In this document: piece after piece, positions 1-39,306 of the stretch | How positions within the stretch are numbered: the first letter of the stretch is position 1 | Layout of the letters: each line of letters opens with the position of its first letter | DNA from: Acidobacteriota bacterium | GTDB lineage: Bacteria > Acidobacteriota > UBA6911 > RPQK01 > JAJDTT01 | Length of the DNA stretch: 39,306 bases | Assembly: GCA_022827025.1 (NCBI GenBank) | Contig: JAJDTT010000302.1 | Span: 1-39,306, forward strand | Reading direction: 5' to 3' | Made by a program: the position numbers and the translations under genes | The notes under the pieces: model-generated | What the model was told of the DNA's origin: nothing | The model's input: only the letters and a program-made list of their open reading frames with translations | Databases searched by the model: none

Positions 1-137
1 TCTACTGCGAAAGCGGAGAATCGGTCCATATTTCCCCGATTTCTCGGCGAATAGAACAACTATGCACCTCTAAATCGTGAAAATCTGGCCTCGATTCTCC
101 ACTTTCTCGCTACGATCATTTCTACCGCGCAGACTCC
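1..137 (+). mobile_element. MITE-like long palindrome, copy 1 (left end outside window)
   Basis: This stretch matches 17106-17242 with a single mismatch over 137 bases, and also matches 11340-11499 in reverse orientation. By comparison with the copy at 17084, about 22 bases of the left end lie before the window. The whole unit folds back on itself: its two halves are imperfect reverse complements around the sequence near position 60. It has no coding capacity. Its right end (GACTCC) abuts the truncated RES toxin gene. It is interpreted as a non-autonomous foldback element; no transposase is visible in the window. Confidence 0.8.
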
Positions 138-508
138 TAGCCCGCTGAAATCAGGCGATCAGCCAGAGCCTGCGAGGGTGGCACCGAGCCGTCGAGCATT
201 TGAGCCTCCCATGAACGGCAATCAAGCTCGTGATCGCTCACTTGAAGGTCGGCCCTTGCCGCCTGATCCAGCGAATCGAATACTGGATCCAAATCGACCT
301 CGTAGGCACAAAGCGTCAGAGGCTGCATGCGCCGTCCCAACGGTTGCGCCTCACGTATGGCAGTCAGTGGCGAAAGCGAAGTATAGAGCGCGGGAACGCC
401 TCGCCGGTTGAACCGTCCGCCGTGGCGGCGTGCGCCTTCGCCGGAGAGTGGGGTCCAGGACCATTGTGGGTTATGCGCCCGGTAGACCACTCCTCGGAAT
501 CGCATCAC
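137..508 (-). CDS. RES-family toxin, C-terminally truncated
   Basis: This is a 123-residue RES-domain protein. Toxins of this family degrade NAD+ and are paired with Xre/MbcA/ParS antitoxins. The family core is visible: YRA at 9-11, GRFN at 31-34, LYTS at 41-44 and AIREAQ at 50-55, which supply the expected Arg, Tyr and Glu. The protein stops after LISAG, where relatives usually continue for some 30 residues through a GYDGLLVPSF-like stretch holding the conserved Ser. The TAG stop lies exactly at the border with the palindromic element, so the C terminus was probably lost by insertion and the toxin is likely inactive. The start is GTG at 508 or ATG at 505. It lies 12 bases downstream of the antitoxin gene on the same strand, the usual order for this system. 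Confidence 0.8.
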   Translation of the reverse strand: MMRFRGVVYRAHNPQWSWTPLSGEGARRHGGRFNRRGVPALYTSLSPLTAIREAQPLGRRMQPLTLCAYEVDLDPVFDSLDQAARADLQVSDHELDCRSWEAQMLDGSVPPSQALADRLISAG

Positions 509-520
509 AAGGGGATGGAA

Positions 521-871
521 TCAGGCAAATCCACCCGCTATGATCCGGTCAAGGTGGGCATGGACATGGTCGGCCTTGCCTTCCCGCAGGAGCAGATCCG
601 GCGTGGCGCCCGCGAAGCCCGGCAGAGGTTCGCCGCGGAACCAGGCATAGGCCGCGAGAGCCGAGCCGGTCTCCGCCTCGACCCGGTTCAGAATCTCCAG
701 CATCTGCCGCAATCGAACCTGTGTTTTTCGTGCGCGGATCCGCGATTTACGGGAGAAGACATCCTTACCGAGACCCAACGTACCCGCGATTTCGGTCTTC
801 GTCGTCCGGAGCGCGACCGCGATGAGAGTCGGAGAAAACACCTGATCTTCCACGAAATCCTGGAATACCAT
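521..871 (-). CDS. Xre/MbcA/ParS-type antitoxin (DUF2384)
   Basis: This 116-residue protein is the likely antitoxin of the adjacent RES toxin. The C-terminal third (AYAWFRGEPLPGFAGATPDL followed by LLREGKADHVHAHLDRI) has the W, P, G, TP-LL and I pattern of the MbcA/ParS/Xre toxin-binding domain. The N-terminal part, with KTEIAGTLGLGKDVFSRKSR, fits the HTH-like half of such antitoxins. ATG 871 is chosen because a GAGG sequence lies about nine bases upstream and because the longer reading back to 1078 has a composition unlike the family. The gene is divergent from the VapBC pair across a 219-base gap. These antitoxins usually repress their own operon. Confidence 0.78.
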   Translation of the reverse strand: MVFQDFVEDQVFSPTLIAVALRTTKTEIAGTLGLGKDVFSRKSRIRARKTQVRLRQMLEILNRVEAETGSALAAYAWFRGEPLPGFAGATPDLLLREGKADHVHAHLDRIIAGGFA

Positions 872-1055
872 TCCGATACCTCGTAATTTACCACCTATTT
901 TAGCGTGATTCTGTTTGTAGTTCCAAATACGAAGGCCACACCCGCCCCCGGGTGCAGTTCGGTCAGAGCCGGGACGGCAAGCGCGACCGTCCCATCTCAT
1001 GTACGGGGTGCTGGCGGATGCGGCGCACCAACGGTAGCTCCTGCAATAAGAGTTC

Positions 1056-1080
1056 AGTTGTGCAATAATATTGCACAACT
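1056..1080. promoter_or_regulatory. Palindromic operator upstream of vapBC
   Basis: A perfect inverted repeat (AGTTGTGCAAT, 3-base spacer, ATTGCACAACT) ends at 1080, directly before the CGGAGG ribosome-binding site of vapB. VapBC complexes normally autoregulate by binding palindromes at this place, so this is very likely the operator. An overlapping AT-rich AATAAT could serve as part of the -10 element. Confidence 0.75.
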
Positions 1081-1090
1081 CGGAGGATCA

Positions 1091-1363
1091 ATGGCTCGCA
1101 TCCACTTCGTCGTCAAGGAGCCGGACAAGGTTCGCTACCAGAACCAGGCCCGGCGGGAGAATAAGTCCCTCGGTGCGTGGCTGAGGGAAGCGGCAGAGGA
1201 GAAGCTTGCGGCCACATCAAGATCGGGACGGTTCACGCTCAATGACCTGCGACGGTTCACCACCGAGTGCGATGCTCGGGAAAAGGGATGCCGAGAGCCC
1301 GATTGGGAAGAACACAAACGAACGATCGCGGGATCGAAAGTGCGCGGTCTCGACGTGCCATGA
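1091..1363 (+). CDS. vapB: VapB-type antitoxin
   Basis: This 90-residue protein starts at ATG 1091 behind a strong CGGAGG Shine-Dalgarno sequence. The N-terminal half (MARIHFVVKEPDKVRYQNQA) looks like a short beta strand plus helix, as in ribbon-helix-helix or AbrB-like antitoxins. The basic, acidic-rich tail (about residues 50-90) would be the toxin-binding part. Its stop overlaps the start of the PIN-domain gene (ATGA), which signals translational coupling. The toxin neighbour and operator drive the assignment; the antitoxin sequence alone is not diagnostic and its fold class is uncertain. Confidence 0.75.
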   Translation: MARIHFVVKEPDKVRYQNQARRENKSLGAWLREAAEEKLAATSRSGRFTLNDLRRFTTECDAREKGCREPDWEEHKRTIAGSKVRGLDVP

Positions 1364-1740
1364 CCTTCGTCGACGCCAACGTCTTCATCTACTACGTCGG
1401 AGGCGAGCACCCTTTGCGCGGCAAGGCCCGCGCATTCATCGCCGATTCTCTTAGCCAGGGTCGCCGCTTGGTCAGTTCGGCCGAGGTGCTTCAGGAATTG
1501 CTCCACGTCTATATTCCGCCTCGCAGATGGGCCACGCTCGATGCTGCCTTCGAACTCGTCAACGGATGCTTGGACGAGGTCTGGCCTATCGAAAAGGGAG
1601 ATGTGGAGTTGGCTCGGGATCTAGCGAGGTTTCACCCAGGTCTGAGTTCCAGGGATCTGATCCATCTCGCCTGCTGCCATCGGCGAGATGTTGACGACGT
1701 CATGACGTTTGACCGCGCCCTGGCCGCCGCGTGGCGTTGA
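1360..1740 (+). CDS. vapC: VapC-type PIN-domain ribonuclease toxin
   Basis: This is a 126-residue PIN-domain protein of normal VapC length. The acidic metal-binding residues are in place: D5 in TFVDANVFIYY, E42 or E46 in SSAEVLQELL, D99 in SSRDLIHLA, and D112/D113 in VDDVMTFDRAL. PIN toxins are Mg-dependent endoribonucleases that cut tRNA or rRNA. The start ATG overlaps the antitoxin stop by four bases, so the pair is translated together. Nothing suggests inactivation. Confidence 0.88.
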   Translation: MTFVDANVFIYYVGGEHPLRGKARAFIADSLSQGRRLVSSAEVLQELLHVYIPPRRWATLDAAFELVNGCLDEVWPIEKGDVELARDLARFHPGLSSRDLIHLACCHRRDVDDVMTFDRALAAAWR

Positions 1741-1854
1741 ACAATCCGAATCTTTGGGAAATGAAACCAATCGAGCCGGGCCATTTTCGATCCGTCAAAA
1801 ATCGGAGCGTCGCGACTCTTCCCGGTATCCAGTCTTTTCGTGTATGAACGTTAT

Positions 1855-2070
1855 ATGGCACCCATCAACGTAGACATCGACGAAACGGCCTGCGCCACGG
1901 TTATGCGCCGGTACCGCCTGAAGACAAAGAGTGAGGCGATCAATTTCGCGCTCCGAAGTCTTGCAGCAGAACCGCTGAGCGGTGACGAGGCTCGACTTCT
2001 TCGGGGTTCGGGTTGGGACGGGAACCTCAATGAATCACGACGCGGTCGTGTGTACTCATTTTCGAATTAG
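1855..2070 (+). CDS. Orphan VapB-family antitoxin
   Basis: This 71-residue protein resembles VapB antitoxins of the RHH type: an N-terminal strand (INVDIDETACATVMRRY), the helix LKTKSEAINFALRSLAAE, and the C-terminal toxin-contact motif LLRGSGWDGNLNESRR. A GTG at 1840 would add five residues; neither start has a clear ribosome-binding site. No PIN-domain gene follows: only 29 bases separate the stop from the end of the convergent C45 gene. It is either a solitary remnant of a second VapBC system or a free antitoxin that could neutralise a related toxin. Confidence 0.7.
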   Translation: MAPINVDIDETACATVMRRYRLKTKSEAINFALRSLAAEPLSGDEARLLRGSGWDGNLNESRRGRVYSFSN

Positions 2071-2099
2071 CGTTCAGCAGCCCCAGCCTTCACTACTCC

Positions 2100-3170
2100 T
2101 CAGTCCAGACCGATCCTCCGGTAGGAACTCACTGAGGCGGGTCCGTCGCTGACCCAGAGCCGGCGCTGGTTCAGGTCCATGGCGATGGAGCAGAGGGTCT
2201 GGAGCCAACTGGCGGTGTGGGCCTGGGCGGGATCGGCGTGCTGGCTGATGGAGTTGCCTCCGTCGTTCCGGTCGGCCAGCCAGGACTGAACGGTCTCGGA
2301 TCCCACGGGCTCTCGAGTCCCGGTCAGCCTCTCCCAGCGCAGACCCCGAACCCGGCTGTTCTCGAAATGGTTGGGCTCCGGGACGTGCCGGCAGTGATTC
2401 GTGTGCCAGTAGACCTCGTCCTGGCGCAGATCATGGCGGTGGATGCCACTGGGCGTCGCTTCGAAATCCGCTGCCCTGCCCGTTTCGTCGGCCACCAGGA
2501 CGTTGACCGTCGCCAGTGGCGCATGCTCTTGCAGGACCCGGCAGGCATCGTCGAAGCCGGTCTGGGCTAGGATCGTCCTCCCCAGGACCGTGAAGAGTTG
2601 CCGTCCGGTGGCCGCCTTCTCCCGGCAGCGCAGACCCGCCGACACGACCCCGAGACCCTCCTGGTTGAAGCCGTACTTTCCGGGTTGGCCGCACTCGGTC
2701 ACCATGACGTGATCCGGCTGGTCGTCGCAACGGGAGATCAGGACCGCGCGGAAGTCCATGACCTCGGGCCGCCAGTCCCAACTCTGTCCCAGCAGGGTGT
2801 GCCCGTTTCGTGAACGCCCGGGGCCCACGAACAGATTGGAACAGTCCCCCAGGGCCACCTGCTCGAAGGTGATCTCGTATCGGGCAGTCAGCGCCAGGAT
2901 GTCTTCCAGGCGTTGTCCCGAGCCCTCGGCGATACCCTCGTACTCCTCCATCAGCAGGGGGTTCAACTCGGCCGTCGGTTCGATGAACGCCGACGCCCGG
3001 CGGGCCATTCCTTCGGACGTCATGCCCAGATGTTCGCGGAAGAAACGGCGATAGAAGTCTACCGCCGTCCGGATCGGCTCCTTCAACCGGCGGCCGTGCT
3101 GATGGCCCCGTTGGCGGCTGCCGCCCCTCAGTTCGACGACGTGGAGAGTTGAGGTCTCCGCTTGAACCAT
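2100..3170 (-). CDS. C45-family autoproteolytic acyltransferase/hydrolase
   Basis: This 356-residue protein resembles the acyl-CoA:6-aminopenicillanate acyltransferase family (peptidase C45), Ntn-hydrolases that cut themselves before a Cys and then hydrolyse or transfer an acyl group on amides. The likely nucleophile is C110 in LGDCSNLFVG, followed by the typical GHTLLGQSWDW and a GKYGFNQEGLGV segment. The start at 3170 is preferred because it shares a base with the amidohydrolase stop (TGATG), indicating translational coupling; an in-frame start at 3209 exists. It is the last gene of the BKACE-amidohydrolase operon and may release an acyl or amino group from the pathway substrate. The substrate cannot be read from sequence. 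Confidence 0.8.
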   Translation of the reverse strand: MVQAETSTLHVVELRGGSRQRGHQHGRRLKEPIRTAVDFYRRFFREHLGMTSEGMARRASAFIEPTAELNPLLMEEYEGIAEGSGQRLEDILALTARYEITFEQVALGDCSNLFVGPGRSRNGHTLLGQSWDWRPEVMDFRAVLISRCDDQPDHVMVTECGQPGKYGFNQEGLGVVSAGLRCREKAATGRQLFTVLGRTILAQTGFDDACRVLQEHAPLATVNVLVADETGRAADFEATPSGIHRHDLRQDEVYWHTNHCRHVPEPNHFENSRVRGLRWERLTGTREPVGSETVQSWLADRNDGGNSISQHADPAQAHTASWLQTLCSIAMDLNQRRLWVSDGPASVSSYRRIGLD

Positions 3171-4396
3171 CAAGCCGGGCCTCTGCCGTTCCGTTCGTGG
3201 ACCAGACATCCCGACTTGTAGACTCTGAGGGGCCGACGCAGAACTTCCAGGTCCTCGAGAGGGTTTCCGGCCAGCAACGTGAAGTCGGCCCGGTGACCCG
3301 GCCGGATCCGGCCCACCCGGGAGAGGCGGAGGTACGATGCTCCCAGATCGGTCACCGACCGGAGGGCCTCGCTCCGGCTGAGACCCGCCTCGACGTAGCT
3401 GTCCAACTCGTCCACCAGGCTGTCGAACGGCGTGTTCGTGGCGCCGCAGTCGGTCCCTCCGATGATCTTCATCCCCAGCCGCCGGAAGTGCCCGGTGTTG
3501 ACCAATCGTCCCTCCAGGCGTTCCACGGCCGCCACGTCGCCGGGATTATGGGCCGCTCCCGCCGCCCGGAAACGCCGGGCGGTCTGAAGCGCCGAATAGA
3601 CGGTCGGCCCCACGATGATCCCGGCGTCCCGCATCTCCCGGGTCAAATCCTCGTCGTAGCGATAGCGTCCGGGCGGCTCCACGAAGCTGGCGTGCTCGAT
3701 CATGTCCAGCCCCGCTTCGATCCCTCGCCGGATGCTGTCCGTGGCATGGCAATGGGCCGTGATGTGGACCCCGTTGGCGCGGGCCTCACGGACTGCGGCT
3801 TGCATGATCTCCAGCGGCAGGTCGGCTTCGTGCGGCACCGTCCCCGGTGTCAGCCCGCCGCCCGAAGCCATGAGCTTCACGAACCCGGCGCCGTGGTTCA
3901 GGTTCCACTCGATCCTCTGGCGCGCCTCCCGGACCGTGGCCACCTCGCCGCCCAGGAAATGACAGTGTCCCTTGGGGCGCATGAGCGCATAGCCGCAGCT
4001 CACGATGTGGGGACCCGCGACCTCGCCCGCATCCACCTTTTGTTGAAACCGGAACATGAGGCGCCCCGGCGCGGCACAGTCCCGCACCGTGGTGATGCCG
4101 GCCCGGATCGCCAGCCGGGCGTTTTCCCGGGCCGTCTCCATCCGCTGGGCATCATCGCTCTGCAGGTAGCCCCGCCGGGGATCGGGCCCCGCATCCAGAA
4201 AGAAATGCACGTGGGAGTCGATGAGGCCGGGACAGAGATGACGGCCTTCGGCATCCAGCGTGGCCCCGCTCCAACCGGGGAACCGGCCCACCGCCTCGAT
4301 CCGGTCTCCCCGGACCAGAACCGAGCGATCCGCTGCTATGGATCCGGTCGTGACCTGGACGATCCGGGCGTTCTCGACAAGGAAAGCTTCCGCCAT
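3170..4396 (-). CDS. Metal-dependent amidohydrolase
   Basis: This is a 408-residue amidohydrolase-superfamily protein with the two-part composite beta domain and a TIM-barrel core. Metal ligands are visible in order: H62 and H64 in LIDSHVH, K174 in GFVKLM (bridging Lys), H215 in ITAHCH, H235 in MIEHASF, and the catalytic D316 in IIGGTDCG. The C-terminal GRIRPGHRADFTLLAGNPLE closes the fold as in imidazolonepropionase and Xaa-Pro dipeptidase-like members. It should hydrolyse a cyclic or linear amide. It starts 12 bases after the BKACE stop and overlaps the C45 gene. No signal peptide is seen, so it is probably cytoplasmic. Confidence 0.85.
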   Translation of the reverse strand: MAEAFLVENARIVQVTTGSIAADRSVLVRGDRIEAVGRFPGWSGATLDAEGRHLCPGLIDSHVHFFLDAGPDPRRGYLQSDDAQRMETARENARLAIRAGITTVRDCAAPGRLMFRFQQKVDAGEVAGPHIVSCGYALMRPKGHCHFLGGEVATVREARQRIEWNLNHGAGFVKLMASGGGLTPGTVPHEADLPLEIMQAAVREARANGVHITAHCHATDSIRRGIEAGLDMIEHASFVEPPGRYRYDEDLTREMRDAGIIVGPTVYSALQTARRFRAAGAAHNPGDVAAVERLEGRLVNTGHFRRLGMKIIGGTDCGATNTPFDSLVDELDSYVEAGLSRSEALRSVTDLGASYLRLSRVGRIRPGHRADFTLLAGNPLEDLEVLRRPLRVYKSGCLVHERNGRGPA

Positions 4397-4408
4397 GACC
4401 TGTCCCCT

Positions 4409-5470
4409 TCAGCCGCCCGATGGATATTGGCTGGGAGGACCCAGTCCCAACATCTCCCTGGCTTCCTGGATGGTGGCCACGCGGCGTCCCAGGTCCCGGG
4501 CGATTCGGCCCACCCGCCGGACCAGTTGGGCGTTGTCCCGGGCCGGCTCGTCCCGCTGGTAGTCGATGCAGTCCTCCATTCCGGTGCGCACGTGGCCTCC
4601 CAGCAGGATGGCCAGGGTGTTGACCTGGACCGCCTCCAGTCCCAGGGCGCAGGTCTGGAAGATGCAGCCCGGCGGAAGGTTCCGGACCATGGAGAGCACG
4701 TTGTCGGGACTCGTCCCGATCCCACTCTGCTGCCCGAAGACCAGTTGGACGAAGTAGGGCTCGTCCAGGGCGTCGTGGGAAATCAGATACTCCAACAGGT
4801 CCAGATGACCCGGGTGGTAGAGGAAGACCTGGGGCTTGATTCCCCGCTCCCGGAGGGCGTGGGCCGCCCGTTCGGTGTGATCGAAGGTGGTCGCCAGGAC
4901 CACGCTGGGAGAACTTCCCTTCCCCCGAAAGGTCATGGGACCCGGGTTGAGGGCCATGATCTCGGGCCCGGCCTCCAGGGGCAGCGATTCGTAGCGGTAG
5001 ACCACCCCGCCCAGCTCGTCGTCCGTGGATTCGATGGATGCGACTGCCTGGGTGTTGTCGATGATGATGCTCGGCTCTTTGGCCCGGATCCGGGCATTGA
5101 TCTCCAGGTACCGCTCGGTCCGGTCGGTCTCCCGACTGGGATCGTCGGAATCGCGACCGTGGATGTGAATGATCTGGGCTCCGGCGGCGGCCACCTGAGG
5201 CGCCGTCTCGGCCTGTTCCCCGGCAGTGACGGGAACACCCGGATTCTCGGTTTTCTGATGGCCGCCGGTGGTGGCGCAGGAGATGATCAACGGGGGCATA
5301 CCGGTGGCCAATCGCCTCCGGTACCGGACCGCGTTCAGGTAGTCCCAGGTCAACGTGGAATCGACGGGACGGTCAGGGATTTCGGATGCCGGAGAGGGTC
5401 GCGGATCAAGAGGACCGATCAATCCATACCTTCCTTCCAAGGCCCGGCGGGCGGTCTGCGAGTCAATCAC
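4409..5470 (-). CDS. BKACE family beta-keto acid cleavage enzyme (DUF849)
   Basis: This 353-residue protein belongs to the 3-keto-5-aminohexanoate cleavage enzyme family. These Zn-dependent TIM barrels exchange part of a beta-keto acid with acetyl-CoA to give acetoacetate and a new acyl-CoA. The Zn pair appears as H102 and H104 in IIHIHGRD, and the C-terminal signature GGHVRTGMED supplies R295 and E299. It is about 55 residues longer at the N terminus than lysine-fermentation Kce; the extension (ending YRRRLATGMPP) is typical of some environmental BKACE members. It heads the operon with the amidohydrolase and C45 hydrolase. The true substrate is unknown, since BKACE specificity is broad. Confidence 0.85.
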   Translation of the reverse strand: MIDSQTARRALEGRYGLIGPLDPRPSPASEIPDRPVDSTLTWDYLNAVRYRRRLATGMPPLIISCATTGGHQKTENPGVPVTAGEQAETAPQVAAAGAQIIHIHGRDSDDPSRETDRTERYLEINARIRAKEPSIIIDNTQAVASIESTDDELGGVVYRYESLPLEAGPEIMALNPGPMTFRGKGSSPSVVLATTFDHTERAAHALRERGIKPQVFLYHPGHLDLLEYLISHDALDEPYFVQLVFGQQSGIGTSPDNVLSMVRNLPPGCIFQTCALGLEAVQVNTLAILLGGHVRTGMEDCIDYQRDEPARDNAQLVRRVGRIARDLGRRVATIQEAREMLGLGPPSQYPSGG

Positions 5471-5595
5471 AGGCCCGGGAACGGGTCAAGATAAGGATCG
5501 CGCGCAAGCCCAAACGGATCTGGAACGGACGGAAGGGGTAACTGGCGAACCATTCCGAGGCAGTTCCAGGCTCTCGCCACCCCCATATCACCATG

Positions 5596-6357
5596 TCACC
5601 AGTCTGCCGGTTTTGAGATCATCGTTCCTGGAATAGGATCGGGAAACTGCGCGGCTTTCAACATTGTTTGGCGGATGTGCCGCACATGGCTCGCAACATT
5701 CGCCAATTTCGGGGCGATCTGCCAACGCCCTGGACATATGACGTATACGGGTTTCTGTCGCTCAAGGGTCACCATTCGAATAGGTGTCACCAGATCCGTA
5801 TCGTTTGAGATGACGGCCGCCACTTCGAACAATCCTTTCCAGGCATCGTTCAAGAGATGGGCTGCGAGATTCACGTCCGAGCCTTTCTCTTCCATCGTAT
5901 GGATCTCGGCGATTACAGCAGCTGACAACAATTTGTAACTCTTTCTCTGTTTTTTCTTCTTGCTGTCATAATTCGGATAGTTGCCCACAGGCAGAATCTG
6001 TCCCCCCACCACGTGATTACCCGCCGGAATCGTAATCGGGTTTGGTGCGTAGATTCGTTTGTCGGCGACGGGCAAATTTATGAGCGGGCGGCAAGTCTTT
6101 TTGGCAAGAAAGCTACCGAAATGCACCTTCAGTTCGGGCAGGGTGTTGAGTGCTCTCAGATAGATTTGTTGGCGCGCAGGAGCTTGAGGGTTCGATTTTC
6201 CAGATACTCGGGCAGTGAAATAGTTGAGGCTATCGACCGTGCAATCCGTGGGAAGTAGACGAGAAGCGAGTGCGACAGGATTGAGCCATTTGAACGGGGT
6301 ACCCTTGAGCGCCCCATAGTACAGATTAAAGCCGTCGACGTAGACTCTGGTCCGCAT
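5596..6357 (-). CDS. NYN-domain (LabA/PIN-like) protein
   Basis: This 253-residue protein has a NYN domain, a PIN-like nuclease fold. The first strand MRTRVYVDGFNLYYG carries the catalytic Asp (D8), and the later AAVISNDTDLVTPIR gives the second acidic cluster; an internal lysine-rich DSKKKKQRKSYK segment (about 130-142) may bind nucleic acid. Relatives are proposed ribonucleases involved in RNA processing or defence; the function here is unknown. ATG 6357 is chosen because it starts at the conserved first strand. A TTG at 6378 with GGAG upstream would add seven residues, but that start sits directly after a stable hairpin. The gene lies 125 bases upstream of the BKACE operon on the same strand. 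Confidence 0.8.
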   Translation of the reverse strand: MRTRVYVDGFNLYYGALKGTPFKWLNPVALASRLLPTDCTVDSLNYFTARVSGKSNPQAPARQQIYLRALNTLPELKVHFGSFLAKKTCRPLINLPVADKRIYAPNPITIPAGNHVVGGQILPVGNYPNYDSKKKKQRKSYKLLSAAVIAEIHTMEEKGSDVNLAAHLLNDAWKGLFEVAAVISNDTDLVTPIRMVTLERQKPVYVICPGRWQIAPKLANVASHVRHIRQTMLKAAQFPDPIPGTMISKPADW

Positions 6358-6378
6358 GTAATCAGTCAGAAATAGCAA

Positions 6379-6400
6379 GGGCCGCTCCGAAGAGCGGCCC
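6379..6400 (-). other. Stable UUCG-loop hairpin ahead of the NYN gene
   Basis: On the minus strand this reads GGGCCGCTC-TTCG-GAGCGGCCC, a perfect nine-pair stem capped by the very stable UUCG tetraloop. It lies 21 bases before the chosen NYN start. It is followed by a mildly T-rich run (TTGCTATTTCT), so it could end an upstream transcript or act as a leader structure controlling NYN. No upstream minus-strand gene was found. Confidence 0.55.
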
Positions 6401-6840
6401 CTGAGCCGACAGCACGCTGGCGGCGAGTACGTTCAATTAATCTACCGGCGACTCGGCGCAGATGCAAACCAGCCTTCTCCCTGACGCTGTTCTTTCCGAG
6501 AAGTCCCATGGAAACGACAATCCAGCAAGTTGTACTCATCGATCATTTGGAAATTCCACTCGACAAACCTCAGACGGTTCGGTCGACGGAAGATTTCAGT
6601 CGAGGGCGAGACTGTTGCGTATTCCAGCTACCCCACTACGTAAATCATCGGTCACTTGTTTTGGACACCCTGGCACACTCCTCACACGGCATTTTGCCCT
6701 TCTTGACAGCTATTCCGCACCTCTTTATTGTCGGCTGCGTCCAGCCCGCCCGGATAGCTGGTTCGCTCACTTATGCCTGCAGGTCCGGGGCCGCGAGGTC
6801 TTGTGCCGACTGGACTGAGAACCACAGGCTCGAGGTCCGA
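6401..6840. other. Intergenic region without a recognisable gene
   Basis: This 440-base gap separates the divergent NYN gene and the symporter gene. An open frame runs through it on the plus strand from 6508 into the symporter, but its translation has no recognisable domain, is rich in rare-looking Cys/His/Ser mixtures, and lies upstream of a good promoter and ribosome-binding site. It is read as untranslated. The only signal seen is the promoter at 6703-6731. Confidence 0.5.
6703..6731 (+). promoter_or_regulatory. Sigma70-like promoter for the symporter operon
   Basis: A perfect -35 hexamer TTGACA (6703-6708) is followed after exactly 17 bases by TATTGT (6726-6731), which matches the -10 consensus at four of six positions including the first two and last. 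It lies about 110 bases upstream of the TTG start of the symporter. Confidence 0.6.
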
Positions 6841-8331
6841 TTGCAGGGATTCACAGCTCTCGACAACGCCGTCCTCGTCTTCTACCTCGTCCTGGTCGTG
6901 GGGATGGGGTCCTTCTTCTTCCGGGGCCAGCACAACACCGAAGACTACTTCCTGGCCGGCCGGAGGATGCCCTGGGTCGCGGTGGGCGTCTCCATCTTCG
7001 CCTCCCTGTTCTCCGCCATCAGCCTGCTGGGCAGCCCCGGCTGGGTCTACGAGAACGATTTGACCCTGGGACTGACCCTGGTGACCATCCCCATCGTCAC
7101 CCCCATCGTCATCTGGGTGTTCCTGCCCTTCTACCACCGGCTTCGGGTCTTCACGGCCTATGAGTACCTGGAACGGCGATTCGATCCCTCGGTCCGCCTC
7201 GCATCCAGCGTGCTCTTCCTTTTCCTGAGGGGAAGCTACCTGGCTGTCGTGATCTACGCGCCCTCTCTGGTCCTCTCCACCGTCACCGGATTGGAGTTGC
7301 AATGGACCATATTGCTCATCGGCGGGCTGGCGACGCTCTACACCCTCCTGGGCGGAATGAAGGCGGTCATTTGGACCGACGTGGTTCAGGCGGCCGTCCT
7401 GTTCGGCGGACTCATTCTCGTGACGGCCATCCTGATTCTCCGGGTCGACGGAGGCCTGGGAGAAATCGTCGCTGCGGCCTCCCAAGGAGGCCCCTTCCGT
7501 ATTGAAACCAGTTGGAACAGTTGGGCTGAAGTGACGCTGGTGGCGGTCCTCATCAACGGTTTCTTCACCCATCTGTCCATGTACGGCGCGGACCAGATCA
7601 CGCTGCAGCGGTACCTGACCACGCCGACGCTCCGGGCGGGCCGCAATTCCATGATCCTGAATGCGGTCTTGGTCGTCCCGGCCGCCCTGCTGCTCCTCTT
7701 CGTCGGGGGCGCCCTCTACGTCTTCTACCAGCAGTTTCCGGCCCGCCTGGCCGAGGGACTGAAGGGTGACGCCGTCCTTCCCCATTTCGTCGTCCACGAA
7801 CTCCCGGCAGGGATCTCGGGAGTCTTCATCGCGGCCATGTTCGCAGCCGCCATGTCCACCATCGACTCCGCCATCAACTCCCTCTCCACCTCCACGATGA
7901 AGGATCTCTACCAGCGCTATTTTCGGCCCGAGGACGATGAGAGGAGAAATCTGAACGTGTCCCGACTCTTCACCGTCTTCTGGGGCGGCGCGGCCACCGT
8001 GTGTGCCCTTTTTGTCGACTCGTTTTTCACGGGCATCCTGAACGCCTCCAAGACCCTGGCCGGATTCTTCACCGGGAGCCTCCTGGGCATCTTCATCCTG
8101 GGCATGCTCTCGACCCGGACGACGGCCCCCGGAGTCTTGGGCGGCGCCCTGTGCGGGTTTGCCGCCGTGGTGTCGGCCGCCCAGTGGACCTCCATGAATT
8201 TCCTCTGGTACGCCCCGCTGGGCAGTGTCGTCACTTTGGTTACGGGTTACCTGTTGAGCCTCGCAACGACTCGAGTCCCCCTCGGGAAACTGAAAGGCCT
8301 GACCATTCACACCCAGCAAAAGGAAGGGTGA
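6841..8331 (+). CDS. Sodium:solute symporter (SSS/SLC5 family)
   Basis: This is a 496-residue integral membrane transporter with about 13 hydrophobic helices. Family features are the start NAVLVFYLVLVVGMG, the DYFLAGRRMPW motif after helix 1, the LLGGMKAVIWTDVVQ helix, GADQITLQRYLTT and the AAMFAAAMSTIDSAINSLS sodium-site helix. It should import an organic solute with Na+. TTG 6841 is chosen as start because GAGGT lies five bases upstream and homologous symporters begin at this point; reading from 6508 would add 111 unconserved residues. The next gene starts within about 15 bases, so it heads an operon with the aldo/keto reductase and Ldh-type dehydrogenase. The substrate may be a hydroxy acid or sugar acid, judged from neighbours only. 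Confidence 0.85.
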   Translation: MQGFTALDNAVLVFYLVLVVGMGSFFFRGQHNTEDYFLAGRRMPWVAVGVSIFASLFSAISLLGSPGWVYENDLTLGLTLVTIPIVTPIVIWVFLPFYHRLRVFTAYEYLERRFDPSVRLASSVLFLFLRGSYLAVVIYAPSLVLSTVTGLELQWTILLIGGLATLYTLLGGMKAVIWTDVVQAAVLFGGLILVTAILILRVDGGLGEIVAAASQGGPFRIETSWNSWAEVTLVAVLINGFFTHLSMYGADQITLQRYLTTPTLRAGRNSMILNAVLVVPAALLLLFVGGALYVFYQQFPARLAEGLKGDAVLPHFVVHELPAGISGVFIAAMFAAAMSTIDSAINSLSTSTMKDLYQRYFRPEDDERRNLNVSRLFTVFWGGAATVCALFVDSFFTGILNASKTLAGFFTGSLLGIFILGMLSTRTTAPGVLGGALCGFAAVVSAAQWTSMNFLWYAPLGSVVTLVTGYLLSLATTRVPLGKLKGLTIHTQQKEG

Positions 8332-8345
8332 CCGCGGCCAGCAAC

Positions 8346-9257
8346 ATGAAGAAGGTCAGTTTTCACGGACACCATCTCTCCCAATTGGTCCTGGGGACCG
8401 CTCAGTTCGGCTTCGACTACGGGATCGCCAACCAGGTGGGCCAACCCTCCTACCGGGCCGTCTTGAAGATCCTGGAACGGGCCTTCGAGGGGGGCGTGAA
8501 TGCCTTGGACACGGCGGCTCTCTACGGCGAGTCGGAAGTGGTCCTGGGCCGGGCCCTGAAGGATCTGGGAGTGAGGGACCGGGCCTTCGTGATCACCAAG
8601 TTCCCCTGGGTCCACCAATCCGGGTACGCGCATCCCGACCGTTTTCTGAAAAGGGGAATCGTCCGGGCCCTCCGCAACCTGGATCTGGACCGGTTGCCCC
8701 TCTGCCTGTTTCACCGCTACGACGACCTGCCTTACCTGGACGCCGCACTGGCCCTGAAGGAGAAGGGCTACGTCGAACACGTGGGAGTTTCGGTCTACGA
8801 GCCGGACCAGGCGCTGGAGGCGCTGTCCCTGGAGGGAATCGAAGCGATCCAGATTCCCACCAACATCCTGGACCGGCGCTTCCTGCGATGCGAGATCCCG
8901 ACCCGGGCGGCGCGGCGCGGGATCGCCGTGTTCGTCCGCAGCGTCTATCTGCAGGGCGTCCTGGGACTCTCCGACGACGACCTGCCCGACTTTCTCCAGG
9001 AACTGCATCCCGTCCGCCGGGAGCTGGCCCGAATCGCGGGTGAGCAGGGTCTGGCCTCCCTGGCGCTGCGCTATGTCGCCTCCCTTCCAGGCGTCCTTGG
9101 AGTTCTGACCGGTCTGGAGACCCTTTCCCAACTGGAGGACAACCTGGATTGGATCGGCAGGGGGACATTGAGCCGGGAAACCATGGAGCGGATCGACCGG
9201 GCGATTCCCCGGCTTCCCATGCGGCTTCTGGACATGAGACAGTGGCCCAACGCGTAA
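8346..9257 (+). CDS. Aldo/keto reductase
   Basis: This 303-residue protein has the AKR TIM barrel. The catalytic tetrad is complete: D55 and Y60 in NALDTAALYGESE, K85 in FVITKFPW, and H123 in LCLFHRYDD. The N-terminal LVLGTAQFGFDYGI and the NILDRRFL segment match AKR proteins related to polysaccharide and D-threo-aldose metabolism. It should use NAD(P)H to reduce, or NAD(P)+ to oxidise, a sugar-like carbonyl compound. ATG 8346 is used; a GTG at 8328 that overlaps the symporter stop (GTGA) next to AAGGAAGG is a real alternative. It is cytoplasmic and sits between the symporter and the Ldh-type dehydrogenase. Confidence 0.87.
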   Translation: MKKVSFHGHHLSQLVLGTAQFGFDYGIANQVGQPSYRAVLKILERAFEGGVNALDTAALYGESEVVLGRALKDLGVRDRAFVITKFPWVHQSGYAHPDRFLKRGIVRALRNLDLDRLPLCLFHRYDDLPYLDAALALKEKGYVEHVGVSVYEPDQALEALSLEGIEAIQIPTNILDRRFLRCEIPTRAARRGIAVFVRSVYLQGVLGLSDDDLPDFLQELHPVRRELARIAGEQGLASLALRYVASLPGVLGVLTGLETLSQLEDNLDWIGRGTLSRETMERIDRAIPRLPMRLLDMRQWPNA

Positions 9258-9327
9258 CCCGGTTCGAGCGCCCCGCGGCCGGGGGAGCGAGTTCCCGGCA
9301 GTATCGACCCAGGAAGAAGGCAAGACC

Positions 9328-10401
9328 ATGACCCAGCCTGAAACCCACGTCCACGCCGATCCTCTCCGCCGCTGGACCGAGCAGATCCTCCTGGCCAAGG
9401 GGACCCCGGCCCGGGATGCGGAACGCACCACCGAGGTCATGATCAAGGCCGACCTGAGAGGGGTCGACACCCACGGCGTCTTCGTCTGTGTTCAGCCCTA
9501 CCTGGATCGCATCGATCAGGTCCGGCCCGACCTGCAAGAGATCAACCTGGAGCCGAATCTCCAGATCCTCAAGGACCAGGGGGCGGCCCTGTTGCTGGAC
9601 GGCGACTGGGGCTTCGGACAGGTGGCTGCCTGGGAAGCCATGGAGCTGGCCATCGAACGCGCCCGCTCTCACGGCATCGGCATGGTCTCGGTGACGCGGA
9701 GCACGCACCTGGGGATGTGCGCCTACTATCCCCTCATGGCCGTTGATCAGGACATGATCGGCATCACCATGACCAACACCACGCCTGCTGCCGTCCCCTC
9801 TTTCGGCCGCAAGGCGCGCCTCGGCACCAATCCCATGAGCCTGGCCGCACCCGCCGGAAAGCATCCTCCTTTCGAGCTGGACATGGCCACCACGGTGGTC
9901 TCCGGGGGGAAGGTCTACCTCTCACACCTGGCCGGGAAAAAGATGCCCGAAGGTTGGATGGTGGACGAGAAGGGAGACCCCTTGACGGATGCCACCGTGG
10001 GTCTCCAGTCCGGGTCGCACCTGCCTCTGGGCGGCGCCGGTCTTCTCCATGGCGGGCACAAGGGCTATGGCCTGGGGCTGGTGGTGGAGATTCTTTGCGG
10101 CGTCCTGGCCGGCGGCAACATCGGACCCCGCATCGTGGCCGGGGAGAACTACCACTGGGTGGCGGCCATCGACGTCTCGGCGTTCCAGCCGGCGGCCCGG
10201 TTCAAGGCCATGATGGACGACCTCATCGACACCCTGCACCGGACCCCCACCGTGGCCGGCCACGATCGGGTCCTCATTCCCGGTGAGCTGGAACACCGGA
10301 CTTACGAACACCGGATCCGCCACGGCATACCCGTGTCCCCGGCGGTGCTCCCCTGGATCGAAGAGACCAGCCGGAAATTCGGGATCGACCCTCCCCTCTG
10401 A
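9328..10401 (+). CDS. Ldh-family NAD(P)-dependent 2-hydroxyacid dehydrogenase
   Basis: This 357-residue enzyme belongs to the malate/L-lactate dehydrogenase type 2 family, which includes ureidoglycolate, sulfolactate and 2,3-diketogulonate enzymes and oxidises 2-hydroxy acids without a classical Rossmann fold. Signatures are KADLRGVDTHGVFV (about 32-45), SVTRSTHLGMCAYYP with the catalytic His, and the late HKGYGLGLVVEILCGVLAGG. AGGAAGAAGG lies about nine bases upstream of ATG 9328. It is the third gene of the symporter operon and probably acts on the imported compound or on the AKR product. The substrate is not predictable here. Confidence 0.88.
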   Translation: MTQPETHVHADPLRRWTEQILLAKGTPARDAERTTEVMIKADLRGVDTHGVFVCVQPYLDRIDQVRPDLQEINLEPNLQILKDQGAALLLDGDWGFGQVAAWEAMELAIERARSHGIGMVSVTRSTHLGMCAYYPLMAVDQDMIGITMTNTTPAAVPSFGRKARLGTNPMSLAAPAGKHPPFELDMATTVVSGGKVYLSHLAGKKMPEGWMVDEKGDPLTDATVGLQSGSHLPLGGAGLLHGGHKGYGLGLVVEILCGVLAGGNIGPRIVAGENYHWVAAIDVSAFQPAARFKAMMDDLIDTLHRTPTVAGHDRVLIPGELEHRTYEHRIRHGIPVSPAVLPWIEETSRKFGIDPPL

Positions 10402-10569
10402 CCCCATGCCGATTTTTTCAAGGGGACGGCCCTCCTTGGTCGTAAAAAGGGTCGCAAGGGCCGATTAACTCGTGATCATTGGTGGAAACGAAAGTCGCTC
10501 ATTGCCGAGTTCTCGGACAGCCTCCTGGCAGTATTCCCCGGGCCACGGTGACCTAATCTTTCTTCTGTT

Positions 10570-10842
10570 TCACCGGTACACCTTGTCGCGGCTACCGACT
10601 CTCACCACCAGGACTCGCAAAGCATCGTCCTGAAGGTCACAGATCACTCGGCAATCCCCTACCCGATAACGCCACAACTCACCCAGTGGGCCGGTTAGTG
10701 CCTTTCCCAGGTTCCGTGGGTCCCCCAGTCCCGCAACCCGCTCCTCCATGTAATCGACAATGCGGCGAGCCATCTGCTTATCGAGCTTGCGAAGCTGGGT
10801 CCGGGCGGATGCGGTGTACTCAATCGTCCAAGTTGAGAGCAT
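10570..10842 (-). CDS. RelE/ParE-family toxin
   Basis: This 90-residue protein has the compact RelE fold pattern: WTIEYTASARTQLRKLDKQM at the N terminus, the central LGKALTGPLGELWRYRVGDCR, and the C-terminal VVRVGSRDKVYR with the basic and Tyr residues used for ribosome-dependent mRNA cleavage. Its start overlaps the antitoxin gene by 23 bases, so translation is coupled. Length and motifs look intact. Confidence 0.87.
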   Translation of the reverse strand: MLSTWTIEYTASARTQLRKLDKQMARRIVDYMEERVAGLGDPRNLGKALTGPLGELWRYRVGDCRVICDLQDDALRVLVVRVGSRDKVYR

Positions 10843-11047
10843 TTCTCACGTCGGCGGAAGAGTACACCGTCTCTGTTCCTTGACGAACGCGCTCCAGTAC
10901 GTCCGCGGCAAGGTAATAGTCCTCCATATCCTCGAGGCCACGCTCGATCATCTCACGCAGGTAGAAAGCCTTGGTGCGTCCGGTCTGCGAGGCCAAAAAA
11001 GCAAGCCGTTGTTCAGTTTCAGGTGCCAGTCGAATCGAAGTTGCCAT
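10820..11047 (-). CDS. RelB/CopG-family antitoxin (ribbon-helix-helix)
   Basis: This 75-residue protein begins MATSIRLAPETEQRLAFLAS, a strand-helix pattern of ribbon-helix-helix DNA-binding antitoxins, followed by TGRTKAFYLREMIERGLEDM. The acidic C-terminal tail (about 45-75) should wrap the RelE toxin. GGAGG lies nine bases upstream of ATG 11047, and a palindrome at 11071-11086 lies just before it. It precedes the toxin in the normal antitoxin-toxin order. Confidence 0.85.
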   Translation of the reverse strand: MATSIRLAPETEQRLAFLASQTGRTKAFYLREMIERGLEDMEDYYLAADVLERVRQGTETVYSSADVRNALNLDD

Positions 11048-11070
11048 GTTAGCGGTCCTCCAGAGGCGTC

Positions 11071-11086
11071 TGAATACAAGTATTCA
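11071..11086. promoter_or_regulatory. Palindromic operator of the RelBE-like pair
   Basis: TGAATAC-AA-GTATTCA is a perfect 7-base inverted repeat, 24 bases upstream of the antitoxin start. Ribbon-helix-helix antitoxins bind such short palindromes to repress their own promoter, so this is the probable autoregulatory site. Confidence 0.6.
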
Positions 11087-11172
11087 TCGTATCAGATCAT
11101 ATGGCAGGAGGAGTTGCGGGCGGGCGAGCAGGCAGGCCAGTCGGAACGGGTTCAGCCTCGGATTCGAACCCC

Positions 11173-11196
11173 GTAGGGGGACCCTTGTGGGTGCCC
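11173..11196 (+). repeat. GTAGGGG hairpin repeat, copy R1
   Basis: The sequence GTAGGGGGACCCTTGTGG followed by GTGCCC is a slightly decayed copy of the family seen at 14621, 29392, 29548, 32910 and 39288. As at 29392, it is preceded by ATTCGAA-CCCC. It lies between the RelBE-like pair and a palindromic element, in a 491-base gap (11048-11538) that otherwise holds no gene. Confidence 0.65.
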
Positions 11197-11339
11197 ACCT
11201 CGATCCGATCCTCGTCGAGACCTGCTTCTCCTGTTCTCTTGACGATGACAACATGGGGGAAGTCCCGTCCTCAAGTCCTGGCAGCGACATCAACCAACGG
11301 CTATAATCATCTCCCGATCGCCCCCGACCCGGGGACCTG

Positions 11340-11499
11340 GGAGTCTGCGCGGTAGAATTGATCGTAGCGAGAAAGTGGAGAATCGAGGCCAGATTTTCAC
11401 GATTTTGAGGTGCATAGTTGTTCTATTCGCCGAGAAATCGCACGAATATGGACCGATTCTACGCCTTCGCATTAGATCAATTTCTGCCACGAAGGCTCC
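11340..11499 (-). mobile_element. MITE-like long palindrome, copy 2 (reverse orientation)
   Basis: This 160-base unit is the reverse complement of the element at 17084-17242, with roughly ten differences, so it is older or of another subgroup. Its ends are GGAGTCTGCGCGGTAGAA at the left and the complement of GGAGCCTTCGTGGCAGAA at the right, forming terminal inverted repeats. Both flanks show TG next to the GGAG/CTCC ends. It lies 39 bases upstream of the DUF3500 gene and could affect its transcription. Confidence 0.8.
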
Positions 11500-11538
11500 T
11501 GGGGCGGCGAACCACTTCGAACCCTATGGAGCGAGCTG

Positions 11539-12618
11539 ATGAGATTTCGACTCTTGGTGCTGTTGCTGGGCGCCGCCTCCCTGGTTGCGTTCTCCGGCGC
11601 GTCCGGGGATGGTGAAGCCATGATCAGAGAAGCCAATCGTTTCCTGGATTCCCTCTCCGCCATGCAGAAGGCCGTGACCCTGCATTCCTTCGACGGCGCG
11701 AAACGGGTGGAGTGGCACTACTTTCCCGACAGCGGCTACCAGAGGGCTTACGGCTACGCCCGTCCCGGCATCGGCTACAAGTACATGGACGACGAGCAGG
11801 AGAAGCTGGCCCACAACCTGCTGCGGGCCGGTATGAGCGAGCAGGGCTACTCCAAGGTTCAAGGGGTGATCCAACTGGAGGAGATCCTCCGGCTCCTGGA
11901 GAACGACACTTCAGGAAACCGTGACCGGGAAGCGTATTACTACACCGTTTTCGGCAAGCCGTCGGCGACCGGGACCTGGGGCTGGCGGCTGGAAGGGCAC
12001 CATCTTTCGCTGAACTTCACCGTCCGGGACGGAAAGCTGGTCTCCGCCACCCCGGCCTTCTTCGGCGCCAATCCCCACGAAGTCCGCGGAGGACCCGACA
12101 AGGGCCTGAGAGTGCTGGGCCCGGAAGAGGACAAGGCCAAACAGTTGCTGCAGAGTTTGGAGTCCGGACAGCGTGATCTGGCGGTCGTGCAACACGTCGC
12201 ATACAGGGACATCCTGAGCTTCGTCGACAAGCGGGCGCGGCTGGTCAACGAACCTCCCGGGCTGGCAGCCGCGGAGCTCACCGATGAGCAGTACCAGGCG
12301 CTGAGAAGCCTCGTGCGGGAGTATGCCGCCAACGGGTCCGCCACCATCACCAAGGGGAGAATGGATCGCTTCGACGGGACGGCCAGGGAGAAGATCCACT
12401 TCGCCTGGGCCGGAGGGACCAAGCCCGGAGAAGGGGTCTACTACAGGGTCCAGACGCCCGATTTTCTCATCGAATACGCCAACACCCAGAACCGGGCCAA
12501 CCACAGCCACACGGTCTGGCGAGACTGGAACGGGGACTTCGGACACGATGTCCTGGCCGCCCATTACCAGGACTACGACCACGGGATCGGCAAGCCGGTC
12601 TACCGGGCAGCGAAATAG
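11539..12618 (+). CDS. Exported DUF3500 protein
   Basis: This 359-residue protein starts with a signal peptide (MRFRLLVLLLGAASLVAFSG, cleavage about 20-24) and continues into DUF3500. Family hallmarks are GTWGWRLEGHHLSLNFTV (about 145-162), PAFFGANPHEVRGG, and the C-terminal PDFLIEYANTQNRANHSHTV with WRDWNGDFG. The many conserved His, Asn and Asp residues in that tail could bind metal or a ligand, but no biochemical role is established for the family. GGAGC lies upstream of ATG 11539. It is followed by a symporter and a formylglycine-generating enzyme on the same strand, suggesting a shared uptake or degradation function. Confidence 0.82.
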   Translation: MRFRLLVLLLGAASLVAFSGASGDGEAMIREANRFLDSLSAMQKAVTLHSFDGAKRVEWHYFPDSGYQRAYGYARPGIGYKYMDDEQEKLAHNLLRAGMSEQGYSKVQGVIQLEEILRLLENDTSGNRDREAYYYTVFGKPSATGTWGWRLEGHHLSLNFTVRDGKLVSATPAFFGANPHEVRGGPDKGLRVLGPEEDKAKQLLQSLESGQRDLAVVQHVAYRDILSFVDKRARLVNEPPGLAAAELTDEQYQALRSLVREYAANGSATITKGRMDRFDGTAREKIHFAWAGGTKPGEGVYYRVQTPDFLIEYANTQNRANHSHTVWRDWNGDFGHDVLAAHYQDYDHGIGKPVYRAAK

Positions 12619-12720
12619 CCCCGCCGCGCCTTTGGGAACGCGAAGGGAGGTTCTTGGCCCCGCGCGGACCCGGCCGGCATCGAATCGACCTTCCCTCACT
12701 GCGAGAACAGGAGTGAACCC

Positions 12721-14514
12721 ATGTTGCTAGCCCTCGACCAGGGCAGACCAGACCGCTTCGATGGCCTCCAATCCATCGACTTCGGGGCCGTCGTCCTCTA
12801 CTTCATCGTGATGTTGATCGCCGGTTACTACTTCAGCAAGAAGCAGAAATCGACGGAAGAGTACTTCATGGCGGGCCGGAGCATGCCCTGGTTCGTGGTG
12901 GGCGTGAGCATGTTCGCCACCCTCCTGTCCACGGTCAGCTACCTCTCCAGCCCCGGCGAGATCATCAAGAACGGTCTGGGCATCTGGGGAGGCCAGATGC
13001 ATATTCCCTTCACCCTGGCGCTGGTCACTCTGGTCCTGATCCCGTTCTTCATGCGCAAGCGTTTCACCAGCGCCTATGAATACCTGGAGGCGCAATACGG
13101 TCTCGGCGCCCGTCTCTTCGCTTCGATCCTGTTCATGCTCAACCGGCTGTTCTGGATGGGGATGATCGTCTACACCGCCTCCTTCGCCATGGTCCGGATG
13201 ACCGGTCTGCCCTTTATCTGGGTGGTGTTGGGAATCGGCTCCATCGCCATCGTCTACACCACCATGGGCGGGATGCGGGCGGTCATCTGGACCGACGTGG
13301 CCCAGTTCGCCATCCTCTTCGCCGGTCTGGCGTTTACCGTGGGATTCGTCTTCTTCGAGACCGGGACCGGTCCCGCCACCTGGTTCAACGACGTGATGCA
13401 GGCGGAGCGGGAACCGCAACCCTTCTTTGCCTTCGACCCCTATGTCCGGGTCAGCCTGCTGGGCATGGCCATCTACGCCATGTTCTGGTGGACCTGCACC
13501 GCCGGATCGGACCAGGTGGCGATCCAACGGTACCTCACCACCGGCTCGGTGCAGGGCGCCCGGCGCTCGTTCGCATCCAATCTCGGCGCCGACATGACCA
13601 TCGCCCTCTCCCTGGGCCTCACCGGAATGGCCCTCTACTCCTTCTACCTGGGACAACTCCCGGGCACGCCCGACCAGGCCTTTCCTCATTTCATCGCCCA
13701 CGGCATGCCCCGCGGACTGGCCGGTTTGGTGGTGGCGGCCCTGTTCTCGGCCGCCATGTCCAGCCTGGACTCGGGGATGCACGGGGTGGCCACGGTATTG
13801 ACCGTCGACTTCTTCCGCCGCCTTCGGAAGAAGGCCCTCGACGCGGCCGCCGAGCTGAAGCTGGCCCGGTTGATCACGATTCTGGCGGGCCTGTTCGCCA
13901 TCGGCTTCTGCCTCTATCTCAATACCATTCCCGAGGAGACCCGGGGCAACCTCTTCGATCTCACCGTTCGGATCAGCAGCTACATCACGGGGGCCTTGGG
14001 CGGCATGTTCTTTGCAGCATTCCTGAAATTCCGCTGTAGCGGCCGGATGATGATCGTATCGGGATTCCTGGGCATGGCCGTAGGCTTCTATCTCTCCCTC
14101 GCCACCTGGTTGCAGACCCACCCGGACATCTTCATCTACGTGGACGCGCCCGGTCAGACGGAGACGGTGCGCTGGGAGCCGTCAAGCGACCGGGACAACG
14201 TCATCGGATCGGAATCAGGGGCGAACGAATTTGTCCTATCCGGTGAGGGGGTGGCCGACCGTCATGCCGTCGTCCGGAGAACCGAAAGCGGCTGGCGGTT
14301 GGAGGGCCTGGCCGAAACCCGGATCAACGACGAGCCGGTCACTCAAACCCAGATCCGGCCCGACGATTCCATCGAGATCGCCGGCAACCGCCTGCTGGTC
14401 AAGGTCAAGGCCGTCTCCTGGATGTGGGTGCTTCCCAGTTCCTGCCTGGTGACCCTCTTCTCGGCGGGACTTCTGGGATTGTTCAACCGGCGGCGCCGGG
14501 CCGCCCCCGCGTAA
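12721..14514 (+). CDS. Sodium:solute symporter with FHA-like domain in the last loop
   Basis: This 597-residue SLC5-type transporter is paralogous to the one at 6841: STEEYFMAGRSMPWFVVGVS, TTMGGMRAVIWTDVAQ, GSDQVAIQRYLTT and AALFSAAMSSLDSGMHG are all in the expected order. It is about 100 residues longer because residues about 480-563, between the last two hydrophobic helices, form an FHA-like module: VIGSES, then FVLSGEGVADRHAVV, GWRLEGL, INDEPV and IRPDDSIEIAGNRLLV. The usual phosphothreonine-contacting Ser before Arg-His is replaced, so phosphopeptide binding may be lost. By the standard topology of the family this loop would face the periplasm. The final helix WMWVLPSSCLVTLFSAGLLG follows. 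AGGAG lies eight bases before ATG 12721. Confidence 0.87.
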   Translation: MLLALDQGRPDRFDGLQSIDFGAVVLYFIVMLIAGYYFSKKQKSTEEYFMAGRSMPWFVVGVSMFATLLSTVSYLSSPGEIIKNGLGIWGGQMHIPFTLALVTLVLIPFFMRKRFTSAYEYLEAQYGLGARLFASILFMLNRLFWMGMIVYTASFAMVRMTGLPFIWVVLGIGSIAIVYTTMGGMRAVIWTDVAQFAILFAGLAFTVGFVFFETGTGPATWFNDVMQAEREPQPFFAFDPYVRVSLLGMAIYAMFWWTCTAGSDQVAIQRYLTTGSVQGARRSFASNLGADMTIALSLGLTGMALYSFYLGQLPGTPDQAFPHFIAHGMPRGLAGLVVAALFSAAMSSLDSGMHGVATVLTVDFFRRLRKKALDAAAELKLARLITILAGLFAIGFCLYLNTIPEETRGNLFDLTVRISSYITGALGGMFFAAFLKFRCSGRMMIVSGFLGMAVGFYLSLATWLQTHPDIFIYVDAPGQTETVRWEPSSDRDNVIGSESGANEFVLSGEGVADRHAVVRRTESGWRLEGLAETRINDEPVTQTQIRPDDSIEIAGNRLLVKVKAVSWMWVLPSSCLVTLFSAGLLGLFNRRRRAAPA

Positions 14515-14520
14515 CGAGCC

Positions 14521-15516
14521 GTGGCAACAGGAGTTGACACTTCCGAACGCCGCCGTGTTCCACCCGGCGGCGCCGTCTTTCCTTCGAAGCCTGGCGCCGG
14601 TGAGTCCGGCAAGTCACGCAGGGCGCCCACAAGGGGCGCCCCTACTCTTCTATGGTCAGTTTGCCTTTTCTGGCTGGCGTTCTCCTCCTGCCGTTCCCTC
14701 CCGGAACTGGCCCCCAAGGAGATGGTCCGTATTCCCGCCGGCACCTATCTCATGGGAACGGACCGGGGTTTTCCGTTTGAAGGCCCGCCGCATCGGGTGA
14801 GCGTCGGTTCCTTTTGGCTGGACCGGTACGAGGTCACGAATCGCCAGTTTCTCACCTTCGTCCAGGAGACCGACCACCGCACCGAGGCCGAGACCTACGG
14901 TTGGTCGGGTGTTTTTTCCGAAAAGGACAATAGCTGGCAACCCGTTACGGGTGCTTCGTGGAGGCATCCCGACGGTCCCGGATCCTCAATCGAGGATCGG
15001 CTGGACCACCCGGTGGTCCAGGTATCGTGGAACGACGCCGTCGCCTACGCCGGTTGGGCCGGTAAGCGGCTGCCAACCGAAGCGGAATGGGAGTGGGCGG
15101 CCCGCGGCGGGTCGGATCAGGGTCCATTTCCTTGGGGCGCCGATCTCAATCCCGGAAAACAGCACATGGCCAACCTCTGGCAGGGGATGTTCCCCTATCG
15201 GCACGAGGTGCTGGACGGGTTCCGCACCACGGCGCCGGTCGGCTCCTTCCCCGCCAACGGCTACGGACTCTACGACATGGCCGGCAACGTGTGGGAATGG
15301 ACCCGGGACTGGTACCGGAATGACTACTACCGACATTCCAGCGGCGTCCGGGACCCGGCGGGTCCCGCAAAAGGGTCCGAAAGGGTGATCCGGGGAGGCT
15401 CCTGGATGTGCAGCGTCAACTATTGCCAAGGCTACCGGGTGGCGGCGCGGCAGAAGACCGCCCCCGATTCGGGCCTGACGAATCTGGGTTTCCGCTGCGC
15501 CCTCGACGCAGACTAG
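14521..15516 (+). CDS. Formylglycine-generating enzyme (SUMF1-like), lipoprotein-like
   Basis: This 331-residue protein activates sulfatases by converting an active-site Cys or Ser to formylglycine. The FGE-sulfatase fold runs from about 68 to the end: MVRIPAGTYLMGTD, DRYEVTNRQFL, HPVVQVSWNDAVAYAGWAGK, LPTEAEWEWAARGG, GNVWEWTRDWY and NLGFRC. The copper-binding redox pair of true FGE is present, C297 and C302 in GGSWMCSVNYCQGYR, unlike many bacterial FGE-like proteins. The start GTG 14521 has no ribosome-binding site; the first 45 residues are odd because a hairpin repeat (14621-14645) is read through as SRRAPTRGAPT. They are followed by a lipobox-like LAFSSC (C57), which suggests export. No sulfatase gene is in the window. 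Its stop shares bases with the stop of hemG. Confidence 0.85.
   Translation: MATGVDTSERRRVPPGGAVFPSKPGAGESGKSRRAPTRGAPTLLWSVCLFWLAFSSCRSLPELAPKEMVRIPAGTYLMGTDRGFPFEGPPHRVSVGSFWLDRYEVTNRQFLTFVQETDHRTEAETYGWSGVFSEKDNSWQPVTGASWRHPDGPGSSIEDRLDHPVVQVSWNDAVAYAGWAGKRLPTEAEWEWAARGGSDQGPFPWGADLNPGKQHMANLWQGMFPYRHEVLDGFRTTAPVGSFPANGYGLYDMAGNVWEWTRDWYRNDYYRHSSGVRDPAGPAKGSERVIRGGSWMCSVNYCQGYRVAARQKTAPDSGLTNLGFRCALDAD
14621..14645 (-). repeat. GTAGGGG hairpin repeat, copy R2, inside the FGE reading frame
   Basis: GGGCGCCC-ACAAG-GGGCGCCC plus CTAC is the reverse orientation of the family core. It lies in the 5' part of the formylglycine-generating enzyme frame and encodes RAPTRGAPT there. Either the real translation start lies downstream of it or the repeat has been tolerated as an N-terminal extension. 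Confidence 0.75.
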
Positions 15517-16922
15517 TCGCCGTACATGCGCTTGCGAGCGCGATCCACGACCTCTTCCGCCACCTTCCGGGAAGTCTCGATGCAGTCCGGGATTCCGACT
15601 CCTCCGATGAAGGCGCCGGTCAGGTAGACCCCCGGAAATCGGTTCAGCGTGGCGCGGATTCCCTCGATCCTCCTGGCATGGCCGACGACGGGTTGGGGCA
15701 TGACCGGGCCATGGTCCCAGACGTAGCTCAGGGTGGGGGAACAGGAGATCTTCAGGATACGCTCGAGTTCCCGGTGCGTCCGGGCCACACTCTCGTCCTC
15801 GCTCATAGCCGCTCGGCGCCGGCGTCCGTCGTGGACGGCACAGCGAAGCAGAACCGAGTCCGGGGGGCAGCGCTCATCGAACTTGCTGCTGACCCAGGTG
15901 CAGGCATCCAGCACCGTGTCGGATCCTTCGGAGGCGACGAAGCCGAATCCGTTCAGGGGATGCGAGAACTCGGACCGGCGGTAGGCCAGATAGACGATCC
16001 GGGTAGACGTATAGGGAACCCGGCCCAGGGGAGAGCTGCCCTCCGAGGTCAGACCGGCAAGGAGCCCTGAGGCCGCGGGAGCCGGAGTCGACAGGATGAC
16101 CACGTCCTGAACTCCCTCGAACCCGCTTCCCTTCAACAGGTACCTGCCTCCGGCGACGGGCGTCAGTCGCAGCCCGGAGACCCCGGTGCGGATCTGCGTT
16201 CCGCCGAGGCGTTTCCATAAGGCATCCGTCAACTGCTGCATCCCTTTTCGCAGGGCCAGGAAGAGGGGGAGCGACTGGGATGAACTCTTGAGGGGCCGTC
16301 GCAGGAATCCTTTCCGGAGGCTTCCCTGATTCTGCTCCAACCGGTAGAGGAGGGGCAGAGCGCTTTCCATGCTCAAATGACGGATGTTGCCTCCGTAGAT
16401 GGCTGAAACCAGGGGTTCCGCGACCCGGCGGGTAAACTCCCGGCCCAGGCGCCGATGGAAGAATTTCCGGACACTAGTGTCCATTTGGGATCGTGGGACC
16501 CACGGTTCCAGGAGGGCTCGCACCTTGCCCGCCGGACTCAACGAGGCCGTGGACCAGAACGCCCGCCTCCGGACCGGGGCCAGAAAGACCATGCCTTCCG
16601 GAAGTGGAACCAGACCCTCCCGGTCCAGGACGTAGACCTTGCGCCGGTCATCCCTGGACCCCAGAAGGTCGGCGCCGAGGCCCAGTTCATTGACCAGTTC
16701 CTGGGCCGCCGGTTTGTAGGAGACAAAGGCTTCGGGGCCGTCTTCCAGGAGGAACTCACCGACGCGTCGCGAGCGGACAACTCCACCCAGGCGAGAGGCC
16801 TTCTCCAGGAGGGTAATCTCCAGGTCCAGTCCTTCAGCGGCGTTGGCTCGGGTCAGGTAATAGGCTGCGGCCAGTCCGGAGAGACCTCCGCCGACGATTC
16901 CTACCCGCAGTCTCGAAGGCAT
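15513..16922 (-). CDS. hemG: Protoporphyrinogen/coproporphyrinogen oxidase
   Basis: This 469-residue FAD enzyme catalyses the six-electron oxidation that aromatises the porphyrinogen ring in haem synthesis. The N-terminal FAD site RVGIVGGGLSGLAAAYYL (about 6-23) and LEKASRLGGVVRSR are clear, followed by the family's DGPEAFVSYKP, the EPLVSAIYGG segment and the C-terminal PGVYLTGAFIGGVGIPDCI. Length is as expected for the oxygen-dependent HemY-type enzyme; whether it uses protoporphyrinogen or coproporphyrinogen cannot be told. It appears monocistronic and converges on the FGE gene, their stop codons overlapping in CTAG. Confidence 0.9.
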   Translation of the reverse strand: MPSRLRVGIVGGGLSGLAAAYYLTRANAAEGLDLEITLLEKASRLGGVVRSRRVGEFLLEDGPEAFVSYKPAAQELVNELGLGADLLGSRDDRRKVYVLDREGLVPLPEGMVFLAPVRRRAFWSTASLSPAGKVRALLEPWVPRSQMDTSVRKFFHRRLGREFTRRVAEPLVSAIYGGNIRHLSMESALPLLYRLEQNQGSLRKGFLRRPLKSSSQSLPLFLALRKGMQQLTDALWKRLGGTQIRTGVSGLRLTPVAGGRYLLKGSGFEGVQDVVILSTPAPAASGLLAGLTSEGSSPLGRVPYTSTRIVYLAYRRSEFSHPLNGFGFVASEGSDTVLDACTWVSSKFDERCPPDSVLLRCAVHDGRRRRAAMSEDESVARTHRELERILKISCSPTLSYVWDHGPVMPQPVVGHARRIEGIRATLNRFPGVYLTGAFIGGVGIPDCIETSRKVAEEVVDRARKRMYGD

Positions 16923-17033
16923 TGAGGGATTCGACAGAAGGGTTCGTCGGCCAGAATCGTCCGCTTCATGGCTGAAGACTCCGGCGGCCGGCTAGGAAAA
17001 GAACGTCTTGCGGCCTCTCCGGTCACGGTAGTT

Positions 17034-17078
17034 GGAGTCGGCATTCCCGGCGACTGAAGCCCCAGGAATGCCGCTCCA
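17034..17078. repeat. Long hairpin downstream of korB
   Basis: GGAGTCGGCATTCC pairs with GGAATGCCG-CTCC across a 16-base loop, with one bulged T. It lies directly before palindromic element copy 3, in the 466-base gap between hemG and korB that holds no gene. It may end the kor transcript, but it has no T-run on either side, so a repeat origin is as likely. Confidence 0.5.
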
Positions 17079-17083
17079 TCAAG

Positions 17084-17242
17084 GAGCCTGCGCGGCAGAA
17101 ATTAATCTACTGCGAAAGCGTAGAATCGGTCCATATTTCCCCGATTTCTCGGCGAATAGAACAACTATGCACCTCTAAATCGTGAAAATCTGGCCTCGAT
17201 TCTCCACTTTCTCGCTACGATCATTTCTACCGCGCAGACTCC
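17084..17242 (+). mobile_element. MITE-like long palindrome, copy 3 (complete)
   Basis: This is the best complete copy, 159 bases. The left end GGAGCCTGCGCGGCAGAAAT and the reverse complement of the right end, GGAGTCTGCGCGGTAGAAAT, are inverted repeats with two differences. The similarity between the halves continues inward to the centre near AACAACTATGC, so the single strand can form one long hairpin. The right flank is TA and the left is AA, compatible with a decayed TA target duplication as made by IS630/mariner-type transposases. No protein is encoded. Confidence 0.82.
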
Positions 17243-17388
17243 TAGACCCGATCGAAGCGTCCCCAGCCTCTGGACGTCCCACCCGAAACAAGTAGTAAAG
17301 ATGCAAGCAGCCCCGGATGGTCGCGATTCCGGCTCCGGTCCGGCCTCGAGGCGAATCCGCGGTGCCGTAAAGGTCCGCGCCCTCGAAG

Positions 17389-18291
17389 TTACATCATCCG
17401 CTTGACGATGCGTTGCGCCTGCTCGTTGGAAATTCCCAGTTCTCTGTGCGCCAGGGGGCCGCCTTCGTCCAGCACGCCTTCCAGGCTGTGGAGGGAGGGC
17501 GCCAGCTTCTGAAAGAAGCAACCGATGTAGATGTCGTCACCCCAGACCATCGCCTTTTCGCAGGCGGCCTTCCAGTCCGTGGTGTCGTGCTCGATGTCCT
17601 CCAACTTCCTGACCCGGGGCTTGAAAAACTTGTAGTCGTTGTCGTGGTTGAAGGTGACACAGGGACTGAAGACGTCGACCAGGGCAAACCCTTTGTGGCG
17701 GATGGCTTGCTTGATGAGACTCACCAGGTGAAGCGCCTGACCGCTGAACCCGCGAGCCACATAGGTGGCGCCGTTCATGATGGCCGAGGTAATGGGGTTC
17801 ACCGGCATCTCGACACTGCCGTAGGGAGTGCTCTTGGTCTTCATTCCCTCTTCGCTGGTCGGAGAGACCTGCCCGGTGGTCAGGCCGTAAATCTGGTTGT
17901 TCATGACCAGGTAGGTCATATCCACGTTGCGGCGCGCCGTGTGGGTGAAATGGTTGCCGCCGATTCCGTAGCCGTCTCCGTCGCCGCCGGTCGCCACCAC
18001 GGTCAACTCGTGATTGGCCAACTGCGCGCCCGTGGCCACCGCCAGGGCGCGGCCGTGCAGGGTGTGCATCCCGTAGCCGTTGAAGTAGCCCGGCAGGTTC
18101 GAAGAACATCCGATCCCGCTCACCGTGAGGATCTCGTGAGGCTGGAGACCCAACTCGGCGCAGGCCCTTTGCAGCGTCCGCAGCACGCCGAAGTCTCCGC
18201 AGCCGGCGCACCAGTCCGGCTCGACTTTTCCCTTGAAATCCTTTGGTTTCAAGGGCGTGACCGAAGCTTGTTGAGTGACAGCCATAGCCAT
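17389..18291 (-). CDS. korB: 2-oxoacid:ferredoxin oxidoreductase, beta subunit
   Basis: This 300-residue subunit binds thiamine diphosphate and one iron-sulfur cluster. Visible motifs are DWCAGCGDFG (about 26-35) and SGIGCSS for cluster Cys residues, the ThDP/Mg site GGDGDGYGIGGNH with the later NNQIYGLTTGQ, and the cluster Cys in SPCVTFN. With KorA it oxidatively decarboxylates a 2-oxoacid, most likely 2-oxoglutarate, to acyl-CoA and reduced ferredoxin. AAAGGG lies upstream of ATG 18291. It follows korA by 54 bases on the same strand and ends the operon. Confidence 0.92.
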   Translation of the reverse strand: MAMAVTQQASVTPLKPKDFKGKVEPDWCAGCGDFGVLRTLQRACAELGLQPHEILTVSGIGCSSNLPGYFNGYGMHTLHGRALAVATGAQLANHELTVVATGGDGDGYGIGGNHFTHTARRNVDMTYLVMNNQIYGLTTGQVSPTSEEGMKTKSTPYGSVEMPVNPITSAIMNGATYVARGFSGQALHLVSLIKQAIRHKGFALVDVFSPCVTFNHDNDYKFFKPRVRKLEDIEHDTTDWKAACEKAMVWGDDIYIGCFFQKLAPSLHSLEGVLDEGGPLAHRELGISNEQAQRIVKRMM

Positions 18292-18345
18292 GATGTTTCC
18301 CTTTCGTGTGTCAGGTTCCGAATCGGATCGACCTGTTGTCGAATC

Positions 18346-20127
18346 CTATACCATGATCTCCTGGTAAGGAACGGAGTGGTTCGTCTTACCTCTCAACTGC
18401 TCCAGCACAGCCTCCACGATGTGGTGGGGCATGAAAGGTTCGCCGTCGTATTTTCGAATGTGGCCATCGGCCACGAAGCCGGTTTCGCCCCGCAGATACC
18501 GGGCGAACTGTCCGGAATGGTTGTTCTCGACGAGGATGGTCCGTTTGGCTCGTCCCAGGGTTTCCAGAATGGCGTCGCCGTGCAACGGAACGATCCACTT
18601 GATGGGCAGATGGTTGACCTGGACGCCCTGCTCCTTGAGTTGGTCAATGGCCTCTTTGATGACGCCGTAGGTCGATCCCCAACCCACCAGGGTCGCCTCA
18701 CCGTCGGCGGGTCCCTCCAATTGGGGCGCCTCGATGTCCTCCAGCACCTTGGCGAACTTTCGAGCTCGTTTCTCCACCATCTGGCGGCGCTTGTGGGGAT
18801 TCGTGAACTCGTCGCTGATCAGCACCCCGTCCTCGTCGTGCTCGTCGGTGGCAACGACGTGGACATACCCCGCCAGCCCCGGGATAGCCCTCGGCGAGAC
18901 TCCGTCTTCGGTGTCCAGATAGCGTTTGTATCCGTCGGTTTCCGAATGTTCGGTAATCAATCGGCCGCGGTCGATCGGGGGCTGGAAATCGAGATCGTCC
19001 GGGTCGACGCTGAACGTTCCCTCTGAAATCAGGAGGTCGGAAAGAACCATGCCGGGGCACTGATACCGATCCGTCAGGTTGAAGATCTCGGGAATGGTAT
19101 TGAAGGCGTCCAGCGCATCCTTGGGCGCCACGATGAAGCGCTGGAAGTCTCCCTGGCTCGCTCCCAGCATCTGCCACAAGTCCCCTTGTTCCGTCTTGGT
19201 GGGAACTCCGGTGGATGGACCCGCCCGCTGCACGTTGATGAAGATCACCGGGATCTCCATCATGGCGGCGGCGCCGATGGCCTCGGTCATGAGCGCGAAT
19301 CCGCCACCCGACGTGGCGCACATGCTCCGGGCCCCGGCATGGGCCGCGCCGATGGCCATGTTGGCGACCCCGATCTCATCTTCGACCTGACGCACCATGA
19401 TGCCTAATTCCGGGGCATTTCTGGCCATCCAGTGGAGCACGCCGGTGGACGGGCTCATGGGATAGGCGCAATAGAATTTGCAGCCGCCGGCAGCTCCGCC
19501 CATGGCCAGGGCGTCGTTTCCGGTCCACACGGCAAGCGGTTTGGGACCCGTCGGCACCTCGACGGTAAAGGGATCGAAGTTGGCCTCGGCGAACTTGTAG
19601 CCGGCTTCCGCAACCGTGACGTTTTCGTCCACCACAGCCTGCCCCTTGCGCCCAAACTGGAGCTTCAACGCCGCGGACAGGACATCGAAGTCCAATCGCA
19701 GCAGGGACACCATCACACCCAGGGCGACCGTGTTCTGGATCAACCGGTTCCGATTGCCACTGGTCAGATCCACCACCGGCATGGGACACAACTGGACTCC
19801 GTCGGCGGCGTCGCCGGGCTTGATGGCGTCGCTGTTGTAGATGGCGCAAGCACCTGGTCCCAGCAGCCCCAAATGCCGATTCATCGTGTCCTGATTCAAA
19901 CAGACCAGAAGATCCAGCTTGTCGCCGTGAGTCTCCGGATGGCGATCACGGAGTCGGATGGTCAGAAAGATATGCCCACCACGAATGATGGACTGGTATG
20001 CGTTGTACGCGTTCAAGTGAACACCGCGCCGCACGAAGATCCGAGCCAGGATGTTCCCCGGCGTCGCAATCCCCTGACCGGCGGCGCCGCCGATGGCCAA
20101 GGCAAAATCGAACTGTCCCGAACTCAT
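18346..20127 (-). CDS. korA: 2-oxoacid:acceptor oxidoreductase, fused gamma-alpha subunit
   Basis: This 593-residue protein fuses the gamma domain (about 1-190, opening DFALAIGGAAGQGIATPG) to the pyruvate:ferredoxin-type alpha domain (GNDALAMGGAAGGCKFYCAYP to the end, with a TSGGGFALMTEAIG ThDP-domain segment). This is the arrangement of KorA in aerobic and facultative bacteria. ATG 20127 is preferred over GTG 20133 because GAGGAG lies nine bases before it. It partners KorB, whose gene follows. No separate ferredoxin subunit gene lies nearby, so the electron acceptor must be encoded elsewhere. Confidence 0.92.
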   Translation of the reverse strand: MSSGQFDFALAIGGAAGQGIATPGNILARIFVRRGVHLNAYNAYQSIIRGGHIFLTIRLRDRHPETHGDKLDLLVCLNQDTMNRHLGLLGPGACAIYNSDAIKPGDAADGVQLCPMPVVDLTSGNRNRLIQNTVALGVMVSLLRLDFDVLSAALKLQFGRKGQAVVDENVTVAEAGYKFAEANFDPFTVEVPTGPKPLAVWTGNDALAMGGAAGGCKFYCAYPMSPSTGVLHWMARNAPELGIMVRQVEDEIGVANMAIGAAHAGARSMCATSGGGFALMTEAIGAAAMMEIPVIFINVQRAGPSTGVPTKTEQGDLWQMLGASQGDFQRFIVAPKDALDAFNTIPEIFNLTDRYQCPGMVLSDLLISEGTFSVDPDDLDFQPPIDRGRLITEHSETDGYKRYLDTEDGVSPRAIPGLAGYVHVVATDEHDEDGVLISDEFTNPHKRRQMVEKRARKFAKVLEDIEAPQLEGPADGEATLVGWGSTYGVIKEAIDQLKEQGVQVNHLPIKWIVPLHGDAILETLGRAKRTILVENNHSGQFARYLRGETGFVADGHIRKYDGEPFMPHHIVEAVLEQLRGKTNHSVPYQEIMV

Positions 20128-20219
20128 ATCCACTCTCTCCTCGAGTTGGGGGCGGACCCGGACGAGCCGCTCATGAGCTCCGCCAGGGTCGAAACTCGTT
20201 TCCGAATAAAGAAATGGCT

Positions 20220-20234
20220 GGCGGGAACCCCGCC
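20220..20234 (-). terminator. Probable terminator after the potassium channel gene
   Basis: On the minus strand GGCGGG-GTT-CCCGCC forms a six-pair hairpin followed by AGCCATTTCTTTATT. It lies between the channel stop and korA in a 225-base gap with no other signal. The short loop and interrupted T-run make it a moderate candidate. Confidence 0.45.
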
Positions 20235-20352
20235 CACGCCAAATCTACCCGTCCTTCCTTTCAGACGCTCTCGCGAAGACCGCCTTACCTTACACGATTT
20301 CCCTGCCGAATGCCAGATTTCCCGGCCACCCGTACCGGCATGCGGCCAGTGG

Positions 20353-21354
20353 TCAGACTCTCTGGGCTTGGTCCAAGTCTCTGACTTGAGCTTCGGGACC
20401 CAAGAGCACGAGGACATCTCCGGTTTCCATCTTCTCTCCCGCATCGGGATTGAAGAGCATGGGGCCGTCGGGCCGTTTGATGGCCACGACGATCAGGCCA
20501 TACCGGCTGCGAATCCGGGCTTCTTCGATCGAGTATCCCGCCAGCGCCGAGCCGGAAGACACACGGAACTCTTCCATGATCAATTGCAGATGTTCTCGAT
20601 GGATCGTCAGGTCCATGAACTCCAACAGGGTCGGACTCAGAACTTTCTGGAGCAGCCGCAGGCCGACCAGTTGGTAGGGAGAGACGACGTGATCGGCTCC
20701 GGCCCTTTCCAGCTTGGATTCCGCCGCCTTTACGGATGCCCGGGCCACGACCACCGCCGACGGGTTGAGGCCCTTGGCCGACAGCGTCAGGTACAGGTTG
20801 TCCGCGTCCGACGGCAGCAAGGCAAAGACCGCCTTGGCCTTGGACAACCCGGCGAGAATCAGGTTCTCGTCTGCGGTGGCGTCGCCGATGACGTACCGGT
20901 AGTTGTGCTTCCGCAATTCCTCTTCCGCCGCCGCGTCGATCTCGATCACGCAAAATGGAAGATCCCGGCGGGCCAGGTAGGACGACACGGTGCGGCCGAC
21001 GCGCCCGTTGCCGCAGACGATGTAGTGGTCTTCGAGCTTCCCCCGATGGCTTTTCATTCGCCGTCTCCCCAGAACTGCAGCCAGTTCTCCTTCGAGCAAT
21101 GTCTGTCCCAGGCTGGTGAAGGTATAGACTGCCGTTGCCAGACCAACCACGATCAGGAGGGAAGCGAACGCCTTTCCATTGTCCGAAAGAGGATTTACCT
21201 CACCGTAACCCACCGTGGAGAGAGTAATGACGGCCATGTAAACGCCGTCCAACAGCGACCAGCCCTCGATCCAGGAAAACCCGACACTCCCTGCCGCGAC
21301 CCAGAAGCAGAGCAATCCGACTCCCAGAACCACAGTGGGCCGTCTTCGTGCCAT
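20353..21354 (-). CDS. Two-helix potassium channel with RCK (TrkA-N/TrkA-C) domain
   Basis: This 333-residue protein resembles MthK/Kch channels. Helix 1 (about 7-27), a pore loop with the selectivity filter TLSTVGYGEV (TVGYG at 47-51) and helix 2 (about 62-84) form the pore. The cytoplasmic RCK domain starts HYIVCGNGRVGR (GNGRVG at 115-120, nucleotide-binding loop) and continues through GDATADENLILAGL. A C-terminal TrkA-C domain (about 245-325) ends the protein. A strong GGAGGATC site precedes ATG 21354. It should control K+ flux in response to a nucleotide or Ca2+. It lies 92 bases downstream of the ZIP gene start region on the same strand and may be co-transcribed with it. Confidence 0.9.
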   Translation of the reverse strand: MARRRPTVVLGVGLLCFWVAAGSVGFSWIEGWSLLDGVYMAVITLSTVGYGEVNPLSDNGKAFASLLIVVGLATAVYTFTSLGQTLLEGELAAVLGRRRMKSHRGKLEDHYIVCGNGRVGRTVSSYLARRDLPFCVIEIDAAAEEELRKHNYRYVIGDATADENLILAGLSKAKAVFALLPSDADNLYLTLSAKGLNPSAVVVARASVKAAESKLERAGADHVVSPYQLVGLRLLQKVLSPTLLEFMDLTIHREHLQLIMEEFRVSSGSALAGYSIEEARIRSRYGLIVVAIKRPDGPMLFNPDAGEKMETGDVLVLLGPEAQVRDLDQAQRV

Positions 21355-21444
21355 GATCCTCCACGCTGGGATTCGCAGGGGGGTGGTCTCCGAGTCGAGC
21401 GGAAACCACGATCCCTTCTGCCGCCGCTTTCTACCGCGCCCTTT

Positions 21445-22260
21445 TCAGCCCAGAGCCACGTCCAGAATCATCATCACGGTGAATCCGAAGATGGCGCCCA
21501 TGGTGGCAAGATCCGTGTCGCCTGCCCTCTGGGACTCGGGAACCACCTCCTCCACCACGACGAAAATCATGGCCCCGGCGGCGAAACCGAAGGCATAGGG
21601 CAGCAGGGGCCGCGAAAGAGAAACCAGGACGGCCCCCAGGACGCCGGCCACCGGCTCCACCACGGCCGAAAGTTGACCGTACCAGAAACACTTCAAGCGG
21701 GAGACCTTCTCCCGGCGCAACGGCATGGCCACGGCCACCCCCTCCGGAAGATTCTGCAGGCCGATTCCGATGGCGAGCGCCACCGCCGACCCGAGAGTCA
21801 TGGCCGTATCGACGCCCAGGGATCCGAACGCGACCCCCACGGCCAAGCCTTCCGGAATATTGTGGATGGTGATGGCCAGTATCAACAGGCTCGTCCGGTG
21901 CCAGGTGGTCTTGATCCCTTCCGACTCGGATTTGGGAAAACCCAGGTGCAGGTGGGGCATCACCTTGTCGACGCACCATAAAAACGAGGCGCCGACCAGA
22001 AATCCGGTGGCTGCTGGAAACCAGGCCGGCAGGGTGCCCCCTTCCGACATCTCGATGGCCGGGGCCAGCAGGGACCAGTAGCTGGCGGCGATCATGACCC
22101 CCGCCGCGAACCCCAGCATGCCATCCAACACCTTCCGGTTCAGGTCCTTGGCGGCAAAGACGAGCGCCGCCCCGAGGGCCGTCATGAACCAGGTGAATCC
22201 AGTCGCACCCAGCGCCTGCAGCACCGGGTGCCATTCGCGAAATCCGAACAGATCTTCCAT
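21445..22260 (-). CDS. ZIP-family divalent metal transporter
   Basis: This 271-residue inner-membrane protein has eight hydrophobic segments. The metal-site helices are plain: ILAITIHNIPEGLAVGVAFG (about 133-152) and ALAIGIGLQNLPEGVAVAMP, each with the HN/QN-x-PEG motif. A His-rich loop, KVMPHLHLGF, lies before them, as is usual for zinc-handling loops. It probably imports Zn2+ or another divalent cation. It is divergent from the small membrane protein gene at 22397 and upstream of the potassium channel on the same strand. Confidence 0.9.
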   Translation of the reverse strand: MEDLFGFREWHPVLQALGATGFTWFMTALGAALVFAAKDLNRKVLDGMLGFAAGVMIAASYWSLLAPAIEMSEGGTLPAWFPAATGFLVGASFLWCVDKVMPHLHLGFPKSESEGIKTTWHRTSLLILAITIHNIPEGLAVGVAFGSLGVDTAMTLGSAVALAIGIGLQNLPEGVAVAMPLRREKVSRLKCFWYGQLSAVVEPVAGVLGAVLVSLSRPLLPYAFGFAAGAMIFVVVEEVVPESQRAGDTDLATMGAIFGFTVMMILDVALG

Positions 22261-22396
22261 TGCCGTCGCTCGATCGGGAATTCTAACAGTCCGTGGTGAA
22301 AGTCCCGCGTCTTGTCTCCGTCATTCTATCCAGGCGGGCAGACAAGCCTGCTTCAGGCAGCTTGAACTCCGGGACGACTCTTTCTATTCTTCACGC

Positions 22397-22759
22397 GTGT
22401 CCACGAACATCGCCCTCTGTCTGGCCGCTTGGCTGATTCCGGGATCGGGCCACCTGCTCCAGGGACGGTGGGCCCGGGGACTGCTTTTCTTCGCAGTCGT
22501 GATGGTGTTGTTCGGTTTCGGCCTCTCCATGGAGGGCCGCCTGTTCGGCTTGGGGCCCGGTTTCTTCGGCAAGCTCAAGTTCATCGCCGACCTGAGCATC
22601 GGACTTCCCTACCTCCTCGGGAAATGGGCCGGTTGGGGCGCGGGCAACATCCACTCTTTCGGGTACGAATACGGCAACACCTTCCTGTACACGGCGGGGT
22701 TGCTCAACATGCTGATGGTGCTGGACAGCTACGACATCGCGGCGGGGAATCGACGATGA
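22397..22759 (+). CDS. Small membrane protein, DUF6677-like
   Basis: This 120-residue protein starts at GTG 22397 with NIALCLAAWLIPGSGHLLQG, the helix-plus-GSGH pattern of TM2/DUF6677-type proteins, followed by a second helix (LLFFAVVMVLFGFGLSM) and a C-terminal one around TAGLLNMLMVLDSYDIAAG. It has no known activity. No clear ribosome-binding site precedes the GTG; longer in-frame readings start inside the ZIP gene's antisense. Its stop overlaps the start of the next gene by ATGA, which supports a coupled set. Confidence 0.7.
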   Translation: MSTNIALCLAAWLIPGSGHLLQGRWARGLLFFAVVMVLFGFGLSMEGRLFGLGPGFFGKLKFIADLSIGLPYLLGKWAGWGAGNIHSFGYEYGNTFLYTAGLLNMLMVLDSYDIAAGNRR

Positions 22760-22926
22760 ACCACCTCGCCGGCCTGGTCGTTCTGGCATTGAGCATCGGA
22801 GTGGTCTTCGCCATGATCAACAAGGAGGAAACGGGGGACCGGGTCCGTTACTTTCTCTCCCTGACGGCTTATCTCATTCTGGGGTCGTTGGCGGCCGTGT
22901 GGCTGATGCAGCTCCTTCCGTGGTAG
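22756..22926 (+). CDS. Small hydrophobic protein, unknown function
   Basis: This 56-residue protein has two predicted helices: MNHLAGLVVLALSIGVVFAM and, after a charged NKEETGDRVR linker, YFLSLTAYLILGSLAAVWLM. It overlaps the preceding gene by four bases (ATGA) and precedes VanZ by 13 bases. The coupling and clean two-helix design argue that it is real; no family is recognised. Confidence 0.65.
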   Translation: MNHLAGLVVLALSIGVVFAMINKEETGDRVRYFLSLTAYLILGSLAAVWLMQLLPW

Positions 22927-22939
22927 CGATGGTGCCGAC

Positions 22940-23305
22940 GTGGGGACCGTCCTGCACTGGATTCCGGCTCTCGCCACCCTCTGCCTGATCGTCTTCCTTT
23001 CCCATCAGAGCCACCCGCCCGGAGCCGGGTTGGGTCTCAACCCTCTGCTGCATCTCATCGAGTATGCGTTTTTGACCCTGACCCTGGTCTGGGGAAGAAG
23101 CTCGGGACTGCGGCGTCGAATGGGGACTCGCCAACTCGTGTGGCTCTGGATACTGGGAACGCTGTTCGCCGTGAGCGACGAGATCCATCAGTCCTTCGTT
23201 CCCGGCCGCGAGCCTTCTGTCGGAGACGTGCTGGCGGACGTGGCGGGAGTTACACTGGTCCTGGCAGCCTATCGCCTGGTCCGGAACAGGATACATGTCG
23301 AATGA
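22940..23305 (+). CDS. VanZ-family membrane protein
   Basis: This 121-residue protein shows the VanZ pattern: an N-terminal helix ending in FLSHQSHPP, HLIEYAFLTLTLVWG, and the signature LFAVSDEIHQSFVPGREPSVGD followed by LADVAG. VanZ proteins are small membrane proteins of unclear function, some linked to glycopeptide resistance or envelope lipids. The start is GTG 22940; no upstream alternative in frame is better. The stop overlaps the GH51 gene start (ATGA). Confidence 0.85.
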   Translation: MGTVLHWIPALATLCLIVFLSHQSHPPGAGLGLNPLLHLIEYAFLTLTLVWGRSSGLRRRMGTRQLVWLWILGTLFAVSDEIHQSFVPGREPSVGDVLADVAGVTLVLAAYRLVRNRIHVE

Positions 23306-24903
23306 AAAGAACAGTTCTTTCTCTGATTCTCGTGGCGGCCTTCGGACCGGCCTCGATTCTCCAAACCCATGGGTCCAATCTCGCGTCCGGCCCCGAAACC
23401 GGGGACGAAGTCGTGGTGAAGATCAATCCGGAACAGCGCCTGGGAAGGGTCGCGCCCGGGATCTTCGGTCACATGGTGGAGATGCTCGGCGCCACCATTT
23501 ACGACGGCGTCTGGGTGGGCGAGGACTCCGCCGTCCCCAATGACGGCGGCCTGCGGCTCGACACCATCGAAGCTTTTCGCCAGCTCCGCGCCCCCGCCTT
23601 TCGCTGGCCGGGGGGAACCGCTGCCGACACCTACCGCTGGCAAGACGGGATCGGACCACGATCGCAGCGTCCCCGCAGCTTGAGCTTCTGGCAGGAGGTG
23701 GAGTCCAACCATTTCGGAACCGACGAGTTCTTGCAGTGGTGCGCCGCCATCGGCGCCGAGCCGGTCATCCAGACCAATATCGGGATGGGCGACCCCGGGG
23801 AGATCGTCGCCTGGATGGAATACGTCAACGGCACTCACGACACCCGGTATGCCGAGCTGCGGCGAAAGAACGGCCACCCGGAGCCTTACGGGGTCAAGTA
23901 TTGGACCATCGGCAATGAAACCAGCTATCAGTGGACGCCGGAACTGTACGCAATGCAGGTGCGGCGCTACGGGTTCTACATGCGCCAATATGCCCGGGAC
24001 GCCAATATCATCATCAATGGCGAGCCGCACAACGACTGGGTCGACCGGCTGCTCAAAGCACTGAGCGATCGCCCGGAATTGTTCGACCTGATTTCGGTCC
24101 AATGCTACTTGAAGCGGGCTCTGACGGCCGAAAACCAAGCCGCCGAAACCTACGCTCTCCTGGCCGGCGTTGAGAAGTGCAAGAACGTGATCGACGAGGC
24201 GGCCCGGTCCATCGACCGCTGGATCGGGGAGCGCAAGCACATCGGCATCATGCTCGACGAGTGGGGTTCCTGGCACAAGGAGATCGATCCCGTTGAATCT
24301 TTTCCCATCTCCATGTCCGGTAAGGACTTCGTCCAGCCGGACACCATGCGCGACGCACTGATGGCCGCGCGCATGCTGCACGGGTTCATGCGCCGGGCGA
24401 AGCGTCTGCATTTGGCTCATCTGTCCATCTCCGTCAACGTGATTCACAACGTGTTGAAGACGAAGGGGCCCAAGCTGGTCCGGACACCGACCTACCATGT
24501 CTTCGACCTGCTCAAACACCATATGAACGCCGATGTCATGGGGCTGGAAGCAACCATCGGTGAATTTCAGTTCGAGGACGAGGACAGGACCCACTCGCTG
24601 CCGGAACTGGACATCGTGGCTTCCGCATCGAGCGATTCGAGTCGATTCACCGTCTCGGTCATCAATCCCCACCTGAGCCGCGAGCGTTCCGTCCGATTGC
24701 GCTTTGAGGGGGCCGGCCGGTTGAAGACCGCGGCCAGCGTGCTGACCGCCTCGGGGCCACTGGAGATCAACGATTTCGAGGTTCCCGATCGCATCAAGCC
24801 GGCCGTTGCGAAAGTCGGAAAACAGGACCGGGAGTGGATCTTGCCGTGCCCGCCGTTCTCCCTCACGCTGGTTCGATTTGACGCGGCTCCGGCGGGTTCG
24901 TAG
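23302..24903 (+). CDS. Secreted GH51-like alpha-L-arabinofuranosidase
   Basis: This 533-residue glycoside hydrolase has a signal peptide (MKRTVLSLILVAAFGPASIL) and matches GH51 from residue about 35: GRVAPGIFGHMVEMLGATIY, GVWVGEDS, FRWPGGTAADTYRWQDGIGP and GTDEFLQWC. The acid/base is E206 in WTIGNETSY and the nucleophile E320 in IMLDEWGSW. It should remove terminal L-arabinofuranose from arabinoxylan or arabinan, or a related sugar. Most GH51 enzymes are cytoplasmic, so a signal peptide points to periplasmic or extracellular action. It is translationally coupled to vanZ through ATGA, the last gene of a four-gene set. Confidence 0.87.
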   Translation: MKRTVLSLILVAAFGPASILQTHGSNLASGPETGDEVVVKINPEQRLGRVAPGIFGHMVEMLGATIYDGVWVGEDSAVPNDGGLRLDTIEAFRQLRAPAFRWPGGTAADTYRWQDGIGPRSQRPRSLSFWQEVESNHFGTDEFLQWCAAIGAEPVIQTNIGMGDPGEIVAWMEYVNGTHDTRYAELRRKNGHPEPYGVKYWTIGNETSYQWTPELYAMQVRRYGFYMRQYARDANIIINGEPHNDWVDRLLKALSDRPELFDLISVQCYLKRALTAENQAAETYALLAGVEKCKNVIDEAARSIDRWIGERKHIGIMLDEWGSWHKEIDPVESFPISMSGKDFVQPDTMRDALMAARMLHGFMRRAKRLHLAHLSISVNVIHNVLKTKGPKLVRTPTYHVFDLLKHHMNADVMGLEATIGEFQFEDEDRTHSLPELDIVASASSDSSRFTVSVINPHLSRERSVRLRFEGAGRLKTAASVLTASGPLEINDFEVPDRIKPAVAKVGKQDREWILPCPPFSLTLVRFDAAPAGS

Positions 24904-24960
24904 AGGCGGTCCGGCCCGGACCACGCTCACACAGCGTCAAAGCAGGGATACGGGCTCTAT

Positions 24961-26679
24961 TCAACTCGAGGCTGGATTGGAACCCTCCCCGGTTGACTTG
25001 AGCGGCGCCAAATCCCCTGGGACGGGAGAGAAGATCGGATCGTCGTCCCTCCAGGGGGTGCGGCAGGGTTGACCGCTTCGATACCGCATCAAATTCTCTT
25101 CCAGCAACGCGGCCAGATCCGCACGCCCGGCTTGTCTGACTTCGTCCATCATTCCCTGCTGCACCTGCAAGGCCCTGTGGAATTGTCCGGACATTGCCAG
25201 AGCCATCGCCAGCGTCTCAATGTGCTCGAAAGCCACTTCGTTCTGGGACTTGAAGACACCCTCGAGCAGCTTCAAAGCCTGGCGTCCATCGCCGGCGGTG
25301 CTTTGGGGCGAAGCCGCCAGCAGACGGGCCAGGGCGTGGGTGATATCGACATCATCGGGCAGAGCCTGGTGGCTTGATTCCAGAAGCGTTCGCGCCTCCC
25401 GGTAGCGGCCCAGTTTCACCAACGTCATGGCCTGCATGAAACGGGCAAAGGCATGGCTGGGATTCAGTTCATTCACTCGACCGTAATGCCGCTCCGCCTG
25501 CGCCATGTTCCCCAGTCTCATCAATAGATTCGCCGCATTGAAATGGGCGTTTTCGAAACCGGGATCCAGCTCGACGGCATTCCGGTAATGCTCGAGCGCC
25601 TTCGGATAGGCCTTCTGCAGGGTGTAGACTAATCCCAGGTTGTAGTGGAGCCGGGGATTTCCCGGCGAGAGCCTGAGCGATTCCTGGTACCTGGCCATGG
25701 CTCCGCCGACATCTCCCAGTTGCAGCAGCGCCGTCCCCAGATCCATATGGGCGATCGGCTCTTCCGGATCGGCGGCCACCATCTGGCGGAAGGCCTCGGC
25801 GGCCTCCGCAAACCGTCCTTCGCTCAGTGCGACGGTGCCCTGACTCCAAAAGAACTGCTTGCCCGTCCTGACTTTTCGGAGCTCTTCCATCAGCGGGTCC
25901 GGAAATTCCGGAGTCTTGGTCCCGCGCTTCTTGAGATGTTCCCGGGCTTTCTCCAAGTCCCCGATCTGCCGGTAGGCCATGGCCAGCGGATAGTGGATAC
26001 TGCTGGCCTCCGGTTGCATCGAGACGGCGGTTTCGAAGTACTCGATGGCCTCCCCAGGATCGTTTCGAGAGAGTGCAATCTTGCCCAGGCCCACCAACGC
26101 CGAGGCTGACGACGGATACGGGTCGCGGGAGATCGCCTCCTTGAAGAGCGGTTCGGCCAGGTCCGGACGATTCAGATTCAGTTGCGCCTGGGCCAGATGC
26201 AGCAGTGTCGGAAGATCTTCGGGTGCTATGTCGGCGGCGCGCCGGTAGTGCTCGACAGCTTGCTTCAGGTCCCCTTGGCTCTCCAGCAGGCGGCCCAGCA
26301 GATAGGCCCAGCGAAAATCCTTCGGCTTCAGGACCAGCGCATTCCGGTAGCAGGCCCCGGCGGCTTCGGTGAAATCGTAGGCGTGGTAGAGCCTCCCCAG
26401 CCCTCCGAAAGCCTCGGCCCGAGCCGAATCGGGAACCTCGGCGGCTGAGACCTTGGCCGTCAACTTGGATCGCTCCGCTTGAAGTTGCTCCCGAATCAGC
26501 CGTTCGACGGCATTGAGGTCGGGATGAGGAATGGGGGTCAACTCTTTGGTGCCAGGATCCTGAAGCCCGGCCGATCCCGCCACGGCATGGACACCGGCCA
26601 CCCCGAGGAAAACCAGAGCCAGGGTCAGTCCGACGGTTGCCGGGAAGGCTATTCCGCCCTTTGCCACGAACCGAAACAT
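24961..26679 (-). CDS. Exported TPR-repeat protein
   Basis: This 572-residue protein begins with an uncleaved or cleaved hydrophobic segment (about 12-35, VGLTLALVFLGVAGVHAVAG) and is then almost wholly tetratricopeptide repeats. At least ten units are seen from about 90 to 515, with the typical W-LG-Y-A-P spacing, for example AYLLGRLLESQGDLKQAVEH and HYNLGLVYTLQKAYPKALEH. TPR solenoids bind protein partners; here it would sit in the periplasm or outside the membrane. The C-terminal tail is Pro/Ser-rich. It is divergent from the SCO1-CRTAC1 gene, separated by 167 bases, a pairing seen twice in this cluster. Confidence 0.85.
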   Translation of the reverse strand: MFRFVAKGGIAFPATVGLTLALVFLGVAGVHAVAGSAGLQDPGTKELTPIPHPDLNAVERLIREQLQAERSKLTAKVSAAEVPDSARAEAFGGLGRLYHAYDFTEAAGACYRNALVLKPKDFRWAYLLGRLLESQGDLKQAVEHYRRAADIAPEDLPTLLHLAQAQLNLNRPDLAEPLFKEAISRDPYPSSASALVGLGKIALSRNDPGEAIEYFETAVSMQPEASSIHYPLAMAYRQIGDLEKAREHLKKRGTKTPEFPDPLMEELRKVRTGKQFFWSQGTVALSEGRFAEAAEAFRQMVAADPEEPIAHMDLGTALLQLGDVGGAMARYQESLRLSPGNPRLHYNLGLVYTLQKAYPKALEHYRNAVELDPGFENAHFNAANLLMRLGNMAQAERHYGRVNELNPSHAFARFMQAMTLVKLGRYREARTLLESSHQALPDDVDITHALARLLAASPQSTAGDGRQALKLLEGVFKSQNEVAFEHIETLAMALAMSGQFHRALQVQQGMMDEVRQAGRADLAALLEENLMRYRSGQPCRTPWRDDDPIFSPVPGDLAPLKSTGEGSNPASS

Positions 26680-26846
26680 TCCCCGAAGAATACCACTGGA
26701 GGGAATGGAGAGGCTGTTTCTTGCTGGCTGTCCAGGCTCTATGGAGAAAGGTTCGCAGCGTCGGAATTGACCTTGCCAGAGTCCCCCAAAAAGAAGATCC
26801 TATCCCCGTCACGGAGTGGTTCTCCGAACCCCCGTAGAAGATAACG

Positions 26847-29318
26847 ATGTTCCCACCGAATTCGGCAATTGCGGCAGCCAGCGTATGGGTGATGGCCTGG
26901 CTCGGCCTGGCGGCGGCTCCGCCCGCCGCGCCGAATCCGCGGCAGGCGCCAAACCAAAGAACGAGCCCGCAAGACCATCAACCTCCCGTACTGAGCCGTT
27001 TGCCCGAGTTCTCCTTGACCGATCACCTCTCCCGGTCCTTTGGGACCCACCAGCTACTTGGCAAGGCATGGATCGCGGATTTGATTCGCACCCGCGACCC
27101 GCAGGCGGCGTCGCAAACCGCCGCGTTGGCGAAGCTCCAACGGGAGCTCAGGAGACGGCCGGGCTGGGCCGACATTCGTCTGGTTACCTTCACGGCCGAT
27201 CCGGAGCACGACTCGCCGGACGTTCTTCGGAAGTACGCAACCGCGGCCGGAGCCGACGGGGAGCAGTGGAGCCTCCTGACCGGTCCCCGAGAAGTACTGG
27301 AGCACGTGACTGCCGGGTTCGCCGGGCCGGCGCAGGACCACAGCGGGAAATGGATGCTGGTCGATCCCCAAGGGCATGTCCGCGGGTTTTACCATGGCAA
27401 CGCAACCGGCCAGAGAGAGGCCCTGAAAAGGGATGTCCTGACGACGCTGCAGGAACGCCTCCTGTGGCAGGAATTCCCGTGGCTGGAAGAACGCCGGCAG
27501 GCCCAACTTAAAGGCTCCGGCGGCCTACGAGCCTTCCATGACTTTTCGTTTGAGGACCGGGTCCGGGAGTCGGGCATCGCTTTTCGCAACCGGATCGTCG
27601 ACGATGCGGGAAGGTCCTTTATTTTCGCCCATTACGACCACGGGAACGGACTCGCCATTGCCGACGTCGATGGCGACGGGCGGCATGACATCTACTTCGT
27701 GAGCCAGGCCGGCGGCAATGAACTCTGGAGAAACCTGGGCGGCGGCAAGTTCGAGAACGTCACGGAGCGGGCAGGGGTCGGCGTCAGGGAGCGGATCGGC
27801 GTGACCGCGTCATTTGCCGATATCGACAATGACGGAGACGCGGACCTGTACGTCACCACCGTTCGCGGGGGCAACGTGTTGTTCGAGAACGACGGGAAGG
27901 GGGTCTTCAAGGACATCAGCGCCGAGTCGGGCGTCGGGTACACGGGCCATTCCTCGGCCGCGGTTTTCTTCGACTACGACCGCGACGGCCGGCTGGACCT
28001 CTTCCTGGTGAATGTGGGCATCTATACGACGGACGAAATCAGGACGGTCGTCCATGACTCCTTTACGGGAACCGATCACGCGACCTATACCTACTACCGT
28101 TCCACGCCGGACGCCTTCAACCGCCACCTGAATGCCGCGCTCTCGGAGTCCAGCATCCTCTACCGGAACCAGGGCGGAAACCGGTTCGTCGACGTCACGG
28201 AGCAGGCGGGTCTGAAGGATACGAGTTGGTCGGGGGACGCCAGTCCGCTCGATGCCAACAACGACGGATGGCCCGACCTCTATCTGGCCAACATGCAAGG
28301 ACACGACCAGTACTTCGAGAACGTCGAAGGCCGGCGATTCGTGAAGAAGAGCCGGCAACTGTTTCCCGCGACGCCGTGGGGAACCATGGGAATCAAGGTC
28401 TTCGACTTCGAGAACGACGGGCGCCTGGACCTCTATCTCACCGACATGCACACGGACATGTGGAAGCATCTCGATCCGTTCAGCGAGAAGGAAAAGATCC
28501 CCTTCCCCGAGGAGATCGCCGAGAAGCAGATGTTGGCCACCGACGGGAATCATGTCTGGGGAAACGCCTTCTTCCGCAACCAGGGAGACGGCGCCTTCAG
28601 GGAAATGTCGGATCAATTCAATGCCGAGAACTACTGGCCGTGGGGATTGAGTGTGGGGGACCTGAACGCCGACGGATTCGAAGACGCCTTCCTCACGTCC
28701 TGCATGAACTACGGCTATCGCTATGGCATCAACAGTCTGCTGCTGAATGACCACGGACGGAGATTCGTGGACAGTGAATTCATCTTGGGCGTGGAACCCA
28801 GGCGCGGCGGCCGGACCCTCATCCCCTGGTTCGAACTGGACGCGCTCGGCGCCGACAAGGACCACGAACTGGTCAAGAAGGTCCGGGCCCGGGGAGCCAG
28901 AGTCACCCGTGTCGTGGCCTGGGGCGCCATCGGATCTCGTTCATCGGTGATTTTCGACCTGGATGACGACGGGGACCTGGACATCGTGACCAACGATTTC
29001 AATTCCGAACCCATGGTCCTGGTCAGCGATCTGGCTGACCGCAAGCGGATTCGTTTCCTCAAAGTCAATCTGACCGGCACCCGGTCGAACCGCGACGGGC
29101 TCGGCGCCCGGGTCACGGTCCGGGCGGGTTCGGCCACCTACACCAAGGTGCAGGACGGCCAATCCGGATACCTCTCGCAGAGTCTCTATCCGCTCTACTT
29201 CGGGCTCGGCGAAGCCGGGCAGGTCGATCAGGTCGAGGTGCTCTGGCCGTCCGGAAAACAACAGGTGCTTGCGGGACCCATTGCAGCGGGCTCGAAATTG
29301 AATATCATCGAGCCGTAG
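26847..29318 (+). CDS. CRTAC1-type protein with degenerate SCO1-like N-terminal domain
   Basis: This 823-residue exported protein has three parts. Residues 1-25 are a signal peptide. Residues about 48-185 resemble SCO1/thioredoxin-like copper chaperones (LPEFSLTDHLSRSFGTHQL, RLVTFTADPEHDSPDVLRKY, WMLVDPQGHVRGFYHGN). The region that should hold the CxxxC copper ligands reads LIRTRDPQAASQ, without Cys, although a candidate His (H165) remains. Residues about 225-735 carry FG-GAP/VCBS propeller repeats with Ca-binding loops such as ADVDGDGRHDIYF and ADIDNDGDADLYV, and the end (about 735-820) is ASPIC/UnbV (VQDGQSGYLSQSLYPLYFGL). The TAG stop is the first base pairs of palindromic element copy 4. 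Confidence 0.88.
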   Translation: MFPPNSAIAAASVWVMAWLGLAAAPPAAPNPRQAPNQRTSPQDHQPPVLSRLPEFSLTDHLSRSFGTHQLLGKAWIADLIRTRDPQAASQTAALAKLQRELRRRPGWADIRLVTFTADPEHDSPDVLRKYATAAGADGEQWSLLTGPREVLEHVTAGFAGPAQDHSGKWMLVDPQGHVRGFYHGNATGQREALKRDVLTTLQERLLWQEFPWLEERRQAQLKGSGGLRAFHDFSFEDRVRESGIAFRNRIVDDAGRSFIFAHYDHGNGLAIADVDGDGRHDIYFVSQAGGNELWRNLGGGKFENVTERAGVGVRERIGVTASFADIDNDGDADLYVTTVRGGNVLFENDGKGVFKDISAESGVGYTGHSSAAVFFDYDRDGRLDLFLVNVGIYTTDEIRTVVHDSFTGTDHATYTYYRSTPDAFNRHLNAALSESSILYRNQGGNRFVDVTEQAGLKDTSWSGDASPLDANNDGWPDLYLANMQGHDQYFENVEGRRFVKKSRQLFPATPWGTMGIKVFDFENDGRLDLYLTDMHTDMWKHLDPFSEKEKIPFPEEIAEKQMLATDGNHVWGNAFFRNQGDGAFREMSDQFNAENYWPWGLSVGDLNADGFEDAFLTSCMNYGYRYGINSLLLNDHGRRFVDSEFILGVEPRRGGRTLIPWFELDALGADKDHELVKKVRARGARVTRVVAWGAIGSRSSVIFDLDDDGDLDIVTNDFNSEPMVLVSDLADRKRIRFLKVNLTGTRSNRDGLGARVTVRAGSATYTKVQDGQSGYLSQSLYPLYFGLGEAGQVDQVEVLWPSGKQQVLAGPIAAGSKLNIIEP

Positions 29319-29385
29319 GAGCCTGCGCCGCAGAAATCGATCTACTGCAAAAGGGGGGAATCGGTCCATGTATCCCGGATTTCGA
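29316..29385 (+). mobile_element. MITE-like long palindrome, copy 4 (left half only)
   Basis: TAGGAGCCTGCGCCGCAGAAAT and the following bases match the left end of copy 3 to about 29385, after which the sequence runs into hairpin repeat R3. Only the left half of the palindrome is present, so the copy is truncated. Its TA-G border forms the TAG stop codon of the SCO1-CRTAC1 gene. Confidence 0.7.
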
Positions 29386-29391
29386 ATCCCC

Positions 29392-29416
29392 GTAGGGGCA
29401 CCCCTTGTGGGTGCCC
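29392..29416 (+). repeat. GTAGGGG hairpin repeat, copy R3
   Basis: GTAGGGGCACCCCTTGTGGG followed by TGCCC forms GGGCACCC/GGGTGCCC arms around CTTGT. Compared with R2 and R5, one stem position has changed on both arms (C to A paired with G to T), so pairing is kept. The flanks ATTTCGAATCCCC and CTCTTCGGTCCCAACCA recur at R5. Confidence 0.8.
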
Positions 29417-29441
29417 TCTTCGGTCCCAACCACGCCAGGAG

Positions 29442-29489
29442 GGGCGACTTTCCAGTCGCCCATGGGAGGGGCGTGTTTCACGCGCCCCG
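29442..29489. repeat. Two adjacent short hairpins
   Basis: GGGCGACT-TTCC-AGTCGCCC (29442-29461) is a perfect eight-pair hairpin. It is followed by GGGGCGTG-TTTCA-CGCGCCCC, an eight-pair stem with one G-T pair. Both have the same look as the GTAGGGG family but different loops. They lie in the 403-base gap 29319-29721, which contains repeats and no gene. Confidence 0.65.
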
Positions 29490-29547
29490 TAATCCTTCGC
29501 ACGACCAAGCCACCCCTCCGGAACGATCCCGACCGCCGGTGCCGGAC

Positions 29548-29574
29548 GGGCGACCACACAAGGGTCGCCCCTAC
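29548..29574 (-). repeat. GTAGGGG hairpin repeat, copy R4
   Basis: GGGCGACC-ACACAA-GGGTCGCCC plus CTAC is a reverse-orientation copy. Its stem differs from R2 and R3 at one pair, again on both arms. Confidence 0.75.
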
Positions 29575-29721
29575 GCCTGGTTATGGGACGCCGCACTGGC
29601 TCGCGGAAGCTGTGCTAAATTGACCGGGATCGGCGGGCTGGAGAATCACGGTCTTGCCCATATCGTCAAAAGGTCAATAGCGGCCAAATATTCCACCTCC
29701 AGCTTGGGGGTCTCCTGATAA

Positions 29722-30879
29722 ATGGCGCTTCACGGTTACTTGCTTCTGACCTTGCTGGGGATGCAGGCGGCCGGGACACCCGTCCAACTGCCTCCAGCGG
29801 TTCAGGAACATCTCCAGAGTGCCGCTCGCGCCGAGCAAAGCGGCGACTGGAGCGCCGCCGAGCAGGCCTACCGGGCAGCGCTGGCGATCCAACCCGGGTT
29901 CCCGCCCCTCCATGCCAAGTTGGGACTCATCTATCAGTTTCAGGGGAGATTCGCGGAAGCGGTCGCGTCGATCGAGAAGGCGCTGGCGCTCGACCCCAAG
30001 CTGCCCGACGCCCATTTCTTTCTGGGACTCGCCCACTACAGCCTGTATGACTATCAGAAAGCGATCGGGGCATTCCAAACAGCGATTTCCCGGAATCCCG
30101 AGAACATCAAGGCGCAAGTCTACCTGGGGGTCTCTTTCCTGGCTCTGCAACAACTTGACGAGAGCATCGAGCACCTGGAGGAGGTCACCAAGAAACATCC
30201 CAAGGAGCTGGAAGCGCTTCAGACGTTGGCCCAGGCGTACTTGAACCGGACCCGGAGCGCCTACGACAAGTTCCAGCAGGTCTTCTCGCGGATCGAAGAG
30301 ATCGATCCCGATTCCTTCCGCACCCATCAACTGCTGGCGGAGGCTTACGCCACCCAGGGACGCCTGAACCAGGCCATCGAAGAATACGAGAAAGCCATCG
30401 CCCTGAATCCCAACGCGCCCGGGGTCAACTTCGCGCTGGGTGATCTCTACTTCGGTTTGGGACAGTACGACAAGGCAGAGCCGACGCTGGAGAAGGAGCT
30501 GAAGATCGATCCCCACCATCCGATCGTCAATCTGGAACTGGGAATCATCAAGAACTACCGCCAGAAGTTCGACGAAGCGATTCGGCACCTGGAGGCCGTC
30601 ACCCGCATCGACAACCAGATTCCCGATGCGTACACCGCCTTGTCCACGGCCTACGTGGCCAAGGGACGGCTGCAGGATGGCGTGGCCGCGTTGCAGAGAG
30701 CCATCGCCCTGGATCCGAACCAGCCCCAACCCCACTATCAGTTGGCTCAGATCTACAAGACGCTGGGACGGATGGATGAGGCTCAGAAAGAGCTGGAACT
30801 GTTTCAAAAACTGGACACGCAGGAACGAGACAAGAAGCAGCGCGATGCGGGAAACTTCCTGCAGGGAAAGCCTCAGTGA
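29722..30879 (+). CDS. Exported TPR-repeat protein
   Basis: This 385-residue protein starts with a short signal peptide (MALHGYLLLTLLGMQAAG, about 1-18) and contains about nine TPR units from residue 25 to the end, for example AEQAYRAALAIQPGFPPLHA, DYQKAIGAFQTAISRNPENI and AIEEYEKAIALNPNAPGVN. Units 4-5 are spaced by a longer ILNRTRSAYDKFQQVFSRIE-like helix. It should act as a periplasmic or surface scaffold. It follows the SCO1-CRTAC1 gene on the same strand but is separated by a repeat-rich gap, and converges on the second CRTAC1 gene. GC-rich codon use matches its neighbours. Confidence 0.85.
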   Translation: MALHGYLLLTLLGMQAAGTPVQLPPAVQEHLQSAARAEQSGDWSAAEQAYRAALAIQPGFPPLHAKLGLIYQFQGRFAEAVASIEKALALDPKLPDAHFFLGLAHYSLYDYQKAIGAFQTAISRNPENIKAQVYLGVSFLALQQLDESIEHLEEVTKKHPKELEALQTLAQAYLNRTRSAYDKFQQVFSRIEEIDPDSFRTHQLLAEAYATQGRLNQAIEEYEKAIALNPNAPGVNFALGDLYFGLGQYDKAEPTLEKELKIDPHHPIVNLELGIIKNYRQKFDEAIRHLEAVTRIDNQIPDAYTALSTAYVAKGRLQDGVAALQRAIALDPNQPQPHYQLAQIYKTLGRMDEAQKELELFQKLDTQERDKKQRDAGNFLQGKPQ

Positions 30880-30944
30880 AATCAGGCGGCACGCCGGTCC
30901 GGTTGCGGCAGACGGTCTCAGGTCGGGACCGCTTGAGCCGGTCT

Positions 30945-32759
30945 CTATCGACGCTGCGGCGGCACGGAAAGCCGGGTCCCTCCGCCTTGAACCAACACTG
31001 AATACGCGTTGACCGGCACTTCTTTCCATTCTTCCGCCCGTCCGCCGGGCCAATAAACGCGCACGGCCTCGACTCGATCCGCGTACCCCAGCCCGGCCAG
31101 CACCCTGGGGTCATTGGCGGAGGCGTAGCTTCCGTCCGAGCGGACCCGGCGCCACAGGGTTCGGCCTTCGGACAGCACGACCTCGACTCTGGCGCCCAAC
31201 ATGTCTTGGCCGGAGGGCCGGCCGACAAGCCTCAATCCCACCCAATGTTTGTCACTTCCGGCCTGATTGGTCAGCAGCCGCGCCCGGCCGTTGTTGTTGA
31301 AAACCAGAAGATCCGTGTCGCCGTCGTTGTCCACATCTCCGAACGCCGCTCCGCGGCTCACTTCCGACAACTTGAATACGGCCCCCGCGGCACCGGTCAC
31401 TTCCTGAAATCTTCCCTTCCCCAGATTCCTGAAGAGTTGATTGGTCTGATGCAACGGATAGGGGTCCTTGGCCCGTGCCAGCGCCTCGACGTTCTTCACA
31501 TGTCCATTGACGGCCAATAGGTCCAACCGGCCATCGTTGTCGTAATCCAGGAACGCGGTTCCGAATCCGGTGAAAGGAATGCTGGGAAGGGCCAGCCCGC
31601 TCGGATAGGAGGCATCCTTGAACGACGCCTTCCCCTGGTTGACATAGAGAGTGTTCTTCTCGTTCAGCGACATGTGGGTCATGAAGAGATCTTCGTCCCC
31701 GTCATTGTCATAGTCGCCGGCGTCAACCCCCATGCTGGACTCGGAAAACCCCTCCCCGCTGACGGCGCATCCGGCCAGCAGGGCCTCGTTCCGGAAACTG
31801 CCGTCTCGTTGATTGATCCAGAGGTGATTGGGCCGCTTGTCATTGGCGACATAAATGTCGATCCAGCCATCCCCGTTGAAGTCGGCCGTGCTCACTCCCA
31901 ATGCGCCATTGGATTCCCGGGCAATTCCTGCCTCGTGGGAGACATCTTCGAAGGTCCCGTCGCCCCGATTGCGGAACAGGCTTTCCGGCAACGGTTCGTA
32001 TTGGCTGGGGTCGCAATACTCAAGGGCGCTGCCGCCGGCGGCGTCAGAGAAAGAGAAGCAGCGCTTGTGGTTCGAGAAGCTGAAGTCCACGTAGTTGCCC
32101 ACGTAAAGGTCCAGTCTGCCATCCCGGTCGTAGTCCAGGAACGCCGCGCTGACACTCCAGCGCAGATCATTCGTGCCGGTCGTGCCGGTCACATCGGTAA
32201 AGGTCCCATCCCCGTTGTTCCGAAACATCTGGTTGGGCCCGAAATTGGTCACGTAGAGGTCGATCCAGCCATCATTGTCGAAGTCCCCCGTGGCCACGCC
32301 CATCCCGTAGCCCGGCGACCTGATCCCGCTTTCCTCCGTCACGTCGGTGAAGCGCAGTCGTCGCCCGCCGCCTTCGTCGGTCTGCAGGTCGTTTCGGTAA
32401 AGCCGATCGATCAGCGGTTTGGAATCGGAAACGGGAAAGACCGCGTCGGAAAGGGTCTTTCCCGGACCCAGCATGCGGCCCTGGATCAGGTAGAGGTCGA
32501 GGTCGCCGTCGTTGTCATAATCGAACATGGCCCCACCGGGACCCATCATTTCGCACAGGTAGCGTTCCCCCGACATGCCGTTGAAGTGGACGAAGTCGAT
32601 CCCGGCGTCCGTCGTGGCATCCCGGAAGATCCCGGTGGTTGCCGAAATTCCTGCTTGCCGGCCCGGACCGACGGCCTGCTGCGTTCCCTGGGAGAGGCAG
32701 ACGGTGAGTAGAGCCCAGATGACCAGGAGGATCCCGGAACTCCCTCGGTGAGAGCACAT
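30945..32759 (-). CDS. CRTAC1-type FG-GAP/ASPIC-UnbV protein
   Basis: This 604-residue exported protein has a signal peptide (about 8-27, SGILLVIWALLTVCLSQG) and FG-GAP/VCBS repeats from about 43 to 490. Calcium-binding loops are plain, for example FDYDNDGDLDLYLI (80-93), DFDNDGWIDLYVTN and DYDNDGDEDLFMTH. The C-terminal ASPIC/UnbV domain (about 495-590) includes WVGLRLVGRPSGQDMLGARV, SDGSYASANDPRVLAGLGYA and VRVYWPGG. Such proteins are secreted beta-propellers of uncertain function, often near TPR proteins and TonB receptors. There is no SCO1-like domain here, unlike the protein at 26847. Convergent with the TPR gene, with 65 bases between them. Confidence 0.88.
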   Translation of the reverse strand: MCSHRGSSGILLVIWALLTVCLSQGTQQAVGPGRQAGISATTGIFRDATTDAGIDFVHFNGMSGERYLCEMMGPGGAMFDYDNDGDLDLYLIQGRMLGPGKTLSDAVFPVSDSKPLIDRLYRNDLQTDEGGGRRLRFTDVTEESGIRSPGYGMGVATGDFDNDGWIDLYVTNFGPNQMFRNNGDGTFTDVTGTTGTNDLRWSVSAAFLDYDRDGRLDLYVGNYVDFSFSNHKRCFSFSDAAGGSALEYCDPSQYEPLPESLFRNRGDGTFEDVSHEAGIARESNGALGVSTADFNGDGWIDIYVANDKRPNHLWINQRDGSFRNEALLAGCAVSGEGFSESSMGVDAGDYDNDGDEDLFMTHMSLNEKNTLYVNQGKASFKDASYPSGLALPSIPFTGFGTAFLDYDNDGRLDLLAVNGHVKNVEALARAKDPYPLHQTNQLFRNLGKGRFQEVTGAAGAVFKLSEVSRGAAFGDVDNDGDTDLLVFNNNGRARLLTNQAGSDKHWVGLRLVGRPSGQDMLGARVEVVLSEGRTLWRRVRSDGSYASANDPRVLAGLGYADRVEAVRVYWPGGRAEEWKEVPVNAYSVLVQGGGTRLSVPPQRR

Positions 32760-32909
32760 GCTTCTCTCATCCTATTACGAACGCCGGTAACGGATGTGCT
32801 GTCCCTCACACCGGCGTTGGGGCGCCCGTGGTGGTCGCCCGCCCGGTGCCGGCGGCCGAGATCGTCCTGCGCGAGTGGCTTCTCTCGGCAGCTTGGTTTG
32901 GACCGAAGA

Positions 32910-32934
32910 GGGCGCCCACAAGGGGCGCCCCTAC
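32910..32934 (-). repeat. GTAGGGG hairpin repeat, copy R5
   Basis: GGGCGCCC-ACAAG-GGGCGCCC plus CTAC, identical in core to R2. In reverse complement the flanks are GAATTCGTATCC before and TCTTCGGTCCAAACCA after, the same as R3, so the repeat unit is about 50 bases with conserved shoulders. It lies in the 237-base gap between the CRTAC1 gene and the copper monooxygenase fusion gene. Confidence 0.78.
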
Positions 32935-32996
32935 GGATACGAATTCGAGTCTCGGCCCGTTACGAATACATGTATTTGCGTAGGTATCCGGACCGC

Positions 32997-35027
32997 TCAA
33001 TGGGGAGAAGTCAGTAGAAGTTCCCGCGCCAGCTTCAGGTTGCGCTCGGCGTCGGCGTAGCTGGGGTCGATCTCCAGGGCGCGCCGGTATTCGACGACGG
33101 CCCGGCTGAAATTCCCTGTGGCGAGAAGCGCATTGCCCAGATTGTTGCGGGCCTCCGCAAAGTCCGGATCGATCCTCACGGCACGCTCGAAGTGGTACAG
33201 GGCCTGGGCCAGGTCTTCCTGCTGAGCGAAGGCGATGCCCAGGTTGTTGTGCGCCCTGGCAAACTCCGGCTGGATCCGGATGGCTCGCTGGAGGCTGGCA
33301 ATGGCCTGGCCGATGCGGCCCGCGGCCAACAGGGCTCCGCCCAGATTGTAGTGGGCCTCCAGCAGATCCGGCTTGATCTTCAGGGCCCGGCCATAGTGGT
33401 CGATGGCCTCCCCGGCATGGCCCTGCTGGATCAGGGCGGTCGCCAGATTGCTGTGGCTCTCCGCGTACCCGGGACGGATTTCGAGCGCCCGGCGATAGTG
33501 GCGGATGGCCTCCTCAACCATTCCCCGCGCCTGAAGCACCTGACCCAGGTGATCGTGGGTCCGGGCATCTTCGGGATCGATCTCCAAGGCGTGCCGGTAG
33601 CCGGCAATGAACCGGTCACGCTCCTTGACCCGGTAGTCGGTCTGCAGGGTCAGCAGGTCATTCCTGTCTTGCGTCGATACCTGGAGCCACAGGTCACCCA
33701 TCTCATCGCTGGAATTAGGACCGTAAACCACCCGCTGAGGCGGGTTGTGGGGGTTGCGGACATTCTCCGGCGAGTTGTCGTAACTGTACTGCATGGTCAG
33801 CCGGGTTCCTCGCGGCAGAGAAATCGGCTCACGGTAGACGTAGTCGTCCTGCCAATTGAAGTCCCACTCCTTGATGTAGACGAGCCAGCGCCTGCTGCCG
33901 TCGGGAAGTTGCGCAAAGGCGCGCATCTGTTTGCCCAGATAGTGGGCATGCGGGTAAACACCCAGAAGCTGCACGGCCACCGGCAGCACATAACTGTCTT
34001 CGATCCAGTACTCCTTCTCTCCAGGAGCAATGTCGATGGTCTGCGACCCCAGCCCGATGATAAAGGAGGTCTTGGCCGGGGCCTCGTCACTGAAATAGAG
34101 CCCCACGCTGGGCTGAATCCGCTCCGGCTTGCCCGAGGGCATCATGTGCAGTTCCAACACCAGGTCGGCGCCCTTTTTCAGCCGCCAGGTCCTGCCGTCT
34201 TCACCCTCTGCCGGAACCTTGCCCGGCGTCCACCCCAGAAAATGACCGTCGGGCGCGCGGGCAAACTCGGTGGACCTCATGCCTTCGAAACCCGGAACGG
34301 GATCATCCTCATCCAATTGCCGGCAACGGCGGGTCGTGTCGACCAGTCCTACCGCATGGTGGACGACCCTCGGGTTGCCGGGCCGAAACTCCAAGGCCCG
34401 CACATAACGGTCCGACTTCAGGGCGGCCGGTATGACGAACATCCGGAAGATGTCCGGTCCATCGGCCGACAGGGTGTAGGGCCGGGGCATGGTGAGGACC
34501 AGGTCCGGTTCCCCCAGGTGCCATCCGGCCGGCCATTCCGGCGCCTCGGGGGCATCTGCCGGATTCCCTTCGATGGCCCCCTCGGCCACCCACTGCGCCA
34601 ACATGCCGATCTGGTCCATATTCAGGCGGCGCTCCCCGATGAACTCCCCGTAACCCGGCTCGGGCTGCCAGGGAGGCATGTAACGACTCTGCGTGACGGT
34701 CACGATCTGCCGGGCCCGGCGGTTGACGTCGGCGTAGCCGAGCAAGTTGAACGGGCCCGCACCCCCGGGCCGGTGACAGGTTGCGCAGTTTTCGAACACC
34801 AGGGGCGCGATGTCCCGGTTGAAGGTCAAGGTGCCGGCCGGCCGGGGCAAATAAGTAGCCGGTGCTCCTTCAATACTTGTTTCCGGGGGCGGCGGGGATG
34901 TCGGGGTAGAGTCCGGTTGTGTGCACCCGATCCAGGTCGAACTCAGCCATGCCCCCATCAAGAGTGGAAGGGCAACGTCCGCCTTGAGTCTTGTCCGGAA
35001 TGGACGTTCCGACTTGTAAAGCTCCAT
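32997..35027 (-). CDS. Cytochrome c / PHM-type copper monooxygenase / TPR fusion lipoprotein
   Basis: This 676-residue protein appears lipidated at C35 (hydrophobic ALPLLMGAWLSSTWIGC). A small cytochrome c-like module holds CATCH (C81, C84, H85) with the probable sixth ligand Met in SRYMPPW. Residues about 165-450 resemble the two-domain copper ascorbate-dependent monooxygenase fold of peptidylglycine hydroxylating enzymes. All candidate copper ligands are there: H223/H224 in VVHHAVG and H294 in LELHMMPSG (CuH-type), H360/H362 in YPHAHYLG and M443 in SSDEMG (CuM-type), with spacings close to PHM. Residues 470-670 are about six TPR units. It could hydroxylate an exported substrate using electrons from its own haem. 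Adjacent CRTAC1 and Oar genes suggest a shared envelope function. Confidence 0.85.
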   Translation of the reverse strand: MELYKSERPFRTRLKADVALPLLMGAWLSSTWIGCTQPDSTPTSPPPPETSIEGAPATYLPRPAGTLTFNRDIAPLVFENCATCHRPGGAGPFNLLGYADVNRRARQIVTVTQSRYMPPWQPEPGYGEFIGERRLNMDQIGMLAQWVAEGAIEGNPADAPEAPEWPAGWHLGEPDLVLTMPRPYTLSADGPDIFRMFVIPAALKSDRYVRALEFRPGNPRVVHHAVGLVDTTRRCRQLDEDDPVPGFEGMRSTEFARAPDGHFLGWTPGKVPAEGEDGRTWRLKKGADLVLELHMMPSGKPERIQPSVGLYFSDEAPAKTSFIIGLGSQTIDIAPGEKEYWIEDSYVLPVAVQLLGVYPHAHYLGKQMRAFAQLPDGSRRWLVYIKEWDFNWQDDYVYREPISLPRGTRLTMQYSYDNSPENVRNPHNPPQRVVYGPNSSDEMGDLWLQVSTQDRNDLLTLQTDYRVKERDRFIAGYRHALEIDPEDARTHDHLGQVLQARGMVEEAIRHYRRALEIRPGYAESHSNLATALIQQGHAGEAIDHYGRALKIKPDLLEAHYNLGGALLAAGRIGQAIASLQRAIRIQPEFARAHNNLGIAFAQQEDLAQALYHFERAVRIDPDFAEARNNLGNALLATGNFSRAVVEYRRALEIDPSYADAERNLKLARELLLTSPH

Positions 35028-35275
35028 CTACATACGCCCAGCCAGGTTGCAGAGACGCCTGATTCCCGATTCTACGCGATTTCGGCCGGGATTCGGCAGC
35101 TTCCTTTTTGGCCGTGCCGCCGGCATTGGATCACCTTGCTCCAATGCTGGTGCGCGTCTGCTTGACCTGTTGTGCTTGTAAACCTCCAAAAACATTGCGA
35201 AAGTTGAGACTTTTTTCGGGGCGTCGGGGGGAGGGGGTTGACTTTCACTGACGGACTCATGTAGCGTCCGTTCCA

Positions 35276-35287
35276 ACTTGTACAAGT
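35276..35287. promoter_or_regulatory. Palindrome upstream of the Oar-type receptor gene
   Basis: ACTTGTACAAGT is a perfect 12-base palindrome, 45 bases before the receptor start. A TTGACT at 35239-35244 lies upstream and could be a -35 element. The site could bind a regulator, but palindromes of this length occur by chance at modest frequency. Confidence 0.35.
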
Positions 35288-35331
35288 ATGTTTCCGCTCA
35301 CCCATATTCCGTCCCTAAGGAGGACGCGACA

Positions 35332-38300
35332 ATGCAGTTTTCTTTCTCTTCCGTCAGGATCATTCTACCTCTGATTCTGCTGCTGGTATCCCTGCCCGTA
35401 GCGGCCCAGGACAATCTGGGCAGGATTGCCGGGGCCGTCGCCGACGAGACGGGGGCGCGGATTCCGGGCGTCGACGTGACGGCCCGCGATGAAGCGACCG
35501 GCCTCGAAACCGCTACCGTCAGCAGCGAGTCGGGAGACTACTCTTTTCCAGCCGTGGTGATCGGTTCCTACACGATCTCCGCGAGCCTGCCCGGATTCAA
35601 GACGGTCGAACAAGTGGGCGTACGGGTCGTTTCCGGCTTGGCAGTGACGCTCGACATCACCTTGCCCATAGGCGAGGTGGTCGACACCGTGACTGTGGAA
35701 AGTCAGGCGCTGGCGGTGGACAACCAATCCTCCAGCGCAGGCCTCACCCGGGTGGTCGAGGAGATCGAGGAACTGCCGATGGCGGTCAACCAGGGGGCCC
35801 GGCACAGTCTGTCCTTCACTCGAACTTTGCCCGGTTTCTCCTACGATCCCTACGGCAAGGAGACCGACACCACCGACCGCGGCTACATCCACGGCGTTGT
35901 GGGGGTCATGAGCACCAACATCGACGGGATCTACTCCAGCCCCGCCAACAACTTCGGCATGAGAGAGGATTCGGGGCTGATTCCCGAAGTCATCAGCGAG
36001 TTTCGAACCGTGGCCAACGTCAACGCCGAGCACGGATGGAACATGGGCTCGAGCGTGGAGATGGTCATGAAGTCGGGAACCAACGAGTTCCACGGCAGCC
36101 TTTTCGAGTATTTTCGAAACGACGTCCTGGACGCCCGCCAGTGGTTTGCCGCAGATGTCAATCCCCACCGGCAGAACGAGTTTGGAGCCGTCGTCGGCGG
36201 GCGGATCATCAAAGACAGGCACTTCTTCCTGGCCAGCTATACCGGCTACCGGGAGCGACGGACCGCCGGCGGCCAGACCTCGACCGTCCCCACAGGGTTG
36301 ATGCGACGTGGCGATTTCAGCGAGTTCCTGGGATCCCAGATTGGGACCGATGTCCTGGGCAGGCCGATCTTGCAGGGTCAGATCTATGATCCGGCCACTA
36401 CTCGGCCAGACGGACATGGAGGATTCATTCGCGATCCATTCCCGGGCAACGTCATTCCCAGCAACCGGATCAGCTCCATTTCGGCCGCTTTTCAGGATGG
36501 CGTCCCTATGCCCAACCGGCCCGGCACGGTGAACAACCATGTCGGCCCGCTGGACAAGGGCGAGCAGGACATCGACAAGCTGACCTTGAAGACGGACCAC
36601 AAGTTTACCGACAACTACAAGTTTTCTTTCGGGATGGACTGGCACCGTAAGGATGTCGTCTGGCCCGGGAACGCCGGCTATGACCAGTTGATCAACACCA
36701 CCCATTTGACGCTGGGCAAACAGTTCCGCTATCGGTTCTCGAATTACTACACCCTGCGGCCCAACGTGCTCTTCAGTTTGCGCTTGGCCGGCCAGGGAGT
36801 GCCTCGGGAGATCGGCAAGCCGGGCAACACCCACGGCCGGGATTCGGGGCTCACAGGTTTGGTGACGCCCGATACCCCTTTCACCAACATTCAGGGCGCC
36901 TCCGGATTTGGATTCCTCTTCCTGAATCTGTTCATGCCCGAATTCACGTACCCGGTCTATACGGATCTGACCTGGGTCAAGGGGAGCCACAATTACAAGT
37001 TCGGCATCCAGGGCAGATACGCCGCCGTGGGACGGAACGTCCAGATTTTCACCAACGGCAATTTCACCTTCAGCGATATCACGACAGGATTGGCCGGCGG
37101 CAATCAGATGGACGCGGGCGGCAACGTCTCCGCGTTCCCCGATATCGCGCTGACCGGCCGCGGCTGGGCCAGCTACCTCTTGGGAGAAGTGAACACCGCC
37201 TTCATGAGGCCGTCTGACAACAAGAGAGTCAACAATCGCGTCTATGCCATCTATTTGCAGGACACCTGGCGCGCCACCCGCCAACTGACCGTCAACTACG
37301 GGCTTCGATACAACTGGTGGACCCCCTTCGGCGAAACCTATCACCGGATGGGCTACTTCAGTCCCGACATTCCGAACGCCGCGGCGGACGGGCGAATGGG
37401 CGCCTTGACTTTCAACGGCGAGGGACCGGGGCGAAACGGCCGAACCAGGGCCTACGATCGGGATTGGGGCGCCTGGTCGCCCCGTCTGGGCCTGGCCTAC
37501 GCCCTGGACGACAAGACCGTACTGCGAGCCTATGCGGGTATCACCTACGCCAATCCGGGCGCCGAGCTGCAGGGCGGCGGGAATGTAGCGGCCCTGGGGT
37601 GGGCTGCAGAGCCGTCGTACAGTTCGATTGACGGCGGAGTGACCCCGGCCTTCAACTGGAACGACGGGTTTCCGGCCGAAGGACTCCAGATCGTCGGCAG
37701 TCTTCCCAACCTCGACCCGACCCTGGCCAACGGGACCGCCGTGCACTGGATTCATCCCCAGGACAACAAGTGGACCACCAGCAATAACTTCGGATTCGGG
37801 ATTGAACGGGAGGTGGGGTGGAATCTCCTGCTCAAGGGGGACTACGTCGGCAAGCTGGGCCGGCACTACCGGCTGAATTGGGAACGCAACGAGGTGCCCC
37901 CCGGGATCTTCAGGCTGGGACCGGTCATCGATCAACCGATATCGTCCCCCGATGGCATGGCGACCGGCGTCCCCGTACCCTACATGGGGTTCACTGGAAG
38001 TGTCCGGCAGGCGTCGCGTCCCTATCCCCAGTACACGGGAGTCAATCTGAGAGGCGCCCACGGAGGGATTACCTCCTACCATGCCGCCAACATCAGCGCT
38101 CAGAAGCGTTTCGGAGGGGGACTCAGTTTTCTGCTGGCGTATACCCTTTCCAAGAACATCGCCACTGGTAGAGGCTATGGTGTATTCGGTGCGCCCGGAG
38201 TGTCGCATGAGGGGTATGGAGGGGGCCGAGTCCGTTTCATTACACCTTACGATCGCACCCACAACATGGCCTTGACCTGGACCTGGCAGTTGCCCTTCGG

Positions 38301-38787
38301 CCGGGGTCAGCGATGGGGAGCTGACGCCTCCACCCTGTTCAACCATTTCATTGGGAGATGGCGGGTCATGGGTTGGCACAACTACATGTCGGGAGACCCC
38401 ATCGACCTGGGGGCACGAGTCAATCGCACTGGACGAGGCCTGGGAGGCGGGGTCAGCCACGGGGGATACGATCCCAACGGATCGCAGAAAAATACGCTCA
38501 ACGTGGACGCCTTTGCGCCTGAAAACAGGGTGATTGCCTTCGCCGACACCCGCCAGTTGCCGGATATTCGCAAGTTCGGATACTCGACCGAGAACCTGTC
38601 GATTCTGAAAGACTTTCTGGTCACGGAGGGCGTGCGTCTGGAATTTGGGACAGAGATTTTCAATATCTTCAACCGGGCGCAATTCTATAGTCCGCGCTAT
38701 TCCCTCGCCGATCCAAGCGCCTTTGGACGATACAGAAACACGGCGCTGGCTCGAATCATTCAGTTCCGGCTAAGGATCGCCTGGTAA
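35332..38787 (+). CDS. Oar-type TonB-dependent receptor with N-terminal carboxypeptidase regulatory-like domain
   Basis: This 1151-residue outer-membrane protein starts at ATG 35332 behind a strong AAGGAGG site. It has a signal peptide (IILPLILLLVSLPVAAQ), a carboxypeptidase regulatory-like Ig-fold domain (about 28-107, GRIAGAVADETGARIPGVDV and VIGSYTISASLPGFKTVEQV), a plug-like region (about 110-240) and a large beta barrel. The chain ends in ARIIQFRLRIAW, with the terminal aromatic residue usual for outer-membrane barrels. Oar-type receptors in Acidobacteria number in the tens per genome and import or export large compounds, with no SusD partner needed. No SusD-like gene is next to it. It is divergent from the copper monooxygenase fusion. 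Confidence 0.9.
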   Translation: MQFSFSSVRIILPLILLLVSLPVAAQDNLGRIAGAVADETGARIPGVDVTARDEATGLETATVSSESGDYSFPAVVIGSYTISASLPGFKTVEQVGVRVVSGLAVTLDITLPIGEVVDTVTVESQALAVDNQSSSAGLTRVVEEIEELPMAVNQGARHSLSFTRTLPGFSYDPYGKETDTTDRGYIHGVVGVMSTNIDGIYSSPANNFGMREDSGLIPEVISEFRTVANVNAEHGWNMGSSVEMVMKSGTNEFHGSLFEYFRNDVLDARQWFAADVNPHRQNEFGAVVGGRIIKDRHFFLASYTGYRERRTAGGQTSTVPTGLMRRGDFSEFLGSQIGTDVLGRPILQGQIYDPATTRPDGHGGFIRDPFPGNVIPSNRISSISAAFQDGVPMPNRPGTVNNHVGPLDKGEQDIDKLTLKTDHKFTDNYKFSFGMDWHRKDVVWPGNAGYDQLINTTHLTLGKQFRYRFSNYYTLRPNVLFSLRLAGQGVPREIGKPGNTHGRDSGLTGLVTPDTPFTNIQGASGFGFLFLNLFMPEFTYPVYTDLTWVKGSHNYKFGIQGRYAAVGRNVQIFTNGNFTFSDITTGLAGGNQMDAGGNVSAFPDIALTGRGWASYLLGEVNTAFMRPSDNKRVNNRVYAIYLQDTWRATRQLTVNYGLRYNWWTPFGETYHRMGYFSPDIPNAAADGRMGALTFNGEGPGRNGRTRAYDRDWGAWSPRLGLAYALDDKTVLRAYAGITYANPGAELQGGGNVAALGWAAEPSYSSIDGGVTPAFNWNDGFPAEGLQIVGSLPNLDPTLANGTAVHWIHPQDNKWTTSNNFGFGIEREVGWNLLLKGDYVGKLGRHYRLNWERNEVPPGIFRLGPVIDQPISSPDGMATGVPVPYMGFTGSVRQASRPYPQYTGVNLRGAHGGITSYHAANISAQKRFGGGLSFLLAYTLSKNIATGRGYGVFGAPGVSHEGYGGGRVRFITPYDRTHNMALTWTWQLPFGRGQRWGADASTLFNHFIGRWRVMGWHNYMSGDPIDLGARVNRTGRGLGGGVSHGGYDPNGSQKNTLNVDAFAPENRVIAFADTRQLPDIRKFGYSTENLSILKDFLVTEGVRLEFGTEIFNIFNRAQFYSPRYSLADPSAFGRYRNTALARIIQFRLRIAW

Positions 38788-38822
38788 AGGAGGGGGACAT
38801 CCTTGTCCCCCCCCTCTTTTCT
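38788..38822 (+). terminator. Rho-independent terminator after the receptor gene
   Basis: GGGGGACA (38792-38799), loop TCCT, TGTCCCCC (38804-38811), then CCCTCTTTTCT: an eight-pair GC-rich stem followed by a T-rich run, beginning one codon after the receptor stop. Confidence 0.75.
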
Positions 38823-38872
38823 GGGAGTCGAAAGTCGAGGCCGCCGGATCCGTCCAATTCACTGAGAAACCG

Positions 38873-38900
38873 GGAGCGGGAGTAGCAAAACCCCCGCTCC
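38873..38900. repeat. GGAGCGGG hairpin, copy 1
   Basis: GGAGCGGG pairs with CCCGCTCC (38893-38900) around a 12-base loop. It is the imperfect sibling of 39050-39077. The 519-base end gap 38788-39306 has only hairpins and no gene. Confidence 0.55.
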
Positions 38901-39049
38901 TGTCCCGTCCCCGGACTCCACACCACCGTTTCGCGCCGGGAAGAACTACAAGGGTTCGCAGCAACAACGCGGTGGATTAACCCGCATTTCTCACCAGCTC
39001 TCCCACCGGCCATGAGCCAGCGAGATCCTGGAAGAAACAGGGGCGTGTA

Positions 39050-39077
39050 GGAGCGGGGGTTTTCCTACCCCCGCTCC
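39050..39077. repeat. GGAGCGGGGG hairpin, copy 2
   Basis: GGAGCGGGGG pairs perfectly with CCCCCGCTCC over ten bases around the loop TTTTCCTA. Confidence 0.65.
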
Positions 39078-39141
39078 CGCATCTTGTTGTCCCTGTCCCG
39101 GTTGGTATGAAAGAGAGCGCCTGAAAGACGCCTCCTACGGG

Positions 39142-39163
39142 GGGGGGACAGGAAAGTCCCCCC
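39142..39163. repeat. G-rich hairpin
   Basis: GGGGGGAC pairs with GTCCCCCC around AGGAAA. It is similar in makeup to the terminator hairpin at 38792 (GGGGGACA/TGTCCCCC), so both may belong to one repeat family. Confidence 0.55.
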
Positions 39164-39287
39164 TCCTGGCACTCCTGCGCGTTTCTCAGAAGTCCCCCAC
39201 CGCCGGGCCACCGGCATGATCCCGCGAGAAACTGGGCGGGGATTGTCCATCAGCGGCGCCCACCGCGTCGCCGCTGTCCAACGACTC

Positions 39288-39306
39288 GTAGGGGCGACCC
39301 TTGTGG
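39288..39306 (+). repeat. GTAGGGG hairpin repeat, copy R6 (cut by window end)
   Basis: GTAGGGGCGACCCTTGTGG matches the start of the family core in forward orientation. The second arm lies beyond the window. Confidence 0.7.

Follow-up and report, generated by a model that had tools for sequence, protein, structure and literature searches.

FHA domains act generally in the cytoplasm, as readers of phosphothreonine. FHA-bearing transporters, SSS proteins with an extra domain and FHA domains that do not bind phosphate are already known. The ABC exporter Rv1747 carries FHA domains, and its activity is damped by a partner docked on one of them; in the SLC5/STAC sensor kinases CbrA and CrbS an SSS domain is likewise joined to a further domain. 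The phosphothreonine-site residues of PrgH and YscD of type III secretion are poorly conserved, and phosphothreonine binding by these proteins is considered unlikely (PMC3635987). Among symporters, uptake by SiaT is abolished when the sites of the Na2 serines are mutated (PMC5931594). TM13 of human SGLT2 is the binding place of an accessory protein, MAP17, and TM11–TM13 lie in an immobile module (PMC10803289). In the open-access literature searched, neither an FHA–symporter fusion nor a documented periplasmic FHA domain was found; the cyanobacterial FHA protein A1557 is labelled in a lumen proteome.

A stretch of 39,306 nucleotides from an Acidobacteriota bacterium, called the window here, encodes an SSS/SLC5-type symporter with an insert that reads as an FHA domain. 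The features of this gene are as follows.

12721..14514, plus strand: open reading frame of an SSS/SLC5-type symporter with an inserted FHA domain (by profile and predicted fold), 597 aa.
13759..13773, plus strand: residues 347–351 (SSLDS) with the Na2 serines S347 and S348 kept, from the alignment to SiaT 5NV9.
14128..14412, plus strand: insert, residues ~470–564, between the last two helices (TM12–TM13 of SiaT/PutP), from a clean gap in seven relatives.
14200..14379, plus strand: FHA core, residues 494–553, predicted by PF00498, AlphaFold2 and Foldseek.
14206..14211, plus strand: Gly496-Ser497, Gly retained and phosphate-binding Arg replaced by Ser (Ser in 7/7 inserts; Arg in 36/38 canonical domains).
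14254..14265, plus strand: Ala512-Asp513-Arg514-His515, phosphate-binding Ser replaced by Ala and structural His retained (Ala in 7/7 inserts; Ser in 37/38 canonical domains).
14311..14319, plus strand: residues 531–533, beta6–beta7 loop, where the FHA Asn-Gly is deleted according to the alignment columns.
14419..14493, plus strand: last helix, residues 567–591, basic end predicted inside by hydropathy and positive-inside count.

The protein matched the SSF family of Pfam (PF00474) over residues 48–434 with 130.6 bits against a cut-off of 22.8, and the NCBIfam sodium/solute symporter model TIGR00813 with 193.4 bits, which exceeds the cut-off of 184. The nearest solved structure was SiaT (5NV9; E 8e-54, residues 19–446 aligned). 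The SSF domain and 13-helix layout are those of SiaT, PutP and human SGLT/SMVT, to which the window protein adds the FHA insert of ~95 residues in the last outer loop. When the Na2 and Na3 sites were defined as for SiaT (PMC5931594), the window copy was found to keep the Na2 serines and the Na3 Asp (D192) like other SSS/SLC5 symporters, whereas the equivalent of SiaT Ser345 at Na3 is Asp350. Only SSF, FHA and YscD-type matches were obtained from Pfam; the C-terminus ends 6 residues beyond the last helix, and no STAC, PAS or kinase domain was found by Pfam and hydropathy. SSS paralogues matched at 37 places in the source genome, whereas FHA matched at just two places at E 0.001, the symporter insert being one. 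HEAT repeats occur in the N-terminal part (~340 residues) of a further SSS protein from the same genome (L044:3998-6577, an open frame of 860 aa).

The initial annotation had placed an FHA pattern at about residues 480–563, between the last two helices of the symporter. The location agreed with our alignments, and the extent proved somewhat longer, as listed above, when the limits were set against insert-free relatives of two groups that are 51–54% identical in the core. The insert was absent as a clean gap in the seven relatives, for example GHWLFGLPRLAWMWVIP; in the nearest of them GHWLFGLP leads directly to LAWMWVIP, and the window protein reads ATWLQTHPD-insert-AVSWMWVLP. The 95 aa of the insert are acidic (pI 4.7) and contain no Cys. 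The alignment also agreed that the SSS paralogue noted at 6841 has only a short loop at the insert site; its open reading frame starts near 6508, with the SSS part from 6838.

The profile search that the initial annotation had proposed gave PF00498 (FHA) with 23.8 bits for the whole protein and 28.2 bits for the isolated stretch (cut-off 20.7). The six homologues scored 19.0–25.6 bits as whole proteins, two of them just under this cut-off. Furthermore, a second profile was built from canonical FHA domains alone (21 of the same class, which the Pfam model had retrieved separately). It scored 15.9–26.8 bits on the seven inserts, the highest score among 5,000 shuffled versions of the window insert was 11.6, and six insert-free SSS proteins gave no score. 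A chance pattern was ruled out by these scores, and a frame or assembly artefact by the retention of the insert in seven genes of four genomes. The insert profile in turn retrieved ordinary FHA domains across the phylum, including FHA-GAF-cyclase proteins and FHA proteins with a helix. Structure prediction, also proposed earlier, was run with AlphaFold2 on residues 466–567 with 45 aligned rows and returned an FHA sandwich (pLDDT 90.4, pTM 0.81), a model that shares evidence with the profile match, as canonical FHA rows were included in the alignment. The 50 matches listed by Foldseek against the PDB were all FHA proteins or FHA-type secretion domains, with TM-scores up to 0.82 by query. In the full-length AlphaFold2 model from 14 sequences, the insert had a pLDDT of about 33. 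The SctD domain of type III secretion was rejected, both of its models scoring below cut-off (TIGR02500, 13.2 against 86 bits; PF16697, 31.9 against 33.2 bits). By profile and predicted fold, the insert is an FHA domain.

The phosphothreonine site was compared between the seven inserts and 38 canonical FHA domains of the phylum, with the roles of its residues taken as for Rv1747 and Rad53 (PMC5549992). The structural Gly and His were each present in 45/45 sequences. At Asn-Gly, three columns are deleted in the four orthologues and replaced in the three paralogues. The replacement of the key Ser, reported in the initial annotation, was thus found as Ser to Ala, and that description was incomplete, as the Arg and Asn are lost too. 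Because Arg, Ser and Asn-Gly are lost in 7/7 inserts, classical phosphothreonine binding by the insert is unlikely. Apical positions V511, A512, R514, H515, L530–E532 and R534 are conserved between both groups. In another genome of the phylum, an FHA domain (L058:1498-1770) reads LGS and IASRHA, with the same Arg to Ser and Ser to Ala changes as the insert; its phosphate site was apparently lost independently.

Hydropathy gave 13 hydrophobic segments in the protein. The predicted inside loops contain 16 K+R and 5 D+E, the outside loops without the insert contain 6 K+R and 11 D+E, and the C-terminal RRRR is predicted inside. The N-terminus of SSS proteins is outside (PMC7918813). This topology, the SiaT alignment and the positive-inside charge together place the insert outside, so that it is predicted to be extracytoplasmic, in the periplasm, in line with the earlier prediction for this loop.

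The gene was found in four congeneric genomes, the orthologues in three of them being 94–95% identical to the window copy. A 62% paralogue was present in three congeneric genomes, in all cases with the FHA insert, and its places and those of an adjoining gene are given below.

L001:4920-6713, minus strand: FHA-bearing paralogue.
L033:5023-6816, plus strand: FHA-bearing paralogue.
L034:5018-6811, minus strand: FHA-bearing paralogue.
L055:8432-9274 and L001:4062-4895: PPK2 polyphosphate kinase directly 3' of the FHA paralogue in two genomes, at about 13–21 bp.

In the core tree, the seven FHA-bearing rows formed one clade (support 100/98), and the simplest account is therefore a single gain before the duplication, in the ancestor of both paralogous groups, in one Acidobacteriota genus. 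Within each group, dN/dS was mostly 0.12–0.22 for the insert, one pair being unreliable because its insert dS was 0.045, and 0.06–0.12 for the core. The evolutionary rate of the insert is two to three times that of the core, and the insert is under purifying selection; 41/95 of its positions are invariant. Both Na2 serines are replaced by Ala in 3/3 paralogue rows (TAMAALDSS against AAMSSLDSG), and therefore this copy may have lost Na+ coupling or may act as a sensor.

The survey for the same insertion, likewise suggested by the initial annotation, was made with the insert profile on 396 genomes of the phylum, which include the four of the genus; the insert was not found at the last-loop site in the 392 others. 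The matches listed outside the genus cover only the FHA part, before the last helix (profile positions 14–119), and the 16 loci examined there were not SSS proteins. As it used two short motifs, a scan of 84,980 species genomes reaches only close relatives; it gave three loci. An Acidobacteriota MAG has two of these, and the third is in a MAG labelled as Aminicenantes. No FHA–symporter was found in the viral contigs searched. Among the genomes sampled, a non-exhaustive set, the combination is confined to one genus.

The genes in this part of the window are all on the plus strand, in the order SSS, aldo/keto reductase, Ldh_2, DUF3500, SSS-FHA and FGE-like, with gaps of 102 bp upstream and 6 bp downstream of the SSS-FHA gene. 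Its two neighbours are given below.

11539..12618, plus strand: DUF3500 protein (PF12006, 285 bits), upstream, with a signal-peptide-like N-terminus as read from the sequence.
14521..15516, plus strand: FGE/sulfatase-modifying-factor-like protein (PF03781, 281 bits), downstream, with a lipobox-like N-terminus.

The gene order around SSS-FHA is conserved in congeneric genomes, DUF3500 and FGE-like being syntenic in three of them (G001–G003), and an FGE-like orthologue has the lipobox-like LSSC. Judged by their N-termini, both neighbours look exported, and the FGE-like protein is possibly an exported lipoprotein form. It also contains a cysteine pair, CSVNYC, which presumably resembles the active site of the formylglycine-generating enzyme. 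Elsewhere in the source genome (G000:C301:33609-34589), DUF3500 adjoins an SSS gene of 515 aa, too short to contain the insert, and in a further genome (G009) it stands beside an SSS fragment, in the order of the source genome. DUF3500 as an FHA-specific partner was ruled out as a general rule by this pairing with an insert-free SSS gene. Because the FHA paralogue adjoins instead PPK2 and, on its other side, a metallophosphoesterase gene, neither DUF3500 nor FGE-like can be a general partner.

We propose that an FHA domain was inserted once into the last extracytoplasmic loop of the symporter, prior to the gene duplication, and that its fold was retained and its phosphothreonine site dismantled. 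In the periplasm the domain would be carried by the last helices as an immobile scaffold, and its surface would serve for phosphate-independent protein docking or self-association. The symporter could be held beside an exported partner, DUF3500 and the FGE-like lipoprotein being the candidates for the window copy; alternatively the domain could stabilise an oligomer, in either case with no switching by phosphorylation. As the phosphate-recognition residues are lost, the probable task of the FHA domain is to dock or steady a periplasmic component. Its loop joins the last two helices, which in SGLT2 belong to the immobile module, and the scaffold would therefore carry it; a phosphate-independent docking or self-association module facing exported partners appears to be its most likely role, with a probability of about one half. 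The faster evolution of the insert than of the core, its low pLDDT in the full-length model and the different neighbours of the FHA paralogue weigh against this role.

The initial annotation had suggested a ligand or protein sensor attached to the transporter. Direct sensing of a small ligand gained no support: the predicted place on the scaffold and the dismantled phosphate site fit docking or stabilising better. A periplasmic FHA domain that binds a small molecule or peptide and alters transport, as a transceptor, would agree with the outward orientation, with the apical positions that are conserved between the groups despite the loss of phosphate residues, and with the paralogous group having Ala at S347 and S348, which fits a non-transporting sensor. 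However, we know of no FHA domain that binds small ligands. With no signalling domain fused, no regulator gene seen adjoining the symporter and the last helices in the immobile module of SGLT2 (PMC10803289), we consider such a sensor rather unlikely. The extracytoplasmic domain might also have become a receptor that recognises an exported partner or ligand without phosphate and controls the Na+ symporter, while one paralogue, on losing its Na2 serines, gave up transport and became a sensor; this is doubtful too, if less so.

Chance insertion of a domain that folds, has little function and is tolerated by selection would account for its presence in one genus only, its faster evolution than the core and its decayed phosphate site; yet it is kept in two paralogous groups and four genomes, with dN/dS mostly 0.12–0.22 and 41/95 positions invariant, which makes mere decoration less probable than the sensor. 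The domain might also act as an extracytoplasmic lid that shields the outer vestibule or makes it narrower and adjusts the access of substrate, as it lies on the outer side on two short linkers whose strands are at the domain ends. Its attachment is on peripheral scaffold helices, the gating helices being elsewhere, and no confident full-length model sets it above the vestibule, so that a lid ranks behind even decoration. That the loop is cytoplasmic and the FHA domain an ordinary interaction module like that of Rv1747 (PMC5549992) would suit the general location of FHA domains; the topology of the SSS family, the positive-inside counts and the lost phosphothreonine residues speak against it and leave it very improbable.

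A periplasmic docking or self-association module, the role that we favour, can be set beside the described systems. The FHA domains of FhaA, GarA, OdhI and Rv1747 (FHA I), which were the top Foldseek matches, share the beta sandwich and the signature Gly and His with the insert, which differs from them in having no phosphothreonine Arg, Ser or Asn-Gly; it differs from canonical bacterial FHA domains in its predicted extracytoplasmic place inside a transporter loop. SctD/YscD/PrgH/MxiG resemble it in the FHA fold, the poorly conserved phosphate residues and the weak PF16697 match, but the insert is predicted on the opposite side of the membrane, and no secretion genes were seen adjoining the symporter. 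Rv1747 is unlike the window symporter in belonging to another transporter family and in its phosphothreonine dependence, with Rv2623 as the partner. The additional domains of CbrA and CrbS are C-terminal and cytoplasmic, and the window protein has none of their STAC, PAS or kinase domains. If the proposed role is true, the FHA fold, stripped of its phosphate site and set on the outer face of a transporter, would have found a new use as an interaction surface in the periplasm, and extracytoplasmic insertion would join the C-terminal cytoplasmic STAC/kinase fusions as a route by which SSS proteins gain domains.

Follow-up and report, generated by a model that had tools for sequence, protein, structure and literature searches.

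The gene at positions 32,997 to 35,027 of the window, by which we mean the whole stretch of 39,306 nucleotides of Acidobacteriota DNA analysed here, encodes a protein that is likely, judging from its sequence and predicted structure, to be an exported dicopper monooxygenase of the PHM/DBH superfamily, probably situated on the outer surface or in the periplasm and equipped with its own electron donor. In the textbook enzymes PHM and DBH, it has long been a puzzle how two coppers that lie far apart are supplied with electrons and activate O2; animals use this type of domain to finish hormones and to make noradrenaline. The match of the protein family to PHM is far beyond chance. Its fold and active site are already known from the PHM/DBH superfamily; what sets it apart from the animal PHM and DBH enzymes is the cytochrome fusion, the partnership with a redoxin and the TPR tail.

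Sequence sets and alignments

Genome contigs were scanned with two peptide patterns, which yielded 283 confirmed relatives. The best 80 of these 283, together with two paralogues from the window's own genome, made up the 82 rows used for comparison. The patterns contain the motif R-Y-M-P-P-W and do not contain the copper ligands. Alignment A3 was built without L017, L019, L069, L075, L076 and L082, which were near-duplicates or truncated, and alignment A4 comprised 51 of 83 proteins, chosen for their long tails. Long N-terminal extensions of L021, L029, L032, L049, L050, L057, L059 and L085 were excluded, being mostly out-of-frame and due to the choice of the first start codon. The phylogenetic tree leaves out L069, which is cut by its contig.

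A second set was formed from the 30 best profile matches of the phylum (one per genome) and 20 hand-picked weaker matches; a truncated frame (the second of L108) and a 76-aa piece (the second of L144) were left out. The two surveys overlap, since some genomes, e.g. those of L016 and L147, are present in both.

Organisation of the protein

An earlier note, made from the letters of this DNA, had described the gene as coding for a lipoprotein in which a cytochrome c, a PHM-type copper monooxygenase and TPR repeats are combined. The coordinates, strand and length of the reading frame were confirmed, and all residues named there (C35, C81, C84, H85, H223, H224, H294, H360, H362 and M443) stand at the numbers given. 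The features of the gene, all on the minus strand, are as follows.

32997..35027, minus: gene for the cytochrome c / PHM-like / TPR protein, 676 aa (ORF)
34923..35027, minus: export signal, residues 1-35, ending in a possible lipobox W-I-G-C35 (sequence; helix 20-32 in the model)
34578..34832, minus: c-type cytochrome domain, residues 66-150 (PF13442, E 1.6e-5)
34773..34787, minus: haem-binding C81-A-T-C84-H85 (82 of 82 relatives)
34677..34679, minus: M117, candidate distal haem ligand in R-Y-M-P-P-W (82 of 82 relatives, a count favoured by selection)
33663..34514, minus: PHM/DBH-like two-domain module, residues 172-455 (profile search, predicted structures, alignment)
34356..34361, minus: H223-H224, aligned with PHM H107-H108 (CuH; 82 of 82 rows)
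34146..34148, minus: H294, aligned with PHM H172 (CuH; 82 of 82 rows)
33942..33950, minus: H360-A-H362, aligned with PHM H242-T-H244 (CuM; 82 of 82 rows each)
33849..33851, minus: Q393, at the alignment position of PHM Q272 (82 of 82 rows)
33699..33701, minus: M443 in S-S-D-E-M, aligned with PHM M314 (CuM; 81 of 82 rows)
33009..33632, minus: TPR tail, residues 466-673 (Pfam TPR_11, E 2.5e-50; helical pairs in the model)

The description as a lipoprotein is less firm: C35 is in place, but the box W-I-G-C carries an atypical Trp at position -3. By a loose rule, a lipobox was seen in 28 of 83 proteins. The search of three other genomes of the genus revealed full-length orthologues with 84-86% identity. 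Rfam and tRNA scans of the window returned no match, and neither did a plasmid search.

Fold of the copper module

A profile built from 77 family heads was searched against 177,635 distinct PDB sequences, and PHM was the sole match below E 0.3, with a best value of 2.7e-6. The family profile was needed for this result, as the copper domain searched as a single sequence gave no match in the PDB. When only the C-terminal half was used as a profile, the PDB search gave no related sequence, not even PHM, and the equivalence of M443 and PHM M314 therefore rests on the alignments and on the ranges of the structure matches.

Structures were predicted with AlphaFold2 using the family alignments, both for the whole protein (pLDDT 90.3, pTM 0.84) and for the head only (pLDDT 93.3, pTM 0.89). 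With the head model, Foldseek placed PHM first (E 2.2e-13), followed by DBH (5.8e-12) and, as the next fold, a match at 2.4e-5. VIA-align superimposed the head on PHM with Z 21.5 over 260 residues at 3.1 A and on DBH with Z 20.0, while the first fold outside PHM/DBH was PNGase F, with Z 7.8. The two-domain sandwich to be expected if the copper module is of PHM type was found in both AlphaFold2 models, which match PHM with Z 21.5-21.7 over 260-267 residues.

The existing domain models see this family poorly. Cu2_monoox_C (PF03712) scored 13.7 bits with the window protein, below its cut-off of 23, and the Pfam cut-off for PF03712 and PF01082 is a detection threshold and not a property of the enzyme. 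The same model matched 58 of the 77 heads at E<=0.1 (best 1e-5), and Cu2_monooxygen matched 13. A PF03712 search of the window's own genome gave no match despite the three family copies there; since the model is too distant and misses three real copies, the absence of PF03712 by name means little. Among NCBIfam models, none recognises the window head. A predicted PHM/DBH-type dicopper fold with six ligands is supported by the sequence comparisons and the models together.

Copper ligands and active-site residues

The six copper ligands proposed earlier could all be aligned one-to-one with PHM H107, H108, H172, H242, H244 and M314, and their spacing is close to that of PHM: 70 residues between positions 224 and 294, 66 between 294 and 360 and 81 between 362 and 443, as compared with 64, 70 and 70 in rat PHM. 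A survey of homologues for loss of these residues did not refute the proposal, as the five histidines are kept in all 82 rows and M443 in 81, the sole row without it being L069, whose contig ends before that position. Eight histidines are found at residues 160-455, of which only the five predicted ligands are invariant; the non-ligand histidines vary (H170 in 3, H262 in 35 and H427 in 13 of 82 rows). Likewise, M443 is the most conserved methionine of the copper module, the next being M412 (66/82).

The glutamine Q393, at the position of PHM Q272, is invariant. PHM Q170 corresponds to position 292, as read from the alignment of the profile with the PDB sequence, and this position is Glu in the window protein and Gln in 56 of 83 rows. 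In PHM, Q170 and Q272 are described as belonging, together with H108 and the substrate, to a network of waters (PMC6123673).

The copper module of the window protein has a single cysteine, C235, common to 2 of 82 relatives. PHM has disulfides that brace its two domains, and with one cysteine only none of them can be present here. The position of PHM R240, which we take to be the basic anchor of the peptide carboxylate, is occupied by Y358, and the seven commonest residues of the family there are Y, T, L, Q, A, F and I (83 rows); owing to gaps close to this site, the column may be off by one or two.

Cytochrome c domain

The CATCH haem site placed by the earlier note ahead of the copper module was borne out by the comparison, with C81, C84 and H85 kept in 82 of 82 rows. 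PF13442 scored 25.5 bits with the window protein, below the cut-off of 27, and matched 66 of 77 family heads at E<=0.1. The cytochrome part is helical in both AlphaFold2 models. The PHM and TPR parts took up the lists returned by VIA and Foldseek, which never reached the cytochrome part, so that their silence on it is no sign of a missing known fold.

From the sequence we infer M117 as the candidate distal haem ligand. Its conservation in all relatives was favoured by selection, since R-Y-M-P-P-W is part of the search patterns; M117 is also present in copies picked by profile search instead of by pattern.

TPR tail, clades and distribution

That TPR repeats follow the copper module, as had been read from the sequence, was corroborated by the TPR_11 match and by the helical pairs in the model. 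About six C-terminal TPRs are present in the window protein, and its tail matches the TPR domain of OGT with Z 25.8. The repeat fold of the tail is also that of TPR lipoproteins and periplasmic scaffolds (PilW/PilF, MamA and YrrB; Z 21-23), from which the family differs in that its TPR is appended to an enzyme head and that one of two main clades lacks it.

A quick maximum-likelihood tree was made of 82 heads. In it, 54 rows, all long-tailed, are split from the remaining 28 by a branch whose SH-aLRT support is full. TPR was found in 48 of the 51 long-tailed proteins scanned. The three long tails of the other clade consist of a redoxin (L079) or of different domains without visible TPR (L084 and L087). 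The confinement of TPR to one of the two main clades points at a module of that clade and not at a requirement of the enzyme.

Of 297 genomes sampled from the phylum of the window, 68 gave family matches, with up to 10 copies per genome; the window's genome has three. Within the order of the window 7 of 18 genomes gave a match, one of them (G299) weak and restricted to the cytochrome part, and the presence of the family in the order is therefore patchy. The titles of the 80 loci (best 80 of 283) name at least six phyla: Acidobacteriota, Verrucomicrobiota, Planctomycetota, Gemmatimonadota, Latescibacterota and Myxococcota. Among the bearers of the gene are cultivable bacteria such as Granulicella sp. 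S190 (L077) and Paracidobacterium acidisoli (L072). It should be added that bins labelled as Bifidobacterium breve and Bordetella parapertussis (L053 and L067) carry family members as well. L067 groups tightly with an Acidobacteriota sequence, and the labels of both bins are probably wrong.

Copper-less relatives

In the second set, drawn from the phylum, the six copper ligands are intact in 55 of 58 complete copper domains. Twenty-eight of these 58 domains come from the 20 hand-picked places with weaker matches, and 25 of the 28 are intact. The exceptions are L139 (frame 5680, minus), L134 (frame 2959, plus) and L140 (frame 3099, plus), in which four or five copper ligands are gone and the C-C-H-M of the haem site is retained. 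Each copper-less copy shares its stretch of 5-9 kb with an intact copy, and it is possible that the copper-less copies are partner subunits of a heteromer. These three relatives indicate that the PHM-like fold can persist without the copper ligands. A separate observation concerns L144, where the cytochrome and copper parts lie in different frames, either through a frameshift or as two separate genes.

Genomic neighbourhood and partners

Two genes flank the window gene directly.

30945..32759, minus: FG-GAP/UnbV-ASPIC (CRTAC1-like) protein, 604 aa, next gene on the same strand (conserved next door in the genus)
35278..38787, plus: divergent TonB-dependent/Oar-like outer-membrane receptor, 1169 aa (PF25183, E 4e-167)

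The receptor recurs at this position in L155 and L156/L017 with 94-95% identity. This identity across the genus, against 83-92% for its neighbours, points to an unusually strong constraint on the receptor. In the genomes G037 and G297 the cluster runs in the order CRTAC1-like gene, paralogue PAR2, TonB-dependent receptor (opposite strand), orthologue of the window gene, CRTAC1-like gene, TPR protein and Sco-CRTAC1-like gene. In the genome of the window, PAR2 and the receptor are on different contigs (at the end of C34 and near the end of C237, respectively) and are probably separated by a contig break. A further gene of the window, at 26847-29318 on the plus strand, codes for a CRTAC1-like protein of 823 aa whose N-terminal domain is Sco-like (PF02630, E 9e-10). 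That domain has no cysteine, and the protein is thus probably no copper chaperone. The UnbV/ASPIC (CRTAC1-type) domain has 39 matches in the 5.3-Mb genome of the window, a large paralogous expansion.

The commonest partner seen among the best 80 of 283 loci was a redoxin of AhpC-TSA/Redoxin type, present in the flank of at least 41 of the 80; this number is a lower bound, as contig ends cut the flanks. The redoxin gene never lies on the opposite strand, and in all of these loci but L035 it touches or is fused to that of the family member; the fusions, in front in L060 and behind in L079, are both counted among the 41. The two cysteines of the redoxin are invariant (41/41). For one redoxin there is a weak match to SCO1/SenC (E 0.002). 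Beside the window gene there is no redoxin. Each of the four genomes of the genus has one strong redoxin match elsewhere in the genome (E 3e-66 to 2e-61), and in G037 the proteins encoded around it appear by eye to be FG-GAP/CRTAC1-like.

Proposed function and alternatives

We propose that the c haem takes single electrons from a respiratory or periplasmic pool and would hand them one by one to CuH and CuM, replacing ascorbate. On the grounds of sequence, a role of the haem domain as replacement for ascorbate is plausible, and with a c haem site ahead of the copper module in all 82 rows the simplest reading would be that electrons enter through the haem. Bound to CuM, O2 would be activated with the substrate present, as in PHM, and a C-H bond of the substrate held between the two domains would be hydroxylated, again as in PHM. 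The TPR tail may serve as an optional docking module of one clade, and in many relatives the two-cysteine redoxin probably loads or maintains copper or thiols. For PHM, one reducing equivalent from ascorbate is reported to be used by each copper, and the distance between the coppers is given as 11 A (PMC6123673).

Alternatively, the protein might be a copper/haem redox protein and not a monooxygenase, its centres working as those of an oxidase, a peroxidase or a reductase of small molecules, to which the cytochrome gives electrons or from which it accepts them. Hydroxylases do not usually have a c haem built in, and the redoxin linked in at least 41 of the best 80 loci is peroxiredoxin-like; furthermore, H2O2 is reported to be able to bypass a requirement in PHM (PMC6123673). 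However, the full sets of CuH and CuM ligands are kept together with the equivalent of Q272, as expected of two one-electron centres across a substrate cleft, and we consider this reading unlikely.

The docking of CRTAC1-like proteins by the TPR tail, with these proteins being modified by the monooxygenase, had been suggested in part by the earlier note. Within the genus, where the CRTAC1-like gene next door is conserved, it directly follows on the same strand, a second one is close to the PAR2 paralogue, and the genus redoxin gene adjoins FG-GAP/CRTAC1-like genes (by eye). As a family trait, the docking was not upheld: a CRTAC1-like gene is near only 5 of the best 80 of 283 loci, two of the five being in the window's genus, against a TPR tail in 54 of 82 tree rows, and the window's genome has as many as 39 UnbV/ASPIC matches. 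The docking is accordingly judged improbable.

Storage, sensing or trafficking of copper by a protein with a borrowed PHM fold, in which the haem reports or sets the copper redox state, appears highly unlikely. The numbers of up to 10 copies per genome, the Sco-like domain in the window's cluster and the one redoxin with weak SCO1/SenC likeness are in line with it, but the Sco-like part of the window has no cysteine, the PHM-like spacing of the ligands gives no hint of storage, and the glutamine of the substrate network is invariant. A true peptidylglycine hydroxylase making alpha-hydroxyglycine peptides in bacteria is extremely improbable, although the best structural matches are to PHM ahead of DBH, as Tyr358 or variable residues at the R240 position and the lack of a PAL lyase domain in the window protein and in the neighbouring genes scanned make glycine-extended peptides an unlikely substrate.

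Relation to known enzymes and significance

Among known enzymes, the protein stands closest to rat PHM (EC 1.14.17.3; PDB 1phm, 3mic and 1sdw), with which it shares the two-domain sandwich (Z about 21 over ~260 residues), the six copper ligands in order and register, the equivalent of Q272 and S-S-D-E-M around the CuM methionine. It differs from PHM in the low identity of about 16%, the fused c-type cytochrome and TPR, the one cysteine of the copper domain, the Tyr at the position of R240 and the absence of a PAL lyase domain among the domains found. DBH (PDB 4zel) has the same fold (Z 20.0) and carries an extra N-terminal DOMON domain ahead of the copper module, whereas the extra domain here is a c-type cytochrome, and nothing points to a catecholamine as substrate. 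PNGase F-type amidases share the sandwich topology with Z 7-8, far weaker than the match to PHM and DBH, and PNGase F, a hydrolase, works without copper.

A description of a cytochrome c-PHM fusion was not found in the literature searched, which included few subscription papers, and labels for it may exist in databases. The proteins apparently constitute a large and widespread bacterial family that has so far been undescribed. We tentatively suggest, as one possible outcome, that they form a large class of bacterial dicopper monooxygenases of PHM type that are self-sufficient, a covalently attached c-type cytochrome taking the place of ascorbate. Such enzymes would be serviced by a two-cysteine redoxin of their own, would in some cases pair with a copper-less tandem paralogue and would hydroxylate an extracellular or periplasmic substrate, and the class may be near the bacterial stock of animal PHM and DBH.

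If this is true, the built-in haem donor would allow the entry of electrons into a PHM-type enzyme to be followed optically, a new set of O2-dependent C-H hydroxylations would be at hand, and the family would bear on the origin of the animal enzymes of neuropeptide and catecholamine synthesis. Widely found in Acidobacteriota, Verrucomicrobiota and Planctomycetota, often with several copies per genome, the family may matter in soils and sediments through its reaction.
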